Source: Chloroflexaceae bacterium (lineage in GTDB: Bacteria; Chloroflexota; Chloroflexia; Chloroflexales; Chloroflexaceae). From it: 64,000 bases of DNA. Every line of letters starts with the position of its first letter. The stretch's first letter is position 1. The stretch is from positions 14,006-78,005 of the forward strand of contig JAAUTZ010000005.1 in assembly GCA_012031225.1 (NCBI GenBank), written 5' to 3'. Position numbers and translations under genes: made by a program. Below the pieces are notes generated by a model that searched no databases, was not told where the DNA came from, and worked only from the letters and a program-made list of their open reading frames with translations. Positions 1 to 64,000 of this stretch are shown piece after piece.

Positions 1-127
1 CGGCGATAGGCGCGGGCAGGGCAAGGATCGCTTCGAGGAAGCCCTTGAGGACCTCCTTGCTCTGCTCTTGCCCAAAGAGCCGCTTGAAACCGAAATCGGT
101 GGTCGGGTCTATATAGCGAGTGGCCAT
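1..127 (-). CDS. Partial Rpn-like PD-(D/E)XK transposase/nuclease, N-terminus only
   Basis: The first 42 codons of a gene leaving the window are visible, starting at ATG 127..125 with GAGG about 8 bases upstream. The peptide begins MATRYIDPTTDFGFKRLFG, the typical opening of the Rpn/PDDEXK_2 family (recombination-promoting nucleases, formerly putative transposases), whose members start with 'inP-TDFGFKrLFG'. The nuclease core lies outside the window and cannot be checked. It follows the class V aminotransferase stop by 10 bases on the same strand, so it may be co-transcribed. Family members are often multicopy and mobile. Assignment rests on the N-terminal signature alone. Confidence 0.75.
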   Translation of the reverse strand, partial: MATRYIDPTTDFGFKRLFGQEQSKEVLKGFLEAILALPAPIA

Positions 128-137
128 GGTCGAAACC

Positions 138-1280
138 TCATGCTGCGCTACGATCCAATAGTTCGCCAACTTGCAGAACTTCCTCAACAGTATTGTAGAA
201 GTGCGGAGCAACCCGCACGCCTTTGCCGCGTGGCGTGACAATCACGCCGGCCTCGTTCAGGGCTTGGCAGCGGTGCATGGCATCGGGCACTTCGGCAACC
301 ACAATGCCGCTACGCTGTTCAGATGCAGTGCTCGCCGCGAGGCGGTAGCCACGCTCGCCGAGATCAGTGATCAGCGCATCGTTCAGGCGCAGGATTTGCT
401 GGGCGATGCGCTCGATGCCAACCTCTTGCAGTAACGCAATTGCCGCATTCAGGGCAACCATCCCAGCCCAGTTTGGTGTGCCCAAGTTGAAACGTTCGGC
501 GGTAGGTTGCAGCGTGAAGTTGTAATCAAGGTAGTTCATCGGATCAACCACGCTGGATGTGCCCACATACGCACCCGGCACCAGTTCGTCCAGCCGCTCC
601 TGCTTGGCGTACAGAAAGCCGCAGCCGCCTAGCGCCATAAGCCACTTCTGCGAGCCAGCCGCGAGGAAATCTATGTGGTTGGCTTGTACATCCATTGGGA
701 ATGCACCGAGCGACTGGATCGCATCTACCACGAAGATGATCCCGCGCTCCTTGCACAGCTGCCCCACCCGCGCAATATCGTTGCGAAAGCCGGTGGCAAA
801 CATCACCGTGCTGAGGGCGATCACCTTCGTGCGCCGATCAATGCGCTGCTCCAGCAGGTCAACATCCAAGCCGCCGTCGCGCTGGGGCACGAATTTAGTC
901 AGCACCCCGCGATGGGCTTGATTCAGCCACGGGTAGATGTTGGATGGGTAGTCGCCATCCAGCACGAGCACATTATCGCCGGATGTGAAAGGAATGCTCG
1001 CCGCAACCGTGCTGATGCCCATAGCGGTATTCTGCACAAAGGCGATTTCGTCCTTGCTCTGGGCATTGAGCAGGGTGGCGATCCGCTGGCGGAGTTCATC
1101 CTGCATCGGCAGCATCTCGCGGTAGTAGTTCATAATATGGTCGTGCTGCACTACTTCGAGGAAGGCGTGTACGGCATGGCTCACCCGCTGCGATGGAGCA
1201 GATACTGCCGCGTGGCTGAGGAAGGCGTAGCGTTCCGTGATTGGAAACTCTGCCCGATAGGGGGCAAACTCATGGTTCAT
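138..1280 (-). CDS. Class V aminotransferase (cysteine desulfurase / isopenicillin-N epimerase-like)
   Basis: This 380-residue PLP enzyme has the fold-type I class V layout. The PLP-lysine motif is GSQKWLMALGGCGFLYA, the aspartate block is FVVDAIQSLGAFPMD, and the N-terminus holds a substrate region (FLSHAAVSAPS). The start is set at ATG 1280 because AAAGGA lies 7-8 bases upstream; an in-frame extension further upstream has no ribosome site. Family members include cysteine desulfurases, isopenicillin-N epimerases and kynureninase-like lyases; no SufS/IscS-type partner gene (sufU, iscU) is nearby, so a role in Fe-S assembly is not indicated. The substrate cannot be named. It is divergent from ygfZ at 1505. 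Confidence 0.88.
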   Translation of the reverse strand: MNHEFAPYRAEFPITERYAFLSHAAVSAPSQRVSHAVHAFLEVVQHDHIMNYYREMLPMQDELRQRIATLLNAQSKDEIAFVQNTAMGISTVAASIPFTSGDNVLVLDGDYPSNIYPWLNQAHRGVLTKFVPQRDGGLDVDLLEQRIDRRTKVIALSTVMFATGFRNDIARVGQLCKERGIIFVVDAIQSLGAFPMDVQANHIDFLAAGSQKWLMALGGCGFLYAKQERLDELVPGAYVGTSSVVDPMNYLDYNFTLQPTAERFNLGTPNWAGMVALNAAIALLQEVGIERIAQQILRLNDALITDLGERGYRLAASTASEQRSGIVVAEVPDAMHRCQALNEAGVIVTPRGKGVRVAPHFYNTVEEVLQVGELLDRSAA

Positions 1281-1504
1281 CTGACATTCCTTTGTGCGTG
1301 GCTCATCAGGCACACGTCCATATGCTGGGGTGACTCCTCTGGTATTGTACCCTGATCTGGTACTGGGGCGCAATCCAATCTCGGCTCGTTGGACTCACAA
1401 ACGGGCAAAACCAGTTACAATACAGCGTATCATGATCTGGGCTATCCGTATACCATCGGGTGCTGTTTGAGCAATGATCGATGCTTATTGTAAGGAGCCA
1501 GCCA

Positions 1505-2488
1505 ATGCTTGACTATCAGACCGCTCTGACCGGAGCCGTCGTCTATGATACGACCAATGCCGGGCGCATCTGGATGCGCGACAAAGACCGCGCTAGCCTG
1601 CTGCAGCGGCTCTCGACGAATGATATTGAGCGGTTACAAGCTGGACAGGGCATACGCACGGTACTGACCAACCACAACGGGCGCATTATTGATGTGCTGA
1701 CCGTCCATTCCCTGCCGGATGCGCTCATGCTGATTACCAACGCACCGCAACGCTCAACCGTGCTGAGCTTGCTCAAGAAGAATATCTTCTTCAACGATAA
1801 GGTCAAAGTTGCCGATGCCAGCGATGAGGTGCACCAACTCACCCTGTATGGCTCCACGAGTGCCGCCCTGCTTGCCAAGCTCGGTGCGCCTGACCTCACT
1901 GCCCTGCCCCTGCACAACATTACAGCGGCAACCATCGCGGATGTAGCCGTGCAGATTGCGGCGACGTTGCCACTCGGCGGGGGCGGCTACACGCTCTACA
2001 TTCCCGCTGCCGCTACCGAACATGTTCGCACCGCACTTTATGACGCGGGTGGAGTGCCGCTGAGCAATGCGGCATGGGAGATCATGCGGGTGGAGGCGGG
2101 CTACCCGCACTACCCCAACGAGCTATCCCTAGAGTATATCCCGCTCGAAACTGGGCTATGGGATGCGATCAGCTTCAACAAAGGCTGTTACGTGGGGCAA
2201 GAGATCATCGCCCGCATGGAGAGCCGCAACCGCATCGCCAAGCTGCTGCGCGGGCTACGCTTTGCACCCGATGCCGCATTGCCGCCGCCGCCGCACAAGC
2301 TCTCGGTGCAGGGCAAAGAGGCCGGTGACTTGACGAGTGTCGTGCAATCGCCGCGCTACGGGCAGATCGGGCTGGCGTATGTCCGCGCCGCGCACGCTGC
2401 GCCGGGCACGCAGGTGGGGCTAGCCGCAAGCGATGTGTCCGCGACGGTGGTGGCATTGCCGTTTACGGGAACTGCCGATGTCAGTTGA
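1505..2488 (+). CDS. ygfZ: YgfZ/GcvT-like folate-binding protein
   Basis: The 327-residue protein belongs to the GcvT-related YgfZ family, tetrahydrofolate-binding factors that help assemble or repair certain Fe-S enzymes. The diagnostic motif KGCYVGQE is present near residues 228-235, followed by IARMESRNRIAKLLRGL, with the GcvT beta-barrel C-terminus. ATG 1505 is chosen because AAGGAG sits at 1492-1497 with 7-base spacing; an earlier in-frame ATG at 1481 has none. The length matches the family. Its last codons overlap the CPBP protease gene by 11 bases, implying translational coupling. A glycine-cleavage T-protein is unlikely, as no gcvH or gcvP is nearby and the YgfZ cysteine motif is intact. 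Confidence 0.93.
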   Translation: MLDYQTALTGAVVYDTTNAGRIWMRDKDRASLLQRLSTNDIERLQAGQGIRTVLTNHNGRIIDVLTVHSLPDALMLITNAPQRSTVLSLLKKNIFFNDKVKVADASDEVHQLTLYGSTSAALLAKLGAPDLTALPLHNITAATIADVAVQIAATLPLGGGGYTLYIPAAATEHVRTALYDAGGVPLSNAAWEIMRVEAGYPHYPNELSLEYIPLETGLWDAISFNKGCYVGQEIIARMESRNRIAKLLRGLRFAPDAALPPPPHKLSVQGKEAGDLTSVVQSPRYGQIGLAYVRAAHAAPGTQVGLAASDVSATVVALPFTGTADVS

Positions 2489-3335
2489 GCGCGACCCCAC
2501 CCCGGCTACTTTGCCATCGCTTGCGGCGAACACTAGCACTGGGGCGGCTCCCCTCGTATTGCCCGCGTGGTTGCCTTTAACGGTGACACTGGGCTACTGT
2601 GTGCTGCTTGCCATCGCCGAACTGCTGACCACGTTCGTTGATCCGATGCTCGGCTTGGTGCTGCACCTGCTGATCTTGCTTGGCTTGCTGGGGCTGACCG
2701 CACGCTGGTGGCAGCACCCCCTGCACCGCTTCCTGCTGGCGTTGGTTGCAGGGCCCCTAATCCGCATTATGAGCCTTTCGCTGCCACTGGCCGGCTTGCC
2801 GTTCATTTCGTGGCTGCTGATTACCAGTATCCCCCTGTTTGCCGCCGCATTCGTCACCATGCAGACGTTGCAGCTCTCGCGCCACGATGTCGGCTTGATA
2901 GTGCGCCCAACCCGTAGGGCATGGCGTACCGAAGGCTGGATCGCCCTCACTGGCATTCCGCTCGGCTTCCTCGAATATGTGATCTTGCAACCGCCGCCGC
3001 TCGTTGCGGGGCTTGATCTGCAAACGACATGGTTCCCAATTGTTGTGATCTTTGTTAGCACCGGATTGATGGAGGAGTTGGTCTTTCGCGGGGTGATGCA
3101 GCATACCGCCTTGCCGGTACTCGGCAGATGGGCCATTCCGATTGTTGCGCTCGTCTTTGCAATCCTGCACATCGGCTACCAATCGTGGGTAGACTTTGGC
3201 TTTGTGCTGGGGGTGGGGTTACTCTACGGCTATCTCGTGCAGCGCACGGGAAGTATTCTCGGCGTGACTATATCGCATGGGTTGATCAACTCCATGCTCT
3301 TTGTGATCCTGCCCGTCGTGGTTCAGGTACGCTAG
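2478..3335 (+). CDS. CPBP family intramembrane metalloprotease
   Basis: A 285-residue multispanning membrane protein of the CPBP (CAAX protease and bacteriocin-processing, Abi) family. All three signature motifs are visible: EELVFR at residues 199-204, FAILH at 227-231 and HGLIN at 267-271, in transmembrane segments; these Glu/His residues would bind a catalytic metal. About seven or eight hydrophobic segments precede and surround them. ATG 2478 lies inside the end of ygfZ, 11 bases before that stop, so the two genes are translationally coupled. Substrate is unknown; family roles range from prenyl-protein processing to bacteriocin self-immunity. It ends 9 bases before a convergent small gene. 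Confidence 0.92.
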   Translation: MSVERDPTPATLPSLAANTSTGAAPLVLPAWLPLTVTLGYCVLLAIAELLTTFVDPMLGLVLHLLILLGLLGLTARWWQHPLHRFLLALVAGPLIRIMSLSLPLAGLPFISWLLITSIPLFAAAFVTMQTLQLSRHDVGLIVRPTRRAWRTEGWIALTGIPLGFLEYVILQPPPLVAGLDLQTTWFPIVVIFVSTGLMEELVFRGVMQHTALPVLGRWAIPIVALVFAILHIGYQSWVDFGFVLGVGLLYGYLVQRTGSILGVTISHGLINSMLFVILPVVVQVR

Positions 3336-3344
3336 GGCGGAGAA

Positions 3345-3599
3345 CTAGCCGAAGACGGCTTGTAGCTTTGCCAGCGCAATCATCACGAAGGCGATCAACA
3401 GAGGCACAATGGCGACATTCAGGGCACGGCTGGTCAGCTTAGCCCAATCCTGTTGATTGCTTGCAATGATCTCTTTTTGCACCAGCAACATGCACAATGC
3501 CATCACGGCGATGAAGCCGAACGATACCCCCAGTACGCCGACTGTTGCAGTTGCGGTGGTCACAGTTGAAACGGTTGCCGTTGTTACGGTTGAAATCAT
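3345..3599 (-). CDS. Small two-helix membrane protein, unknown
   Basis: An 84-residue protein not assigned to a family. It begins with a Thr/Val/Ala-rich stretch (MISTVTTATVSTVTTATAT), continues into a hydrophobic helix (about residues 20-40), a short polar loop (QKEIIASNQQDWAKLTSR) and a second hydrophobic helix (about 56-78), consistent with two membrane passes. ATG 3599 is preferred over an upstream in-frame ATG at 3635 because GGGAGC lies upstream of it, although the spacing of about 12 is long. It converges with the CPBP gene, whose stop is only 9 bases away. No functional claim is made. Confidence 0.55.
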   Translation of the reverse strand: MISTVTTATVSTVTTATATVGVLGVSFGFIAVMALCMLLVQKEIIASNQQDWAKLTSRALNVAIVPLLIAFVMIALAKLQAVFG

Positions 3600-3973
3600 A
3601 GCGTGTTCTTTGCTCCCGTCATAGTAATATAGCATAAATCATAGTACCATTCTCAGTCTGATTCTGCAAGTGCAAGCAGCAGATCTGACGCGAATCGGAT
3701 TACACTGCCGCGCAGTAATCGTGCGACCTTGCCAGCCCATTGCATGGTGCGGAACGGTGCGCGGGGGCTACGGCTCTGCCCACCACGCCGATCCAGATCG
3801 GATTGGGGTGCGGGTGACGGTGCGGCAGGTGGCGGTGTGCGACGGGCTGATGCCGGGTGCAGGGCGGGGCGCATTGGGGTATATTTTGTTTGGCAGAAAT
3901 TTCTAGTGTCAAACCATAATCGCCGCATGTCCAACTTTTGCAAAAATTTCTCGCACGGTTTCTGTGCAGGCTA
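3600..3973. other. Intergenic stretch without recognised genes
   Basis: This stretch between the small membrane protein gene and the GT4 promoter holds only short overlapping reading frames with no ribosome site or family resemblance. The last 80 bases become AT-rich as they approach the strong promoter at 3974. No tRNA-like or terminator-like structure was found. Confidence 0.5.
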
Positions 3974-4002
3974 TTGACAAATTAGCTGAAGTGGCATATA
4001 AT
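3974..4002 (+). promoter_or_regulatory. Consensus sigma-70-type promoter for the GT4 gene leader
   Basis: TTGACA at 3974-3979 and TATAAT at 3997-4002 are separated by exactly 17 bases: a perfect match to the vegetative consensus. A start near 4009 would give an untranslated leader of about 255 bases before the glycosyltransferase at 4266. Confidence 0.85.
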
Positions 4003-4008
4003 CAAAAC

Positions 4009-4265
4009 AGAGATATTTAACAGTTAGAAAAATTAGAGTTAAACAGTAGCGGATGAGAGAAATAGTAGCAGGGTAGATTATTCTTAGGTTCCCTGCTTAT
4101 GTTGGTAGAGTAAAAATTATGAGCAGCGTGTGGCTTATCTACCCACACTAGCTCTGAGAAATGGTCGCTTTTGACACAGCAATGCCGGGCATACGTGCCT
4201 GCTTTGCTGTTGGCTAGGTTTGCTTCAGCTTGCCCATCAGTTGCCCAACCGAGAGCCACCTGCCC
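4009..4265 (+). promoter_or_regulatory. Long structured 5' leader or small RNA, possible switch
   Basis: The region has no credible coding frame and is AT-rich relative to the rest of the window. AGCAGGG (4067-4073) can pair with CCCTGCT (4091-4097), while GGGTAGAT (4071-4078) can instead pair with ATCTACCC (4137-4144); the two helices share 4071-4073 and exclude each other. A third helix, GTGTGG (4128-4133) with CCACAC (4143-4148), competes with the second. A further stem-loop spans 4177-4209. No U-tract terminator follows. It does not match any riboswitch, 6S or RNase P signature known to me, so the call is a candidate cis-regulatory leader or independent sRNA. Confidence 0.45.
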
Positions 4266-5393
4266 ATGCGTGTGTGTTTCGACATAACAGCCGCACTGGC
4301 CCAGAGTGCAGGCGTAGGCCGCTACACCCGCGAGCTTGCCGCCGCCCTCACAACCCTCCCTGATGCGCCCGATCTGCTGCTGCTCCACAATCGCCCGCTC
4401 ACCATGCAGCTTGATCGCCTACCTGCCGCCTTGCGTGATCTGCCGCGCCTTGAGATTCCGGCGGGCAATCGGCTTTGGCGGCTCGCGCTCCTGCACCCGC
4501 TCCATCGGCGGGCGTGGGGTCTCAATCGTGTGCGCTGCGACGTTTATCACGGCACCGATTGGATCGCACCCGCGCTGCCGATCCCAACTGTCCTGACCAT
4601 TCACGATCTGTCAGCGTTGCGCTACCCGCAGCACCACACGCCGCTCAATCGGTGGTATTCGCGGCTGGCTCTGCCGCAGATGGTGCGTCGTGCTACGGCG
4701 ATCATTGCCAACTCGCACGCTACCGCACAGGATGTCGCGGCCCTGCTTGGCGTTGCGCCAGAGCGGATCACAACGACCTATCTGGGCGTAGATCAGCAGC
4801 ACTTCGCGCCGCGCCCACCCGCGCTTGCCCGCCAACGGGTGCAAGCGTGGCTCGGCTTCGAGGGGCCCTACATTCTTGCGCTCGGCACGTTGGAACCGCG
4901 CAAGAACCTGACCACGCTGCTGCACGCCTATGCCCAGCTCGGCGATGATGCGCCGCGCCTTGTGCTTGCGGGGGCACGCGGCTGGCAGGCTGAGCCGATC
5001 TTTGCGCTCGCTGAGCAGCAGGCGATTCGGGCGCGGGTGGCTCTGCCCGGCTTTGTGCCCGATGCACTGCTGCCCGATCTCTATGCCGCCGCCGAGCTGT
5101 TTGTCTACCCTTCGCTGTTCGAGGGTTTTGGCTTGCCTGTGGTGGAGGCGATGGCGTGTGGCGCAGCCGTGATTACCAGCACTACCAGCAGCCTACCGGA
5201 AGTGGCCGGCGATGCGGCAATGCTTGTGTCCCCCACCGACATAAACGGGCTGACGCAGGCGATGCAGCAGGTGCTAGGCAGCCCGGCACTTGCCGCCGAT
5301 TTGCGCCAGCGTGCGCCGCGCCAAGCCGCCCAGTTTACGTGGCAACGCTGCGCCCGCGAGACGCTGGCGGTATATCGGCGTGTGGCGGGCTAG
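4266..5393 (+). CDS. Glycosyltransferase family 4 (GT-B fold)
   Basis: A 375-residue GT4-type retaining glycosyltransferase. The N-terminal acceptor domain begins MRVCFDITAALAQSAGVGRYTRELA, with the glycine-rich loop typical of the family. The C-terminal nucleotide-sugar domain contains YILALGTLEPRKNL near residue 200, the EGFGLPVVEAMACGAAVI block carrying the E-x7-E motif, and TSSLPEVAGDAA. Such enzymes transfer sugars from NDP-donors to lipids, polysaccharides or other glycans at the cytoplasmic face. ATG 4266 fits family starts, but the ribosome site is weak. It is the only gene behind the strong promoter and long leader upstream, so the expression control is more elaborate than usual. Substrate unknown. 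Confidence 0.92.
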   Translation: MRVCFDITAALAQSAGVGRYTRELAAALTTLPDAPDLLLLHNRPLTMQLDRLPAALRDLPRLEIPAGNRLWRLALLHPLHRRAWGLNRVRCDVYHGTDWIAPALPIPTVLTIHDLSALRYPQHHTPLNRWYSRLALPQMVRRATAIIANSHATAQDVAALLGVAPERITTTYLGVDQQHFAPRPPALARQRVQAWLGFEGPYILALGTLEPRKNLTTLLHAYAQLGDDAPRLVLAGARGWQAEPIFALAEQQAIRARVALPGFVPDALLPDLYAAAELFVYPSLFEGFGLPVVEAMACGAAVITSTTSSLPEVAGDAAMLVSPTDINGLTQAMQQVLGSPALAADLRQRAPRQAAQFTWQRCARETLAVYRRVAG

Positions 5394-5519
5394 CCAAAGC
5401 GGGGTAGGGGCTAATGCGAAGCGGGTAGGTGGTGCTTGCTTGTCATTCCATGCTGCCCATGTTATTATCAAGATAAGGCTTGTCTAAGTATGGGATAGGT
5501 ATGTAGTAACGACCAAACA

Positions 5520-6281
5520 ATGAGTCAGCATTCGTTACCCCAGTATTCTACATCAACAGCTCTGCCCCTGATCCTCGCTTCGGCATCGCCGCGCCGCCGC
5601 GAGTTGCTCGCGCTGCTTGGGCTACCCTTCAGCATCCACACCTCCGATGTGGAAGAGCGCGGTGATCTGGCTCCTGTGCCTGCGCCAATCCTTGCCGCGT
5701 TGCCGCCCTGTCCAGTTCCGCTCGACGATCATCCGACGTTGCGGGCGTGGCGCAAAGTTGCTGATGTGCAAGCCCAACGCGATCACGCGCCTGCGGTGCT
5801 GCTCGGTGCAGATACGGTAGTGGTGCTAGCAGGGCAGGTCCTCAACAAGCCCGACGATCCCGATCATGCCCACTGGATGCTGCGCCAACTCAGCGGCAAG
5901 GTGCATACCGTCTACACGGGCGTGTGTGTCGCCGCCCCAACTGTCGCCGATAGCCCCGCCACGCCATCTGGCGTGCAGCTTGCGCTGAGTGCCAATGATG
6001 TGACGATTGCCCCGCTCGATGATGCCACGATTGAGGCATATATTGCAACGGGTGAGCCACGCGACAAAGCTGGAGCCTACGGCATTCAGGGGCTAGGTGG
6101 CCGTTTGGTGCAGCAGGTGCAGGGCAGCTATAGTGGGGTGGTGGGCTTGCCGCTTGGGATAGTGCATAGCCTGCTCACCCACGCGGGGATGCCCCCCGTG
6201 TATGAGCCGCTTGCAGTCTTGCGGCAGTGGCTGGAACAACAAGGAAAGGATCCGCACGCATGTCTATTGGCACTACCGTAG
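5520..6281 (+). CDS. maf: Maf-like nucleoside triphosphate pyrophosphatase
   Basis: This 253-residue protein belongs to the Maf/YhdE family, which hydrolyses non-canonical or canonical NTPs (often dTTP/UTP) to the monophosphate. The signature LILASASPRRRELL is at the N-terminus (residues 17-30). GADTVV, GEPRDKAGAYGIQG and YSGVVGLPL supply the remaining conserved metal- and substrate-contacting blocks. It is longer than the usual 190-210 residues because of extra segments after DVEERG (a Pro-rich loop) and in the APTVADSPATPSG loop. The last 22 bases overlap the response regulator gene. Confidence 0.93.
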   Translation: MSQHSLPQYSTSTALPLILASASPRRRELLALLGLPFSIHTSDVEERGDLAPVPAPILAALPPCPVPLDDHPTLRAWRKVADVQAQRDHAPAVLLGADTVVVLAGQVLNKPDDPDHAHWMLRQLSGKVHTVYTGVCVAAPTVADSPATPSGVQLALSANDVTIAPLDDATIEAYIATGEPRDKAGAYGIQGLGGRLVQQVQGSYSGVVGLPLGIVHSLLTHAGMPPVYEPLAVLRQWLEQQGKDPHACLLALP

Positions 6282-7021
6282 ATTTATTCATCGTAGACGA
6301 TCATCCCCTCTTTCGGCAGGGGGTCCAGTACGCGCTCTCTTCGGAGAAAGATCTCGTTGTGATTGGTGAGGCAGCGAGTGCCGAAGATGCGCTGCACTGG
6401 CTCGAAAATACGAGTGCCAATCAAGAGCCGACGGTGCTGCTCGCCGATCTGAATTTGCCGGGTATGAGCGGGCTGGACTTGACGCGCCAACTGCGCCTGC
6501 AATACCCCAGCATCAAGGTGGTGATGCTCAGCATGCACGAAAACGATGCACAGGCCTTTCAGGCCCTCAAGGCGGGCGCGGCGGCATATTGCTCGAAAGA
6601 CATCAAGCCCAAGGATCTGGCGATGATCCTGCGCCGTGTGGCGATGGGTGAGTATGTGATCAACGATATGATTTGGGAGAACCCGAAGGTGGCGGGGCGG
6701 GTGCTTTCGATGTTTCGCAGCCTGCCCCACGAAGTAGCGACTACACCCGATGCGGAACACCTCTTTCCGCCGCCGAGCGAGCGTGAGTTGCAGGTGCTAG
6801 AGCGGATTGCCGCTGGGGGCAGCAACAAAGAAATCGCCGACGAATTGGGCATCAGCACGCAGACGGTGAAGAACCATATCTCCTCAATCCTCCGCAAGCT
6901 GGCTTTGAGTGACCGCACGCAAGCGGTGCTGTTTGCGCTGCGGCGAGGCTGGATTGACCCGCCCGATGAGATCCGTAAGACAGCGAGTGATGGTGCAGTG
7001 GAGCCAGTGGATGAAGATTGA
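6260..7021 (+). CDS. LuxR/NarL-type response regulator
   Basis: This 253-residue two-domain regulator has an N-terminal receiver domain and a C-terminal LuxR helix-turn-helix. DLFIVDDHPLFRQG holds the acidic pocket, the phospho-acceptor is Asp63 in LLADLNLPGMSG, and the conserved Lys is in YCSKDIKP. The HTH region contains SERELQVLERIAAGGSNKEIADELGIS and TVKNHISSILRKL. A Pro/acidic linker of about 40 residues joins them. ATG 6260 follows AAGGAAAGGA with about 9-base spacing and overlaps maf. No histidine kinase gene is adjacent, so this is an orphan regulator whose partner must lie elsewhere. Confidence 0.94.
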   Translation: MSIGTTVDLFIVDDHPLFRQGVQYALSSEKDLVVIGEAASAEDALHWLENTSANQEPTVLLADLNLPGMSGLDLTRQLRLQYPSIKVVMLSMHENDAQAFQALKAGAAAYCSKDIKPKDLAMILRRVAMGEYVINDMIWENPKVAGRVLSMFRSLPHEVATTPDAEHLFPPPSERELQVLERIAAGGSNKEIADELGISTQTVKNHISSILRKLALSDRTQAVLFALRRGWIDPPDEIRKTASDGAVEPVDED

Positions 7022-7069
7022 TACGGGCTGCTGCGGGCTGACGCGCCCCGGGTCGTGTGGGGCGACACG

Positions 7070-7096
7070 GGGCAGGCTCGCTCGCGTGGCCTGCCC
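7070..7096. terminator. Hairpin between convergent genes
   Basis: GGGCAGGC (7070-7077) and GCCTGCCC (7089-7096) form a perfect 8-bp stem with an 11-base loop in the gap between the response regulator and the convergent DUF4013 gene. There is no T-run on either side, so intrinsic termination is uncertain. Confidence 0.4.
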
Positions 7097-7111
7097 TATG
7101 CCTTTGCTCCG

Positions 7112-7828
7112 TTACATACTTGGATCGAACTGATTCTGCCCGAAATCGTGGGCCCCAGCGGTGGATAGCTGCGCCGCCACTTGGCCGAGCGCGTGCCCAA
7201 AGACGGCTTGGGCATAGATTGTCGTGAACAGGAACCCAAAGCCAAACAAAAGCGAGCCAGACCCCGCCACAAGCCCACACAAGAAGCCTACCAACAGGAG
7301 CATCACCCACGTCATTGGCTGGGCCCGCACCATCTCGATCACTCCGCCGAACTGAAACGCATCGCCCAGCTTGTCGCTCTGCACATAGCGCACAAGGGCG
7401 GCATACGAGAACAGCGAGGCAACGATTGTGAAGATCAGGACCAACGGGATCAGGCAGAGCGTCATCAAGCCGATCAGTCCGGCTCCGGCGGCGGTATCGC
7501 TATCCCCGGCAGCGGCACCGAGCGGAAACAAAACACAGAGGAACAGAAACATGGGCAACAGGATCGGTAGAGCATACACCAAACCGATCACGAGGTAGAA
7601 GAAGCCGCGCTTAAGCAGATCCCCAAAGTTGTCCCACTCTGGCAGGGGGCTAGGGTGGCGATCTACGACGTGGCGGGCAGTGGCGGCGGTGTAGCCCGAT
7701 GCCATAAACGTGCCGATGATAGGCACGAAGAGCAGCAAGCCACCCACTAGGATCTTGACGATCCACTTGTCGTCCTTGAAGGCAAAGCCAAATGCTTCGC
7801 CAATGTCAATGTTTACCGGATTATTCAC
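7112..7828 (-). CDS. DUF4013 membrane protein
   Basis: A 238-residue membrane protein of the DUF4013 family, recognised by the N-terminal pattern INIGEAFGFAFKDDKWIVKI-like followed by LFVPIIGTFMASGYTAATAR and the conserved LPEWDNFGDLLKRGF block. Four to five hydrophobic segments follow. The start is GTG at 7828, preceded by GGAG at 8-base spacing; there is no competing ATG. DUF4013 proteins have no established function and are found in archaea, Chloroflexi and Gram-positives. It is monocistronic here and converges with the response regulator. Confidence 0.85.
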   Translation of the reverse strand: MNNPVNIDIGEAFGFAFKDDKWIVKILVGGLLLFVPIIGTFMASGYTAATARHVVDRHPSPLPEWDNFGDLLKRGFFYLVIGLVYALPILLPMFLFLCVLFPLGAAAGDSDTAAGAGLIGLMTLCLIPLVLIFTIVASLFSYAALVRYVQSDKLGDAFQFGGVIEMVRAQPMTWVMLLLVGFLCGLVAGSGSLLFGFGFLFTTIYAQAVFGHALGQVAAQLSTAGAHDFGQNQFDPSM

Positions 7829-7915
7829 GCTGCATACTCCTTATGCTTGAGGCCGAGTAGAGTTGTATTTATCATACGCTTTGGATTGCGGCGGGGTTGC
7901 AGGGCTATGCGGCGG

Positions 7916-9103
7916 TCACGGGGTTGTTTCGCCTAGCAGGTAGCGGCGCAACATGCCCAAGCCCAGCGTGCCGATGAAGTTGAGGTTCTCGCGTTGGCGC
8001 AGGTCGTAATACTGCTCCTGTGTCAGTGGGCCTTCGGGTGTGACCAGCACCGCTACCACCATATGGTAGCCGCGTTCGTCGGGGGTGGCGGACACCTCTA
8101 CGCCTAGCCCCAGCGCACTGCGCCAGTGGTCGCGGGCATTGACTGCGCCAGTGTGGGCGCGGGCGGCGACACCTTCCGGTACGGGGCTATCGAGGGGGTG
8201 GATCGTCACGCCGCGCAGCAGGGTGGTGGGCCGGATGGCGTGGCGGAGCGCAGTGTAGACCGGCGCGGTGACGTGCCCTTCATACAGGGCCAGCGTGAGG
8301 TTGCGCTCTTGGAGCAGCCGCACCACCTGCTGATCGAGCGTTTCGCTGCCAATCAGCACCGAGCCGAGCCGCGCCTCTAGCTCGGTGGTAACGCTATCGA
8401 GCATGGCTTGGGCGGCAGCGGGGCTATCCGCTTTCGCGCCGATGCGTAGCTCGTAGCGGGCTTGCTTGGCCGAGATGCCCACCGTCGGGTTGGATTGCTC
8501 CATCAGATCAGCAATGCGCTCCCCGATGACACTTTCGCCCAGCCCGACGGCATGCAGCACCCGCACCAAGATCACCTCGCGCACGCCGCGCTCGTCGCGC
8601 AGGTAGGGCTGCACCACATGCTCAAACAGGTAGCGCATCTCGGATGGCACACCGGGCAGCACAATCACCGTGCCGTGTTCACTCTCGATCATAAAGCAAG
8701 GCGCGGTGCCCACCGGATTGGGGATCGGGCGTGCGCCCTGCGGAATGTAGGCTTGCCGCCGATTGCTCGCACTCATGGGGCGGCGGAGCGATGCGAAGCG
8801 GGCGGCAACCTGATCGTACAGTGCTTGGTGAAATTCAAGCGGGCGACCAACGGCTAATGCCACCCCGTCGCGGGTGACATCATCTACGGTGGGGCCCATG
8901 CCGCCCGTGCAGATCAGCAGATCGGCGCGGCTGAGGCTCTCACGCACGCACGCCGCAATGCGCTCGATATTGTCGCCAACCATGCCCGTGCGGTAGACAT
9001 TCACGCCGATGCTGGCCAGCTGGCTACTGAGGTAGGCGGTATTTGTATCTACGGTTGTGCCGAGCAGCAGCTCACTGCCAATCGCCAGAATCTCTGCATC
9101 CAT
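7916..9103 (-). CDS. cinA: CinA-like protein with degenerate C-terminal domain
   Basis: The 395-residue protein has the N-terminal CinA/MoCF-like domain: AEILAIGSELLLGTTVDTN at the start, then LICTGGMGPTVDDVTRD and VIVLPGVPSEM, matching the COG1058 pyrophosphatase (ADP-ribose/NMN-related) domain. In typical CinA the C-terminal amidohydrolase domain carries an AESCTGG motif; here the matching place reads LALYEGHVTAPVYTALRH, so the Ser/Cys nucleophile region is missing and NMN deamidase activity is doubtful. AAGGA upstream of ATG 9103 is about 12 bases away, a long spacing, and the intervening bases are pyrimidine-rich. It is the last gene downstream of thrS on this strand. Confidence 0.85.
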   Translation of the reverse strand: MDAEILAIGSELLLGTTVDTNTAYLSSQLASIGVNVYRTGMVGDNIERIAACVRESLSRADLLICTGGMGPTVDDVTRDGVALAVGRPLEFHQALYDQVAARFASLRRPMSASNRRQAYIPQGARPIPNPVGTAPCFMIESEHGTVIVLPGVPSEMRYLFEHVVQPYLRDERGVREVILVRVLHAVGLGESVIGERIADLMEQSNPTVGISAKQARYELRIGAKADSPAAAQAMLDSVTTELEARLGSVLIGSETLDQQVVRLLQERNLTLALYEGHVTAPVYTALRHAIRPTTLLRGVTIHPLDSPVPEGVAARAHTGAVNARDHWRSALGLGVEVSATPDERGYHMVVAVLVTPEGPLTQEQYYDLRQRENLNFIGTLGLGMLRRYLLGETTP

Positions 9104-9158
9104 AGGAGGTAGGTATCCTTGTCTAGCCGAATGTACGTCGCGCCTGATGTCCACCGAA

Positions 9159-9177
9159 CGCGGGGCAGAACCCCGCG
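9159..9177. repeat. Small GC hairpin
   Basis: CGCGGGG and CCCCGCG (9159-9165, 9171-9177) form a perfect 7-bp stem with a 5-base loop between the YtxH-like gene and cinA. Its sequence (gcggggcagaaccccgc) resembles the larger hairpin at 59388-59427, suggesting a small dispersed element or a simple transcript-end structure. Confidence 0.4.
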
Positions 9178-9242
9178 CTCGCTTGGTTGCTACGGCGATA
9201 GTGCGCTAGATGGTAGATAGGTGGCTGACACGCACCTGCCGC

Positions 9243-9497
9243 CTAGTAGTAGGGCGGGTAGTTGGTGGAAGGAAAGCTGGACGCAGGCTTCACGGGCGGG
9301 TCGGTCAGCTTCTTGCGATACTCCGTCCACAGCTGCTGCTCCTGCTGCTCGGCGGCGGCTTTGCCTTCGGCAAGCGCCAGCTTGAGCCGCTCCTGTAGGC
9401 TCTCCCGATGCTCCTTGCCGGAACGCCGACTGAGCAGCATCACGGCGGCGGCACTTACGCCCGCTCCGATCAATACGCCGATAACTAAGCGTCCCAT
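9243..9497 (-). CDS. YtxH-like small membrane-anchored protein
   Basis: This 84-residue protein has an N-terminal glycine-rich membrane helix (MGRLVIGVLIGAGVSAAAVMLL), a basic junction (SRRSGKEHRESLQERLK), then a charged Ala/Glu/Gln-rich helix likely to form a coiled coil, and a Pro/Tyr tail ending PPYY. This matches the layout of YtxH-domain proteins, a family associated with general stress but without defined biochemistry. It lies 66 bases after thrS on the same strand, with AGGAGGG ahead of ATG 9497, and so belongs to the T-box-controlled transcript or follows it. Confidence 0.75.
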   Translation of the reverse strand: MGRLVIGVLIGAGVSAAAVMLLSRRSGKEHRESLQERLKLALAEGKAAAEQQEQQLWTEYRKKLTDPPVKPASSFPSTNYPPYY

Positions 9498-9563
9498 GCG
9501 GCCCTCCTCTGCTTACGTAACATTGTTGCGATGGGGCAGGCCCGACAGGCGGCCCCGTGTGGG

Positions 9564-11339
9564 CTAGCGTCGTTCGTTGATCTCGGCTAGGGCCCGCTCC
9601 AGAAATGCGTCTATCGGCATCGCGCCAAGATCTTCACCGGTGCGCGTGCGAACGGCAACGGCGGCTTGCTCCATCTCCTTATTGCCGATTATAAGCATAT
9701 AGGGAACTTTTTGCAACTGTGCAGCGCGAATCTTGGCTTGCATGCGGTCACGGCTAGCATTGACTTCGACGCGCAGATCGGCGGCGGCAAGGCGGGCTTG
9801 CACCTGCTCGGCATAGGCGAGGTGGTTGTCGGTAATGGGGATCACCACCGCTTGCACGGGGGCCAGCCAGAGCGGGAAGGCTCCAGCGTAGTGTTCGATC
9901 AGCACCCCGAAGAACCGCTCCATGCTGCCGAGCAGGGCCCGATGCACCATATAGGGGCGGTGCGGTTGTCCATCCTCACCGATGTACTCCATCCCGAAGC
10001 GTTCGGGCAGGTTGAAGTCAAACTGGATCGTACTGAGCTGCCACTCGCGCCCTAGCGCATCGGTCACTTTCAGGTCAATCTTGGGCCCATAGAATGCGCC
10101 GCCGCCCGCATCTACCGCATAGGGCAGATCGTGCCCCTCAATCGCCTTGCGCAGCGCGGCAGTGGCTAGCTCCCAATTGGCCGGATCGCCGACGTACTTG
10201 TCGGGCATGGTCGAGAGGTACGCCGTGAAGTCGGTCAAGCCGAAGGAGCGCAGGATGTAGAGCGAGAAATCCAGCGCACGGTTGATCTCGACTTCGACTT
10301 GATCGGGGCGGCAGAAGATGTGCGCGTCATCCTGCGTGAAGCCGCGCACGCGGGTGAGTCCGTGCAGCGTGCCACTGCGCTCGTAGCGGTAGACGGTGCC
10401 GTATTCGGCGTAGCGTTGGGGCAGGTCGCGGTAGGAGCGGATGTGGTTTTTGTAGATCTGGATATGGAACGGGCAGTTCATCGGCTTGGCAAAGTATTCT
10501 TCGCCGTCAATATCCATCGGGGCGTACATATTCTCCTTGTAGAAGCCGAGATGCCCGGAGGTTTCCCACAGTTGGGCCCGCCCAATGTGGGGCGAATAGA
10601 CCCATTCGTAGCCGTTTCTGAAGTGCGCTTGGCGGGCGAAGTCTTCGGCAATGGCGCGGATGCGTGCGCCTTTGGGATGCCACAGGATCAAGCCGGGGCC
10701 AACTTCATCGGAGATGCTGAACAGGTCGAGTTCTTTGCCGAGCTTGCGGTGATCGCGGCGGGCGGCTTCTTCGAGCCGCCAGAGGTACTGGGCTAGCTCA
10801 TCGGCGGTGGGCCATGCCGTGCCGTAGATCCGCTGCAACATGGGGCGGTGCTCATCGCCGCGCCAATATGCCCCCGCGATGCTGGTCAGCTTGAACGCAT
10901 CCGGGTTGATCTGTCCGGTGCGCTCAAGGTGTGGGCCACGGCACAGGTCCTCAAAGGTGGCTTGGCGATAGGTCGAGATCACCGGGCCGCTCCCGATGGC
11001 TTGTTCGCCATATTCGTCCTGCCCGGCGGCAAGCCCCTCGATCAGTTCGAGCTTGTAGGGCTGATCGGCAAACAGGGCGCGGGCTTGATCGGCACTGACC
11101 TCGCGGTAGGTGAAGGGGTGATCCTCGCTGATGATGCGGCGCATGCGTGTTTCGATCTCGCTCAGGTCATCTGGGGTGAGCGAGCGGGGCAGGTCGAAAT
11201 CGTAGTAGAAGCCATTGTCAATCGGCGGGCCAATCGCAATCCGTGCATCGGGGAACAGCTCTAGCACGGCTTGGGCCATAACGTGGGCGAGTGAGTGGCG
11301 TAAGTGGTAGTTGGGGTCGCTCTCTGGTGTGACGGGCAT
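9564..11339 (-). CDS. thrS: Threonyl-tRNA synthetase lacking the TGS domain
   Basis: A 591-residue class II synthetase that charges tRNA-Thr. The N2 editing domain starts almost at once (HLRHSLAHVMAQAV, with the HxxxH motif). The catalytic core shows YRYERSGTLHGLTRVRGFTQDDAH (motif 2 region) and LLGSMERFFGVLIEHYAGAFP (motif 3), with zinc-ligand candidates in PMNCPFH. The C-terminal anticodon-binding domain begins near APVQAVVIPI. Usual bacterial ThrRS is about 640 residues with an N-terminal TGS domain, absent here. ATG 11339 follows AAAGGA at 8 bases. A T-box leader with a threonine codon lies upstream of the preceding gene, so expression should rise when tRNA-Thr is uncharged. Confidence 0.97.
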   Translation of the reverse strand: MPVTPESDPNYHLRHSLAHVMAQAVLELFPDARIAIGPPIDNGFYYDFDLPRSLTPDDLSEIETRMRRIISEDHPFTYREVSADQARALFADQPYKLELIEGLAAGQDEYGEQAIGSGPVISTYRQATFEDLCRGPHLERTGQINPDAFKLTSIAGAYWRGDEHRPMLQRIYGTAWPTADELAQYLWRLEEAARRDHRKLGKELDLFSISDEVGPGLILWHPKGARIRAIAEDFARQAHFRNGYEWVYSPHIGRAQLWETSGHLGFYKENMYAPMDIDGEEYFAKPMNCPFHIQIYKNHIRSYRDLPQRYAEYGTVYRYERSGTLHGLTRVRGFTQDDAHIFCRPDQVEVEINRALDFSLYILRSFGLTDFTAYLSTMPDKYVGDPANWELATAALRKAIEGHDLPYAVDAGGGAFYGPKIDLKVTDALGREWQLSTIQFDFNLPERFGMEYIGEDGQPHRPYMVHRALLGSMERFFGVLIEHYAGAFPLWLAPVQAVVIPITDNHLAYAEQVQARLAAADLRVEVNASRDRMQAKIRAAQLQKVPYMLIIGNKEMEQAAVAVRTRTGEDLGAMPIDAFLERALAEINERR

Positions 11340-11405
11340 TGGGTGATCCTTTCTGTTCAGGATAGTTTCGGTCTCTATTGGGCTGCGGTACGTTACTGCG
11401 TTCGG

Positions 11406-12050
11406 TTAACGGTGTAGTTCCAGCACAATCTGGCCCTGTTCAACACGGGCTACGGCGACACGCCGCCCTTGCTGCACGAGTTCATCATGCAGCAATTGTT
11501 GGATCGGGGCGAGCAATGCGTCGGGGGCGAGCAGCGTGCCAGCCATCCCAGCGAGGCGCGGGTTGTCCAACACGGGTAGCCCCTGCTCGGCGCGTAAGCC
11601 GGTGCTGCCCTGCACGTCGGTGCCGGCGACACGCACCGTAATGCGGATGGTATCCGGCACAAACTGCACGCGGAGTGACTCGACGGGCGCAAAGCGGCTC
11701 TGGTTGGCGGCGAGGTAGGCATTGGCTTGGGCTTCGGTAATCACCAGCACCCCATCCGGCACGGCTGCAATGATCGTAGGTAGGATGCGTTCGGCTTGCT
11801 GCTGCACGTCTAGCGGGGGCGCACCCCCAAACGGGATGATTGTGGCACCAAGTTGGACACTCACGCGCTCGCCGACCGCCCGGCTGAGGGGGATCCGCAT
11901 GGCTAACAGGTAGCCCAGCAGACAGCCCGTGAGCATGGCCAGTGGCACCAATAGGAGCGGCAAGCAGCCCCGCCGACGGGCGCGGTGCGGGCGGCGACGG
12001 TTCGCCACTGGTGCGGGGTGGGGTGGGGGGAGCGGGCGATAGCCACTCAT
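11406..12050 (-). CDS. Membrane-anchored protein between T-box and thrS, unknown
   Basis: This 214-residue protein has a Pro-rich and Arg-rich cytoplasmic N-terminus (to about residue 28), one transmembrane segment (CLPLLLVPLAMLTGCLLGYLLA) and a mainly beta extracytoplasmic region. The pattern ITEAQANAYLA followed by amphipathic beta strands and a final QGQIVLEL resembles DUF2993/DUF2140-like lipid-binding folds, but the match is weak. ATG 12050 is preceded by AAAGGAG at 6 bases. It is the first gene after the threonine T-box and 66 bases before thrS, so it is predicted to be induced together with thrS, an unexpected position for a membrane protein. Confidence 0.7.
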   Translation of the reverse strand: MSGYRPLPPPHPAPVANRRRPHRARRRGCLPLLLVPLAMLTGCLLGYLLAMRIPLSRAVGERVSVQLGATIIPFGGAPPLDVQQQAERILPTIIAAVPDGVLVITEAQANAYLAANQSRFAPVESLRVQFVPDTIRITVRVAGTDVQGSTGLRAEQGLPVLDNPRLAGMAGTLLAPDALLAPIQQLLHDELVQQGRRVAVARVEQGQIVLELHR

Positions 12051-12103
12051 AGGCGCACTCCTTTCGATCCAATTCAGCCCAGAACAGCCCAGAATCGGCA
12101 CAC

Positions 12104-12133
12104 AAAAAAACTCCGTCCTCATACAGGACGAAG
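12104..12133 (-). terminator. T-box conditional terminator
   Basis: CTTCGTCCT and AGGACGGAG (one G-T pair) form a 9-bp stem with a GTATG loop, followed by TTTTTTT. It is the terminator half of the T-box decision and overlaps the region needed for the antiterminator. Confidence 0.9.
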
Positions 12134-12430
12134 CAAAGGCTACGTGGTTCCACCTGTTTTGAGCCGCACCTACCTAGCCCGATCTGGGACGATCACGGGC
12201 GGCGGGCAAACTCCGCTTAGGGGCGCGGTAACGGGCGCACCCGGTTGCCTTTGGCGGGCGCGGTGGCGCATCGCTTCGGCAACGGCTCAAAGGTGGTACA
12301 GGGTCGGTCTCTACCGGATGCGCTTCCAGCCGCGACGCATCCTCTCTGGGGCAGGGCAAATCCGCCTGCATGTCCTTCTCATCGCCGCATACAGAGGCTA
12401 TGCTCTGCATGCCTGAATTGTTTAGGTGCT
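12104..12430 (-). promoter_or_regulatory. Threonine T-box leader
   Basis: On the minus strand the leader runs from about 12430 to 12104. Stem I features are present: GATGAGAAGGAC near its base (12383-12372), a CCAGAGAGG element with partner GGCTGGAAGC in the apical region, and a specifier loop reading TGTACCACC, where ACC (Thr) at 12297-12295 is followed by a purine. The T-box core AGGTGGAACCACG, which pairs with uncharged tRNA CCA ends, lies at 12155-12143. It is followed by a 9-bp terminator hairpin (12133-12111) and seven Ts (12110-12104). Such leaders read through when the cognate tRNA is uncharged. The cognate synthetase thrS is the second gene downstream. Confidence 0.93.
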
Positions 12431-12437
12431 AAACAGC

Positions 12438-12467
12438 ATCATACCATAGCATGGCGCGGCTGGTCAA
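12438..12467 (-). promoter_or_regulatory. Promoter of the T-box/thrS transcript
   Basis: On the minus strand TTGACC (12467-12462) and TATGAT (12443-12438) are spaced by 18 bases. The predicted start, near 12431, falls just ahead of the T-box leader. Confidence 0.7.
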
Positions 12468-12592
12468 CGCGCTGGGGCTGTACCGGTTGCGCTACCCTAA
12501 TCATGGTACAATACGAATATATCGCTCAGGTAAACTACACCGCCGCGAGCTAGAGCTATTGGGATCCGCCGTAAGCCACAGGAGATCAGCGT

Positions 12593-13936
12593 ATGGTAGA
12601 GGTTATGCAGCGTCATATCAATCTGGTGACGGAAGTGCCGGGGCCCCGTTCACGGGCGATTGTTGCCCGCCGCGAAGCCCACGTTGCCGCCGGATTGTAC
12701 AAGGCTACGCCGATTGCGGTAGCGCATGCACAGGGCGCACTGGTGACGGATGTAGACGGCAATACCTACATTGATCTGGTGGGCGGGATTGGGACGCTCG
12801 CGGTCGGGCACTGCCATCCGGCGGTGGTAGCAGCAGTGCAGCAGCAAGCCGCGCAGCTGATCCACATGTCGGCTCTCGTGGGGAGCTACGAGGCTTACGT
12901 GGCCTTGAGTGAACGCATGAATACGGCCGTGCCAATCAGTGGGCCGTGCAAGACGCTGCTCGGCAATAGCGGGGCCGAGGCGGTGGAAGATGCGATCAAG
13001 ATCGCCCGCGCCTATACCGGCAAGTCGGCGATTATTGTGTTCGACGGAGCCTATCACGGGCGCACGCTGGCAACGATCTCGCTGACTTCGCGGGTGGCCT
13101 TCAAGAAGAAGTTTGGGCCCTACCTGCCTGAAGTCTATCGCGCCCCATTCCCCTACGCCTACCGCTATGGCATGGATGAGGCGGCGTGTGTTGAGCATTG
13201 TTGGGCGGCGATGGAGCGTATGCAGGTGGCGGTGGTAGATCCGGCGAATGTGGCGGCGGTGGTGATTGAGCCGGTGCAGGGCGAGGGGGGCTTTATTCCT
13301 GTGCCCGCCGAGTTCTTGCGCCGCCTGCGTGATTTCTGCGATACGCACGGCGCGGTGCTGATTGCGGATGAGGTGCAGAGTGGCTTTGGGCGCACAGGCA
13401 CACTATTTGCGATTGAGCAGGCGGGGGTGGAGCCAGACATTCTCGTGTCAGCCAAGAGTCTCTCGGCGGGCGTGCCGCTGGGGGCAACTACTGGGCGGGC
13501 GGAGATTATGGATGCTGCCCCGCTCGGCGGGATTGGCGGCACGTTCGGCGGCAATCCGCTCGCGTGTGTGGCGGCGTTGGCAGTCTTCGATATTCTGGAG
13601 CAGGAGCGGTTGCTCGAACGGGCAACCCAGATTGGCGCACACATCCGTGAGCGGGCGGCGGTATGGCAACACGATCTGCCGATGCTGGGCGATGTGCGCG
13701 GGCGGGGCGCAATGCTGGCCTTGGAACTGGTTACAGATCGGGCGAGCCGCACACCGGCTCCAATGCAGATGCAGGTGATCCTTGAGCGCATGCTCCAGCA
13801 GGGCGTGATTGGCTTGCGGGCCGGGCTGTATGGCAACTGCATCCGCCTGCTGGCTCCGTTGGTGATTACCGACGAGCAGCTCGATGAGGGCTTGAATGTG
13901 CTAGAGGATGCCCTGTATACGGTGGCTCGCCCATGA
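12593..13936 (+). CDS. gabT: 4-aminobutyrate aminotransferase-type class III aminotransferase
   Basis: This 447-residue PLP enzyme is of the class III omega-aminotransferase type. Key blocks are LLGNSGAEAVEDAIKIAR, the phosphate loop; YHGRTLATISLTSR; VVIEPVQGEGGFIPVP; the LIADEVQSGFGRTG aspartate motif; and ILVSAKSLSAGVPLGA with the Schiff-base lysine. Together these are closest to GabT, which converts GABA and 2-oxoglutarate to succinate semialdehyde and glutamate, though related enzymes use ornithine, lysine or beta-alanine. ATG 12593 follows AGGAG at 8-9 bases. Its stop overlaps the next ATG (ATGA), the first coupling in a seven-gene run. Confidence 0.9.
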   Translation: MVEVMQRHINLVTEVPGPRSRAIVARREAHVAAGLYKATPIAVAHAQGALVTDVDGNTYIDLVGGIGTLAVGHCHPAVVAAVQQQAAQLIHMSALVGSYEAYVALSERMNTAVPISGPCKTLLGNSGAEAVEDAIKIARAYTGKSAIIVFDGAYHGRTLATISLTSRVAFKKKFGPYLPEVYRAPFPYAYRYGMDEAACVEHCWAAMERMQVAVVDPANVAAVVIEPVQGEGGFIPVPAEFLRRLRDFCDTHGAVLIADEVQSGFGRTGTLFAIEQAGVEPDILVSAKSLSAGVPLGATTGRAEIMDAAPLGGIGGTFGGNPLACVAALAVFDILEQERLLERATQIGAHIRERAAVWQHDLPMLGDVRGRGAMLALELVTDRASRTPAPMQMQVILERMLQQGVIGLRAGLYGNCIRLLAPLVITDEQLDEGLNVLEDALYTVARP

Positions 13937-14538
13937 TGACAATCTGCACGACCCAGCCGGAACACATCCCGCAATTGGTGGTTCATCAAAAGGAGTGCTT
14001 CCCGATGCTCTCCTCCGCAGAGTGGTACGACCAAGCCAAATTCGAGGCGCACCTGCGCGTATTCTCAGCGGGTCAGCATGTCGCGCTTGATGGGGAGCGG
14101 GTAGTGGGGCAGAGTAGCGCCTTTCGCGCCCGCACTGAGCAGGTGATGGTGCAGCACCGCTTCAACGATATTATGGGGTACGGCTACTTCACCAATCACG
14201 ATCCGCAGGGTGAATGGCTGTATGGTGCAGACATGAGCGTGCATGCCCAGTATCGGCGGCGCGGGATTGCCACTGCGCTGTACAATACGCGCAAAGTCCT
14301 GATCCGTGCGCTGGGCATGCGCGGCATGGTGGCAGGCGGGATGATTCCGGGCTACGCTCATTACCACACGCAGCTGCGCGTAGAAGACTATGTGGCGCAG
14401 GTGGTGGCGGGCACACTCAGCGATCCAACCCTCACACCGCAGTTGCGGCAGGGCTTCACCGTGCGCGATATTCTCTACCACCACTTCGACGGCGAGGGTC
14501 CGTTGGTGCATGCCACGCTGCTGGTGTGGGAGGCGTAG
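13933..14538 (+). CDS. GNAT family N-acetyltransferase
   Basis: A 201-residue GNAT-fold protein, with the acetyl-CoA pyrophosphate-binding motif A visible as YRRRGIATALYNTRK after beta-4 (GADMSVHAQ). The substrate is not evident. A tail of about 50 residues (after GYAHYHTQLRVEDYVAQVV) extends beyond the usual GNAT core; this 'large GNAT' arrangement also occurs next to aminotransferases or amidohydrolases in other genomes. Its ATG at 13933 overlaps the gabT stop by 4 bases, with a second possible ATG at 13936. The pairing suggests acetylation of an amine or amino acid connected with GabT, but this is inference. Confidence 0.85.
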   Translation: MMTICTTQPEHIPQLVVHQKECFPMLSSAEWYDQAKFEAHLRVFSAGQHVALDGERVVGQSSAFRARTEQVMVQHRFNDIMGYGYFTNHDPQGEWLYGADMSVHAQYRRRGIATALYNTRKVLIRALGMRGMVAGGMIPGYAHYHTQLRVEDYVAQVVAGTLSDPTLTPQLRQGFTVRDILYHHFDGEGPLVHATLLVWEA

Positions 14539-14547
14539 GGGCTACGG

Positions 14548-15738
14548 ATGAGTATGTCGCAAAAGGAACTCGACGCTCTGATTGTCGGCGGGGAGTCGGA
14601 TCGGGTGGAGTTCAAAGCAATTGCTAAAAACAATGCGGATACGATCAAACAGACGATCTGTGCGTTTGCGAATGATCTGCCCAAGCATCAACAGGTAGGC
14701 GTGATTGTGATCGGGCTGCACGATGATAGTCGCTGTGCCGATACTGACATTACGGATGAGATGCTAACAACACTGGCTCATTGGCAACGTGATATTCTGC
14801 CGTTTCCTGATCTGGATGTCCAGAAGCGCACGATGCATGGATGTTCAGTGGCAATCGTTACGGTGCATCCACACCCGAATCCGCCCCTGCGCTACAATGG
14901 GCGGGTGTATATTCGGGTTGGGCCAACGACACGGGTGGCGGATAGCCAACAAGAACAACGCTTGATTGAGAAGCGGCGGGCTGGCAACAAACCGTTCGAT
15001 CTGCATCCTGTCTATGGCGCGACACGCGACGACCTGCATCAACGTGCATTTCATGAATATCTTGCACTCGCCATTAAGCCCGATGTCCTTGCCCAGAATA
15101 GCCGATCTTATGAGCAGAAGCTGGCATCGCTGCGCTTCATTATGAGCATTGACGACCCCACCCCCACCGTGCTTGGGATCATCACCATTGGCACCAACCC
15201 TAGCCTCTATATCCCCGGTAGCTATATCCAGTTTATTCGCTATGATGGCATCACTATCCTTGATCCCATTCAAGATCAGCAGGAGTTGCGGGGCACGCTG
15301 CTGGAGATTTTGCGGCAACTCGATGAAAAACTGAGCATTAATGTGAGGACCGCATTACGGGTTGGCTCCCAACCTACGGCACAGGCAGCCCCTGATTATC
15401 CCATCGTTGCACTTCAGCAAATTGCCCGCAATGCAATTTTGCATCGCAATTATGAAAGCTCGAACGCGCCAGTCTATATGCGCTGGTTTGCTGATCGGGT
15501 TGAAATCACTAGCCCCGGCGGACTCTTCGGTAATGTCACCCGCGCCAACTTTGGCACCGGGGTGACTGATTACCGCAACCCCAACATTGCTGAGGTGATG
15601 AAAAATCTCGGCTACGTGGAACGCTTTGGCTTCGGGCTTGCCAAAGCTCAGATGGAACTCCAAGCGAACGGGAACCCGCCCCTCGCATTCGACATCCAAG
15701 ATACGACCATTACGGTTGTTCTGCGGAGAACATCATGA
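14548..15738 (+). CDS. AlbA_2 DNA-binding/HATPase protein, partner of a ParA-like ATPase
   Basis: The 396-residue protein starts with an AlbA_2 (Schlafen-type AlbA) domain: ESDRVEFKAIAKNNADTIKQTICAFAN and VIVIGLHDDSR, then YNGRVYIRVGPTTRVA. The middle part is the RecG-like linker found in this family. Its C-terminus is a HATPase_c_4 module with an N-box (QIARNAILHRNY), an ITSPGGLFG motif and GYVERFGFGLAKA. Members are usually annotated as putative transcriptional regulators, and some occur in defense loci. ATG 14548 is 9 bases after the GNAT stop. Base composition is noticeably lower in GC than the flanking biosynthetic genes. Its stop overlaps the ParA-like gene by 4 bases, so the two are coupled. 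Confidence 0.85.
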   Translation: MSMSQKELDALIVGGESDRVEFKAIAKNNADTIKQTICAFANDLPKHQQVGVIVIGLHDDSRCADTDITDEMLTTLAHWQRDILPFPDLDVQKRTMHGCSVAIVTVHPHPNPPLRYNGRVYIRVGPTTRVADSQQEQRLIEKRRAGNKPFDLHPVYGATRDDLHQRAFHEYLALAIKPDVLAQNSRSYEQKLASLRFIMSIDDPTPTVLGIITIGTNPSLYIPGSYIQFIRYDGITILDPIQDQQELRGTLLEILRQLDEKLSINVRTALRVGSQPTAQAAPDYPIVALQQIARNAILHRNYESSNAPVYMRWFADRVEITSPGGLFGNVTRANFGTGVTDYRNPNIAEVMKNLGYVERFGFGLAKAQMELQANGNPPLAFDIQDTTITVVLRRTS

Positions 15739-16769
15739 GTATTCCGGTCTACACCTTCTTCAACAACAAGGGTGGAGTCGGCAAAACCACCCTGCTCTAC
15801 AATCTGGCGTGGATGTACCGCGAGCTTGGGTTGCAGGTGCTTATGGCCGACCTCGACCCACAGGCAAACCTGACGGCGGCGTTCCTGAGTGATGAGCGGC
15901 TCAACGAGATTTTCACCGCTCCGAGCAACCACCCACCCCAAACCATCTACGAGGCGGTACAGCCACTGGTGGACGGAACCGGTGATATTGTCATCCCACA
16001 TGTCCAGAGCCACCCGACAGTCGAAGCCCTTGCGCTGGTGGCAGGCGATTTGCGCCTCGCGCAGTTTGAGGATAGCCTGTCGGAGACATGGCCCAAATGC
16101 TTGAGTGGCGATGCGCGAGCATTACGGATTACTTCCGCCTTCTGGCGGGTCATTCAAGGAGCAGCCCTAGAACATGCCGCCGATCTGATTCTGGTGGACG
16201 TTGGCCCAAATCTCGGCGCGATCAACCGTGCCGCCCTGATCGCCACGAATTACGTGATCACGCCGCTTGCCCCCGACCTCTTCTCCGTGATGGGTCTCCG
16301 CAATCTTGGACCACGGCTCGCTAGCTGGCGCAAAGAGTGGCAGAAACGGCTCGATGAAAACGTACCATCCCCTTTCACATTGCCATCCGGCGAGATGCAG
16401 CCGATAGGATATGTGGTGTTGCAATATATCAAACGGCTGGATCGTCCGGTCAAAGCCTATGAACACTGGATCAAGCAGATCCCGCATGTCTATCGTGACG
16501 CAGTATTGAACCAGACGACTGACCAACCAATCACCGTTGAAAATGATGAGTACGCCCTGTCGTTGTTGAAGCACTATGCTTCGCTGATGCCGATGGCACA
16601 GGAAGCCCGCAAGCCGGTGTTTCTGCTGAAGCCCGCAGATGGTGCGATTGGCTCACACCTGTACGCGGTGCAACAAAGCTATCGCGAGTTTGAAAGCCTT
16701 GCCCGTGCAATTGCCAGCAAGTCCCGGCTTGCCCTACCCACACCACTAAGCGTTGAAGAGGCCCTATGA
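15735..16769 (+). CDS. ParA/MinD-like P-loop ATPase
   Basis: The 344-residue ATPase has the deviant Walker A motif NKGGVGKTTLLYNLAW (KGGVGKTT) at the N-terminus, the switch I region MADLDPQANLTAAFL and a Walker B-like ILVDVGPNLGAINRAAL. The C-terminal half, with VVLQYIKRLDRPVKAYEHWIKQIP, is longer than in chromosomal ParA and does not suggest a plasmid partition role; no ParB gene or parS-like repeats are seen nearby. GGAG lies 6 bases before ATG 15735. It is fused by ATGA overlaps to the AlbA_2/HATPase gene before it and to the polyketide synthase gene after it. Possible roles include gene regulation or a defense module; no function is established. Confidence 0.85.
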   Translation: MSIPVYTFFNNKGGVGKTTLLYNLAWMYRELGLQVLMADLDPQANLTAAFLSDERLNEIFTAPSNHPPQTIYEAVQPLVDGTGDIVIPHVQSHPTVEALALVAGDLRLAQFEDSLSETWPKCLSGDARALRITSAFWRVIQGAALEHAADLILVDVGPNLGAINRAALIATNYVITPLAPDLFSVMGLRNLGPRLASWRKEWQKRLDENVPSPFTLPSGEMQPIGYVVLQYIKRLDRPVKAYEHWIKQIPHVYRDAVLNQTTDQPITVENDEYALSLLKHYASLMPMAQEARKPVFLLKPADGAIGSHLYAVQQSYREFESLARAIASKSRLALPTPLSVEEAL

Positions 16770-17911
16770 CCCAGCACCCCGCCATCCTTGCCCTCGGCTG
16801 TGCGCTCCCCGCCTACCGCGTCCATCAAGCCGATGTGGGGCAGTGGATGAACCAATCGCTAGGCCACCCGCCCACCCTCAGCCGCTGGATTACGCGCCTG
16901 TATGAACGCTCCGGCATTGATACGCGCTACACCTGCCTGCCCGATAGCCTGCACGATCCCGCCCAGTCGCGCTTTGCGCCCGGCACGCCGCTCGCGCAAG
17001 TCGCCACCACTGCCGAACGGATGGCGATCTACGAGCGCGAAGCCGTGCCGATTGGCGTCGCTGCCGCGCGCAATGCGCTTGCTGCGCTTGCTCCGCCTGC
17101 CGCCACGCCGGCTGATCTCGCGGCGGCAGCAGCCACGATTACGCACCTGATCGCGGTGAGTTGTACCGGCTTCTTTGCACCTAGCCTCGATCAGGCGATA
17201 GCGCGTGCGCTGGGCCTGCCGCCCACCGCCGAGCGCACCCTGATCGGCTTTATGGGCTGTGCCGCCGCCTTTAATGCGCTGCGCCTCGCCAACCAGATTG
17301 TGCAAGCCCAGCCCAACGCACGAGTACTGATTGTGAGTGTTGAGCTGTGCTCGCTGCATATTCAGCCCGGCACGCGCAAGATTGACGTGATTGTCGCCTC
17401 GCTGTTTTGCGATGGCGCGGGAGCCTGTATTGTGGGGCTGCCGGATGCCGCCAGCAACGGCGATTACTTTGCGCTACGTGGTTTTCACACCGCCCTGACC
17501 CCCGATACGAATGATTTTATGGTGTGGCAGATTGGCAATCACGGCTTTGTGCTGAACCTTGCCCCGCAGATCCCAGCCCAGCTAGCCCTCGCCGCACCCG
17601 CCGCACTGCATACGCTGATGGGTGCTACGCGCCCGCAGTTCTGGGCGATCCATCCCGGTGGGCGTAGCATCATCGAGAGCCTGAGCACGGCATTTGATTT
17701 GCAGCCCAGCGATACGGACGTGAGCCGCACGATCCTGCGCGAGATTGGCAACATCTCTTCGGCCACAATCCTGCATGTGCTGCACACCTTCCAGCAACGG
17801 ATGCGAGCCACCGTCACCACGCCGCAGTCTGGTGTGGCGATGGCATTTGGGCCCGGCTTGGTGACGGAGATGGCCCATCTTGAGTATCAGCCTCCAGCTA
17901 GCCCTACCTAG
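16766..17911 (+). CDS. Type III polyketide synthase (chalcone/stilbene synthase superfamily)
   Basis: This 381-residue iterative ketosynthase retains the Cys-His-Asn catalytic triad: Cys133 in VSCTGFFAPS, His296 in WAIHPGGRS and Asn329 in GNISSAT. Type III synthases condense malonyl-CoA onto an acyl-CoA starter. Together with the following methyltransferase and flavoprotein, the arrangement mirrors bacterial phenolic-lipid loci such as srsABC or bpsA/bpsB, which make methylated alkylresorcinols and alkylquinones. ATG 16766 overlaps the stop of the ParA-like gene by 4 bases; there is no separate ribosome site of note, so translation probably depends on the upstream gene. Confidence 0.93.
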   Translation: MTQHPAILALGCALPAYRVHQADVGQWMNQSLGHPPTLSRWITRLYERSGIDTRYTCLPDSLHDPAQSRFAPGTPLAQVATTAERMAIYEREAVPIGVAAARNALAALAPPAATPADLAAAAATITHLIAVSCTGFFAPSLDQAIARALGLPPTAERTLIGFMGCAAAFNALRLANQIVQAQPNARVLIVSVELCSLHIQPGTRKIDVIVASLFCDGAGACIVGLPDAASNGDYFALRGFHTALTPDTNDFMVWQIGNHGFVLNLAPQIPAQLALAAPAALHTLMGATRPQFWAIHPGGRSIIESLSTAFDLQPSDTDVSRTILREIGNISSATILHVLHTFQQRMRATVTTPQSGVAMAFGPGLVTEMAHLEYQPPASPT

Positions 17912-17927
17912 CCCATAAGGGAGCCGT

Positions 17928-18626
17928 ATGCTGCCCGATCTGCGCCAGCGGAGCACCGCCGCCGAATTGATGGATGACCGCCAGATTGCAGGCGTGGAGC
18001 TGTTCATTGCCCTGCGCGAATTGCGCTTCATCAACACCGCCCTGTTCGGCGCACTGCCTACGCTCGAAGGCGTAGCGCGGCTGTGGCATGCCGCCGGACA
18101 GCCGCCCACGCTGCATCTGCTGGATGTGGGCGCAGGCTCCGGCGAAACTAGCCGCTTGCTGCTGCGCTGGGCCGCGTGGCGTGGGATCGGCTTGCGGATT
18201 ACGTTGCTGGATATTCACCCGCTGACGTGTGCTGTCGCTGCCGCCGATTTTGCTGGCGAGCCGCGTATCACCGTGCAGCAGGGCGATCTCTATGCGTTGC
18301 CTGCCCACGCCGCCGATATTGTCACGGCATCGCTGGTGCTGCACCACTTCAGCCCGCCCGATGTGCCCACCGTGCTACGGGCAATGCGACGGGCGGCCCG
18401 GCTGGGCGTAGTGGTCAATGATCTCCACCGCCACCCATTAGCGTGGCTCGGTATTGTGGCTTTGACGCGCCTATTCTCGCGCAACCGTATGATCCGCCAC
18501 GATGCGCCGCTCTCGGTGGCACGCGGCTTTCGGGCGGCTGATCTGGAGCCGATGCGCCGCGATCCGGCCTTGGCCCACCTCCGCTATCACTGGCGACCAT
18601 TGTTCCGTTACCTCATGATCCTCTAG
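17928..18626 (+). CDS. Class I SAM-dependent methyltransferase
   Basis: The 232-residue protein has motif I LLDVGAGSGETSRLLL (residues about 64-79) and a post-I acidic residue in ITLLDIHPLT, then a motif II-like LPAHAADIVTASLVLHHF. The long C-terminal segment with basic and hydrophobic residues resembles UbiE-like and other polyketide O-/C-methyltransferases. RBS AAGGGAG precedes ATG 17928. Its position between a type III polyketide synthase and an FAD oxidoreductase points to methylation of the ring of a phenolic lipid; the methyl acceptor atom cannot be told. In srs loci the corresponding enzyme is of another fold, so this is a functional analogue rather than an orthologue. Confidence 0.88.
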   Translation: MLPDLRQRSTAAELMDDRQIAGVELFIALRELRFINTALFGALPTLEGVARLWHAAGQPPTLHLLDVGAGSGETSRLLLRWAAWRGIGLRITLLDIHPLTCAVAAADFAGEPRITVQQGDLYALPAHAADIVTASLVLHHFSPPDVPTVLRAMRRAARLGVVVNDLHRHPLAWLGIVALTRLFSRNRMIRHDAPLSVARGFRAADLEPMRRDPALAHLRYHWRPLFRYLMIL

Positions 18627-18639
18627 CAAGGAGTAGCGC

Positions 18640-19809
18640 ATGGGCAGTTACGACATTGCGATTATCGGGGCGGGCTTGGCCGGCAGCAGTGCTGCCGCTG
18701 CGCTGGCCCAGCGCGGGTGGCGGGTAGCCCTCATCGAGCGGCGCACGCTGCCGCAACACCGTGTTTGTGGCGAGTTTCTCTCGCCCGAAGCCCAACACAG
18801 CCTGCGTGCATTGGGGCTATACGCAACGGTTGCCGCGCTGCACCCGGCCCCGATGCGCCACGCCACGCTGGTTTCGGCACGCGGCACGCGCCTGCATGTA
18901 GATCTGCCGGATGCGGCGTGGGGCATCAGCCGCTACGATCTCGATCTGGCACTGGCACAGGGCGCGGTGCAAGCGGGGGCAACCCTCCTACAGGGCGCAA
19001 CCGTGACGGATATGGCAATAGCACCGACCCACGCCACGATCACCTACCGCATGCCACAGGGCACACACACGCTGCATGCCCGCACGGCGATCATTGCCGC
19101 CGGACGCAATCCGCACGCCGTGCTGCGTCCACGCCTGCCTGATCCGCAGGCAGGGCACCGCCCGCAGTATGTGGGGGTGAAGGCGCACTATACGGGGGTG
19201 CGGATGCCGGCCCACGTCGAACTGTACCTCTTTGAGGGTGGCTACACGGGCGTAGGGCGCGTGGCTAGCAGCGCGGGCGAGGTGGTCAATGTTTCACTGC
19301 TAGCAACCCGCGCTGCGTTTCAGCGGGCTGGCGCAGATCCGTTGGCGATGCTACAGGCAACTGCCGCGTGGAATCCGGCACTGGCAGAGCGGCTGGCGGG
19401 CGGCACCCTACTGGCTGATACGCTGGTTGCGGTGGCGCAGGTGGATACAGGGCGACCGGGTGTGGCGTGGGATCAGGTGGCGCGGCTGGGCGATGCGGCC
19501 ACAATGATTCCGCCCCTGTGCGGCGATGGCATGGCGATGGCATTGCGCTCGGCTGAACTATGTGTGCCCTTGGCCGATGGGTTTCTGCGCGGCACGCTCA
19601 CCCGTGAGCAGTGGCAGGCGGGCTACACGCAGGCATGGCGGCGCAGCTTTGCGCGGGCATTGTGGGTGGGGCGCCGCTTGCAGAGCCTGCTGGCTACGCC
19701 CTACCTGAGCGATGTGCTGCTGCACACCGGCGCACAGCTACCGCCGTTGGCGCGGCTGTTTGTGCATGCCACGCGCAGCCGCGAGGTGGCAGTCGCGGGG
19801 GGCAGCTGA
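18640..19809 (+). CDS. FAD-dependent oxidoreductase (geranylgeranyl reductase/hydroxylase-like)
   Basis: A 389-residue flavoprotein with an N-terminal dinucleotide-binding fingerprint, YDIAIIGAGLAGSSAAAALAQRGWRVALIERR, and the following CGEFLSPEA, where the RVCGEF pattern is typical of the geranylgeranyl-reductase-like group. The second FAD motif, ARLGDAATMIPPLCGDGMAMALRSAE (GD motif), is near residue 285. Enzymes of this group reduce isoprenoid chains or hydroxylate aromatic rings. In this setting a hydroxylase that turns a methylated resorcinol into a quinol is the likely role (inference). ATG 18640 follows AAGGAG by about 9 bases. It ends the run, 46 bases ahead of the heptad array at 19855. 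Confidence 0.9.
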   Translation: MGSYDIAIIGAGLAGSSAAAALAQRGWRVALIERRTLPQHRVCGEFLSPEAQHSLRALGLYATVAALHPAPMRHATLVSARGTRLHVDLPDAAWGISRYDLDLALAQGAVQAGATLLQGATVTDMAIAPTHATITYRMPQGTHTLHARTAIIAAGRNPHAVLRPRLPDPQAGHRPQYVGVKAHYTGVRMPAHVELYLFEGGYTGVGRVASSAGEVVNVSLLATRAAFQRAGADPLAMLQATAAWNPALAERLAGGTLLADTLVAVAQVDTGRPGVAWDQVARLGDAATMIPPLCGDGMAMALRSAELCVPLADGFLRGTLTREQWQAGYTQAWRRSFARALWVGRRLQSLLATPYLSDVLLHTGAQLPPLARLFVHATRSREVAVAGGS

Positions 19810-19854
19810 TGATCATTGATCATATCACAATGATCCTGATTGACCCTGCATATC

Positions 19855-19895
19855 TGACCCCTAACCCCTAGACCCTGACCCCTGACCCCTGACCC
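19855..19895. repeat. Heptanucleotide tandem array (TGACCCC type)
   Basis: Units TGACCCC, TAACCCC, TAGACCC, TGACCCC, TGACCCC and TGACCC follow in strict 7-base steps. The array fills most of the gap between the flavoprotein gene and the convergent metallophosphoesterase, whose stop codon (TAG on the minus strand, 19897-19895) begins in its last unit. It resembles the short heptad repeats (STRRs) known from filamentous cyanobacteria. Confidence 0.8.
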
Positions 19896-21063
19896 TATCC
19901 TTCCCACACACGCAACATACCCTGCGGATGTTGCCCGTCGGGGTAGGTCACTTCGACATAGGCATTCTGGCGATCAATCCGGCGCGGCGGCTCAATCTGG
20001 GCCAGCGTCGCTTTCCACGTCCCCGTGTTCAGGTAGCGTTTGCCGTGCCCTAGCGCAACCTCTGTGGCGGTGTGGGTGTGCCCCGCCACAAAGAGGCGCA
20101 CATCGTGCAGGTCCGGCAGGCGAGCGAGGCGTTCGATCTCGTGCTGCAACCGCACATCAAACGAGGTGTGCCACGCCGCATCGGTGAGTGGGGCCGGCAG
20201 CGTGAGTGGATCGGGGGCGACAGGCGCAGCCGCGAGGGTGTAGCGGGGCACAGCTTGCAGGCGCATATACCACATCAGCACTGCCGCACGCAGCAGGAAG
20301 CGGCGCACAGCCGCACGGCGGAGTTGGGTGGGCTGGAGCAGATGCCACAGCAGCAGGCTGTAGGGACAGGTGTGGTCGAACAGCTTGGCTTCGGGCAGAT
20401 CGGCGGCTTGAATGGGCGTGAATAGGTGGCGCACGAGGCGTGTGCCATACACCTCTTCAAAGGGGGTGGTGATGCCGCCAAAATGCAGGAACTGGTTGTA
20501 CGGCTCGGATTGGTTGCCGTGCAAAATCACTAGCCCTAGCCCGCGATAGCTTGTGCCAAACTGCACCTGATCGGGCGCGCCCCGCACAGCTCACGCAGCC
20601 GCGCCTGCACCCCGCGATAGTGCAGCTCGAAATCGTGGTTGCCAATCAGGAAGGTGAGGCGGTGCTGGGGGTGGTGGAGGAACTGCTGTAGCACCTCGAC
20701 AAAATCGGGATGTGCGTGTACAATCGCTGCAAGCCGAGTAAGGCTATTCGGCTCCGACCAATGCTGGTGCTCTGTGGCATTGGGGCGTACTTGTAAAAAC
20801 TCAAACGTATCACCCGCGAATACCAATTCAAGTGGTTCCTCGTTCTGAACACATTGGCGAAGGTAGCGTGCTACCGCCGCACTTGTTGCCGTATCCGCGT
20901 AGGTATTGCCTGCACATAGGTGCAAGTCGCTGAGGATGATATGGCGCACGGGCTGCGCCCTGTGGAGCGCGGGCGTGGTGTGGTGCGTTGGGCAGATAGG
21001 CACACGGACAGGCAGTGCCGGAGCAAGCCTGTTGGTTGTTCGGTTGGGGAGCAAGTCGCGCAT
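19895..21063 (-). pseudogene. Metallophosphoesterase interrupted by one frameshift
   Basis: Two adjacent minus-strand frames together form one calcineurin-like phosphoesterase. The 5' part (21063 to about 20575) carries SDLHLCAG, FAGDTFEFL and LIGNHDFELHY, the first metal-binding motifs. The 3' part (about 20585 to 19895) carries VILHGNQSEPYN and VAGHTHTA, the final histidine motif. Frames switch at about 20573-20583, in GGGCGCGCCCC: the upstream frame ends 40 bases on, and the second continues with the expected residues. The start is ATG 21063, preceded by AGGAGG at 6 bases. One missing or extra base would restore about 390 residues. This is either a genuine lesion or a sequencing/assembly slip at a palindromic GC stretch. 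Substrate unknown. Confidence 0.8.
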
Positions 21064-21293
21064 TAACACCTCCTGTTGATGGGCACACCGAGCAACGCTA
21101 GCGCGTCGCCTACGTATAAGTATACCGCTATAATACGCAAGCCATACAACATCAAAATAATAATCAGAAGCGATAATCTTTATACGAATAAAGTGTGAAA
21201 ATCTTCACTCTGTACACGAAATGACACGGTATAATCAAGAGTAGAGGGTAGTCGTTGTGATGCTTACGTCGTGCATGCTGATGCTAGGCTTGC

Positions 21294-21322
21294 TTGACTG
21301 TTTGACAATCATAGACTATAAT
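21294..21322 (+). promoter_or_regulatory. Promoter of the act operon
   Basis: TTGACT (21294-21299) and TATAAT (21317-21322) are 17 bases apart, giving a start near 21329 and an 85-base leader before actA. Other TATAAT elements at 21129 and 21230 lack a good -35 partner. The 350-base gap between the metallophosphoesterase and actA is AT-rich and otherwise empty. Confidence 0.8.
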
Positions 21323-21412
21323 TACAAAGAATTTACCTCGTGTGTAAACTGATTGCGGTAGGAACAGTTTCACCTCAAAAATATCTCTGACTAGGAAGGG
21401 AAGCGAGGTCGG

Positions 21413-22075
21413 ATGAAACAGTTTTTTCGTCCTTACGCTAATCTGATCGCCTTGATTAGCGTGTTCGTTGTATTGTATGCGGTAGCGGGTTTTCTATGGG
21501 GCGGGCTAGTCCTTGATCGCGCCAACTGGACAAGACGGGTGAACTTGCCCGTGGAGCAGCCGATTGCCTTTAGCCACCAACTGCATGCAAATTCACTGGG
21601 CATGGATTGCCAATACTGCCATGCCTCCGCCGGTATCGTTGCATATTCCAACATCCCCCCCTCGGACACCTGTGTGACGTGCCACCACGAAGTCAAGCGC
21701 AACAGTGCGTTGCTTGAGCCGCTCTGGGAAAGTGTCAACAATGATACGCCAATTCCGTGGATAAAAGTTCACGATCTGGCAGACTTTGTTTACTTTAACC
21801 ACGCGGTTCACGTCAATGGGGGCTTCGGCTGTACGACGTGTCACGGGCAGGTGAATGAGATGCCTGTGGTGTGGAAAGTTCACGATATGACGATGGCGTG
21901 GTGTTTGGATTGTCACCGCAACCCGGAACAGTACATCCGCCCGGCCGATCAAGTCTGGAACATGGAATACGAATACCCATCGAATGCCGAACAAGCCGCG
22001 CTTGGCGCACAGCTCATCCGTGAGCAAGGGATTGACAAGGAAGTTCTGACAAATTGTGCGATTTGCCATAGATAG
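21413..22075 (+). CDS. actA: Alternative complex III, pentaheme cytochrome c subunit ActA
   Basis: This 220-residue protein has one N-terminal membrane anchor (residues about 11-31) and five CxxCH heme-binding motifs at residues 66-70, 87-91, 140-144, 164-168 and 215-219; the last lies one residue from the C-terminus. A single anchor followed by five hemes is the hallmark of ActA, which passes electrons from the quinol-oxidising part of alternative complex III to the periplasm-side acceptors. The start ATG 21413 lies behind AAGGGAAGCGAGG. It is the first gene of the act operon and is followed 12 bases later by actB. Confidence 0.95.
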   Translation: MKQFFRPYANLIALISVFVVLYAVAGFLWGGLVLDRANWTRRVNLPVEQPIAFSHQLHANSLGMDCQYCHASAGIVAYSNIPPSDTCVTCHHEVKRNSALLEPLWESVNNDTPIPWIKVHDLADFVYFNHAVHVNGGFGCTTCHGQVNEMPVVWKVHDMTMAWCLDCHRNPEQYIRPADQVWNMEYEYPSNAEQAALGAQLIREQGIDKEVLTNCAICHR

Positions 22076-22086
22076 GTGCAACTAGA

Positions 22087-25000
22087 ATGCTACACAAAAC
22101 CATTCTCCCAGCCGGCTCCGATGCCACTCACAACCAATCCGGCATCATTGAGCTGACCGAAGGTTCACCTGCACCGCGCCTATCTCCGCAGGAACAACTC
22201 CGCGACTTTCAAGAGCGGATGGAACTGCTGCGCGGTAAGCAGGGTAAAGCGTATTGGCGCGGGCTAGAGGAGCTAGCCGATACGCCCCAATTTGATGAGG
22301 TGCTGCAACGCGAGTTTCCGCGTGGCGCAGCGGAGTGGCTGGACCCGATCAGCCGCCGCAATTTCCTCAAGCTGATGGGCGCATCGTTGGCACTGGCGGG
22401 GGTCACAGCCTGTACGCGCCAAGCCGATGAGTACATCCTCCCCTACACCAATGCACCGGTCGGCTTGCTGCCCGGCGTGCCCGCCTATTATGCGACGGCG
22501 ATGCCGCTCGGTGGCTTGACCACAGGCTTGCTGGCCAAGAGTGTGATGAGCCGCCCGATCAAGCTCGAAGGCAACCCCAAGCACCCCGCTAGTTTGGGGG
22601 CAACGGATCTGCTGGCGCAGGCTTCGATCTTGACCTTCTACGATCCCGAACGCTCGCAGGTTGTGTTCAATGGGAGCAACCAAAGCACATGGGCCAACTT
22701 CGTGACGAATATCGGCCCACAGATGGAGCAGATCAAAGCGGTCAGTGGTACGGGGCTAGCCTTCCTCACCGAAGCCACCTCATCGCCGACGTTTGCCGCG
22801 CTGATGGAACGCTTGCTGGTGGATGTGCCCAACGCGACGTGGTATCAGTATGAGCCACTGGCCCGTGACAATGCCTTCCGCGCATCGGAGCTGGCCTTTG
22901 GGCAGCAGGTGCTGCCGAAGTATGACTTTACCAAAGCCGATGTGGTGCTCTCCCTCGATGCCGACTTCCTCAATGGCGGCGTGGCGTGGGTGCGCTATGC
23001 CCACGATTATGCCACACGGCGGCGCATTTGGGAGGGCGACCTGAGCCGCCTGTATGTGATCGAGGCGACCCCTTCTGCAACCGGCACAATGGCGGACCAC
23101 CGCATCACTGCGCGGCCTTCTGAAGTGGAAGCAATGGCGCGGGCGATTGCCCAGCAACTTGGTGTGAACGTGCCCCAAGCAAGCGGCTTGACCTTGACTG
23201 AGAAGCAAGAGAAAGCTGTCGCGGGGCTGGTGAGCGACCTGCAAGCCAAGCGCGGCAGTAGCATCGTGATTGCGGGCGATGAGCAACCGCCTGCGGTGCA
23301 TATGCTCGCTTTTGCAATCAACGAGGCACTCGGCAACGTAGGCTCAACGGTGGAGTATATCGAAACGCCGTTGGTGCAGCCGAGCCACAACTTCGAGGGG
23401 ATTAAAGCCCTAAGCGATGCGATGGGCAGTGGTGCGGTGCAGATGCTGGTTATCATCGGCCCGAATCCGGTCTTTACCGCCCCAGCTGACCTCGACTTCG
23501 GGGCGAAGCTGGCGCAGGTTCCGTTCTCGGTGCATATGGGCTTGTACCGCGACGAGACGGGGCAGGCGGTGACGTGGCATATTCCTGAAACGCACTTCCT
23601 TGAGACGTGGAGTGATGGGCGGGCGTATGATGGTACGACAACGATTATGCAGCCCTTGATTGCGCCGCTCTTTAATGCGCGTAGTCCGATTGAGCTACTC
23701 TCGGTGCTGCGTGGCGTGGAGCTGCCGAGCATTGACCTGATCCGGACCCAGTGGGGTGTGCCAGCGAATGATCGCTTCAACACCTTCTGGCAGACGACGC
23801 TCAATGAGGGCCTTGTGGCTGACTCGGAAGCCGAGCCGGTCAACGTGACGCTTGATTTGGGCAGCTTGCCGCCGGCCCCCACGCTCGATGCAGGGAGCTT
23901 TGAGGTGGTCTTCCGCCCCGATCCTGCGTTGTACGATGGACGCTTTGCCAACAATGGGTGGCTCCAAGAAGTGCCCAAGCCGCTGACCAAGATTACGTGG
24001 GACAATCCGGCGTTGGTCAGCCCGCGCACGGCTGTCGCCCTGCTCAACATTCCGGTTGGCGATGTTGCTAATCTCAAGCCGGAAGACTATGAGAAGCTGA
24101 GCGGTGCGAATGGGCGGATGCTCGACATCACCTATGGCGGGCGCGTGCTACGGGTGCCGCTCTGGGTTACGCCCGGCCACCCCGACAATACGATCACGCT
24201 GTATGTGGGCAGTGGCCACACGGCAATGGGCGTGATTGCGAATGGTACGGGCTTCAATACCTACAGCATCCGCACCAGCGATGCGCCGTGGTTTGGGCCG
24301 GCTACCGTCACGGCAACGGCGGAACAGTACAGGCTGGTCAGCACGCAGATGCACCACAGTATGGAAGGGCGGGCGATTGTCCGCATTGGCACGCTGGATC
24401 GCTACCGCGAGAACCCGGAATTTGTGAAAGACCTCGCCGAGTTCAACGAGAACCTCAAGAAGTCGTTGTTCACCGGTGAATGGGAATACAACGGGCATGC
24501 GTGGGGCATGACGATAGACTTGAACACCTGCACGGGCTGTAATGCCTGTTTGGTGGCCTGCCAAGCTGAGAATAACATTCCCATCGTAGGCAAGAGCGAA
24601 GTGGCGGTGGGGCGGGAGATGCACTGGATTCGCATTGACCGCTACTATGGCGGCACGCTCGAAGACCCGATGATGTACTTCCAGCCGATGGCGTGTGTTC
24701 ACTGCGAGAAAGCCCCGTGTGAGCTAGTCTGTCCAGTTGCGGCAACGGTTCACAGCCACGAGGGGATCAACTCGATGATCTACAACCGGTGTGTGGGCAC
24801 CAAGTATTGCTCGAACAACTGCCCTTACAAGGTGCGTCGCTTCAACTTCTTGCAGTATGTGGATGAGACTACGCCGAGCTTCAAGCTGATGCGGAACCCA
24901 GAAGTGACCGTTCGGTCGCGGGGGGTGATGGAGAAGTGTACCTACTGCCAGCAGCGCATCAGTACGGTGGGGCAGGCCGCGAAGGTGGAGAACCGCCCGA

Positions 25001-25287
25001 TTGCGGCGAACGAGATCAAGACGGCTTGCCAGCAAGTCTGCCCGACAGGGGCAATTGTCTTTGGCGACATCAACAATCCCGAAGATACGGTGACGGCGAT
25101 TAAGGAGCTACCGCTCAACTACGCCGTACTGGGCGAGCTGAATGTGGTGCCACGCACGACCTACCTTGGCCGCTTGATGAACTTCAATCCAGAGATCGGT
25201 GGTGACATTGGCATTACCTACTTCATTGAGCAGCATCACGGGCAGGGCGATGAGCATAGCAACGATCACGGTGAAAACAGTGAATAA
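22087..25287 (+). CDS. actB: Alternative complex III, iron-sulfur subunit ActB
   Basis: A 1066-residue fused protein. Residues 89-108 have a twin-arginine type signal (SRRNFLKLMGASLALAGVTA). The next 650 residues are a molybdopterin-oxidoreductase-like domain, which in characterised ActB lacks the cofactor. The C-terminal third is a ferredoxin-like module with four cysteine clusters: CTGCNACLVACQ (about residue 815), CVHCEKAPCELVCP (about 870), CVGTKYCSNNCP (about 902) and CTYCQQR with CQQVCPTGA (about 951-988). The structure is established for Chloroflexus and Flavobacterium complexes; the four Fe-S centres relay electrons from quinol to ActA/ActE. The ribosome site is weak, and expression probably relies on coupling with actA. 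Confidence 0.96.
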   Translation: MLHKTILPAGSDATHNQSGIIELTEGSPAPRLSPQEQLRDFQERMELLRGKQGKAYWRGLEELADTPQFDEVLQREFPRGAAEWLDPISRRNFLKLMGASLALAGVTACTRQADEYILPYTNAPVGLLPGVPAYYATAMPLGGLTTGLLAKSVMSRPIKLEGNPKHPASLGATDLLAQASILTFYDPERSQVVFNGSNQSTWANFVTNIGPQMEQIKAVSGTGLAFLTEATSSPTFAALMERLLVDVPNATWYQYEPLARDNAFRASELAFGQQVLPKYDFTKADVVLSLDADFLNGGVAWVRYAHDYATRRRIWEGDLSRLYVIEATPSATGTMADHRITARPSEVEAMARAIAQQLGVNVPQASGLTLTEKQEKAVAGLVSDLQAKRGSSIVIAGDEQPPAVHMLAFAINEALGNVGSTVEYIETPLVQPSHNFEGIKALSDAMGSGAVQMLVIIGPNPVFTAPADLDFGAKLAQVPFSVHMGLYRDETGQAVTWHIPETHFLETWSDGRAYDGTTTIMQPLIAPLFNARSPIELLSVLRGVELPSIDLIRTQWGVPANDRFNTFWQTTLNEGLVADSEAEPVNVTLDLGSLPPAPTLDAGSFEVVFRPDPALYDGRFANNGWLQEVPKPLTKITWDNPALVSPRTAVALLNIPVGDVANLKPEDYEKLSGANGRMLDITYGGRVLRVPLWVTPGHPDNTITLYVGSGHTAMGVIANGTGFNTYSIRTSDAPWFGPATVTATAEQYRLVSTQMHHSMEGRAIVRIGTLDRYRENPEFVKDLAEFNENLKKSLFTGEWEYNGHAWGMTIDLNTCTGCNACLVACQAENNIPIVGKSEVAVGREMHWIRIDRYYGGTLEDPMMYFQPMACVHCEKAPCELVCPVAATVHSHEGINSMIYNRCVGTKYCSNNCPYKVRRFNFLQYVDETTPSFKLMRNPEVTVRSRGVMEKCTYCQQRISTVGQAAKVENRPIAANEIKTACQQVCPTGAIVFGDINNPEDTVTAIKELPLNYAVLGELNVVPRTTYLGRLMNFNPEIGGDIGITYFIEQHHGQGDEHSNDHGENSE

Positions 25288-25319
25288 GCAATCCCGCTCA
25301 GAGATACTGGAGGACAACT

Positions 25320-26726
25320 ATGGCAATGTCTGAACCGCTGGGACGAGCGGGCAATATTGAACGCAAGGAGCCGTACATCGGCCCCGGCGAAACCTATGAG
25401 TCAATTACCAACAATATCTCCGATATTGTGCTGGTCCACCCGAAGGATACGCCACGCGGCTGGATCTTCGGCTTTGCGATTGCGGTACTGGTGCTGTTCA
25501 TCTTTCTCTATGCCATCACCGACCTGCTCATTCGGGGCGTGGGCGTGTGGGGGATTAACATCCCGGTGGCGTGGGGCTTCGACATCATCAACTTCGTGTG
25601 GTGGATTGGGATTGGGCACGCGGGTACGTTGATCTCGGCGATCCTGTTGCTGTTTGCACAGGATTGGCGCAACTCGATCAACCGCTTTGCGGAAGCGATG
25701 ACGCTGTTTGCGGTAGCCTGCGCGGGGCTATTCCCGATCCTGCACTTGGGGCGGCCATGGTTCTTCTACTGGCTTGCGCCCTACCCCAATACCTTTGGCA
25801 TGTGGCCCCAGTTCCGCAGTGCCTTGACGTGGGACGTATTCGCCATCAGCACCTACGCCTTCATCTCGCTGCTGTTCTGGCTGATTGGCTTGATCCCCGA
25901 CTTTGCCAAGATGCGCGACCGCAGCACCCATCCCGTGCCGAAGTTCTTCTATGGGGCGGCATCGCTGGGCTGGCGTGGCTCGGCGCGGCACTGGAACCGC
26001 TACGAGATCGCCTACATCCTGCTGGCGGGCTTGTCTACGCCGCTGGTGGTTTCGGTTCACTCGATCATTAGCCTCGACTTTGCGATTTCGGTGGTGCCGG
26101 GCTGGAACCCGACGGTCTTCCCGCCCTACTTCGTGGCTGGTGCGGTGTTCGCAGGCTTTGCGATGGTGTTGCTGCTGATGATCCCGGTGCGCTCGCTCTA
26201 CGGCTTGCAGCAGTATGTGACGATGAAGCACATTGACAATATGGCCAAGATTATGCTGGCTACCGGGATGATCGTGGTGTATGGGTATCTGGTCGAGCTG
26301 TATATCGCCTTCTACAGTGGTGCCGAGCTAGAGCTAGCACTGGTGCAGAATCGCTTGTTCGGGATGTATGGCTGGGCCTTCTGGGCGTTGATCTTCTTCA
26401 ATGGAGTGTGCATCCAGCCGCTGTGGTTCCCGCAGGTGCGCCGCAACTTGCCGGCTCTGATCGTGATCAGCATCTGTGTCAGCATCGGCATGTGGCTCGA
26501 GCGGTTTGTGATTATCGTGGGCAGCTTGAGTACCGACTTCCTGCCTTCCTCGTGGGCCCCGTTCACGCCCACCTTCTGGGATTTCCTACTCTACTTTGGG
26601 ACGTTCGGGCTGTTCTTCTCAGGGATGCTGCTGTTCATTCGGGTGATGCCGATGATCAATATCTTTGAGATGCAAGTCTTGCAATATAAAGAAGACATGA
26701 AGCGCGAAGCCGAGCAACAGGCGTAA
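25320..26726 (+). CDS. actC: Alternative complex III, NrfD-like quinol-oxidising subunit ActC
   Basis: This 468-residue integral membrane protein is of the NrfD/PsrC family, with about ten transmembrane helices. It starts with a soluble N-terminus (GPGETYESITNNISDIV) and shows conserved family blocks such as WWIGIGHAGTLISAILLLF and FYWLAPYPNTFGMWPQFRSALTWDVFAI. ActC is the subunit that binds and oxidises quinol, and a proton-transfer role has been suggested for it. The ribosome site GGAGG lies 7 bases before ATG 25320; an in-frame ATG at 25326 is less favoured. It follows actB by 32 bases and precedes actD by 13. Confidence 0.95.
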   Translation: MAMSEPLGRAGNIERKEPYIGPGETYESITNNISDIVLVHPKDTPRGWIFGFAIAVLVLFIFLYAITDLLIRGVGVWGINIPVAWGFDIINFVWWIGIGHAGTLISAILLLFAQDWRNSINRFAEAMTLFAVACAGLFPILHLGRPWFFYWLAPYPNTFGMWPQFRSALTWDVFAISTYAFISLLFWLIGLIPDFAKMRDRSTHPVPKFFYGAASLGWRGSARHWNRYEIAYILLAGLSTPLVVSVHSIISLDFAISVVPGWNPTVFPPYFVAGAVFAGFAMVLLLMIPVRSLYGLQQYVTMKHIDNMAKIMLATGMIVVYGYLVELYIAFYSGAELELALVQNRLFGMYGWAFWALIFFNGVCIQPLWFPQVRRNLPALIVISICVSIGMWLERFVIIVGSLSTDFLPSSWAPFTPTFWDFLLYFGTFGLFFSGMLLFIRVMPMINIFEMQVLQYKEDMKREAEQQA

Positions 26727-26739
26727 AGGGGGACAGACG

Positions 26740-27273
26740 ATGAGCATACCAATTTACGGCTTGATGGCTGAATTTGAAAAGCCAGACCAGCTGATCCACG
26801 CGACGGAGGCGGCCCATGCCGCAGGCTATCGGCGCATGGATGCGTACACACCCTTCCCGATTGAGGAGGTATCGGAAGCCATGCACTTTCACGATGATCT
26901 GGTGCGCCGGATTGTCTTGGTGGCGGCCATCTCTGGGATGATTACCGCGCTGACGTTGCAGGTGCTTGGCTCGGCGGTGGATTACCCGCTCAACATTGGG
27001 GGTCGTCCGTTGCTGAGCTGGCCGGCCTTTCTGCCGATTACGTTTGAGTTGACGATCCTGTTTGCGGGGATTGCGGCGGTGCTCTCGGTGATCGTCCTGA
27101 ATGGGTTGCCACAGCCTTATCATCCCGCCTTCAATGCGCCCAACTTTGAGCGGGCGAGCATTGATCGGTTTTTCCTGTGCATTGAATCGAACGACCCGCA
27201 ATTTGACCTATCTGCAACGCGGAAGTTTCTCGAAGAACTTCATCCGGTGCAGGTCTCAGAAGTGGAGCAGTGA
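26740..27273 (+). CDS. actD: Alternative complex III, subunit ActD (DUF3341)
   Basis: This 177-residue DUF3341 protein has a cytoplasmic N-terminal domain (IYGLMAEFEKPDQLIHATEAAHAAGYRRMDAYTPFPIEE) and two transmembrane helices (about residues 60-80 and 101-121), the usual layout of ActD. DUF3341 subunits are found in every alternative complex III and act as a membrane scaffold in contact with ActC and ActF. AAGGGGGA precedes ATG 26740. Its 3' end overlaps actE by 4 bases. Confidence 0.95.
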   Translation: MSIPIYGLMAEFEKPDQLIHATEAAHAAGYRRMDAYTPFPIEEVSEAMHFHDDLVRRIVLVAAISGMITALTLQVLGSAVDYPLNIGGRPLLSWPAFLPITFELTILFAGIAAVLSVIVLNGLPQPYHPAFNAPNFERASIDRFFLCIESNDPQFDLSATRKFLEELHPVQVSEVEQ

Positions 27274-27890
27274 TGAACGGACAACAAGGTACGCTCTCCG
27301 GTGCGCTGCGGCTGGTGGGGGTTGTGCTGGGGGTGCTGATCCTGAGCGGATGTGGTGAGATCTTCGCCTTCCGCCAATGGATGTACAACCAGCCCGTGGC
27401 CCGCACCTACCGCGAATCGGAGTTCTTTGCGGATCGGCGCAGTGCCCGCAATCCGGTGGAGGGCACGGTGGCGCAGGGCACCGCCCAGACGGACGAGTTC
27501 TTCTACACGGGTCTCGTCAATGGGCAAGAGGTAGATGCGTTGCCCTTCCCGCTGACAGCGGCGGTGCTGAGCCGCGGCGAGCAGCAATACAACGTCTACT
27601 GTGCGCCATGTCACGGGCTGACGGGCTATGGCAATGGCGTGGTAGCGCGGCGCGGGGTCACCCCGCCGTCCAACTACCATTCGGATTATCTGCGCGAAAA
27701 GACCCTTAGCCACTACTACAACGTGATGACCAACGGCTACCGCAACATGTGGTCGTATGAGCAGAAGATTACGCCGGAAGATCGGTGGGCGATTGCGGCC
27801 TACATTCGTGCGCTGCAACTGAGCCAGAACGCATCGCCGGAGGATGTGCCGCCGGATCAGTTGAACCAGCTACAGGGGATGCAACCATGA
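27270..27890 (+). CDS. actE: Alternative complex III, monoheme cytochrome c lipoprotein ActE
   Basis: A 206-residue lipoprotein: the lipobox LILSGC places the lipidated Cys at residue 27. One CxxCH heme motif, CAPCHGLTGYGNG, is near residues 111-115, and a possible distal Met ligand lies in NVMTNGYRNMWSYEQKI. Monoheme ActE is the electron exit next to ActA, often passing electrons to a cytochrome or copper protein. It shares ATGA overlaps with actD (start at 27270) and with actF (ATG at 27887). Confidence 0.94.
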   Translation: MMNGQQGTLSGALRLVGVVLGVLILSGCGEIFAFRQWMYNQPVARTYRESEFFADRRSARNPVEGTVAQGTAQTDEFFYTGLVNGQEVDALPFPLTAAVLSRGEQQYNVYCAPCHGLTGYGNGVVARRGVTPPSNYHSDYLREKTLSHYYNVMTNGYRNMWSYEQKITPEDRWAIAAYIRALQLSQNASPEDVPPDQLNQLQGMQP

Positions 27891-29143
27891 GTGCAACATC
27901 ATCATCATTGATTGAAACGCCGCCGCGCCCAGAGTCAGAACTGCCTGCGCTGTTTGCGAAGGTGCAGACATATGGCATGATTGCGGCGGGGCTAGGGTTG
28001 GTTTTGCTGCTGGTGGCGGGCTTCCTGACAAGCTGGACAGAAGTGTGGCGGGGCTACTTGATCGCCTACTTCTTCTGGTTTGGGCTGAGTATGGGTTCGT
28101 TGGGGATCGTTTTCCTGTATCACTTGGCGGGCGGACGCTGGGGCTTTATTGTGCGCCGCCCGATGGAAGCAGGGGCCGTGGCACTGGTGGCAATGCTGGT
28201 GATGTTCCTGCCGATAGTGGGGCTAGTGCTGACAAGCAACCCGGCGGTGTATGTTTGGCTCGATCCGGCGAAAATCGCCAGTGATCCAATCATCGCCGCT
28301 AAGGGGTGGTATCTCAATCCGGGTGCGTGGTCCTCGCGGGCGTTGTTCTCGCTCGGTGTGTTCATCGGCTTCGCCTTCATCCTGCGCCAGTCCTCGCTCC
28401 GGCAGGATTCGGCTCCCGATGGCGACTTCTCGCTGGCCAGCCGCATGCGCCAACTGAGTGGCTTGGGCGTGCTGTTCTACGTGGTGCTGATGACGATGAT
28501 TGCGGTAGATTGGGCGATGTCCATCGAGCCGCACTGGTTCTCGGCGATCTACGGCGTGCTATTCATCGTGGGGCAGGGGCTGTCGGTCTTTGCCTTCATC
28601 ATTGTGATGGTCTCGGTGTTGGTGCGCTTCCAGCCGTTCGCCGCGATCATCAACAAGGATCGCCTCGATGAGTACGGCAAGCTGATGTTGGCGTTTGTCG
28701 TGCTGTGGGCGTATGTCAACTATGGGCAGTATATTATCATCTGGTCGGGCAACATCCACGAATTTACACCGTGGTATTTGAACCGCTTGGGCGAAGGCTG
28801 GATCGTGCTGTCCGTGTTCCTGATGCTGTTCCACTTTGCGGTGCCGTTTGCGCTGTTGCTCTCGCGCCTGCTCAAGCGCAACCTGCGCCTGCTCACGCTG
28901 GTTGCGGGGTGGGTCTTGGTTGTACGGCTGCTAGAAATCTTCTGGCTGATTGCCCCCGATTTCGTCAACTCTTTCGGTAGCCCGTTGATCGCGTTGATTA
29001 TGACCTACATCGCCGCGCACATCCTGCTCGGCGGGGTCTGGTTTATGGCTTTCGGGTGGGTGCTGCAACGCCAGCCGGTGCTCGCCGCCAACGATCTGCG
29101 GAACGACCCGCGTGCAATGAAAGGACAGGTAGCCCATGCTTAA
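27887..29143 (+). CDS. actF: Alternative complex III, second NrfD-like subunit ActF
   Basis: This 418-residue membrane protein is the second NrfD/PsrC-type subunit, with about ten hydrophobic segments, including SWTEVWRGYLIAYFFWFGLSMG and YHLAGGRWGFIVRRPMEAGA. ActF packs against ActC in resolved structures and is implicated in proton translocation. The start ATG 27887 overlaps the actE stop by 4 bases; an in-frame upstream extension within actE is not needed. The actG start lies 8 bases before its stop. Confidence 0.94.
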   Translation: MSATSSSLIETPPRPESELPALFAKVQTYGMIAAGLGLVLLLVAGFLTSWTEVWRGYLIAYFFWFGLSMGSLGIVFLYHLAGGRWGFIVRRPMEAGAVALVAMLVMFLPIVGLVLTSNPAVYVWLDPAKIASDPIIAAKGWYLNPGAWSSRALFSLGVFIGFAFILRQSSLRQDSAPDGDFSLASRMRQLSGLGVLFYVVLMTMIAVDWAMSIEPHWFSAIYGVLFIVGQGLSVFAFIIVMVSVLVRFQPFAAIINKDRLDEYGKLMLAFVVLWAYVNYGQYIIIWSGNIHEFTPWYLNRLGEGWIVLSVFLMLFHFAVPFALLLSRLLKRNLRLLTLVAGWVLVVRLLEIFWLIAPDFVNSFGSPLIALIMTYIAAHILLGGVWFMAFGWVLQRQPVLAANDLRNDPRAMKGQVAHA

Positions 29144-29453
29144 TCCTACTCCAGATGTCAATGATGCCTCGCGTGTGACGTGGCGCAGCTTCTTGCCCGT
29201 GTGGTCAGTTGTAACAGCCATCTTCACGCTGTATCTGCTGATCGCCTTGCTTGCCGGGCGGCTGCCACCAACGCCCAATCTAGCGACTCCGTATACGACG
29301 GATCAGTGGCATCAGATTCGTGCTGAGCAAACTGAACAGCTCCAGAGCTTTGGTTGGGTGGATGAGGAAGCGGGCATCGTTCACATCCCGATTGAACGGG
29401 CCAAAGAGCAGCTGTTGGAGCAGGGCTTGCCGGTTCAAGCCGGCGGCAACTAA
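29136..29453 (+). CDS. actG: Alternative complex III, small subunit ActG
   Basis: A 105-residue protein with one transmembrane helix (about residues 24-46: VWSVVTAIFTLYLLIALLAG) and a soluble extracytoplasmic tail with FGWVDEEAGIVHIPIERAKEQLL. In Chloroflexus-type operons the last gene, actG, encodes exactly such a one-helix protein, and its tail has this conserved 'GWVDE..GIVHIPIERAM' pattern that also occurs in cytochrome oxidase-associated proteins. It overlaps actF by 8 bases and is followed at once by the operon terminator. Confidence 0.9.
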   Translation: MLNPTPDVNDASRVTWRSFLPVWSVVTAIFTLYLLIALLAGRLPPTPNLATPYTTDQWHQIRAEQTEQLQSFGWVDEEAGIVHIPIERAKEQLLEQGLPVQAGGN

Positions 29454-29461
29454 GCCAAATC

Positions 29462-29520
29462 CACCCGAGTTGCGGGTGTGCGGACGCGAGACCACATCGC
29501 AACAGGTGATGTGGTCTTTT
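29462..29520 (+). terminator. Terminator of the act operon
   Basis: A first hairpin (CACCCG 29462-29467 with CGGGTG 29473-29478) precedes a stronger one: GACCACATC (29490-29498) and GATGTGGTC (29508-29516), 9 bp, 9-base loop, followed by TTTT. The second is a good intrinsic terminator. Confidence 0.85.
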
Positions 29521-29606
29521 GCTATAATCATGGTGTATAGTATAGTATCAGGGCAGGCCGGGCAAAATCAGAGCGCGAAATCCTTTATTAGATGGTAATA
29601 TGGGGG

Positions 29607-29612
29607 TATAAT
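29607..29612 (+). promoter_or_regulatory. Possible -10 element upstream of the kinase
   Basis: TATAAT stands 7 bases before an ATG at 29620 that opens a 15-codon frame, a geometry also seen at the isopentenyl phosphate kinase. A -35 partner is poor (TTTATT at 29584). The 280-base gap from the act terminator to the kinase contains nothing else recognised. Confidence 0.4.
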
Positions 29613-29736
29613 AAACGTTATGAAAAATCTGGCTCTGAAACACGGCTCCCATATCTACTGTGGCTAACACAACGCAACATCCGGTAATCCTACGTACCGC
29701 AGGGCGGCATAAGATGCTTTTCAGCCGAGCTTGCTG

Positions 29737-31695
29737 ATGGCACAGGAACTCCCGCACATGCAGGTTAACGCGCTGCTCCAAAACCGATACCGTGTTCTGC
29801 GTCCGGTGGGTCGCGGTGGGATGGGGACGGTCTATGAGGCGATTGATATGCGCCTCAATTCTACGGTTGCGCTAAAAGAAACGCTGCTCACGGATCCGAT
29901 CTCGCGCCGCGCCTTCGAGCGTGAGGCCCAATTGCTTGCCCGTTTGCGTCACCCCGCGCTGCCGAAAGTGATTGACCACTTCTCCGAGAATGACCGCCAG
30001 TTCCTCGTGATGGAGTTTATTGCTGGCGATGATTTGGCGACGCTGATGGAGAAGCGCGGCGGACGCTTCCCACCGGAGGAGATTCTGCGCTGGATGTTGC
30101 GCTGGGGCGATCAACTACTGGATGCGCTGGACTATCTGCATAAGCAGAATCCGCCCGTCTTTCACCGCGATGTTAAGCCCCAGAACTTGAAACTCTCGCC
30201 GCGTGGGGATATTATTCTGCTCGATTTCGGTCTGGCGAAAGGCGGAATCACGGGCATGGCAACCCTGCCCGGTCAGCCGGGTGCGCTTGGCTTTACCCCG
30301 AACTACTCGCCGCTTGAGCAGATTCGTGGCGCAGAGCCAGACCCGCGCAGCGATCTCTACTCATTGGCCGCGACGCTCTACCATATGGCGACGGGCACCC
30401 GTCCGGTGGATGCACTGACGCGGGCTGCTGCGCTCCTGAATGAGCAGCCTGATCCGCTCTTGCCCGCCAATCACTACAATGCCCATATCTCGCAGGAGAT
30501 AGCTGCGCTGCTGCATCAAACGCTCTCGCCGAATGTGGATGATCGCCCGCCCTCCGCAGTGGCGATGCGCCGTGCGCTGTATGATGCTCGCCGCGCTCAA
30601 GGGATCTCGACGGGCCCGCTCAATGTAAGCGACTTGCCGCCCACGCAGCCGACGCAGGTGGTTGCGTCCGTAGCGGTGGCAAACACGGCATCCCGCCGCG
30701 CTCCGACGGATACGCTAACGACTCGCCACGTTGCTTCGCCGCCCACGGGCTATCTGTCCGATAGCGCACCGCCCGTGCCGCCTGCCCCAGTTGCACCAAT
30801 CGAGCTGCCGGGTACGCTGGTGCGGACGATCTCAACAGGTAGCCCAGTGTTAAGCATGGCCCTCACGCCAGATGGACGTATTCTGGTGACGGGCAACGAT
30901 CAGGGCGAGTTGAAGTTCTGGTTGCTTGCCGATGGCTCCTTGATCCACACGCTCAAAGCGCACCAAGATGGGATTCTGCGCTTGGCGTATCTGCCCTTTG
31001 GCGGTTTGCTGATGAGTGGCAGCGAGGACAAAACAGCCCGCCTGTGGCTGGCAGAGCCGCAGCACGCGGAAGTGACGGAGCTGTATCAGGTGTTGCCCGG
31101 CTACCCGGTTGAGGCTCTGGCGATCAGTGCCAACGGGCAACGCCTTGCGGTGGGGGGCTGGAGCGATATGGTTGCGCTGCACCGCTTCCGCGATGAACGC
31201 CTCGATCTGGAGAATGAAATCTACACGGGCATTATGCATTGCCTCGCCTTCAGTGCCGATGGTCGCCTGCTGGCGGGTGGCGGCTACGAGACGACCGTGG
31301 GGCTGTGGAATGTGGAACAGTCGAACCAGATCAATACCTTGCGGGGGCACTCGAATGTGGTGCAGGCGGTTGCCTTCAGCCCACAGGGCGATGTGCTTGC
31401 ATCGGGGGGCGGAGATCGGGATGTGCTGATCTGGCAGGTGAGCGATGGGCGCGTGTTGGATCGTTTGCAGGGGCATCGCAATGTTATTCGTGCGCTGACG
31501 TTCAGTGCCGATGGCGAGCTACTTGCATCGGCGAGCGAGGATCGCACGGTGTGTGTGTGGCGCATACGCGATACAAGCCTGCTGCATACACTGGATGGGC
31601 ACACCGGCGGTGTGACCAGTGTGGTCTTTACCCCCGATCAGCAGTATGTGATCACGGGCAGCCGCGATACCAAATTCCGGATCTGGAAGGTGTGA
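29737..31695 (+). CDS. Ser/Thr protein kinase with WD40 propeller
   Basis: A 652-residue Hanks-type kinase. The kinase domain (about 18-280) is complete: glycine loop GRGGMGTVYEA, Lys47 in VALKETL, HRDVKPQN with Asp145 and Asn150, DFGLAKG, and a PNYSPLEQ activation segment. A Pro/Thr-rich linker (about 290-365) leads to seven WD40 repeats filling the C-terminus (for example LMSGSEDKTARLWL, LASGGGDRDVLIWQ, ITGSRDTKFRIWK), enough for a closed propeller. No transmembrane helix is seen, so it is cytoplasmic. ATG 29737 has a weak ribosome site; ATG 29758 is an alternative. Proximity to act may be chance. Confidence 0.93.
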   Translation: MAQELPHMQVNALLQNRYRVLRPVGRGGMGTVYEAIDMRLNSTVALKETLLTDPISRRAFEREAQLLARLRHPALPKVIDHFSENDRQFLVMEFIAGDDLATLMEKRGGRFPPEEILRWMLRWGDQLLDALDYLHKQNPPVFHRDVKPQNLKLSPRGDIILLDFGLAKGGITGMATLPGQPGALGFTPNYSPLEQIRGAEPDPRSDLYSLAATLYHMATGTRPVDALTRAAALLNEQPDPLLPANHYNAHISQEIAALLHQTLSPNVDDRPPSAVAMRRALYDARRAQGISTGPLNVSDLPPTQPTQVVASVAVANTASRRAPTDTLTTRHVASPPTGYLSDSAPPVPPAPVAPIELPGTLVRTISTGSPVLSMALTPDGRILVTGNDQGELKFWLLADGSLIHTLKAHQDGILRLAYLPFGGLLMSGSEDKTARLWLAEPQHAEVTELYQVLPGYPVEALAISANGQRLAVGGWSDMVALHRFRDERLDLENEIYTGIMHCLAFSADGRLLAGGGYETTVGLWNVEQSNQINTLRGHSNVVQAVAFSPQGDVLASGGGDRDVLIWQVSDGRVLDRLQGHRNVIRALTFSADGELLASASEDRTVCVWRIRDTSLLHTLDGHTGGVTSVVFTPDQQYVITGSRDTKFRIWKV

Positions 31696-31799
31696 CGCGG
31701 GGCGGTGTCAGCCCTGAGCGGGAGGGGGGCTGCACGCGCAGTTTGGTGTAATGCGCGGCACCCCCCCTTGTATCTGCCTCCTCGCACCTAAGCCCCTAC

Positions 31800-32822
31800 C
31801 TAGCGGAAGCTCGGCAGTGGTCCGGGTGTGACATCCTGATACGAATTGAGGACGCGGATGTAGTTTGCTCGTTCCAGCCCAGAGCTATCCCCAATCGCAC
31901 GCTGGCTCATGCTGCCCTGCATCTGGCGGATTGACTCATACTCATACGTCTCCATCCACGTCTTGACATCGTGTAGCACCATTGCCAGATGCTCAGTCCC
32001 ATTGCGAAGTAGGGCGGATGTCATCATTGCCACCGATGCGCCCGCCATCATCGCTTTCAGCACATCCTGCGCGGTGTGAACCCCACTGGTCAGGGCGAAG
32101 TCGGCTGGCACATGCCCGTACAGCAACGCAATCCAGCGTAGCGGCAGGCGCAATTCGTCCGAGGTGCTGAGGCGCAAATTGGGCACAACCTCCAGACTTT
32201 CCAGATTGAAGTCGGGCTGGTAGAAGCGGTTGAACAGCACCAAGCCCGCCGCGCCTGCATCTGCCAGCCGCTGCGTGAAGTGCGGCAGGGCGGTGAAGAA
32301 CGGGCTGATCTTGACGGCAACTGGGATCGTCAGGCTGTTGCTCACGTCATTCACTAGATTGACATAGTTGTCCTCTAGCTCGCTGCTGGTGATGCTCGGA
32401 TCGGTGGGCATGTAGTAGATGTTTAGTTCCAGTGCATCTGCGCCCGCATCCTGTATCTGCTTGGCGTAGCCAATCCAGCCGCCCGACGACACCCCGTTCA
32501 GGCTGCCGATGATGGGGATGCTGACCGCCTGCTTGAGCTGGTAGATGTGTTCGAGGTAGGCTTCGGGGCCAATGCTATAGCGGCCCATATCGGGCAGGTA
32601 GGAGAGCGACTCGGCGAAGCTCTCCGTGCCTTTGCTCAAGTAGTGATCGAGTTCGAGGTGATCGTGAATGATCTGCTCCTCGAACAGCGAGTACACGACA
32701 ACCGCCGCCGCCCCCGCCGCCTCAAGGCGTTGTACGCCCGTGACGCGCTCCGAGAGCGGTGAGGCGGATGCTACCAACGGGTTCTTCAGTTCTAAGCCGA
32801 GATAGGTCGTATTCAGGTTCAT
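31800..32822 (-). CDS. Dihydroorotate dehydrogenase-like flavoprotein
   Basis: A 340-residue TIM-barrel flavoprotein of the PyrD superfamily. It opens LNTTYLGLELKNPLVASASPLS, then has DALELNIYYMPTDP, VAVKISPFF, LVLFNRFYQPDFN and the late phosphate-binding region ALTSGVHTAQDVLKAMMAGA. The active-site signature of true class 1/2 DHODs is altered, and PyrD-like proteins of this sort are commonly found beside nifJ, so a link to PFOR rather than to pyrimidine synthesis is likely. ATG 32822 overlaps the nifJ stop by 4 bases, with AGGAG upstream within nifJ. Confidence 0.88.
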   Translation of the reverse strand: MNLNTTYLGLELKNPLVASASPLSERVTGVQRLEAAGAAAVVVYSLFEEQIIHDHLELDHYLSKGTESFAESLSYLPDMGRYSIGPEAYLEHIYQLKQAVSIPIIGSLNGVSSGGWIGYAKQIQDAGADALELNIYYMPTDPSITSSELEDNYVNLVNDVSNSLTIPVAVKISPFFTALPHFTQRLADAGAAGLVLFNRFYQPDFNLESLEVVPNLRLSTSDELRLPLRWIALLYGHVPADFALTSGVHTAQDVLKAMMAGASVAMMTSALLRNGTEHLAMVLHDVKTWMETYEYESIRQMQGSMSQRAIGDSSGLERANYIRVLNSYQDVTPGPLPSFR

Positions 32823-35800
32823 GCCGATTGCTCCTGCTGCGCCGCAACCCCATTGGTGGGCTTGGCATATTCGGATTCATACATGGTGAGCAGCTGCTGA
32901 TAGTGGTTCCACTGGCGTTGCACGTCCTGCTTGGCATACGTCATCAACAGCTCTGCGCGCTCCTCGTCGCTCTGGGCCAGCATGCGGTAGCGGGTCTCGT
33001 TGTAGGCATACTTTTCGAGCGGCAGGTCGGGCTTCTTCGAGTCAATCGCAAGCGGGTTCTTGCCTACGTCAATCAAGTCGGGATTGAAGCGATAGAGCAC
33101 CCACGCGCCGGCTTGCACGGCGAGCTTCTGTTGCTCTAGCCCTTTCCGCATATTGATGCCGTGCGCGATGCAGTGGCTATAGGCAATCACCAGCGAAGGG
33201 CCATCGTAGGCTTCGGCTTCGCGCAGCGCAGTGAGCGTCTGTACGTCGTTGTAGCCCATCGCCACCCGCGCCACATAAATGTTGCCGTAGGATACGGCGA
33301 GTAGCCCCAAATCCTTGCGGGGGCGGCTCTTGCCATTCGCGGCGAATTTGGCAACGGCGGCACGCGGCGTGGCTTTCGAGGCTTGCCCGCCGGTGTTTGA
33401 GTAGACTTCGGTATCCAGCACAAGGATGTTCACATTGCGCCCCGACGCGAGGACGTGATCCACGCCGCCGTAGCCAATGTCGTAAGCCCAGCCATCGCCG
33501 CCAATGATCCATACACTCTTCTTGACAAGGGCATCTGCGAGGCTGAGCAGATCCCGCGCACGCGGCTCATTCACATCGGCGAGGCGTTGCTTCAGTACCG
33601 CGACGCGCTCCCGCTGCGCGGCGATGCCCGCTTCGTCGTGCTGGTCGGCGGTGAGGATGGCGGTGGTCAGGTCATCACCGAGTGGCGCGGCGTAGTGCTG
33701 CACTAGCTCGCGGGCGTACTCCTGTTGTTTGTCGAGCGTGAGGCGCATGCCCAAGCCGAACTCGGCATTATCCTCAAAGAGCGAATTCGACCACGCAGGT
33801 CCGCGCCCATCAAGATTGGTGGTGTAGGGGGTGGTGGGCAAGTTGCCACTGTAGATCGAGGAGCAGCCGGTTGCATTGGCAATGACGGAACGATCCCCAA
33901 ACAATTGGGAGACGAGCTTGACATAGGGTGTTTCGCCACAGCCGGCACACGCCCCCGAAAACTCAAAGAGCGGCTGGAGCAGTTGCGAGTTCTTGATGCT
34001 GTTGAACTGGAACGCGGTGCGGTCAGCTTCGGGCAGGCGCAGGAAGAATTCCCAATTGTGGGTCTCACGTTCGCGGATCGGGGGCTGCTCAACCATGTTG
34101 ATCGCCTTGCGCCCGGATTGGCTCTTGTCCTTCGCGGGGCAGATTTCGACACACAGGGCGCAGCCGGTGCAGTCTTCGGGCGAGACTTGGATCGTGTAGA
34201 CGGCATCCGGAAATTCTTTGAAGCGGGCTTTGCTATGCAGGAACGACTCCGGCGCATCGGCAAGCAAGGCGGGATCATAGACTTTGGTGCGGATCACGGC
34301 ATGCGGGCAGACGTAGGCGCACTTGCCACACTGGATGCACAGGTCTGGTTCCCACGCCGGAATCTCTAGGGCAATGTTGCGCTTCTCCCATTGGGTTGTG
34401 CCGGTGGGGAAGGTACCATCAATCGGCAGCGCACTGACGGGGATCATGTCGCCGTCGCCACTAATCATCATCCCCAACACATCGCGCACAAAGGCGGGGG
34501 CGGCGGCGGGTACGGCCGCCCGGCGGTTGATGCTGCTATCCACACTGGCCGGAACCGTGACCGGCTGCAAATTGGCGAGGGTCTGGTCTACTGCATCGAA
34601 GTTGCGCTGCACGACAACTTCACCACGATTGCCATACGTTTTGTGGATGGCTTTCTTGATCTGCTCAATCGCTTGATCTTGGGGAAGCACCCCACTGATC
34701 GCAAAGAAGCAGGTCTGCATAATGGTGTTGATGCGCCCGCCCATGCCCGTGTTCTTGGCAACTTCGTAGGCATCAATCACGTAGAACCGCAACTGCTTGG
34801 CGATAATCACCTCCTGCACCTCACGCGGCAATTCGGGCCACACCTGATCGGCGGGGTAGATGCTGTTGAGCAGGAAGACTGATCCCTGATCGGCATACTT
34901 GAGCACGTCGTAGCGTTCGAGGAAGGAGAACTGGTGGCAGGCGACAAAGTTGGCTCCACTGATGAGGTAGTGGGCGGAGAAGGGGGTGGTTCCGAAGCGT
35001 AGGTGTGAAATCGTGACGGAGCCAGATTTCTTCGAGTCGTAGACGAAGTAGCCCTGTGCGTAGTTGTCGGTTTCTTCGCCGATGATCTTGATCGAGTTCT
35101 TGTTTGCGCCGACGGTTCCATCTGCGCCTAGCCCCCAGAAGATGCAGCGGACGGTATCGGCATGCTCAATCGAGAAGGTCGGATCGTAGGCGAGGCTGGT
35201 ATGGGTGACATCATCGTTGATCCCGATGGTGAAGTGGTTTTTGGGCTGGGGCTGGGCGAGTTCATCGTAGATGGCCTTGACCATCGCGGGGGTGAAGTCC
35301 TTCGAGGATAGCCCGTAGCGTCCGCCGATGATGCGCGGCATCTGGGTGAAGGGAGCCGTGCCCTGTGCCAGCCCTTCGGCAACGGCTAAGGTGACATCAA
35401 GGTAGAGCGGCTCGCCGGCGCTGCCCGGCTCCTTCGTGCGATCCAGCACAGCAATGCGCTTGACGCTGGCGGGCAATGCCGCCACACACGCCACCAGATC
35501 GAAGGGGCGGTAGAGCCGCACCGTCAGCACCCCGACTTTGGCGGCGGCATCGTGCTGGTTCAGGTAGGCGGCGGTTTCGCGCACGGTATCCGCCCCCGAT
35601 CCCATCACCACAATCACGCGCTCGGCATCCGCTGCGCCGGCATACTCAAACAGGCGGTAGCTACGCCCGGTCAGTTCGGCGAACTTGTCCATCGTTGCCT
35701 GCACGATTTGGGGGCAATTATTGTAGAGCGTATTGACCGTCTCGCGCCCCTGAAAGTAGGTGTCTGGGTTTTGGGCGGTACCGCGTAGCATCGGCTTGTC

Positions 35801-36430
35801 GGGCGTGAGCGCACGGGACCGGTGCTGTTGCACCCACGCATCATCAATCATGGCGCGTAGGTCGTCATCATCAAGCTGCTCGATTTTGGCGATTTCGTGC
35901 GAGACCCGAAAGCCATCGAAGAAATGGACAAACGGCACGCGGCTCTGCAAGGTGGCGGCGTGGGCAATCAGGGCGATGTCCTGTGCCTCTTGCACATTGT
36001 TGGAAGCGAGGAGCGCAAAGCCGGTGGCCCGTACCGACATCACATCCGAGTGATCGCCAAAGATGGATAGCCCCTGCGCCGCGAGCGAACGGGCCGCGAC
36101 GTGCAGCACGGTGGGGGTCAACTCACCGGCGATCTTGTACATATTCGGGATCATCAACAGCAAGCCCTGCGAGGCGGTGAAGGTGGTGGTTAGTGCGCCG
36201 GTTTGCATTGCGCCGTGGACGGCTCCAGCGGCTCCGCCTTCCGATTGCATCTCAATCACGAGCGGGGTCGTTCCCCAGAGATTGGGGCGTTCCTGTGCCG
36301 ACCACGCATCAGCCATTTCGCCCATGCTTGTGGAAGGAGTGATTGGGTAAATCGCAATCACTTCACTTATGGCGTGGGCGATCCGTGCGGCGGCTTCATT
36401 GCCGTCAATCGTTACGTTCTTTCGTGTCAT
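32819..36430 (-). CDS. nifJ: Pyruvate:ferredoxin (flavodoxin) oxidoreductase
   Basis: A 1203-residue single-chain PFOR, the usual length. It converts pyruvate and CoA to acetyl-CoA and CO2, reducing ferredoxin, or runs in reverse for CO2 fixation. The order is: N-terminal pyrimidine-binding domain with YPITPSTSMGE, CoA-binding domain, a ferredoxin-like insert with CIQCGKCAYVCPHA and CTGCALCVEICPA, and a C-terminal TPP domain with CAGCGETPY and GDGWAYDIGYGG, ending near VYSNTGGQASKATPRAA. ATG 36430 has GGAGG 6 bases upstream; an in-frame upstream extension of 54 codons is dismissed. Coupled with a PyrD-like protein, it forms a two-gene operon. Confidence 0.96.
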   Translation of the reverse strand: MTRKNVTIDGNEAAARIAHAISEVIAIYPITPSTSMGEMADAWSAQERPNLWGTTPLVIEMQSEGGAAGAVHGAMQTGALTTTFTASQGLLLMIPNMYKIAGELTPTVLHVAARSLAAQGLSIFGDHSDVMSVRATGFALLASNNVQEAQDIALIAHAATLQSRVPFVHFFDGFRVSHEIAKIEQLDDDDLRAMIDDAWVQQHRSRALTPDKPMLRGTAQNPDTYFQGRETVNTLYNNCPQIVQATMDKFAELTGRSYRLFEYAGAADAERVIVVMGSGADTVRETAAYLNQHDAAAKVGVLTVRLYRPFDLVACVAALPASVKRIAVLDRTKEPGSAGEPLYLDVTLAVAEGLAQGTAPFTQMPRIIGGRYGLSSKDFTPAMVKAIYDELAQPQPKNHFTIGINDDVTHTSLAYDPTFSIEHADTVRCIFWGLGADGTVGANKNSIKIIGEETDNYAQGYFVYDSKKSGSVTISHLRFGTTPFSAHYLISGANFVACHQFSFLERYDVLKYADQGSVFLLNSIYPADQVWPELPREVQEVIIAKQLRFYVIDAYEVAKNTGMGGRINTIMQTCFFAISGVLPQDQAIEQIKKAIHKTYGNRGEVVVQRNFDAVDQTLANLQPVTVPASVDSSINRRAAVPAAAPAFVRDVLGMMISGDGDMIPVSALPIDGTFPTGTTQWEKRNIALEIPAWEPDLCIQCGKCAYVCPHAVIRTKVYDPALLADAPESFLHSKARFKEFPDAVYTIQVSPEDCTGCALCVEICPAKDKSQSGRKAINMVEQPPIRERETHNWEFFLRLPEADRTAFQFNSIKNSQLLQPLFEFSGACAGCGETPYVKLVSQLFGDRSVIANATGCSSIYSGNLPTTPYTTNLDGRGPAWSNSLFEDNAEFGLGMRLTLDKQQEYARELVQHYAAPLGDDLTTAILTADQHDEAGIAAQRERVAVLKQRLADVNEPRARDLLSLADALVKKSVWIIGGDGWAYDIGYGGVDHVLASGRNVNILVLDTEVYSNTGGQASKATPRAAVAKFAANGKSRPRKDLGLLAVSYGNIYVARVAMGYNDVQTLTALREAEAYDGPSLVIAYSHCIAHGINMRKGLEQQKLAVQAGAWVLYRFNPDLIDVGKNPLAIDSKKPDLPLEKYAYNETRYRMLAQSDEERAELLMTYAKQDVQRQWNHYQQLLTMYESEYAKPTNGVAAQQEQSA

Positions 36431-36841
36431 ATCATCCTCCGTTGCTCTTACACAGTCTGCTCTCAGTATAGGGCAAGAGTGCCAAAGATAAGCAGCAGGA
36501 ATCGCTACCCATAGTTGTATCCTCGCAACTGAGTTGAGGCACATCAAGGTGTGGCGGGTGCAGATTGGAGGTATGGGTAATGGCACGAGCATTTGACGAA
36601 ATAGTGATTCTTTCGTAAAATGAAAACTGAAAGATTTGGATATGCAAATGCGTTATCTGCACGATTATCCGAACATGGCTTGATTGACTTTAACCAACAC
36701 GCATTTGTGCCGCCTGCTCTAGCTATACTAAGGGTAAGACTAGTTGGGCGTGTGTGAGGTATCCGTTTCGTTCTGCCTTAGCCTCACCGCTCCGTCGCTA
36801 GTTGTGAATAATACCCTGAATGATTGTATAGGAGCGTAGTC
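36431..36841. other. Divergent intergenic region
   Basis: This 410-base region separates nifJ (minus) from the small gene and WYL regulator (plus). It contains the promoter at 36593-36621 for the plus side. No strong -35/-10 pair for nifJ was found; TATACT on the minus strand near 36470 is the best candidate -10. No tRNA or terminator was seen. Confidence 0.5.
36593..36621 (+). promoter_or_regulatory. Promoter for the small gene and WYL regulator
   Basis: TTGACG (36593-36598) and TAAAAT (36616-36621) are spaced by 17 bases. A start near 36628 would leave a 214-base leader before the 77-residue gene. Confidence 0.6.
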
Positions 36842-37075
36842 ATGCACATTGTATCCGCCCAAACCACGTCAACGCTGCGGCAGCTTGAAAATTGGCTTCC
36901 GTTTGCCCAGAGTGAAAACAACGCGCAGCGGTGGGGGTATGAACCACATGCACTCGAACAACTCGTCGTGCAGGCATTACCAAATCTGCACCATGCACAC
37001 ACACTCCAGCAAGCACGCTTTGTGCTATGGTGGCATCATTGGCATACGAGTGTAAGTTTGAAGAAGGAAGAGTAA
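36842..37075 (+). CDS. Small His/Trp-rich protein upstream of a WYL regulator
   Basis: A 77-residue protein, unassigned. ATG 36842 is preceded by AGGAG at 8 bases, a good site, which supports a real gene. The sequence has no signal or membrane segment; it contains the motif VLWWHHWHTSV near the C-terminus and a run of polar residues after LENWLPFAQSE. It ends 4 bases before the WYL regulator ATG at 37080 (stop TAA 37073-37075), so the two are almost certainly co-translated. Function unknown; partner or ligand-sensor roles are only guesses. Confidence 0.65.
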   Translation: MHIVSAQTTSTLRQLENWLPFAQSENNAQRWGYEPHALEQLVVQALPNLHHAHTLQQARFVLWWHHWHTSVSLKKEE

Positions 37076-37079
37076 AGGT

Positions 37080-38129
37080 ATGACAGAACAACGTAAAGGT
37101 GGCTTGAAGCGCAGTTCATGGCTGACCTTCCGGCGGCGGCTGATCTTGGTTCGCCGCTTGCTGGTAGGCCCTGCGACGAGCTCGGAGCTGATTGAGGCGG
37201 TGACGATTGAGCTACGCGATCAGGGCTATCCGGGCGATGCGATTAGTGCGCTGAAGCACGATCTCGACTCGCTCAAGAGTGAGTACAATTGCCAGATTCG
37301 GTTCCAACGCCGGGCCAATAAATATTACCTCTCCGATCTCGGTGAGTTGGCTCTGTTGGATATGCCCGATGAATGTATGGAAGCACTGGCATTTCTCGAT
37401 GCGAGCTTCCCACCCGGTACATTGGTTCCTGAACACGCGAATGTGCGGTCTCTGTTGGATCGAATTCTGATGCTGCTGCCGCCCTACCGCCAGCGTGAAC
37501 ACCGGGCCCATCGTGGGACGATTACGCTTCAGATGTCGCCCGGCGTGCCCGGTGCGGTCAATCCAAAGGTGTTCGGGGTAGTCAAGCGGTCCATCGAACG
37601 CCGCCAAGAGTTGGCGTTTGATTATCGGAGCAATTCACCGGATATGGCACTGGTGCAGCACCGGGTTGCGCCGTATGCGATCTTCTTCAGCCCAGAAGGG
37701 CACGCCTATCTGGATGCGACCCCGATGGAAGTTACCCCGCCGGATACCACGCCGATCAAGCATGCGGTGTACTATCGGCTGGATCGGATGGTCGAGGGTA
37801 GCCCGCGCATCCTCTCGACCATGCTGCCGCCAGAGCGGGTGCGCCCGCATGTCTACAAGCTGCGCTACACGCTTGCGCCGGAGGTGGCGCGGCGGCGGGA
37901 TGTGGCGACCTTCTTCCCCGAAACCACGATCAACTATCAGGATGATGGCAGTGCCATCGTGACGGCAAACGTGACCAACCTATGGCAAGCCCGTCAAATC
38001 TTGTTGCGCTATGGCGATGCGTGTGTGGTGGAAGAGCCAGATGAGCTGGTAGACATGTTCCACAACACGGCAGAGGGTTTGGCAGAGGCGTATCTCGGCT
38101 ATCAGAAGCCGGCTCCGAGCCGCCGCTAG
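37080..38129 (+). CDS. WYL-domain transcriptional regulator
   Basis: A 349-residue regulator. Residues about 12-75 form a helix-turn-helix (RRLILVRRLLVGPATSSELIEAV and a recognition region with SALKHDLDSLKSEYNC) typical of the DeoR-like HTH of WYL proteins. The WYL domain follows (ERRQELAFDYRSNSPDMALVQHRVAPYAIFFSPEGHAYLDA), with the Tyr/Leu core changed to AYLDA, and then the C-terminal extension WCX-like segment ending near ALEHE-type LYGDACVVEEPDELV. WYL regulators often sense nucleic-acid or nucleotide ligands and control DNA damage or defense genes. AAAGGT is just upstream of ATG 37080. No target operator could be identified. Confidence 0.85.
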   Translation: MTEQRKGGLKRSSWLTFRRRLILVRRLLVGPATSSELIEAVTIELRDQGYPGDAISALKHDLDSLKSEYNCQIRFQRRANKYYLSDLGELALLDMPDECMEALAFLDASFPPGTLVPEHANVRSLLDRILMLLPPYRQREHRAHRGTITLQMSPGVPGAVNPKVFGVVKRSIERRQELAFDYRSNSPDMALVQHRVAPYAIFFSPEGHAYLDATPMEVTPPDTTPIKHAVYYRLDRMVEGSPRILSTMLPPERVRPHVYKLRYTLAPEVARRRDVATFFPETTINYQDDGSAIVTANVTNLWQARQILLRYGDACVVEEPDELVDMFHNTAEGLAEAYLGYQKPAPSRR

Positions 38130-38206
38130 GTGGGCGATGGGTGTTGCCCGGTGAACAGAGAGCCGCGATAGATCAATGGATCTGTAGGTCAGTAGGTTAA
38201 CGGAAC

Positions 38207-38247
38207 ACAGGGCGTGGTTATCCGGCGGGGTCGGAGCCACGCCCTGT
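38207..38247. repeat. 11-bp hairpin around the mscS stop codon
   Basis: ACAGGGCGTGG (38207-38217) and CCACGCCCTGT (38237-38247) pair perfectly. The loop contains the mscS stop codon (38218-38220). There is no T-run; it may block convergent read-through between the WYL gene and mscS. Confidence 0.55.
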
Positions 38248-39204
38248 TGGCTGTGTTGGCGGCAGGGGCGCACCGCCGGCGTTGTCTCCGTGCCCATTGG
38301 CGTAGGTGGGGGCAGGGCGCGTGGGGGCTTCCTGCGCCTGTGAGTACCAGCGATAGGTGGGGTAGGCAAAGCTGATGTCGGGGTGGTGGGCGAATTCGTG
38401 GAGGATTGACTCCCAGATCAGGTGCTCGGTGGAGCGGCGACGGCGCGTGGGCACAAGATAGCGCAGCGTCAGCACGATGCCGTAGCCCGCATCTACCCGG
38501 GTGTACACCGTCGGGGTGAGCTTGGCATAGTGAATGAAGTAGCCACTGCTACAATGCTCGATCTGATCGCGGGCTTCCGCACAAAACTCCTGCGTGTGCT
38601 GCTCAATGATCAGCTGCAAAAGCTGCTTGGCGTGTTCCCAGTTGCTTTCGTAGGTCAAGATCACCGGCGTTTCATTCCAGATAAAGTCAAAGCTCTCGCT
38701 GTAGTTGGCTTGGGGCATGCTAAAGACCCGCCCGTTTGGGATGTGGATCACCCGTCCGGTACTTTGGTCGGCTTCCACCCAGTTGCCAATCTCTAGCACC
38801 GTGAATTGGAACAGGCGCAGATCTACCACATCGCCGCGCACCTCGCCCAATTCGATGCGCTGCCCGACTTTAAACGGCTTGCGCCACACGATGTAGAGCC
38901 ACGCCGCCGCATCCATCAGAATGTCGCGCAGGGCTATCGCCAAGCCCGCCGATACCAGCGCAAGGAAGGTGAGCAGTTCGCTAGGGTGGCTAAACCAGAC
39001 CCGGGCAATCATCAGCACGCCAACCACGCCTACAATCATCCCGGCCCGGCGGCGCACAATGTAGCGGCGTTCGCCATCGTGCATAAGATGCTCGGTGAGC
39101 CAGAGCGTGATTGCGCGTGCCAGCCACAGCAGCAGCAGCGCGATCAGGGTGATGATCATACGCATCTCAAAGGTCTCGACATCGTAGCTGAATTGTTCTA
39201 GCAT
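38218..39204 (-). CDS. MscS-family mechanosensitive channel
   Basis: This 328-residue membrane protein has N-terminal transmembrane helices (MIITLIALLLLWLARAITLWL, then GMIVGVVGVLMIARVW), a pore helix region (LTFLALVSAGLAIALRDILMDAAAWLYIV) and the conserved MscS beta-domain signature KPFKVGQRIELGEVRGDVVDLRLFQFTVLE with IHIPNGRVF-like VIHIPNGRVFSMPQANYSES. The C-terminal cytoplasmic domain is shorter than in E. coli MscS and ends in a disordered Pro/Gly-rich tail. ATG 39204 follows AAGGA at 7 bases; upstream in-frame codons are ignored. It stands alone, converging with the WYL regulator. Confidence 0.92.
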   Translation of the reverse strand: MLEQFSYDVETFEMRMIITLIALLLLWLARAITLWLTEHLMHDGERRYIVRRRAGMIVGVVGVLMIARVWFSHPSELLTFLALVSAGLAIALRDILMDAAAWLYIVWRKPFKVGQRIELGEVRGDVVDLRLFQFTVLEIGNWVEADQSTGRVIHIPNGRVFSMPQANYSESFDFIWNETPVILTYESNWEHAKQLLQLIIEQHTQEFCAEARDQIEHCSSGYFIHYAKLTPTVYTRVDAGYGIVLTLRYLVPTRRRRSTEHLIWESILHEFAHHPDISFAYPTYRWYSQAQEAPTRPAPTYANGHGDNAGGAPLPPTQPTGRGSDPAG

Positions 39205-39396
39205 TCGGTGATCCTTACCTACCGCTTGCCCCAAGTGTCTCGCATCCAAGCCTGCGGCTCCATGATACCGCAGGTTGGCGGATTTGGCACAGCTGCGAGG
39301 ATCGGCTCGTGAGGGTGCGTGGGGGGCAGCGTGACCCGCCGACACCGAGCTGCCCCATACAAGGGGGGAAAGGGTGAGGTTGGAGGTCGTCGCCCG

Positions 39397-40323
39397 CTAG
39401 CGGGGCTGGATCAATCCTTGCGCTTCGAGGAACTCGCGGGCAACGGCGGCGGGGCTGCGTTTGTTGCCGCTCACTTCGTTGTTCAGGCGTTGCATGGTGG
39501 CATCATCCAGCAGCGGCGCAAGCCGATTCAGGGCGGGGGCGATCTGGGGATGAGTAGCCAGCACATTGGCGCGGATCACCGGTGCGACTTGGTAGGGGGG
39601 GAAGAGTTGCTGGTCGTCCTCCAGCAGCACCAGATCAAACACGGCAATCTCGCCATCCGTGCCAAATGCCACCGTAATGTCGCCAGCACCTTCCGCAAGG
39701 GCTTGGTAGCGGTTATCAGGGGCAATCGGCTTGAACTCGCGCAGGGCGAAATTGCCATAGACTGCCTGTAGCCCCGGCAGCCCGTCTTCGCGCTCCTGAA
39801 ACTCAGGCGGGCCAATCATCACCAGCTGGTCGGCTTGGGCTACCATATCCGAGATGGTGACAATGCCGAGTTCCTCGGCCCGCTTGCGCGTCATTGCAAG
39901 AGCTTGGGTATTGTTCATCGGTGCGGGATCAAGCCAGATCAGGTTGAACTGCTCGGCGTAGCCCGCGCGAACCAACTCGTAGACTTGTGAGGGGTCATCG
40001 CTGATCGGCAGGCGCAGCACATTGAGCAAGCCGGTGCCCGTGTATTCGGGATACAGATCAACGTCGTTGCTGAGGAGCGCAAGCTGGACAATATCGGTGC
40101 TGCCCATATTGAGCATCCGCTCAACCGGCAAGCCTGCATCTTCTAGGATAAACGCGTACATCTCACCCAGAATAAACTGTTCGGTGAAATCTTTGGAGCC
40201 GATGCGGATTGGGGTATCTGCGCTAGGCGGGATGCCCGTTGCCGCCGGGAGTTGGCGGTCTGAGCCACACGCCGTTACAACCAGCATCACCGCTACCATC
40301 ACCCCGCCAATCACCCATCGCAT
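39397..40323 (-). CDS. Glycine betaine/choline-type substrate-binding lipoprotein (OpuAC family)
   Basis: A 308-residue lipoprotein with a cleavable signal and a lipobox VVTAC. The mature part has the QAT/OpuAC-family features: IRIGSKDFTEQFILGEMYAFILEDAGLPVERML, the VDLYPEYTGTGLLNVL block and late aromatic residues (YGNFALREFKPI). These proteins bind quaternary amines such as glycine betaine, choline or related osmolytes and deliver them to an ABC transporter. No permease or ATPase genes adjoin, so this is an orphan. It faces the sugar dehydrogenase gene across a 217-base divergent region with a palindrome. Confidence 0.9.
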   Translation of the reverse strand: MRWVIGGVMVAVMLVVTACGSDRQLPAATGIPPSADTPIRIGSKDFTEQFILGEMYAFILEDAGLPVERMLNMGSTDIVQLALLSNDVDLYPEYTGTGLLNVLRLPISDDPSQVYELVRAGYAEQFNLIWLDPAPMNNTQALAMTRKRAEELGIVTISDMVAQADQLVMIGPPEFQEREDGLPGLQAVYGNFALREFKPIAPDNRYQALAEGAGDITVAFGTDGEIAVFDLVLLEDDQQLFPPYQVAPVIRANVLATHPQIAPALNRLAPLLDDATMQRLNNEVSGNKRSPAAVAREFLEAQGLIQPR

Positions 40324-40415
40324 AGTTGTGTTCCCTGTGTGTTTGAGAGCATACGCAATGGATGCGTTGCTCGTGCTGCTACGAACGACCCTGTTCTAGT
40401 ATACACCGAAAAAGG

Positions 40416-40435
40416 GTTCACGCTAAAGCGTAAAC
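40416..40435. promoter_or_regulatory. Palindromic operator candidate
   Basis: GTTCACGCT (40416-40424) and AGCGTAAAC (40427-40435) are inverted, 8 of 9 matches, with a 2-base centre. It lies in the divergent spacer between the binding lipoprotein and the sugar dehydrogenase, a typical place for a repressor site controlling either gene. Confidence 0.5.
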
Positions 40436-40540
40436 GGTGTGATGGGGTTAATCTCACGTTCATTTGAATCTGGTATGGTAACTCGCAATGGAACCATGTC
40501 CTGAAGCAATCTTTGGAGCTTGAAAAGGAGCCAATACCTC

Positions 40541-41836
40541 ATGCACCGACTGCACCGACTGATGACGAACCTACCGGCACTGCTGGTACTATTGCTAAGT
40601 ATGCTGCCTTTGCTCGGCTGTAGCCGTCCGGCGCAGTGGGCCGATGCGGCTGATCCGGCGGCTCCGGCTCCAATTGCTGCAAATGGCATGCAGCTGGGCT
40701 TGGCAGAACAGTTCACGGGCTTGGATCGGCCCGTGTTTCTGACCCACGCGGGCGATGGGAGCGGGCGGCTCTTTATTGTTGAGCAACGGGGGCAGATTCG
40801 GGTGGTGCAGGATGGGCAACTGCTGCCTGCGCCACTGCTCGATATTGCGGCTACGCGGGTGAGCTGTTGCGTCGAGCGCGGCTTGTTGAGTGTGGCCTTT
40901 CCGCCGGACTTTGCCCGCAAGCAGTATTTCTACGTCAACTTTACCGATCAGCAGGGCGCAACTGTTGTGGCCCGCTATGCCCTTGCCAGCGATACGCCGA
41001 ATGTGGCCGATCCGGCGAGCGAGCAGATCATCCTGCGGATTGAGCAGCCTTTTCCTAACCACAACGGCGGGCAGATCCACTTTGGGCCAGATGGCTACCT
41101 GTACATTGGCACGGGCGATGGTGGCGCGGCGGGCGATCCACTGAACATTGCTCAAGATCCCAACAACCTGCTAGGCAAGCTGCTGCGGATAGATGTGGAG
41201 CATGGCGATCCGAGCCAGCCCTACCGCATCCCGCCGGATAACCCATTCGTGAATACGGCGGGCTATCGCCCCGAAATTTGGGCGGTAGGGCTACGCAATC
41301 CGTGGCGGTTTTCGTTTGATCGGGCCACAGGCGATCTGTACATCGCCGATGTGGGGCAGGGCCAGCACGAAGAGATCAACCGGCAGCTTGCCACCAGCGC
41401 GGGCGGTGAGAACTACGGCTGGCGGTGCAAAGAGGGCCCCGCTGATTTTAATATGGGCGATGCCTGCCCGCAACTGGTGCTGACCGATCCGGTGTATGCG
41501 TATACGCACAGCGTCGGCGGCTGCTCGGTGACGGGCGGCTACGTCTATCGGGGCACAGAGTTCAGCCGCATGCAGGGCGTGTACTTCTATGGCGATTATT
41601 GCTCTGGCAAGCTGTGGGGCTTGCACCTCGATAGTGGCGTGTGGCGCAATGAGCTACTCCTCGAAACGGGCTACTTTGGTGGCTTGGCTTCGTTTGGCGA
41701 AGATGAGGCGGGCAATCTGTATGTGGCCAACCTGAGCGAAGGGGTGGTTGCCAAGCTGGTAGATCAGGCTCCGGCGGGGGTGAGTATGCGCCTGTGGTTG
41801 CCGTTCGTGCGGGTGGCAGGCGCGGGTGGGGTGTAG
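40541..41836 (+). CDS. PQQ-dependent sugar dehydrogenase (GSDH family) lipoprotein
   Basis: A 431-residue six-bladed beta-propeller of the glucose/sorbosone dehydrogenase (GSDH) family. A signal with lipobox LLPLLGC precedes the mature part. Typical blocks are FVLTHAGDGSGRLFIVEQRGQIRV-like DRPVFLTHAGDGSGRLFIVEQRG; FPNHNGGQIHFGPDGYLYIGTGDGG with the catalytic His-type region; YGWRCKEGP; and VTGGYVYRG. The family couples aldose oxidation to PQQ, although PQQ dependence cannot be confirmed and no pqq genes are present in the window. ATG 40541 is chosen because AAAAGGAG lies upstream (10-base spacing); a TTG at 40520 is also in frame. Confidence 0.9.
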   Translation: MHRLHRLMTNLPALLVLLLSMLPLLGCSRPAQWADAADPAAPAPIAANGMQLGLAEQFTGLDRPVFLTHAGDGSGRLFIVEQRGQIRVVQDGQLLPAPLLDIAATRVSCCVERGLLSVAFPPDFARKQYFYVNFTDQQGATVVARYALASDTPNVADPASEQIILRIEQPFPNHNGGQIHFGPDGYLYIGTGDGGAAGDPLNIAQDPNNLLGKLLRIDVEHGDPSQPYRIPPDNPFVNTAGYRPEIWAVGLRNPWRFSFDRATGDLYIADVGQGQHEEINRQLATSAGGENYGWRCKEGPADFNMGDACPQLVLTDPVYAYTHSVGGCSVTGGYVYRGTEFSRMQGVYFYGDYCSGKLWGLHLDSGVWRNELLLETGYFGGLASFGEDEAGNLYVANLSEGVVAKLVDQAPAGVSMRLWLPFVRVAGAGGV

Positions 41837-42099
41837 TGGTCGGCTTGATCCATGCCCCGCTCCATTCTAAATCTTGAGCAAAAGACGGATCTATCTTGAG
41901 GATTTAGATCTTCACAAATCTGCTTCGGTGATTTATGATGAAGATACAACAAACGCAAGATAAATTTCATAGGTGAGGCGGGCAGTAATTCTAGAGCCAC
42001 CCAAAGGCCCATACTGCTTGTACCAACAAGCGGTTTTGGTGCAGCCCTGCGCCGCACTCAGGCGCAGGTTGCGATAGGCCCTATTTCCCTAACTGCCAG
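41837..42099. other. Intergenic region before rpmB
   Basis: No gene is supported here. A perfect 8-bp stem-loop, CCTGCGCC (42046-42053) with GGCGCAGG (42061-42068), lies in it, and the stretch 41865-41910 carries two direct copies of ATCTTGAG. Confidence 0.4.
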
Positions 42100-42128
42100 T
42101 TGCATCAAGCGGGCGGATGTGGTATGAT
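42100..42128 (+). promoter_or_regulatory. rpmB promoter
   Basis: TTGCAT (42100-42105) and TATGAT (42123-42128) with a 17-base spacer. The predicted transcript begins at the hairpin GCGTTGCC (42134-42141) / GGCAACGC (42149-42156). Confidence 0.7.
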
Positions 42129-42133
42129 GATAG

Positions 42134-42160
42134 GCGTTGCCTGCACAGGGCAACGCTTTT
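42134..42160 (+). terminator. 5' hairpin of the rpmB leader, terminator-like
   Basis: An 8-bp GC stem with a 7-base loop followed by TTTT stands at the very 5' end of the predicted rpmB transcript. It could stabilise the RNA, act as an early attenuator, or close an upstream transcript. Confidence 0.5.
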
Positions 42161-42207
42161 GTTGTTTACGATTGTTGTGCAAAGCAGTGTAAGGAAAGGA
42201 ATCGGCA

Positions 42208-42399
42208 ATGCCAAAGTGTGAACTTACGGGCAAGAAGCCATCGTTTGGACATAATGTGAGCCACTCCAAACGCCACACCAAGCGTATGTGGCAGCCCAAT
42301 ATTCAGACGGTAACGATCATTGATAAGAATGGCAACCCGCGCAAAGTTCGGATTGCCGCAAGCACGTTGCGTACCCTCTACAAAACCCGCAAGAAGTAG
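42208..42399 (+). CDS. rpmB: 50S ribosomal protein L28
   Basis: A 63-residue ribosomal protein L28. It opens [33 protein letters not shown], matching L28: the 'tGKkpxxGnnvShsnrkTkR' signature. It is basic and of normal length, with a single Cys in the CELTG motif where zinc-binding L28 variants have paired cysteines. AAGGAAAGGA lies about 7 bases before ATG 42208. It is a monocistronic unit with its own promoter and 5' hairpin. L28 binds domain I/V of 23S rRNA. Confidence 0.97.
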
Positions 42400-42410
42400 C
42401 CAGCGCAGGG

Positions 42411-42424
42411 GTTAGGTTTCAGGT
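42411..42424. repeat. Two-unit vestige of the heptad family
   Basis: GTTAGGT TTCAGGT, on the minus strand ACCTGAA ACCTAAC, matches the units of the array at 46597-46673, 4 kb away. It lies 12 bases after the rpmB stop. Confidence 0.5.
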
Positions 42425-42507
42425 GTAGTCTAGCACCAGAGCACCAGCGACTTAAGCCCTGTTTTGGATTTGCTCCCTGCTCCTCCCCCTCTGAGTTCCC
42501 CTTGTCG

Positions 42508-43329
42508 CTAGAACAATGGCGATTGCTGCAAGAGCTGATCGCTACTCCATGTGTGTAGCTTGTGCGGGTAAGGTGATGCGATGCGCGGAAATGCCCGTAC
42601 CCGGAGCCAACTGACCCCAGCCTCAGCTAGCACACCGCGCACTGTTTTCACGGCGTAGGCGGCAGTGTTCGCCTGATCCGACAGATGCGCGAGGCGCACA
42701 TCGCGGGGTCGCCCATCGGCGGCGATAGCGGCGAGCAGTGCGCCAGCTTCGTGGTTATCAAGATGCCCATACGGCCCAATGATCCGCTGACAGACTGCCC
42801 ATGGGTAGGCTGAGGCAAGGAGCTGCTCGCGGCTGTGGTTGGCTTCGATCACGAGCAGGTCAGCCGGGCGGAGGTGCCCAACCAGTGCGTCATCCCAGCT
42901 GCCCAGATCGGTAGCCAGCCCGACGGTTACGCCTGCGCTGTGCAGGACAAAGCCGAGCGGCTCGGCGGCATCGTGCGCGACGGCAAAGCTGGTCACGTCC
43001 AGATCGGCAAGCTGCACCGTATCGCCCGCGCAGATCGTCTGGGGCGTGAGGTCGCGCAGGTGCTTCTCGCGCAGGGCGTGGGCCGTACCCGCCGTGCAGA
43101 TCACGGGGATACGGTGCTTGCGGGCTAGGGCCCCCACGCCCTGCACATGGTCGCCGTGTTCATGCGTCAGAAAGATCGCCTGCACCTGTTCGGGGCGCAC
43201 CCCCGCCGCACCTAGCAACGGCTCAATGGTGCGGCAGGCAAGCCCGCAGTCCACTAGCACGGCGGCCCGCGCTGAGCGGATCAGGGTGGCGTTGCCTTTG
43301 CTGCTAGAGGCAAGCGATGTAACCAGCAT
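42508..43329 (-). CDS. MBL-fold metallohydrolase (YycJ/WalJ-like)
   Basis: A 273-residue metallo-beta-lactamase fold protein. It begins MLVTSLASSSKGNATLI, the usual opening of the WalJ/YycJ-type group; LTHEHGDHVQGVGAL gives the HxHxDH metal site, followed by TDLGSWDD and ANHSREQLLASAYPWAV. Such proteins are nucleases or related hydrolases; the biochemical role here is unknown. ATG 43329 fits AAGG at 8 bases and the family start; ATG 43335 (two residues earlier) is possible. It follows rdgB by 10 bases in a three-gene unit with the VTT protein. Confidence 0.88.
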   Translation of the reverse strand: MLVTSLASSSKGNATLIRSARAAVLVDCGLACRTIEPLLGAAGVRPEQVQAIFLTHEHGDHVQGVGALARKHRIPVICTAGTAHALREKHLRDLTPQTICAGDTVQLADLDVTSFAVAHDAAEPLGFVLHSAGVTVGLATDLGSWDDALVGHLRPADLLVIEANHSREQLLASAYPWAVCQRIIGPYGHLDNHEAGALLAAIAADGRPRDVRLAHLSDQANTAAYAVKTVRGVLAEAGVSWLRVRAFPRIASPYPHKLHTWSSDQLLQQSPLF

Positions 43330-43339
43330 TGGCATTGCC

Positions 43340-43942
43340 TTAGAGCCAGCCTTGCGCCTGCCACTGCTGCAACACCGGATAGGCGGCGCAGGCGGCGGCG
43401 GCGCGGTGACTGATTGCATTCTTGCGTTCGGGGGGCAGCTCGGCGAGCGTGCAATCTTCATCTACGACATAGAAGAGCGGATCGTAGCCGAAGCCGCCTG
43501 TGCCGCGGGGCTGTTCTTCGATGACCCCGTGCAGCAGGCCTTCGGCTAGCTCTAGCGTACCGTTGGGGTGGGCAAGGGCGATCACGCAGACGAAGCGGGC
43601 GAGGCGTTGATGAAAGGGGATGCCCTGCATCTGCTGGAGCAGATAGGCAAGCTGGGCTGGGCCCGTCACGCCGCCATAGCGAGCCGAGTACACCCCCGGC
43701 GCACCATCGAGGGCCGCAACTTCCAAGCCGCTATCATCGGCGAGGGTGGGCAGGTTACTTAGCTGCATGTAGGCGGTGGCTTTCAGGCGGGCATTCTCGG
43801 CAAAGGTGGTGCCGGTCTCTTCCACATCAGCCGTAATGCCCAGATCAGCGAGCGTGTGCAGCGTCAAGCCGAGCGGCCCAAACAGTGCGGCGAATTCGCG
43901 GAGCTTGCCTGCATTGTGGGTGGCAATCAACAATTCGGACAT
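43340..43942 (-). CDS. rdgB: RdgB/HAM1 family non-canonical purine NTP pyrophosphatase
   Basis: A 200-residue housecleaning enzyme that hydrolyses dITP, XTP and ITP to monophosphates. It has the opening LLIATHNAGKLREFA, the metal site SGLEVAALDGAPGVYSARYGG and the substrate pocket with GTGGFGYDPLFYV and NAISHRAAA. Length matches the family. It lies between the VTT-domain gene (12 bases upstream) and the MBL hydrolase gene (10 bases downstream). Confidence 0.95.
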   Translation of the reverse strand: MSELLIATHNAGKLREFAALFGPLGLTLHTLADLGITADVEETGTTFAENARLKATAYMQLSNLPTLADDSGLEVAALDGAPGVYSARYGGVTGPAQLAYLLQQMQGIPFHQRLARFVCVIALAHPNGTLELAEGLLHGVIEEQPRGTGGFGYDPLFYVVDEDCTLAELPPERKNAISHRAAAACAAYPVLQQWQAQGWL

Positions 43943-43954
43943 AGCAGCGTCTTT

Positions 43955-44590
43955 CTAGCGCAACGTAGCAATGATCTCCGGCAGCATGCGCCCTAGCCAT
44001 GCAAGGGCGGTGAAGCGCAACGTTTTGCCCATGATACACGCAATCAAGTAGGTGCGGAAGGGCATCCGCATCGCTCCGGCGGCAATGCCAGCCACATCAA
44101 TGATCGGCGAGGGTATCGCCGCTAGCACAAAGATGGTCAGTGGCCCCCAGCGATGCACCCAGCCCGCCACCCGTTGGTAGAGGCGCGTGTGCGTTGCGAG
44201 ATCGCTGCCACTGTAGCCGACCACGTAGCCTGCGATTTCGCCGATGCCTGCGGCGATGCCACTGAGTAGCCCGACGGCCCACGGATTGAGGCCCGCTTTG
44301 CCGGCGAGCAATGCCGCGCCCAGTGCGGGCGAAGGGATGAACAGCGAGGCACTGGCGACCAGCGTCAGCACGAACACGCCGACATAGCCCCACGCTCCCA
44401 TCCGTACCACTGCATCGGTGGGGATTAGGAACAGCGTGGCACTCAGCAGCAGCGTGCCCAGCAACACTAGTCCGGGCTTCCACGCCCCACTGAGAACGGC
44501 ACGCACGCGCTGGCGTAGGCTCGTGGTGGTGGCTGGCTCGGCGGTGAGCGGGGCAGGCAGGGCAGGATTGTCCGGGAGCTGTTGTGTCAT
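43955..44590 (-). CDS. VTT-domain (DedA/YqaA-like) membrane protein
   Basis: A 211-residue protein with about four to five transmembrane helices of the VTT (SNARE-associated, DedA superfamily) domain. The re-entrant signature is visible in PSPALGAALLAGKAGLNPWAVGLLSGIAAGIGEIAGYVVGYSG. Family members take part in lipid flipping and membrane homeostasis. The N-terminus is short and polar (DNPALPAPLTAEPATTT). It is the first gene of the VTT-rdgB-MBL unit; the ribosome site is weak (TGACCT). Confidence 0.85.
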   Translation of the reverse strand: MTQQLPDNPALPAPLTAEPATTTSLRQRVRAVLSGAWKPGLVLLGTLLLSATLFLIPTDAVVRMGAWGYVGVFVLTLVASASLFIPSPALGAALLAGKAGLNPWAVGLLSGIAAGIGEIAGYVVGYSGSDLATHTRLYQRVAGWVHRWGPLTIFVLAAIPSPIIDVAGIAAGAMRMPFRTYLIACIMGKTLRFTALAWLGRMLPEIIATLR

Positions 44591-44694
44591 AGGTCAGAGT
44601 GTAGGGCAGATGGGGCAACCCGTCAAGCCGTTTGACGCACGCAAGGTGGCGGGGTAAGATATGCTAGGAGGTATTCGAGACGAAAGCCGATAGA

Positions 44695-45660
44695 ATGACA
44701 CATAAACCCTCGTTTGAGACAACATCGCACGAGCTTGCCCCACCCGCGCCGGGCCTACTAGCCACGCTGCGCTACCTGCTACGGACAATGCGCCCCAAGC
44801 AGTGGATCAAGAATATCTTTGTCTTTACTGCCCTCGCCTTTTCGGAGGAGCGGCTATGGCTGCAAGCCGAGCCGGTGCTGCATACGCTGGCGGGCTTTGC
44901 GCTGTTTTGCATGGCCGCCAGTGCGATCTACTTGATCAATGATCTGGTGGACATTGAGAAGGATCGGGCCCACCCGCGCAAACGCCACCGCCCGCTCGCA
45001 TCCGGCGTGCTCAGCCCGAAGGTGGCGTGGGCTGCGGCAGCCGTGCTGATCCTTGCGGCGTTGCCACTCGCCTACCTGCTGGATCCCGATGGCGGCTTCT
45101 TGATAGTGCTGCTGACCTATGTGGTGGTGCAAGGGGTGCTCTACTCCTACTACCTCAAGCATGTTGTGATCCTTGATATTCTGGTGATTGCGGCGGGCTT
45201 CATCCTGCGGGCTATCGGCGGTGCGGTGATCCTCGACATCCCGATTACCTCGTGGCTGCTGGTGTGTATGGGGCTGTTGGCGGTCTTTCTCGGCGTAGCC
45301 AAACGTCGCCACGAATTGGTGCTGCTTGATGCGGGGGCGGGCGAACATCGCCGCATCCTCGCCGAATACTCGATCCCGATGCTCGATCAGATGATGGCAA
45401 TTGTCACCGCGAGCATCATTATGGCCTACAGCATGGCGACCTTCTCTGCGCCTGCGGTGCCGCACGAGCCATTCCCGGTGCTAATGACGACGATCCCCTT
45501 TATCATTTACGGGATCTTCCGCTACCTGTACCTGATCTACCAGCAAGATGGCGGCGGCACGCCAGAGGAGATGCTGCTGAAGGATCGCCCATTGGCGATC
45601 AACTTTGTGCTGTGGGGCGTGTTGGTGCTGTTGGTGCTGTACTTCTTCCGCCCGGCGTAG
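44695..45660 (+). CDS. UbiA-family prenyltransferase (decaprenyl-phosphate phosphoribosyltransferase-like)
   Basis: A 321-residue UbiA-type membrane enzyme, predicted nine helices. The aspartate motif is NDLVDIEKDRAHPRKRHRP at residues 82-100, whose HP-K/R-RP extension is characteristic of the DPPR synthase (UbiA-like phosphoribosyltransferase, Rv3806c) branch rather than of quinone prenyltransferases. A second motif occurs in AKRRHELVLLDAGAGEHRRIL. The substrate may be a polyprenyl phosphate plus PRPP, giving an arabinose-lipid precursor. An AGGAGG lies 25 bases before ATG 44695, too far to serve it, with no in-frame start in between. Confidence 0.85.
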   Translation: MTHKPSFETTSHELAPPAPGLLATLRYLLRTMRPKQWIKNIFVFTALAFSEERLWLQAEPVLHTLAGFALFCMAASAIYLINDLVDIEKDRAHPRKRHRPLASGVLSPKVAWAAAAVLILAALPLAYLLDPDGGFLIVLLTYVVVQGVLYSYYLKHVVILDILVIAAGFILRAIGGAVILDIPITSWLLVCMGLLAVFLGVAKRRHELVLLDAGAGEHRRILAEYSIPMLDQMMAIVTASIIMAYSMATFSAPAVPHEPFPVLMTTIPFIIYGIFRYLYLIYQQDGGGTPEEMLLKDRPLAINFVLWGVLVLLVLYFFRPA

Positions 45661-45674
45661 GTGTGCCCAGATGT

Positions 45675-45709
45675 CATAGGTGATAGGTGTCAGGTAAGAG
45701 GTGTCAGGT
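45675..45709. repeat. Heptad repeat array, inverted copy
   Basis: Five 7-base units, CATAGGT, GATAGGT, GTCAGGT, AAGAGGT, GTCAGGT. Read on the minus strand these are ACCTGAC-type units, matching the array beyond the isopentenyl phosphate kinase gene but in opposite orientation. It lies 15 bases after the UbiA-like gene stop. Confidence 0.75.
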
Positions 45710-45748
45710 GACACAGGCAGCCGCACCGCGTTACACATTATCGTAGCC

Positions 45749-45777
45749 CTGCGACGGTGGCTGAAAATGGGTATAAT
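45749..45777 (+). promoter_or_regulatory. Promoter giving a leaderless mRNA for the IPK gene
   Basis: TATAAT at 45772-45777 ends 7 bases before ATG 45784, so the transcript should start at or beside the A of the start codon. The -35 (CTGCGA, 45749-45754) is weak with 17-base spacing. Confidence 0.55.
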
Positions 45778-45783
45778 ACCACT

Positions 45784-46602
45784 ATGCCGAACCTGACCCT
45801 GATCAAATTCGGTGGCTCGACGATCACCGATAAGCACCAACCCGAAACGCCCAACCTGCCGATCATCGCGCAGCTTGCCGCCGAGCTACAGGCGGTGCGG
45901 GAACAACAGCCCCCGCGGCCCCTGCTAATCGGGCACGGCAGCGGCTCCTTCGGGCATACCTACGCCGCGCAGTATGGTGTGCATACCGGCTTGCGCGATA
46001 CAGCCGATTGGCGCGGCTACGCCCTGACCGGGGCGGCGGCGGGGCGGCTCAATCGCATTGTGGTGGATACCTTGCTGGCCGCGGGGTTGCCCGCGCTTGC
46101 GGTGCAGCCCTCCGCAAGCCTACGCTGCGAGCGCGGTGTGGTGGTGCAGTGGCACACGGCCACGCTCGATCTTGCGCTGGCGCGGGGCTTGCTGCCGGTG
46201 GTGCATGGCGATGTGGCGTTTGATCTGGTGCAAGGCAGTGCGATTGCCTCGACCGAGGCCCTGTTCACCTATCTGGTGCGCCATACCGAACTCGTGCCGA
46301 CCCGGATTATCTTGGTTGGGGAGACGGCGGTGTACACGTCTGATCCGTACCTGAACCCGCACGCCGAGCGGGTGCCCTTGATTACCGCCGCCAATATTGA
46401 CACCGTGCTAGCAGGCGCAGCCGGATCGCGGGCAGTGGATGTAACGGGGGGCATGCGCTCCAAGCTCCACCTCATGTGGCAGTTGATCGAAGCCGTACCA
46501 AGCCTACAGGTGCATCTGATTACGGCCGAGTGCGGCGCGTTGCAACGGGCGTTGCTCGATGCCGATGCCGATCTGGGCACGCGCATGCGGAGGCATCCCT
46601 AA
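45784..46602 (+). CDS. Isopentenyl phosphate kinase
   Basis: This 272-residue amino-acid-kinase-fold protein starts LTLIKFGGSTITDK, with the phosphate-binding Lys-Gly-Gly, and has HGSGSFGH (residues 51-58), the IPK hallmark in which the second His marks isopentenyl phosphate binding. GDVAFD, ILVGETAVYTSDP and DVTGGMRSK follow. IPK phosphorylates isopentenyl phosphate to IPP, the last step of the alternative mevalonate route known in archaea and Roseiflexus-type Chloroflexi. There is no ribosome site; TATAAT 7 bases upstream suggests leaderless translation. Its stop codon falls in the first unit of the downstream heptad array. Confidence 0.9.
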   Translation: MPNLTLIKFGGSTITDKHQPETPNLPIIAQLAAELQAVREQQPPRPLLIGHGSGSFGHTYAAQYGVHTGLRDTADWRGYALTGAAAGRLNRIVVDTLLAAGLPALAVQPSASLRCERGVVVQWHTATLDLALARGLLPVVHGDVAFDLVQGSAIASTEALFTYLVRHTELVPTRIILVGETAVYTSDPYLNPHAERVPLITAANIDTVLAGAAGSRAVDVTGGMRSKLHLMWQLIEAVPSLQVHLITAECGALQRALLDADADLGTRMRRHP

Positions 46603-46673
46603 CACCTAACACCTAACACCCGACACCCGACACCCGACACCTAACACCCGACACCCGATACCTAACACCTGAA
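46597..46673. repeat. Heptad repeat array (ACCTAAC/ACCCGAC)
   Basis: Eleven consecutive 7-base units: CCCTAAC, ACCTAAC x2, ACCCGAC x3, ACCTAAC, ACCCGAC, ACCCGAT, ACCTAAC, ACCTGAA. The stop codon of the isopentenyl phosphate kinase gene (46600-46602) is part of the first unit, and the SpoIIM-like gene starts 6 bases after the last. Confidence 0.9.
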
Positions 46674-46678
46674 ACTAT

Positions 46679-47635
46679 ATGCTGGCAGAAGAGTTTATCA
46701 ATTTGAAACGGCCCGCGTGGGAACGGCTGACGCATCTGATCGGGCATGCGCGGCTAGGGCTAACCGGCCTCTCGGCGGAGGAGCTGCAAGAGCTAGGGCG
46801 GCTCTATCGCCAAGCCACATCGGATCTGGCGGTGGCTCGCCGCGACTATCCGACGCATCTGGTGAGTGCCTACCTGAATGGCTTGGTGGCTGAGGCCCAT
46901 GGCTACATCTACCGCGAGAAAAGCACGCGCTGGCAGGATGTGGGGCGGTTCTTCACGCACACCTTCCCGCAGGCTTTTCGGGCAACATGGGGCTATACGC
47001 TGGCGGCGTTCCTGATGTTCATCATTCCCGCCCTGATCGGCTTTGGGCTGGGCTGGCGCGACCCGGATGCAGTGACGCTTGTAATGCCGGAATTGCAAGG
47101 CGTGATTGCCGATATTCAGAGCGAAACCGAATGGTGGTTGCGGATCAATGAGGATGGGCGTTCGTCCTCTGCTGCTTTTATTATGACCAACAATATCCGC
47201 GTGGCGTTTCTGGCATTTGCGGGCGGGGTGACGCTCGGCATACTCACGCTGTACGTGCTGATGCTGAATGGCTTTATGCTGGGGGGCATTGCCGGCGTGG
47301 CCCAACGCTTCGATTTTGCCGACAACCTATGGGGCTTCGTAATGGCGCACGGGGTCGTTGAATTGAGTGTGATCTTCATTGCGGGCGGGGCCGGCTTGCA
47401 GCTTGGCTGGGCCATCGTGCGGCCCGGCTGGCACACGCGCCGCGCCGCGCTGGTGCTGGCCGCCCGCCGCGCTGTTGTGTTGCTGGTGGGCTGTGTGCCG
47501 TTGCTGATCGGCGCAGGCATCATCGAGGGCTTCATCTCGCCCGCGCAGGGCTTGCCACTCGCTGTGAAGGGCTTGGTGGCGTTTACGTCGGGCGTGGCGA
47601 TGTATGCCTATCTGCTGCGCTCCGGGCGCGACTAG
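46679..47635 (+). CDS. Stage II sporulation protein M-like membrane protein (DUF95)
   Basis: A 318-residue protein with a cytoplasmic N-terminal domain of about 100 residues (LSAEELQELGRLYRQATSDLAVARRDYP, typical of SpoIIM-like proteins) and about five to six transmembrane helices, including the conserved FLAFAGGVTLGILTLYVLMLNGFMLGG and MAHGVVELSVIFIAGGAGLQLG. Members occur in many non-sporulating bacteria, usually beside RDD and AAA-MoxR genes; none are adjacent. No Shine-Dalgarno exists before ATG 46679, because the heptad array occupies that place. Its stop is followed by a hairpin shared with the convergent gene. Confidence 0.88.
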   Translation: MLAEEFINLKRPAWERLTHLIGHARLGLTGLSAEELQELGRLYRQATSDLAVARRDYPTHLVSAYLNGLVAEAHGYIYREKSTRWQDVGRFFTHTFPQAFRATWGYTLAAFLMFIIPALIGFGLGWRDPDAVTLVMPELQGVIADIQSETEWWLRINEDGRSSSAAFIMTNNIRVAFLAFAGGVTLGILTLYVLMLNGFMLGGIAGVAQRFDFADNLWGFVMAHGVVELSVIFIAGGAGLQLGWAIVRPGWHTRRAALVLAARRAVVLLVGCVPLLIGAGIIEGFISPAQGLPLAVKGLVAFTSGVAMYAYLLRSGRD

Positions 47636-47668
47636 GGGCAGGCGGTGGGCATCACGGAGCACCTGCCC
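47636..47668. terminator. Hairpin between convergent genes
   Basis: GGGCAGG (47636-47642) with CCTGCCC (47662-47668) lies in the 34-base gap between the SpoIIM-like gene and the convergent GT39-like gene. There is no T-run. Confidence 0.45.
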
Positions 47669-47669
47669 G

Positions 47670-49736
47670 CTACTCACCATACGGGATCAGCTTGACCCAC
47701 GCCACCTGCACATACTCGCCCGGCTTCGCGCCGCGCCCGTTGGTCGGATCGAGGCGAATGCCGGTGATCGTGCCTGTCCAGCCCGGATGCTCGGCGAGAT
47801 CCACGAAGTACGTCTTTAGGCGCGAGTGGTTGGTCAGTTCCCAGCGCACCGAACGGGACTCCTCGATGATGCCTGCCTGATCCATGAAGAAGATTTGGGC
47901 CTCGCGGTTGGCAATTGCACGGGCAAGGCGTACCTCGATTCCGCGATAGAGGCGCGTGTCAATCTGCATGCGCGGGCTGACGAGGTTAGGATCATCGAGC
48001 GGGAAGAAGCCCCAGCCATCCTCATTGAAGAACGCATCCTGTGCATTGTGCAATTGCCAGCCCCACTGGGCTTTGCCCAGCGTGAAGTTCCAGCCGTCGC
48101 CAGCCAATTGCTCCTGTGCGCTTGGAATACGGTAGTACGCGGGCATGTCGGCATCCAGTGGGACATCCTGCATCGTCGCTTGGTAGGGCGCAAAACACGC
48201 CTGCACGGTGGCCGGATCAAGCGCGAAGCGTTGGATCAGCGGATCGCTATAGGGCGTGGTGCGCTCGGTGGGGGTCAGCACCTCGCTACTAATCAGCACC
48301 GCCGCGCCACCGTGCAGGGTCGCCTCGATGTGGGCGTGAAACTCCTGACAGGCAGCGTCCCAATCGCCGCCGCTGTAGTGTAGCGTTTGGTTCAGCGAGA
48401 GCGTGTTGAGGCGTTCGGCGTAGTAGTTTAGGTACAGCTTTTGCAAGCCATCGGGCACAATCAGCAGGTCGCCTGCCTGCGAATTGCGAGCCAGTGCGCC
48501 CGTGATCTGATATTGCGGGATCAGCACGCCACTGCCGCGAAAGCGTACCTCGTGGAAGTTGAGGGCAGCCATCGTCCCTGCGAGCGTCAGGGCCAGCCAT
48601 ACGCCTGCGTGCCACGCCCCACCGCCAGCGGCAAGGGCCAGCGCAAGCAGGGCGTAGGCGGGGGGCAGGATCGCAATCCAGAACTCGATATTCTCTGGCT
48701 CCCACCAATAGAAAAACAGCCCGTAGCTAAAGAGCCACAGCAGCAATACCAATGCTTCGGGGCGGTAGGTGTGGAGCAGGGCGCGGGTGTAGCGCAGCAG
48801 TAGCCCACTCAGGATGATCAGGGCCACCGCACCGTGCGGATGCACCAGCATTACATTCAACGCCCGCCCCAGATCAGCCCACTTCTGCGGATCGGCGAGG
48901 CTACCGCCCCACCAGCCAGTCTGGGCGTAGCTCATGGTCCATGCCCGCACCTCCGCAAGTGAGTGCAGATCGCTGAGGATGATTGCCAGCAGGTAGCTTG
49001 CGCCCACGACAAGCCCCAGTGGGATGGCATAGCTTGCACCGCAGCGCACCAACATCAGCAGATAGCGGCGCGGTGTGCGCGGGGCAACGTGCGCCCCAGT
49101 TGCGAGGATCAGCGTTGCGCCAATCGGCACGGCAAGCAGCACGTTGGTCTGGTGGAATAGCACGGCAAGCCCCTGCACCACCCCCAGCCACACCCAGCCA
49201 TGCCACGTTGGTTGGCGCAGGGCTTGCCCCATCAGCCCCAGACAGCCCACCAGAAATACGGCGGCGATGGTGTAGACCTCGACTTCGACAGCGTAGTACC
49301 AGTAGGCGAAGCTACTACCGAGCAGCATCGCGCCTGCTATGGCTACATCGGTGCGGTGCGTGTGCTGGCGCAATACGGTGTAGAACAGCATCACGCCGAC
49401 AGCCCCGGCTAGCGCATTGGCTAGCTGCAAGGGCAGCACCACACTGCCCTGCCAGCCAAGTGCGGTGGCAAGTTCACGCACCAGTACGCCCGTAGTCCCG
49501 TAGGCGAGGTGGTGCGGGTGGAATAGCTCTTGGAGCGGCTTGCGCTCCACATCCAGTGCATACGAAAGCGCATCGAAGGTGTGGGCTTGGACGAGGGTGA
49601 GCAGGTAGAGCGTGAAGCTGCCGATCCCGAGCAGGAGGGGGACGAGCAGGGCGTGCAACCATGCCAGTGCAGGCTGCGCTGTCGCGGTAGTGGATACGTG
49701 CTGCACGATAGGCGGCGTGCGGTGGCCGTGTTCCAT
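47670..49736 (-). CDS. DUF2723/GT39-like polytopic glycosyltransferase
   Basis: A 688-residue membrane protein with about ten to eleven helices over the first 390 residues and a C-terminal extracytoplasmic domain of about 250 residues. The early loop TFDALSYALDVERKPLQELFHPHHLAYGTTG holds the acidic/His residues typical of DUF2723, a GT-C-fold family that resembles GT39 mannosyltransferases and uses lipid-linked sugars. The tail (YRIPSAQEQLAGDGWNFTLG..) is beta-rich and unassigned. It is the last gene of the minus-strand run after the Tad genes and DUF192, so glycosylation of exported Tad products is an attractive but unproven link. Confidence 0.75.
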   Translation of the reverse strand: MEHGHRTPPIVQHVSTTATAQPALAWLHALLVPLLLGIGSFTLYLLTLVQAHTFDALSYALDVERKPLQELFHPHHLAYGTTGVLVRELATALGWQGSVVLPLQLANALAGAVGVMLFYTVLRQHTHRTDVAIAGAMLLGSSFAYWYYAVEVEVYTIAAVFLVGCLGLMGQALRQPTWHGWVWLGVVQGLAVLFHQTNVLLAVPIGATLILATGAHVAPRTPRRYLLMLVRCGASYAIPLGLVVGASYLLAIILSDLHSLAEVRAWTMSYAQTGWWGGSLADPQKWADLGRALNVMLVHPHGAVALIILSGLLLRYTRALLHTYRPEALVLLLWLFSYGLFFYWWEPENIEFWIAILPPAYALLALALAAGGGAWHAGVWLALTLAGTMAALNFHEVRFRGSGVLIPQYQITGALARNSQAGDLLIVPDGLQKLYLNYYAERLNTLSLNQTLHYSGGDWDAACQEFHAHIEATLHGGAAVLISSEVLTPTERTTPYSDPLIQRFALDPATVQACFAPYQATMQDVPLDADMPAYYRIPSAQEQLAGDGWNFTLGKAQWGWQLHNAQDAFFNEDGWGFFPLDDPNLVSPRMQIDTRLYRGIEVRLARAIANREAQIFFMDQAGIIEESRSVRWELTNHSRLKTYFVDLAEHPGWTGTITGIRLDPTNGRGAKPGEYVQVAWVKLIPYGE

Positions 49737-49742
49737 GCCGGG

Positions 49743-50138
49743 TCAGGGTTCGCGTGGGATCAGGCGCAGGTGATCGCCGGTTTCGGTGGCCGTGGCGGCG
49801 ATCACACCTGCCGGAAGCTCTAACACGGCCGCTGCGCCCCACGCGCCCGCATAGGGGCGATTGGGCGGCAGCGCGGGATAGAGCTTAAGCACGCGCTGCT
49901 CATGATCGAGGAACGCTACGTCTATCGCAAACCGCATAAAGAAGGTGTGGATACTCCACTCAGGGACGATCAGCAAGCCCTCGCCGGACGCAAGCTGGGC
50001 CTGTCCCATCAGCCCCCGCCAGCGTGTCCAGAAGCTATCTGCAACGCCACAGCGGGTTGCTAGGGTGGTGTTGCGGGTATCATTGGCAATCTGGACATAG
50101 CGGGAAGTGCGGTTGAGATAGGAGGTTGACTCACTCAT
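49743..50138 (-). CDS. DUF192 protein
   Basis: A 131-residue protein of the DUF192 family. The pattern VADSFWTRWRGLMG, then GLLIVPEWSIHTFFMRFAIDVAFLD, KLYPALPPNRPYAGAWGAAAVLELPAGVI is diagnostic (H-T-F-F-M-R is the conserved core). Family function is unknown. No signal peptide is seen. ATG 50138 is chosen; the codon 6 bases upstream is GTG. It lies between tadC and the GT39-like gene, spaced 17 and 6 bases respectively, in a single transcript with the Tad cluster; DUF192 genes beside Tad clusters have been noted in other bacteria. Confidence 0.85.
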   Translation of the reverse strand: MSESTSYLNRTSRYVQIANDTRNTTLATRCGVADSFWTRWRGLMGQAQLASGEGLLIVPEWSIHTFFMRFAIDVAFLDHEQRVLKLYPALPPNRPYAGAWGAAAVLELPAGVIAATATETGDHLRLIPREP

Positions 50139-50155
50139 TGCCACACACTGCGCCC

Positions 50156-51082
50156 TTAGCCGCCAAAGGCTTCGATAAAGCGTGGGATGGACGGGCCTAG
50201 CAACACCACGAAGATTGCCGGAAAGATCAGAAAGACCATCGGGATCAGCATCTTAACGGGGGCTTTCTGGGCTTCTTCTTCCGCCCGTTGCCGGCGCTTC
50301 ATCCGCATCTGATCCGATTGGAGGCGCAGGATCTTCGACATCGAGACACCGAGTTGATCGGCTTGGATGATTGCCGCCGTGAAGGTCTTCAGGTCTTCCA
50401 CGCCGTTGCGCTCACCGAGATCGCGGAGAGCTTCGCGGCGCGAACGCCCGAGCCGCACATCGGCGAGGACGCGCTTGAACTCCCGCGAGAGTTCGTTGTC
50501 GGATTTATCGGTGACCCGTTGCAGGGCAACATCGAAGCCTAGCCCAGCCTCAACACTGATCGTGAGCAGGTCGAGCGCATCAGGAAGCGCACGGGTGAGA
50601 GCTTTCTGGCGTTTCTTGATCTGGTTGCCGAGCCACATACCCGGCATCAGGTAGCCCAGAATCGTGCCGATCATGGTATACATCAGGGCATTCGTGGTGA
50701 AGCCCATCGTGCTGACGGTGATCAAGCCGAACAGGAAAAACAGCCCGATACTCAAGCCTAACCGCATCCCGCCGAACATCACTGGAGTGATCCCATAGGG
50801 GTTGCCCGCGAGTTGCAAGTTGAGGCGGATTTGCTCGGCGTTGCGCTGTGGGCTGAGCTTGCCGAATATATCCAGCACGTACTTCATGATCGGCATGAGG
50901 ACGCGCTCGGCAAAGGGCTTCTCTAGCTCAATCTCATCCAGTGACTTGACCGCTTCGGTGTAGGTATTCAGCCGCTGATCAATCGTTGCCGACTTCTGCG
51001 AGTTGAGTGCGTAGATGATGAGACCAACTGCTGCCCCTAGCAGGAGCAGCACGGCAATGATCAGGAAAAAGGTGGTTTCCAT
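50156..51082 (-). CDS. tadC: Tad pilus platform protein TadC
   Basis: A 308-residue type II secretion F (GspF)-domain membrane protein. It has an N-terminal helix, a cytoplasmic domain, helices near 104-140 (MFGGMRLGLSIGLFFLFGLITVS) and a C-terminal helix, with the typical GLGFDVALQRVTDK and IIQADQLGVSMSKILRLQSDQMRMKRRQRAEEEAQKAP block found in TadC. It forms the inner-membrane platform for the pilus with TadB. AGGGA precedes ATG 51082, and tadB ends 19 bases upstream. Confidence 0.92.
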   Translation of the reverse strand: METTFFLIIAVLLLLGAAVGLIIYALNSQKSATIDQRLNTYTEAVKSLDEIELEKPFAERVLMPIMKYVLDIFGKLSPQRNAEQIRLNLQLAGNPYGITPVMFGGMRLGLSIGLFFLFGLITVSTMGFTTNALMYTMIGTILGYLMPGMWLGNQIKKRQKALTRALPDALDLLTISVEAGLGFDVALQRVTDKSDNELSREFKRVLADVRLGRSRREALRDLGERNGVEDLKTFTAAIIQADQLGVSMSKILRLQSDQMRMKRRQRAEEEAQKAPVKMLIPMVFLIFPAIFVVLLGPSIPRFIEAFGG

Positions 51083-51101
51083 AGTATGTCCCTTGCTTGC
51101 G

Positions 51102-52088
51102 CTAGACTTCGATAGTCACGATCTTCATAATGGCCCAATAGCCAATCATCATCATCACAATCGCCGCCACAGGCATACAGCACCATGCTTCGGGCGGCAA
51201 GCCAAATGTGAATATCGGTGCCATATACTCTGGGTTGACGGCTTGGATGTAGCCGCCCAATCCAATTGGCAGCCCAACAATAATGTAGGCCGAGATGCGC
51301 CCCTGTGCAGTGAGGGTCTTAATTTCGCCCTGAATACGAACCCGCTCGCGGATCGTATGCCCAATCGAGTCAAGGATCTGGGCAAGGTTGCCACCGACCT
51401 CGTGCTGAATGTTGACGGCAGTGATCAGCAAATCAAGGTCTTCGGAGGGCACACGCCGCAGCAGGTTGGCAAGGGCTTCTTCGGTGCTGCGCCCAATCCC
51501 GACTTCCTGCACCAAGCGGCGGAACTCCTCAGCAGTGGGGGTGGGGGCTTCTTTCGACACAAGGTCAATCGTCTGCATAAAGCTGTAGCCACCACGCAGG
51601 GCATTGGCCATCATCGTGATCGTATCACCGAGCTGGTTGTTGAAGGCTTTGATGCGTGCCGATGCACGATTGCCCAAGTAGAAATCGGGCAGAAAGGAGA
51701 ACACGAATGCGCCCACCCCACCAGCGAGCAGGGCCGCTGCCGGACTTGCTGAACGAGCCAGAAACATGAGCACGAAAAAGCCCAAGATGCCCGCAACGAC
51801 CTTGATCGCAAAGAACTCGTACACCTTCATCTTCACATCAGCACGAGCGAGGTCGCGGGCATACTTCTCACCCGACTTGCTTTTTGAGACCCGCTTCTCA
51901 ACATCCTCCAGCATCTGCTGCGAACGCTTGCTGCGTTCATCAGATGCGGTGCTACCGATCACTTGGGACAGGCGTTCGTTGGATACGCCGCCACTCATTG
52001 AGCGGTAAACGAGCATGCCAACCACCCCGATCACAGCAACGAAGAAGATGCTGCCTATCAGGGGGAGCATTGGTGCAATTGTTTCCAT
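51102..52088 (-). CDS. tadB: Tad pilus platform protein TadB
   Basis: A 328-residue GspF-domain membrane protein, with helices at the N-terminus (IGSIFFVAVIGVVGMLVY), near 95-130 and at the C-terminus. The F-domain signature is seen in LGDTITMMANALRGGYSFMQTIDLVSKEAPTPTAEEFRRLVQEVGIGRS and LDLLITAVNIQHEVGGNLAQILDSIGHTIRERVRIQGEIK. TadB and TadC together form the platform. AAAGGGAA precedes ATG 52088. The preceding gene, cpaF, ends 72 bases upstream. Confidence 0.92.
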   Translation of the reverse strand: METIAPMLPLIGSIFFVAVIGVVGMLVYRSMSGGVSNERLSQVIGSTASDERSKRSQQMLEDVEKRVSKSKSGEKYARDLARADVKMKVYEFFAIKVVAGILGFFVLMFLARSASPAAALLAGGVGAFVFSFLPDFYLGNRASARIKAFNNQLGDTITMMANALRGGYSFMQTIDLVSKEAPTPTAEEFRRLVQEVGIGRSTEEALANLLRRVPSEDLDLLITAVNIQHEVGGNLAQILDSIGHTIRERVRIQGEIKTLTAQGRISAYIIVGLPIGLGGYIQAVNPEYMAPIFTFGLPPEAWCCMPVAAIVMMMIGYWAIMKIVTIEV

Positions 52089-52160
52089 AGGTGGTTCCCT
52101 TTCCTGATATTGATACGCGGGTGCATACCAGCCAAAGCTGCCTGCTGCCCCTTGCCATAC

Positions 52161-53600
52161 CTAGCCATACATTGAATCGCCACCGTAGCCAAAGATGCCG
52201 GGTGGGAGGAAGATGTTCATACTCTCGAACTTCTCGATGAAGCGCGGGCGGGCCCCGGTTGCTTTCAGGTTGCCGATGATCTTGCCTTTTTCATCCAAGC
52301 CCATCTGCTCAAAGACGAAAATATCTTGCAGCAGGGGGACATCGCCCTCCATGCCCTGTACTTCGGTAATCGCCGTGACTTTGCGGCTCCCGTCTTTGAG
52401 GCGGGCTTGCTGCACAAACACACTGACAGCAGAGACAATCTGCTCGCGGATGGCCCGTTGCGGCAGATCCATGCCGGCCATCATACACATCGTCTCGATC
52501 CGCCCTACCGCATCTTTTGGCGTGTTGGCGTGAACCGTCGTCATGGAGCCATCGTGACCGGTGTTCATGGCTTGGAGCATATCGAGTGTTTCGCCGCCAC
52601 GACACTCACCAACGATGATGCGCTCAGGACGCATACGCAAGCAGTTCATCACGAGATCGCGGATGGTGACTTCGCCGCGCCCTTCAACGTTGGGTGGGCG
52701 CGATTCAAGCCGGACAACGTGCGCCTGCGCCAGCTGCAACTCGGCGGCATTCTCGACCGTGATAATGCGCTCGTCTTCGGGAATAAAGTTCGATAGCACG
52801 TTGAGCAGCGTTGTTTTGCCAGAACCAGTCCCCCCAGCGACAACGATATTCAGGCGGGCTTCGACACACGCCTTCAGGAATTCGCCCATGTTCTCGTTCA
52901 TACTGCCAAAGCGTACAAGGTCTCTGATCGTCAACGTTTCTTTCTTAAATTTACGAATGGTGACGACTGGGCCTACCAGCGAGAGGGGCCGGATAACGGC
53001 ATTCACCCGGCTACCGTCCGGCAAGCGGGCATCCACCATCGGCGAGGATTCGTCAATGCGCCGCCCTAGTGGAGCCACAATGCGCTCGATCACCCGCATC
53101 ACCTGCTCATCATTCATAAAGGTAATGTCGCTCAAGGTCAGTTTGCCTTTGCGCTCGATGTAGATCTGCTTGGGCCCATTGACCATGATCTCGCTGATGT
53201 CGGGATCGGTGAGGAGCAGTTCGAGGGGGCCTAGCCCAAGCATGTCGTTCAGGATCGCATTGAAGATGTAGGTCCGTTCGGCGCGGCTGAGGACAATGTT
53301 CTCACTATCCAGCACGGTGGTGAAAATCTCTTCGAGTTGCCGCCGGATCCGGTTGACGACGGTTGGGTCGCGCAGATTAGCATTCGGATCCATATCATTC
53401 AGTAAGCGCATCTGCACCCGCTCCCGAATCTCCTTCAGGGCTTGGTCATCCGTTTTGCGTTGCTGGGCAGGCGCGGGAGCTGTGGCAGGGCGGGCGGATG
53501 CTTTCGCCTCATCCGCCATTTTGTCCAGCGTATTGGCAACCCGTTGGGCCGGTGGTGCAGCCCCTTCAGTCGTTGCATTGATGCGTTTCAAGAGCGACAT
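52161..53600 (-). CDS. cpaF: Tad pilus assembly ATPase CpaF/TadA
   Basis: A 479-residue type II/IV secretion ATPase. Walker A VVAGGTGSGKTTLLNVL is near residue 255; the acidic VENAAELQLAQAHVVRLESRPPN box and a His box HDGSMTTVHANTP follow. The N-terminal domain (about 55-180) shows LLTDPDISEIMVNGPKQIYIERKGK. These are the features of CpaF/TadA, the engine of Tad pilus assembly. AAGGAG lies 9-10 bases before ATG 53600. The ATPase is downstream of cpaE by 53 bases. Confidence 0.96.
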   Translation of the reverse strand: MSLLKRINATTEGAAPPAQRVANTLDKMADEAKASARPATAPAPAQQRKTDDQALKEIRERVQMRLLNDMDPNANLRDPTVVNRIRRQLEEIFTTVLDSENIVLSRAERTYIFNAILNDMLGLGPLELLLTDPDISEIMVNGPKQIYIERKGKLTLSDITFMNDEQVMRVIERIVAPLGRRIDESSPMVDARLPDGSRVNAVIRPLSLVGPVVTIRKFKKETLTIRDLVRFGSMNENMGEFLKACVEARLNIVVAGGTGSGKTTLLNVLSNFIPEDERIITVENAAELQLAQAHVVRLESRPPNVEGRGEVTIRDLVMNCLRMRPERIIVGECRGGETLDMLQAMNTGHDGSMTTVHANTPKDAVGRIETMCMMAGMDLPQRAIREQIVSAVSVFVQQARLKDGSRKVTAITEVQGMEGDVPLLQDIFVFEQMGLDEKGKIIGNLKATGARPRFIEKFESMNIFLPPGIFGYGGDSMYG

Positions 53601-53653
53601 AGGTATAGTTCTCCTTCCGTGATGAACACGTCCTCAGGTTCGGGCTACGCTAC

Positions 53654-54928
53654 TTACGTTTTGCGGAACAACCGCCCAAGCAAGCCCGCACTCTGAGCTG
53701 ACTCGGCAGGGCTTGCTGGCTCGCCGCCCTTCGCACTTTGCGCAGCGTGCGCGTCGGCTTGAGCGAGTTCGCGGGCCAGCCGATAAATATCGGCGGCGGC
53801 GCGGTGGTCACGCTTGCCGATGATGATCGGTACGCCTTGATTGATCGAGAGCGCAATCTCATAGGGCGCGTTGGCAATTTGCAAGGCGACTTTGTGCTGA
53901 ATGTTGTTCTCGATACTCTCAACCTTGATGCCCATGCGGTTGTCGGCTTTGTTCAGCACGAGCATCAGCTTTTCCGGTGGATACTGGAGCAACCCGGCGA
54001 CTTCGAGAAAGAGCTTGATGTTCTTGATGCAGGTCATCTCCAGCGTCATCAGCAGGACAATCCGCTCGGCTTTGTCCAAGATGGTCAGGGCCCGATCCTG
54101 AAACGACGAGGGCGTATCCACCACCACATAGTCGTACTCAAGCAGCAGGGCATCAAGGATTGTGCCAATGTGTTCGGCTGTCACCTGTTCGCCATCTTGC
54201 GGATTGGGCGGCGCAAGCAGCACCCGAATCTGCGAAGGGTGCGTGGCCAGCACATCGTTGAGCAGGTCGCGGTCTATGTCATTGACCCGCTCTGCTAGCT
54301 GGACAATGGTACGCTCGGACATCAGGTTGAGCATCACGCTCAGGTCGCCGAGCGTCAAGTTGCCGTCTACCAGAGCGACCTTCTTCTGGGTCATTGCGCG
54401 GAGGGCAATCGCCAGATTCGCCGCAATCACCGATGTGCCTACACCCCCTTTCGGGCTATAGACAGCAAAGAGTTTGCCGCGGGTCTGGGGGCTTGCATCA
54501 GCGTTGGCGGCACTGCTGCCAGATGCTACCATGCGCGGGCGGCTCTGCCCGCGCGTATAGACGTGGCGGATAGACTTGTACAGATCATCGGCAGACACGG
54601 GCTTGACAAGGAACTCGCGTGCGCCAGCCATCATTGCGCGGCGGAGGTAATCGGTCTCACCCTGCACGCTCATAATAATCACTTGGATCGCGGAATCGTG
54701 CTGCAAAATAGTTTCCGTTGCCGTGATGCCATCCATTTCGGGCATGTTAATGTCCATGAGGATCACGTCCGGCTGCTTGTCTTTCGCCTGTGCAACCGCT
54801 TCTAAGCCATTGTAGGCTTTGCCAATGACTTCGATGTCTTTCTCGAAGTACAGCAACTTCTCAAGGTTGTCGCAGGTATCTGCTATATCATCTACAATTA
54901 AGACGCGAATGGCACCACCCTCACTCAT
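53654..54928 (-). CDS. cpaE: CpaE/TadZ: receiver domain fused to a MinD-like ATPase
   Basis: A 424-residue protein with an N-terminal receiver domain (IRVLIVDDIADTCDNLEKLL, phospho-acceptor in PDVILMDINMPEMDG, conserved Lys in FLVKPVSADDLYKSIRHV) and a MinD-like ATPase domain with the deviant Walker A KGGVGTSVIAANLAIAL. TadZ/CpaE positions the pilus machine at its site. In most, the receiver is degenerate; here the acidic and Lys residues are intact, so true phosphorylation is possible. Start 54928 is chosen from the receiver start (AGGGGTAGGT precedes it); an in-frame codon stretch up to 55000 is not needed. Confidence 0.92.
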   Translation of the reverse strand: MSEGGAIRVLIVDDIADTCDNLEKLLYFEKDIEVIGKAYNGLEAVAQAKDKQPDVILMDINMPEMDGITATETILQHDSAIQVIIMSVQGETDYLRRAMMAGAREFLVKPVSADDLYKSIRHVYTRGQSRPRMVASGSSAANADASPQTRGKLFAVYSPKGGVGTSVIAANLAIALRAMTQKKVALVDGNLTLGDLSVMLNLMSERTIVQLAERVNDIDRDLLNDVLATHPSQIRVLLAPPNPQDGEQVTAEHIGTILDALLLEYDYVVVDTPSSFQDRALTILDKAERIVLLMTLEMTCIKNIKLFLEVAGLLQYPPEKLMLVLNKADNRMGIKVESIENNIQHKVALQIANAPYEIALSINQGVPIIIGKRDHRAAADIYRLARELAQADAHAAQSAKGGEPASPAESAQSAGLLGRLFRKT

Positions 54929-54977
54929 ACCTACCCCTTTAATTAAACGATTTCTGTGCTTGCGCTGCGCCGCGAGG

Positions 54978-55955
54978 CTATTGCTGCCCCGGCGACACAA
55001 TAATCAAGCGGTTGATACCCGGAAACGGCACACCATACTGATCGAATAGAATGTCTTCCGAGATACCCGTCGTATCCTCAATGTCAGTATCGCCTGCGCC
55101 ACGCAGAACCAATGCGATGCGTGCGATGTCACGATCTACTTCACTGATGCCGCGTGCATATTCGAGGATCTCTGCCTCTTGGTTGGTGACGGCAATGATC
55201 AGTACCCAGCGACCTTCGCGGAGGGTGCCTTCGGCACCTGTGGCTGAACTGTCCGCAATCGGTCGCCCCTGTGCATCCAGCGCGGGGGCTGTTTCAGGAG
55301 CCGCATCGCCGGGCGGGGGGGCTGTCGCTCCACCCTCTGCATCCACGCTTGTCGGAGCGGGGCGCAGTACCCGCAGCACTTGGGCATTTTGCACCAGTGT
55401 CTTGCTGGTGGGGTAGCGGAACTCGCGCCCATCTACGCTGTAGAAAAAGACCCGCGAAACAACGACATCGACAAAATCACCCGCATTCACTTGGTCGGCA
55501 ACCCCAGTTAAGCTATCCACCTGTACAGGATAGGCTTTGCGGCGCACGTCACCGTCTTCGGCAGGCGGGATCTGCTGCGACAAGCCCGGCTCGGTCAGTT
55601 GTGAACGCAGGATCGGCTGCCCACCGATCAGGGGCACCAGTGTGAGCTTGCCGCGCACGTCGCTGATTTGCTCGCTCGTAAAGAACTCATTCGGCTGCGC
55701 GTTGAACTCATTCTGCGAAATCTGTTGTGGCTCCAGCAGGGTTGCTGTATCGGTGATGACCGTGCCCACCGGAATATCTACCCGCGCCCCAATGACAGTG
55801 ACTGGAACCGGCGTAGGCACGGCATCCGCGACAGTCTCGGTTTGCCCACCGCCGCCGCCGCCGATTGAACCACTCAAGAAAAAGAATGCCCCGACTCCTG
55901 CCGCTGCGAGCAGCAGCACTACGATAAGTAGGGGAAGTACGACATTCCGCCGCAT
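54978..55955 (-). CDS. cpaB: Tad pilus assembly protein CpaB (RcpC-like)
   Basis: A 325-residue protein with one membrane anchor at the N-terminus (VVLPLLIVVLLLAAAGVGAFFFL). A SAF-type domain follows (VTVIGARVDIPVGTVITDTATLLEPQQI), then the CpaB/RcpC C-terminal domain with ADQVNAGDFVDVVVSR. A low-complexity insert (about residues 205-240) rich in Ala, Pro and Gly interrupts the second half. CpaB is thought to help pilus-channel assembly and may bind peptidoglycan or sugars. AAGGAAGG lies 9 bases before ATG 55955, and an extended -10 element is at 56015-56023. It is the first gene of the Tad transcript. Confidence 0.9.
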   Translation of the reverse strand: MRRNVVLPLLIVVLLLAAAGVGAFFFLSGSIGGGGGGQTETVADAVPTPVPVTVIGARVDIPVGTVITDTATLLEPQQISQNEFNAQPNEFFTSEQISDVRGKLTLVPLIGGQPILRSQLTEPGLSQQIPPAEDGDVRRKAYPVQVDSLTGVADQVNAGDFVDVVVSRVFFYSVDGREFRYPTSKTLVQNAQVLRVLRPAPTSVDAEGGATAPPPGDAAPETAPALDAQGRPIADSSATGAEGTLREGRWVLIIAVTNQEAEILEYARGISEVDRDIARIALVLRGAGDTDIEDTTGISEDILFDQYGVPFPGINRLIIVSPGQQ

Positions 55956-56014
55956 GGATCAATTTCCTTCCTTATCTGTGAGGACTCTAAGCCATGTGGC
56001 ATGCCCTCTCAGAT

Positions 56015-56023
56015 ATTATAGCA
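56015..56023 (-). promoter_or_regulatory. Extended -10 promoter for the Tad operon
   Basis: On the minus strand TGCTATAAT (56023-56015) matches the extended -10 consensus TGnTATAAT; the predicted start is near 56008, about 50 bases before cpaB. The -35 is weak. Confidence 0.6.
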
Positions 56024-56318
56024 CATCCACCTTGTCTGTAGCCGGCTTCTGTTAAGCCTTTTGTAGCAGCTATTGTGCCACAAGTATACGGTTTCGGCAA
56101 TAGGCAATTTTCGATCAGCCCTGCCGCGTGGCGGTTATTTGCGAGAATCACTTACACTTTCAGGTGTTACGTTGGTTTGAGGGGGTGCGCCACGTTGGTC
56201 ACGCCGACCCGTAGGATGGTGCAGTGGGGGTATATCTGCACCAGTGCGGTGCGTTGATATAGCATTATGCACATATCAACGCACCGCAACCAAAACAACT
56301 CTGTGTGTATGGCGTAGC
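56024..56318. other. Intergenic region between cpaB promoter and kelch gene
   Basis: No gene is supported. It contains the long hairpin at 56246-56287 described separately. Confidence 0.5.
56246..56287. repeat. 15-bp perfect inverted repeat
   Basis: GCGGTGCGTTGATAT (56246-56260) and ATATCAACGCACCGC (56273-56287) pair with a 12-base loop. It lies 31 bases beyond the stop of the kelch/Calx-beta gene. No T-run follows on either strand; it could terminate or protect transcript ends, or be part of a small mobile element. Confidence 0.6.
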
Positions 56319-59288
56319 TTATTCCAGAGCCACCCGCACGATCAACGGGAGATAGACGGTGGGGTTTGGTTCGGGTTCGTCATTATCCACGATGGTCAGG
56401 GTGATCGTGCGGTTGTTGCCATCCACTGTGTAAGGGGGCGGTGTGCCGCTGGGCGTGGTTAGGGCTACGGTGAGCGTGCGGTCACCATCTACCGCTTCGT
56501 TGTCCAGTGCATCCACCGTAATCTCGATCTCGCTTGCGCCCGCCGGAATGATGACGCGGTTGGTAACGGGGTTGATATTGCCTTGTGCGTCGAGCGTGAA
56601 GAGGTCGTAATCGGTGCCAGCCTGCGCCGTGCCCGTGAGGGTTAGGCTCACGGTGAGCGGGGTGACGACGCTGAGGGCTTCGCGGCTGATGCGGAGCGCG
56701 CTGGTGCTCGTGCCTTCGGTAATCACGCGGCTGCTGCCAAGCTCGATGGTGGGGCCTAGGGCAACTTCGGGCGGCTGGCGCGTGATCGTGAACGGATCGC
56801 TACAGGTGACGTTATTCGCCTCTGCTCCTTCGAGCGTCTCGGTCACATTTCCAAATTGGCGACGACTGGGCTGCACCGGATCGTTGTAGACTTCGGGCGT
56901 GATGAATGAGTCTACCGCGACGCAGATGCGGTATTCGCCCTCATCGAAAAGGGCATCGAAGTTGCCGATAGGCTCGTTGTCGCTGTGCCGCACCCACGCA
57001 CTAGTAGGCACAGCGCGGGTTTGGCGTGCATTCAAGCCGGGATCGTTCAGGGGCAGCACGGCGTAGGCGTGGCTGGTGAGGATGCCCGTGCTGTGGGTGT
57101 AGGTGGTGGTGCTGAGCGGCAAGGTAGGCGTGACCCATGTGCTATTGTAGCCCGTGCCAATGATGAACAGATCGAGGTAGACGGGGCGTTCACCGATTTC
57201 GGGTGAGGTGATCGCATCGGCTGCGGCATTCTCGGTGAGGTCTTCATCGGGGATGTAGAGGTTGAGGATGCGAGTAGTCAGCTGCCCGGTCTGGGTATTG
57301 TAGCTGAGTTGGTCAAGCTGGAGATCGGCACTACTATCACTGTCAATCGTGATGCCTAGCTCGCGTAGCTGCGGCGAGAGTTCATCGCTCTCAGTGGTAA
57401 GTTCGGCGCGATACTGGAAGCAGCGGGCGGTTGCTTGTTGCGCTTCGGGGACGGTGTAGTTGTTCAAGCCGTTGCGGGAGAAGAGCGAATTGTCTTCAAA
57501 CCCATCGGCAATAATCCAACTATCCTCAGTCCAATCGGCATCGGCACAGCTGCGGCTACTGGTGCGGTATTCAACGCGCACATCAGTCACTGCGCCACCG
57601 CGCTCCGCAAAGACATTCCAGCTAATGCCGACAATTTTGGGTGCGCCGAGTTCAATGTCTACCGGGCGCGAGACATACCAGCCACGGTTGACAAACGTGG
57701 GGTTGAGCAGGGTTTCACTGACTACGCGCTGCGAATAGACGGTACTCGATGCTAGCCTATCGTTCGGGGGAGATTGGGGCCCACCGAACCCGCCCATGAC
57801 ATAAATGATGGTGGAGCCGAATGATTGGAGGGTGAGCGATTGATGGAAGCTACGCGGTGCGTTGAACGAGCGTTCCTCTTCGTCCGGCACAAGAAAGGTC
57901 GTGCCCGGATCGCTCGGCCCACTACGGAAGCGGTGGATCGTCAGGTCATCTTCGAGGTAGGATGCAAGGATGTTGGTGGTTGGCGCATTGGCTACTTGCT
58001 CGCCGCCCGATAGAAAGAGGCTCCCGTTGTATTCAACGGCGGCGTGCCCGCGCAACGAGAAGGGCAAGTTGCCACCCAAGCCGGCATCGCCCCGCCACGC
58101 GATTGTGCCATTGGGCTGGACATCGGCTTGGAAGATTTCAGCCGAAGGCTCTGGGTCTCCTTGAGTAGGGAATTGGCGCACGCCGCCGAACAGCAGGATC
58201 GTCTGATCGGTGGGGGTTAGCACCGAGCTACTCTTTACAAGTGCAGCTTCGTACAAGCCACGATTCGCATCCGGATCGCTGCCCGGAATGTCTGTTAATT
58301 TTGTCCAACCCAAATCGCTATCGCTGATGCTTGTAGTTCTGGGCCGATACAGCCGCCCATCGCTGCCGATGCGAGCGTAATAAACTTCGCCTCGCGCACG
58401 AGTGCCGGATGGGTTGCGCTGTGCGAATCCTAGCCCGCCAAAGACATACAGGTAGGTAGTATCGTCAACTTTGAGCGTAGTAACGACGGGTTTGATTGTC
58501 CCAATTCGACCAGTTCCGGGGATCCGCATGTTGTTGTTTGTGCCATCGGATGTAATCCAGCGCAGGATGCGCCCGCCCGTGCCCGCCACGCCATCGGCGG
58601 CTCCTTCGACAACGGCAATGCGGACAGCATCGGATGAGTTTCTCGTTTCAAGTCCTATGCGCTCTTCGCCGCCGATCAGGTAGATGAAGTCGTTCCCAGT
58701 TGGGTTATCTACGGCGGCAATACCGAAGGAGTGCGTGCGCGAGATGACTGACCCTAACTCAACAGATGATGCGTTGGGTAGGTTCGGCTCAATGCGCCAG
58801 CCGGTGGTTTCTGTCGTTTCGATGGTGCGGATCAGTTCGGTGCCGCTAGGGATGCGCCCATCTGGGCCCGGCTGGAGGTTGACCGCCGCCGACCAGACGT
58901 TGGCAATTGGCTCAACGGTATTGCCATCCTCAGTGGGGCGTTCGCCGCCGAAGACGTAGATGCGGTTGCCAATCGAGACGGCCCCAAAGTTGCGGAGTTG
59001 TTCGGGGAGAATGAAGGCACTGCCTAACTCGCGCAGCTTGCCCACCTGTGCCAACTGGACTGTGCCATCAATCGTATCGAGGTTGGCATTGGGGGCTACG
59101 GTGCCGGGATCAACAAGGGCGGTGCGTTGGAATGTGCCCCGCGAGAAATCGCCGAGCGTGGTATCTATCGTGCGAATCACGGTGATGGCACTGGCGGGGG
59201 CCGGGCTGAGCAGGGCGGGCAATAGGCTGACGAGCAGCAGCATTCCTACAAGCAGAGCGGCGGGCAACAGCAGACGGTGCTTGGGCAT
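56319..59288 (-). CDS. Large secreted kelch/Calx-beta protein
   Basis: A 989-residue secreted protein with an N-terminal signal (LLLPAALLVGMLLLVSLLPALLSPAPASA). Six kelch-like blades are visible, each with a hydrophobic-GG pair: YVFGGERP, YLIGGEERIG, YVFGGLGF, LLFGGVRQF, FLSGGEQV and YVMGGFGG. A middle beta region contains FVNRGWYVSRPVDIELGAPKI. A Calx-beta domain lies near the C-terminus (about residues 860-965: SSRVITEGTSTSALRISREAL and QAGTDYDLF with VDALDNEAVDGDRTL). Calx-beta and kelch domains occur in surface adhesins and calcium-binding proteins. GGAG precedes ATG 59288. Its neighbours are a TadG-like VWA protein and the Tad operon. Confidence 0.85.
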   Translation of the reverse strand: MPKHRLLLPAALLVGMLLLVSLLPALLSPAPASAITVIRTIDTTLGDFSRGTFQRTALVDPGTVAPNANLDTIDGTVQLAQVGKLRELGSAFILPEQLRNFGAVSIGNRIYVFGGERPTEDGNTVEPIANVWSAAVNLQPGPDGRIPSGTELIRTIETTETTGWRIEPNLPNASSVELGSVISRTHSFGIAAVDNPTGNDFIYLIGGEERIGLETRNSSDAVRIAVVEGAADGVAGTGGRILRWITSDGTNNNMRIPGTGRIGTIKPVVTTLKVDDTTYLYVFGGLGFAQRNPSGTRARGEVYYARIGSDGRLYRPRTTSISDSDLGWTKLTDIPGSDPDANRGLYEAALVKSSSVLTPTDQTILLFGGVRQFPTQGDPEPSAEIFQADVQPNGTIAWRGDAGLGGNLPFSLRGHAAVEYNGSLFLSGGEQVANAPTTNILASYLEDDLTIHRFRSGPSDPGTTFLVPDEEERSFNAPRSFHQSLTLQSFGSTIIYVMGGFGGPQSPPNDRLASSTVYSQRVVSETLLNPTFVNRGWYVSRPVDIELGAPKIVGISWNVFAERGGAVTDVRVEYRTSSRSCADADWTEDSWIIADGFEDNSLFSRNGLNNYTVPEAQQATARCFQYRAELTTESDELSPQLRELGITIDSDSSADLQLDQLSYNTQTGQLTTRILNLYIPDEDLTENAAADAITSPEIGERPVYLDLFIIGTGYNSTWVTPTLPLSTTTYTHSTGILTSHAYAVLPLNDPGLNARQTRAVPTSAWVRHSDNEPIGNFDALFDEGEYRICVAVDSFITPEVYNDPVQPSRRQFGNVTETLEGAEANNVTCSDPFTITRQPPEVALGPTIELGSSRVITEGTSTSALRISREALSVVTPLTVSLTLTGTAQAGTDYDLFTLDAQGNINPVTNRVIIPAGASEIEITVDALDNEAVDGDRTLTVALTTPSGTPPPYTVDGNNRTITLTIVDNDEPEPNPTVYLPLIVRVALE

Positions 59289-59346
59289 GGCAGGTCTCCA
59301 CAATTACAAACGCAAGCAGCTCCAAAGCTGGCTTGACATGCGTAGT

Positions 59347-59427
59347 GCAGCAGGGACACCCTGCTGCTGCGTTCCATCTCGTAGGGCGGCAGACCCCGCA
59401 CACATCACCAATGGTGCGGGGTCTGCC
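59347..59427. repeat. Two strong hairpins between the VWA and kelch genes
   Basis: GCAGCAGGG/CCCTGCTGC (59347-59355, 59359-59367; 3-base loop) and GGCAGACCCCGCA/TGCGGGGTCTGCC (59388-59400, 59415-59427; 14-base loop) are perfect stems of 9 and 13 bp. They lie in the 156-base gap between two minus-strand genes that may be co-transcribed. No T-run follows. Confidence 0.6.
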
Positions 59428-59444
59428 CAAACGTCGTGCAATGC

Positions 59445-62075
59445 TTAATCACACTCGGCATCAATGCCGCGTACCGTCTCCTCTGGCAGCACCATCGTAA
59501 CGACAGGCAACGGCACAGTATCACCGAGCGGGCCTCCGGCGCGGGTCTCGCTGATCGAGAAGGTCGTAGTAGATTTGCGTTCGCCGTCTTCCCAGAATTG
59601 GTTGTAGATGCGGGTGACACCATCCCGCCCGCGATAGCCCACCTCAACCCGCAGGGTGTAGCGGCCGGGCGTGAGTGCGTCGTCGCTATCGGGATCAATG
59701 CGGAAGTGCAACTGGTTCTGGCTATCTTGGATCACAGGTGCAAAAACCTGCACGCTGTCGTCAGTCTTACGAATGATCGCATAGCCGTAGATTGTGCCGA
59801 AGGTGGCCGCATCAGCATTGTAGCGACTGGACCCGACTAGCCCGCGGAAGTAGTCGGCTGCTCCGCCATCGGGCACATTGCTGCCGCCCGCACTGCGAAC
59901 TTCTTCGCCCGGCTTGGCTTCGAGCACGAGACACGAGTCGTACTTGATCTCATTGCTGATGCGCTTGAGGAAGGCTGCAATCGCCCCGACATCACGGGCA
60001 TCGTACAGATCGGAGGGGCTAGTGGCAACATCGCTCAGCCCGGTGGTATCGAAGCGGCCCATCGCTAGCACGAAGAAGCGGAAGTCGTCGTAGCCACGAT
60101 TGTACATGTCACGGTGCATCTCCTGCGAAATCCGCATCATAGATTGGATCGGCAGTTCACGCCCATCTGCCGCATAGCCAATGTTGCAGAAGGCGATATT
60201 GTTTGCGTTGGTTACACCGCTGCATTCAGGGCGGAAGGGGTTGGTGGCACTTGAGTTGAACATGGAATTGGACACCCCATCGGTCATATAGATAATCACG
60301 CGGCGATTCTCTTGCTTAACAGTGGCGCCGGCGGGGATGTACTCGGCTGGGAAATCAGAGGCACGGATGAGTTCAAATGCCTTCCACATACCATCTGCGC
60401 CTGCTGTACCGCCACTCGTGAGGTAGCTCGGCGATTTGCCGGCTTCGCTGGTGCAGCACTGCCCGATGGTGCGGACGTGATTGGCTAGGGTCGGATCAGC
60501 CGGATCATACCATTTGCCACTAACGGGGCCTAGGTTATCATTGAAGGTAACGATACGGATCCGATCTTCGGGGATCATCCCATCCACAATATCGAGGATC
60601 GCTTCACGCGCTTCAAAGATGCGCCGCCCGTTTTCGTTGCGCCATGGTGCGCGTGAGCCACCTTCACACGAGCCGCCATTGACGAATGCGAAGTAGGGCA
60701 GAGGTACCGCCGGGTTGTACGTCTCGCATTGATAGTCGCGTCCATCGCCACTCTTGTAGATCCATGTGCCCCAGCCCTCGATGCTCCAGCTCATTGAGCC
60801 GCTGATGTCGAGGATGATGGTGTAGCCGGCGGGCTTGATCTCCTCATCGGGGATGATGTTGCGCTCCGTCCACGCGGGGCGGATGGCGACAGGGCCCAAC
60901 ACGCCGTAGCGTTGATCGGGCGGGACGACGACGTTCTCGGCAAGACACGGTGTACCACGCGGGGTGACGGCCCGCCCCAGCGAGACCAGATCAACATACG
61001 AGCCAGTGCCATCTGCGCCGTAGCCACGAATGTAGAAGCTGCCGAACTCACTCAGGCGAAAGGCGGGATCGTTGCCATCACTAGGGTTGCCTGTTGTTGC
61101 ATTGTAGATTGGCAGGATCATGCGCGTGCGGGTGTCAATTAAGGTATCCAGTTGATCGCGCAGATTGTTGGTCAGCAAGCTCTGGAACGTATTACCCGGG
61201 TAGCCATACAGCCAGTCATCGGTGCTAAGCACACGCGGCTCATTCGGATAGGTGCCGCTGGTATCGTCTTCGCCCTGCATTTGGATGTAGGGGGCTTCGT
61301 CGAAGCCCAGCTTCAGGTTGCCCGGAATGGTCAACATCTGCGCGACTTGATCATTCCCATAGCTCTGCCGCCAGCGGGTTAGACCAATCTGCGGGGTGAC
61401 GGGAGACCCGTCTACTGGGAGATACATCCGTTTCCACTTGAAGCGTTGCCCGAATTGCCCCGCCACATCGGGCAGGATGATCGTGCCGTCATAGTCGCGG
61501 AACTCGCCATTGTTATCCAGCGCACCCGCACTCACCACGAAGGGGTACACGCCGTCTACCGGTGGGCAGCTGCCCGCGTAGGCAGATGACGAGACGGGGA
61601 GATCGTTGACTCCCATAATCCGGGCGAAGTAGGTTTCTACCTTCCCGCGAGTTTGGACTTGGATGTAGCGGGCGTTGCCGGGCCGCGTGCCGCACTGGCC
61701 TACGTCGCAGCCGAGCGGGTTACCACCTTGATCAAGGTAGATCGCCCGCACGCCGCGTTCACGGGGCCCGAAGCTGCCGGTATCATAGGGCTTGGGCGTG
61801 ATGCCATTCTCCTCAAACGCCCGCGTCACGGCACTGAACACATCGGTGTCGCCAGTGGCGGGGGTGAGGTACATCTGCATCCCCGAAATTGCTGCTGCGT
61901 TGGTGGCCCGCACTAGCGCACGCTGTTCTTGGTAGGTGTTGCCCACATCAGCGGAGAAGGCAACAAAGCCAAACAGCACGAAGATCATGAACGCCAGCAG
62001 CGGGATGCTCTGGCCCCGCACCTTGCGGGTGCGGAACCGGGTCCGTGTGGTTGGAGTGTAAGGTTTCTTTTTCAT
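59445..62075 (-). CDS. TadG-like protein with von Willebrand factor A domain
   Basis: An 876-residue protein. The N-terminus is of the Tad/TadE-TadG kind: a basic stretch (TRFRTRKVRGQSIPLLAFMIFVLFGFVAFSADVGNTYQEQRALVRATNAAAISG). The rest is extracellular. A VWA domain carries the metal-site motif DISGSMS (about residue 430) and a later TDGVSNSMFNSS; a sub-cluster of cysteines occurs in CETYNPAVPLPYF and CCTSEAGK. TadG-like VWA proteins are thought to be minor pilins or surface adhesins. The C-terminal part contains a beta-domain (FRIDPDSDDALTPGRYTLRVEVGYRG). It may be a fused TadG and adhesin. It precedes kelch/Calx-beta, and ends by two hairpins. Confidence 0.88.
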   Translation of the reverse strand: MKKKPYTPTTRTRFRTRKVRGQSIPLLAFMIFVLFGFVAFSADVGNTYQEQRALVRATNAAAISGMQMYLTPATGDTDVFSAVTRAFEENGITPKPYDTGSFGPRERGVRAIYLDQGGNPLGCDVGQCGTRPGNARYIQVQTRGKVETYFARIMGVNDLPVSSSAYAGSCPPVDGVYPFVVSAGALDNNGEFRDYDGTIILPDVAGQFGQRFKWKRMYLPVDGSPVTPQIGLTRWRQSYGNDQVAQMLTIPGNLKLGFDEAPYIQMQGEDDTSGTYPNEPRVLSTDDWLYGYPGNTFQSLLTNNLRDQLDTLIDTRTRMILPIYNATTGNPSDGNDPAFRLSEFGSFYIRGYGADGTGSYVDLVSLGRAVTPRGTPCLAENVVVPPDQRYGVLGPVAIRPAWTERNIIPDEEIKPAGYTIILDISGSMSWSIEGWGTWIYKSGDGRDYQCETYNPAVPLPYFAFVNGGSCEGGSRAPWRNENGRRIFEAREAILDIVDGMIPEDRIRIVTFNDNLGPVSGKWYDPADPTLANHVRTIGQCCTSEAGKSPSYLTSGGTAGADGMWKAFELIRASDFPAEYIPAGATVKQENRRVIIYMTDGVSNSMFNSSATNPFRPECSGVTNANNIAFCNIGYAADGRELPIQSMMRISQEMHRDMYNRGYDDFRFFVLAMGRFDTTGLSDVATSPSDLYDARDVGAIAAFLKRISNEIKYDSCLVLEAKPGEEVRSAGGSNVPDGGAADYFRGLVGSSRYNADAATFGTIYGYAIIRKTDDSVQVFAPVIQDSQNQLHFRIDPDSDDALTPGRYTLRVEVGYRGRDGVTRIYNQFWEDGERKSTTTFSISETRAGGPLGDTVPLPVVTMVLPEETVRGIDAECD

Positions 62076-62115
62076 GCCGACAAACTCTCTTTCTCGTTCC
62101 GGTTGGTATGTTTCA

Positions 62116-62130
62116 GGAGCAGCCTGCTCC
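62116..62130. repeat. Short palindrome between DUF1349-like and VWA genes
   Basis: GGAGCAG and CTGCTCC (62116-62122 and 62124-62130) form a palindrome with a single central base, in the 62-base gap. It resembles the GCAGCAGGG element at 59347. Confidence 0.4.
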
Positions 62131-62137
62131 GCCGTCC

Positions 62138-64000
62138 TTAGCGCAAACTGATATTATCAAAGGTGGCTTCGACGTGGCGCGAGTCGTCGCGGGCAGTGGC
62201 AAAGATGCCCGCCGTGAAGCCACTGTTAAATTCGTTCATTGTGACCGTGCCAGTGCGCGTCCAGTCCGCCCCATTGAGGGAGAAGAATATCTCGTAGCGG
62301 CTGGCATCAAGGCGGCGAACCCGTAACCACATCGGCGCATTCAACTTGGTAGTTGTTTGCAATTGGCTAATCTGGTTGCTGGTTGCACCATTACGGATCG
62401 TGGTTTGGATCTCAAACCGATTGCTACTGTTGGTATTGCGCGTGATATTCACAGCAATGTGGGCAGCGTCCGGTGCGGTGGATGAGCGCAGCATCACGCC
62501 AGCCTTCGCATAGTCTTGGTTGAAGTTAACTCCGCCCGCAGCCCGCCACGTTGCAAGGCGCACGGTGATTTCTTGGAAGCTGCCGCCGACGTTCTGGTAA
62601 ACGTAGTGCAAGCCTTCCGGTGGGCTAGTCTGCAAGCCGCGCCCAGAAGCACAGATCGAGGCCCCAGAGCCGGACAGGTTGCTATAGCCGAGACTGGTTG
62701 TCCCAATATCCACGGCTCGCCACGGTGCGCTTACATTGGGCACAGTGCCGGGCGCAGGCGGGCAGGTGAGCGGCGGCGGGGTCGGGGTTGGCGCAAACTC
62801 AAGGATCGAGATGTTGTCTATCGTCGCCTGCGTGTACTGATCTGTGCGCCCGGATGTAACGGCGATACCGATTAAGAATGGCTGGCTCAGATCGCTCATG
62901 CTGCGCGTGCCGCTCATCTGCACCCAGTTGATGCCATTGAACGAATACCATGCGCGGAAGACGTTGCTATCGGCGGTGTCGCGGCTGAGGCGATACCAGA
63001 TACCGGAGTCATAGACTTGATCGCCGCCGGTATTGCCCACCGTATTGCCAGCGGAGGTGCGTCCTTCAAAGCGGGTTTTAGCATTGCTGCGTCCCAACAT
63101 CATGGTGAAGGAAGCATTCGCATTAGTGTTGTTGCGGATCATCACCCCGACCCGTGCATTATCGCCGATGTTTGTGAGATCCCAGTTAGCGATACGCATG
63201 GTGACCTGTTGGAAGCTGGGCGACACTTCGCGGTAGACATAGCGGAACTGATCGGATGTGGAGCCGATGCCGCTGCTGGAGCTACACACCGTCATCTGGT
63301 TGGCGGTGGCCCATGTGGAGCCGGGCTTGCCGCCGTTGATGTCGAGGGCTGTCCAGCCGCCGCTGATCTCGTTGATGGGATCGGTTTCGCTACACTGCGC
63401 GACAAAGGCAGTGGGCGTAGTAGTGGGTGAGCTAGTCGGGGTCAGGGTCGCCCCACCTGCTGTCGCCGTAAGTTCGGCAGGGTTGAGCGTCGGCGTTTGC
63501 GTCGGGGTCGGTGTGGGTGTGCCGGTTTCGGTGGGGGTGGGGGTTGCCAGCGGCACGCCATAGAAGGTGCGCGTAGCGAAGCGCGAGAAGCGGCTTGAAT
63601 TGGTGGGGCGAGCGCGGGCAAAGATGGTATAGGGCCGCTCTGCGCTACCGGGCAGCGAGAGGAAACGAGTGTACAGGGTGCTGTTCATGGTGGCAGTGCT
63701 ACACGGTGATGCCGATGATGAGAAGACGCAGTACGGACGGGCCGTATCGTTTGTGACATTGGAAAGGAACTGGAAGTCGCCGGGGGCGATGATGTTCATT
63801 TCCACAAGGCTGATGCCCACGCCGTTGTTCTGCGCGTTGGTTCTGTTCGGGTCATAGTCAGGGTGGTTGCGGTCAAAGGCAATCACCTCAAAGCCCGTCT
63901 CAAGTTGGTTGGAGATCTGGGTTGAGTTGGCGATGGGATTGATGATCTCGACAAAGAGATCCACTGGCGGCACGGTGAAGGTCAGCGATTGCCACTCCGT
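62138..64000 (-). CDS. Secreted protein with tandem DUF1349-like domains, N-terminus cut
   Basis: The visible part is 620 residues and runs open to the window end, so the start, and any signal peptide, lie outside. The first 150 residues are unassigned; a Thr/Pro linker (PTPTETGTPTPTPTQTPT) follows, then two related domains (about residues 205-400 and 420-620). Each repeats the pattern Y-x-Y-x-E/N-V-x-x-S/G-S-F-Q-x-(V/I)-T-V/M-R and GVMIR/GVMLRSS, and ends in W-x-x-x-DNISI-type strands; they match the concanavalin-like DUF1349 group. Such domains bind glycans. It lies 62 bases ahead of the VWA gene. Confidence 0.8.
   Translation of the reverse strand, partial: TEWQSLTFTVPPVDLFVEIINPIANSTQISNQLETGFEVIAFDRNHPDYDPNRTNAQNNGVGISLVEMNIIAPGDFQFLSNVTNDTARPYCVFSSSASPCSTATMNSTLYTRFLSLPGSAERPYTIFARARPTNSSRFSRFATRTFYGVPLATPTPTETGTPTPTPTQTPTLNPAELTATAGGATLTPTSSPTTTPTAFVAQCSETDPINEISGGWTALDINGGKPGSTWATANQMTVCSSSSGIGSTSDQFRYVYREVSPSFQQVTMRIANWDLTNIGDNARVGVMIRNNTNANASFTMMLGRSNAKTRFEGRTSAGNTVGNTGGDQVYDSGIWYRLSRDTADSNVFRAWYSFNGINWVQMSGTRSMSDLSQPFLIGIAVTSGRTDQYTQATIDNISILEFAPTPTPPPLTCPPAPGTVPNVSAPWRAVDIGTTSLGYSNLSGSGASICASGRGLQTSPPEGLHYVYQNVGGSFQEITVRLATWRAAGGVNFNQDYAKAGVMLRSSTAPDAAHIAVNITRNTNSSNRFEIQTTIRNGATSNQISQLQTTTKLNAPMWLRVRRLDASRYEIFFSLNGADWTRTGTVTMNEFNSGFTAGIFATARDDSRHVEATFDNISLR

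Follow-up and report, generated by a model that had tools for sequence, protein, structure and literature searches.

Bacterial Schlafen defence proteins combine an AlbA_2 RNase with a GHKL/minimal histidine kinase domain and a wHTH domain (PMC12839542, which cites Taboada et al. 2025 for them). The same source reports Schlafen–histidine-kinase–wHTH proteins beside BREX-related systems, does not mention ParA with them, and describes Hma as a Type-1 BREX-related system (PMC12839542). In the SIR2, HEPN and toxSAS (RelA/SpoT) two-gene abortive or toxin systems, a toxic enzyme and a controlling partner are encoded by overlapping genes. Payne et al. are said to have described Hma-embedded candidates (HEC) in a 2024 preprint, and ParA ATPases are known for the segregation of DNA, plasmids and organelles.

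We analysed a gene pair in a window of 64,000 nucleotides from a Chloroflexaceae bacterium. Like the bacterial Schlafen defence proteins, its first product, AlbA, has an AlbA_2 fold with E-E-D carboxylates plus a GHKL domain, and the family is found with BREX and BR (Hma) systems; unlike them, it lacks a wHTH and has a near-obligate ParA partner, encoded with an ATGA overlap. The features are as follows, in window positions.

14548..15738, + strand: AlbA gene, with an AlbA_2/Schlafen nuclease-fold domain and a GHKL ATPase domain; 396 aa, predicted toxic effector
14593..14937, + strand: AlbA_2/Schlafen domain, residues 16-130, containing E16, E21 and D59
15466..15723, + strand: HATPase_c_4 (GHKL) domain, residues 307-392 (Pfam)
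15735..15738, + strand: ATGA overlap of the AlbA stop and ParA start (ORF calls)
15735..16769, + strand: ParA-family ATPase gene, 344 aa, predicted switch/sensor (Pfam AAA_31)
15762..15788, + strand: deviant Walker A motif NNKGGVGKT, residues 10-18 (K12 in 78/79, K17 in 76/79)
16611..16652, + strand: family motif KPxFxLKxADGAxG near the C-terminus, residues 293-306; mostly kept among 79 ParA proteins linked to AlbA
16766..16769, + strand: ATGA overlap of ParA and the type III PKS gene (ORF calls)

The ORF coordinates bear out both ATGA overlaps and the 9-base gap that the original prediction had placed between the GNAT gene, which ends at 14538, and the AlbA start. The pair is also lower in GC, as claimed (0.526 in AlbA and 0.565 in ParA vs 0.606–0.679 in the flanking genes). 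We consider it rather probable that the two genes form a mobile conflict cassette, probably antiviral and of the abortive-infection type.

The AlbA_2 plus HATPase architecture first read from the translation was recovered by Pfam, with matches to SLFN_AlbA_2 (E = 8e-17, residues 16–130; 62.3 bits vs a gathering cut-off of 25.3) and HATPase_c_4 (E = 4e-17, residues 307–392). In order and spacing (5 and 43 residues), E16, E21 and D59 are identical to E205, E210 and D248 of SLFN13, mutation of which diminishes or abolishes RNase activity (PMC5862951). Both glutamates are kept in 74/74 family members and the aspartate in 63/74, with asparagine in its place in 8/74. The GHKL N-box, RNAxxHRxY, lies just N-terminal to the HATPase_c_4 match and its N295, H299, R300 and Y302 are invariant, as is G324 in the G-rich box of the GHKL domain; the protein ends where this domain ends. 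Foldseek placed the AlphaFold model (pLDDT 94.3) closest to 3lmm (DIP2311), then to histidine-kinase (CA domain) and SLFN11/13/14 nuclease structures. From these features we infer that AlbA is a predicted Schlafen-type RNase, and because the Schlafen RNase carboxylates are present, its AlbA_2 domain is more likely an effector than a DNA-binding sensor.

The second protein matches AAA_31/ParA in Pfam (E = 2e-26), and its model (pLDDT 94.6) is closest to 3pg5 (DIP2308), followed by Soj/ParA. DIP2308 and DIP2311, the top structural matches for ParA and AlbA, respectively, are both from Corynebacterium diphtheriae, and their locus tags, three apart, suggest from the names that they are near neighbours. 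Identity to them is low (about 20–25%), 3lmm is longer than AlbA, and the titles of the two entries report no function. Like the ParA/Soj/McdA positioning ATPases, the window ParA has a deviant Walker A, a DxDPQ motif and a ParA fold; unlike them, it has a longer C-terminal region bearing KPxFxLKxADGAxG and predicted toxic partner enzymes, with no ParB or McdB seen. The fold and Walker motifs, together with the name AlbA_2, which derives from DNA binding, would suit a remnant of DNA partition or positioning in which ParA works as in plasmid segregation and AlbA is its DNA-binding partner. This explanation is very improbable: the tree of ParA proteins splits by toxic partner enzyme, the window copy and most GTDB copies lie on long, apparently chromosomal contigs, and the window genes scanned next to the pair gave no Pfam match to ParB, in line with the earlier claim of a ParA without ParB. 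Where ParABS has a linked ParB and parS, the only conserved neighbour of the AlbA-linked ParA is AlbA.

In two genomes of the same order, G013 and G024, the Walker A lysines of ParA are lost, with YGRIGST replacing KGGVGKT in the protein partnered with AlbA (L066:7865-8875 and L067:2100-3083, respectively). Judged by this motif, these proteins have probably lost ATPase activity yet are still maintained, so it would not be required in every member.

Taking ParA relatives with 40% identity or more that are preceded by AlbA, we found the pair in 6/61 genomes of the order (the window genome G000, G001, G008, G013, G016 and G024), a count that includes G001, where the contig stops inside AlbA, and G024, where the AlbA match is partial. 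Its neighbours differ among these genomes and include an AbiLi/AriA-like ATPase with a TOPRIM-like gene, an acetoacetyl-CoA-synthetase-like gene, and carA/msrB; names given without a family match are a reading of the sequence only. A scan of GTDB genomes with a ParA alignment returned at least 567 relatives, the best 80 of which span Cyanobacteriota, Acidobacteriota, Planctomycetota, Pseudomonadota, Nitrospirota, Verrucomicrobiota, Actinomycetota, Bacteroidota, archaea and others. Although these loci were chosen by ParA alone, an AlbA match lay directly upstream in 79/80, and the gap was −4 (the ATGA overlap) in most relatives. The adjacency, recurring in this way across many phyla, exceeds chance. 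AlbA and ParA distances were correlated (r = 0.61, n = 72; maximum over 500 shuffles 0.19). Phyla were interleaved within the AlbA-linked clade of the ParA tree, as would be expected under horizontal transfer, and the window sequence fell near cyanobacterial ones.

In the window, the pair sits in a tight co-directional run, with an aminotransferase–GNAT unit upstream and type III PKS, methyltransferase and FAD enzyme genes downstream. It had been described as embedded in a biosynthetic operon. The co-directional setting is real, but the single operon is not, as the two units are independent in relatives: five have the aminotransferase–GNAT pair and six the PKS unit, in each case without the cassette. 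The cassette joins these units and sits at their junction, and in the window genome it probably shares the transcription of both. Because relatives carry either flanking unit without it, the cassette is not pathway-specific. The order of the PKS, methyltransferase and FAD enzyme genes (window 16766-19809) is kept in several relatives; we take it to be srsABC, of the phenolic-lipid type. Further downstream, at 21413-25287, a multihaem cytochrome gene precedes a QrcB/QrcC-like fusion, both resembling genes of alternative complex III. No Rfam element was matched in the window.

AlbA_2/HATPase proteins are often annotated as (transcriptional) regulators, and so tight a place in the run would fit a regulatory pair acting on the expression of the genes beside it, which in the window would be those of GABA transamination or of the phenolic-lipid PKS operon. 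We regard such a role as distinctly unlikely, since almost every genome has different neighbours (carA, pdhA/pdhB, uvrA, bioD and BREX genes among them), AlbA stops after its GHKL domain and lacks a wHTH, its Schlafen carboxylates are kept and both flanking units are found without the pair. Conservation inside the PKS operon only had been named as the finding that would make the pair pathway-specific; among the loci examined, a PKS adjoins it only in G000 and G001, and none lies beside it in any of the best 80 of the at least 567 GTDB ParA relatives. Pathway-specific regulation and plasmid partition are both poorly supported. We also dropped the idea of a "promoterless operon hitchhiker": the pair is not packed tighter than other genes of the same loci, with tight same-strand gaps in 17/76 cases upstream and 15/71 downstream vs 147/444 control gene pairs.

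Between the window genome and its congener G001, ParA is 91% and PKS 93% identical. Over the last 84 residues of AlbA (L063, G001:C157, vs window 15478-15738), identity is only 61%. A replacement of the effector allele between the two genomes is possible, although the G001 contig is cut off within AlbA and other close pairs likewise show faster divergence of AlbA than of ParA.

Long direct repeats (E below 1e-6) flanked 7/79 pairs; of placements drawn at random within these loci, 1/223 was so flanked (hypergeometric test, one-sided, p about 5e-4). A search around the window copy found none. The repeat in L110 (L110:8141-8254) duplicates the 3' end of the gene for the helicase HmaA downstream of the pair, past ParA, an apparent insertion footprint. 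Scattered over phyla, set in varied contexts and flanked by repeats in excess of random placements, the unit is apparently mobile, as the original prediction would have a defence system be. Two overlapping genes, a patchy distribution, direct-repeat footprints and toxin-like partner enzymes are also what one would look for in a selfish addiction cassette, with AlbA as toxin and ParA as antitoxin, kept by post-segregational killing. We think this unlikely, though less so than a regulatory role: recurrent nesting in Hma and BREX systems points to antiviral selection, and the presumed toxin gene comes first in the AlbA form, unlike in many type II pairs. The toxin–antitoxin and antiviral readings are not mutually exclusive.

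That nesting was seen by neighbour clustering and PADLOC scans, which placed the pair in or beside Hma/BREX-type antiviral systems in at least 9/80 loci, with Hma components nearby in 8/80 (L088, L102, L110, L116, L121, L122, L129 and L163). It lies between Hma or BREX core genes in L110, L129, L155, L088 and others, and not in the window itself. The order in L155 is BrxC–PglX–[AlbA–ParA]–PglZ–BrxL, and on the viral contig L177 PglZ comes after ParA. HmaA occurs in 46/200 Chloroflexota genomes, a rate that predicts about 0.1 adjacencies by chance over 80 loci of about 14 kb, an estimate with a base rate from one phylum and loci that are partly non-independent. In G008, which belongs to the same family as the window genome, the pair directly follows the AbiLi/AriA-like ATPase and a PDC-M38B gene. 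Enrichment in defence islands had been proposed as a sign of defence; the recurring nesting agrees with it, but most of the 80 loci lie outside recognisable defence islands, and the window neighbours are metabolic. Matched random loci of the same genomes gave single matches to several defence families. Because random loci also carried defence genes, and the alignment-mode scan gives family tallies and not rates, we limit the claim to recurring Hma/BREX nesting. Like the Hma-embedded candidates, the pair can lie as an accessory unit between genes of an Hma system; unlike them, it is mostly found outside Hma and matched no HEC model (HEC is in PADLOC-DB 2.0.0). A second AlbA_2/GHKL-like protein is encoded beside the pair in three Hma loci (L116:8477-9658, L102:3795-5435 and L163:8046-9782), which thus each carry two proteins of Schlafen type.

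Related ParA genes overlap or abut genes for SIR2 (25 loci), RelA/SpoT-domain (20) and HEPN (1) proteins, on plasmids and on viral contigs or prophages. The enzyme gene precedes parA in the AlbA form and follows it in the SIR2, RelA/SpoT and HEPN forms. AlbA-linked proteins formed one group in the ParA tree (support 100/98), the SIR2-linked and RelA/SpoT-linked groups were each strongly supported, and partner labels were far more clustered than shuffled labels. Because ParA is constant and the toxic enzyme variable across these cassettes, ParA is argued to be the switch; it is probably shared, with AlbA as an interchangeable toxic effector. The roles first proposed, an AlbA sensor and a ParA effector, are thus probably reversed, given the AlbA carboxylates and the pairing of ParA with SIR2, RelA/SpoT and HEPN enzymes. 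This sets the family apart from the SIR2, HEPN and toxSAS systems, in that the controlling partner is a ParA-family ATPase common to all effector types. We tentatively advance, with a little less than even confidence, that one ParA lineage is the common sensor or switch of two-gene cassettes with an interchangeable toxic enzyme (Schlafen RNase, SIR2 NADase, RelA/SpoT synthetase or HEPN RNase), dispersed by mobile elements and integrated into BREX and Hma systems; the window would hold the Schlafen form of these cassettes.

For the conflict cassette that we favour, AlbA would be a Schlafen-type RNase gated with ATP by its own GHKL domain, while ParA in its ATP form would dimerise and bind DNA. 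The ParA switch would keep AlbA off and free it upon infection, and freed AlbA would cut host or phage RNA, leading to growth arrest. In sister cassettes, the same ParA family would drive the other toxic enzymes (SIR2, RelA/SpoT and HEPN). If so, control of interchangeable toxic enzymes by a ParA lineage would put the ParA switch to a new use in prokaryotic immunity, and bacterial Schlafens, relatives of the human antiviral SLFN proteins, would gain a testable partner.

The AlbA–ParA module is widespread and has no dedicated PADLOC model: PADLOC-DB 2.0.0 gave only partial matches, of the GHKL region to Aga models and of the P-loop to PDC-M28B. Neither protein had a match above cut-off in NCBIfam, and in the open literature, a scope without preprints and most subscription papers, no paper joined ParA with Schlafen or SIR2 defence. 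Of the undescribed two-protein defence or regulatory unit originally predicted, the recurrent unit is real and the roles assigned within it were not upheld; the defence function is one that we infer.

Some related ParA genes occur in prophages with no recognised partner. Full-length relatives stand alone in L178-L183, L231-L241, L170 and L174, near the cI repressor in lambdoid phages, and are possibly solo exclusion genes. In L198, L205-L209, L212 and L214-L230, phage or prophage ParA is in most loci followed directly by a RelA/SpoT-domain protein, a possible toxSAS-type cassette.
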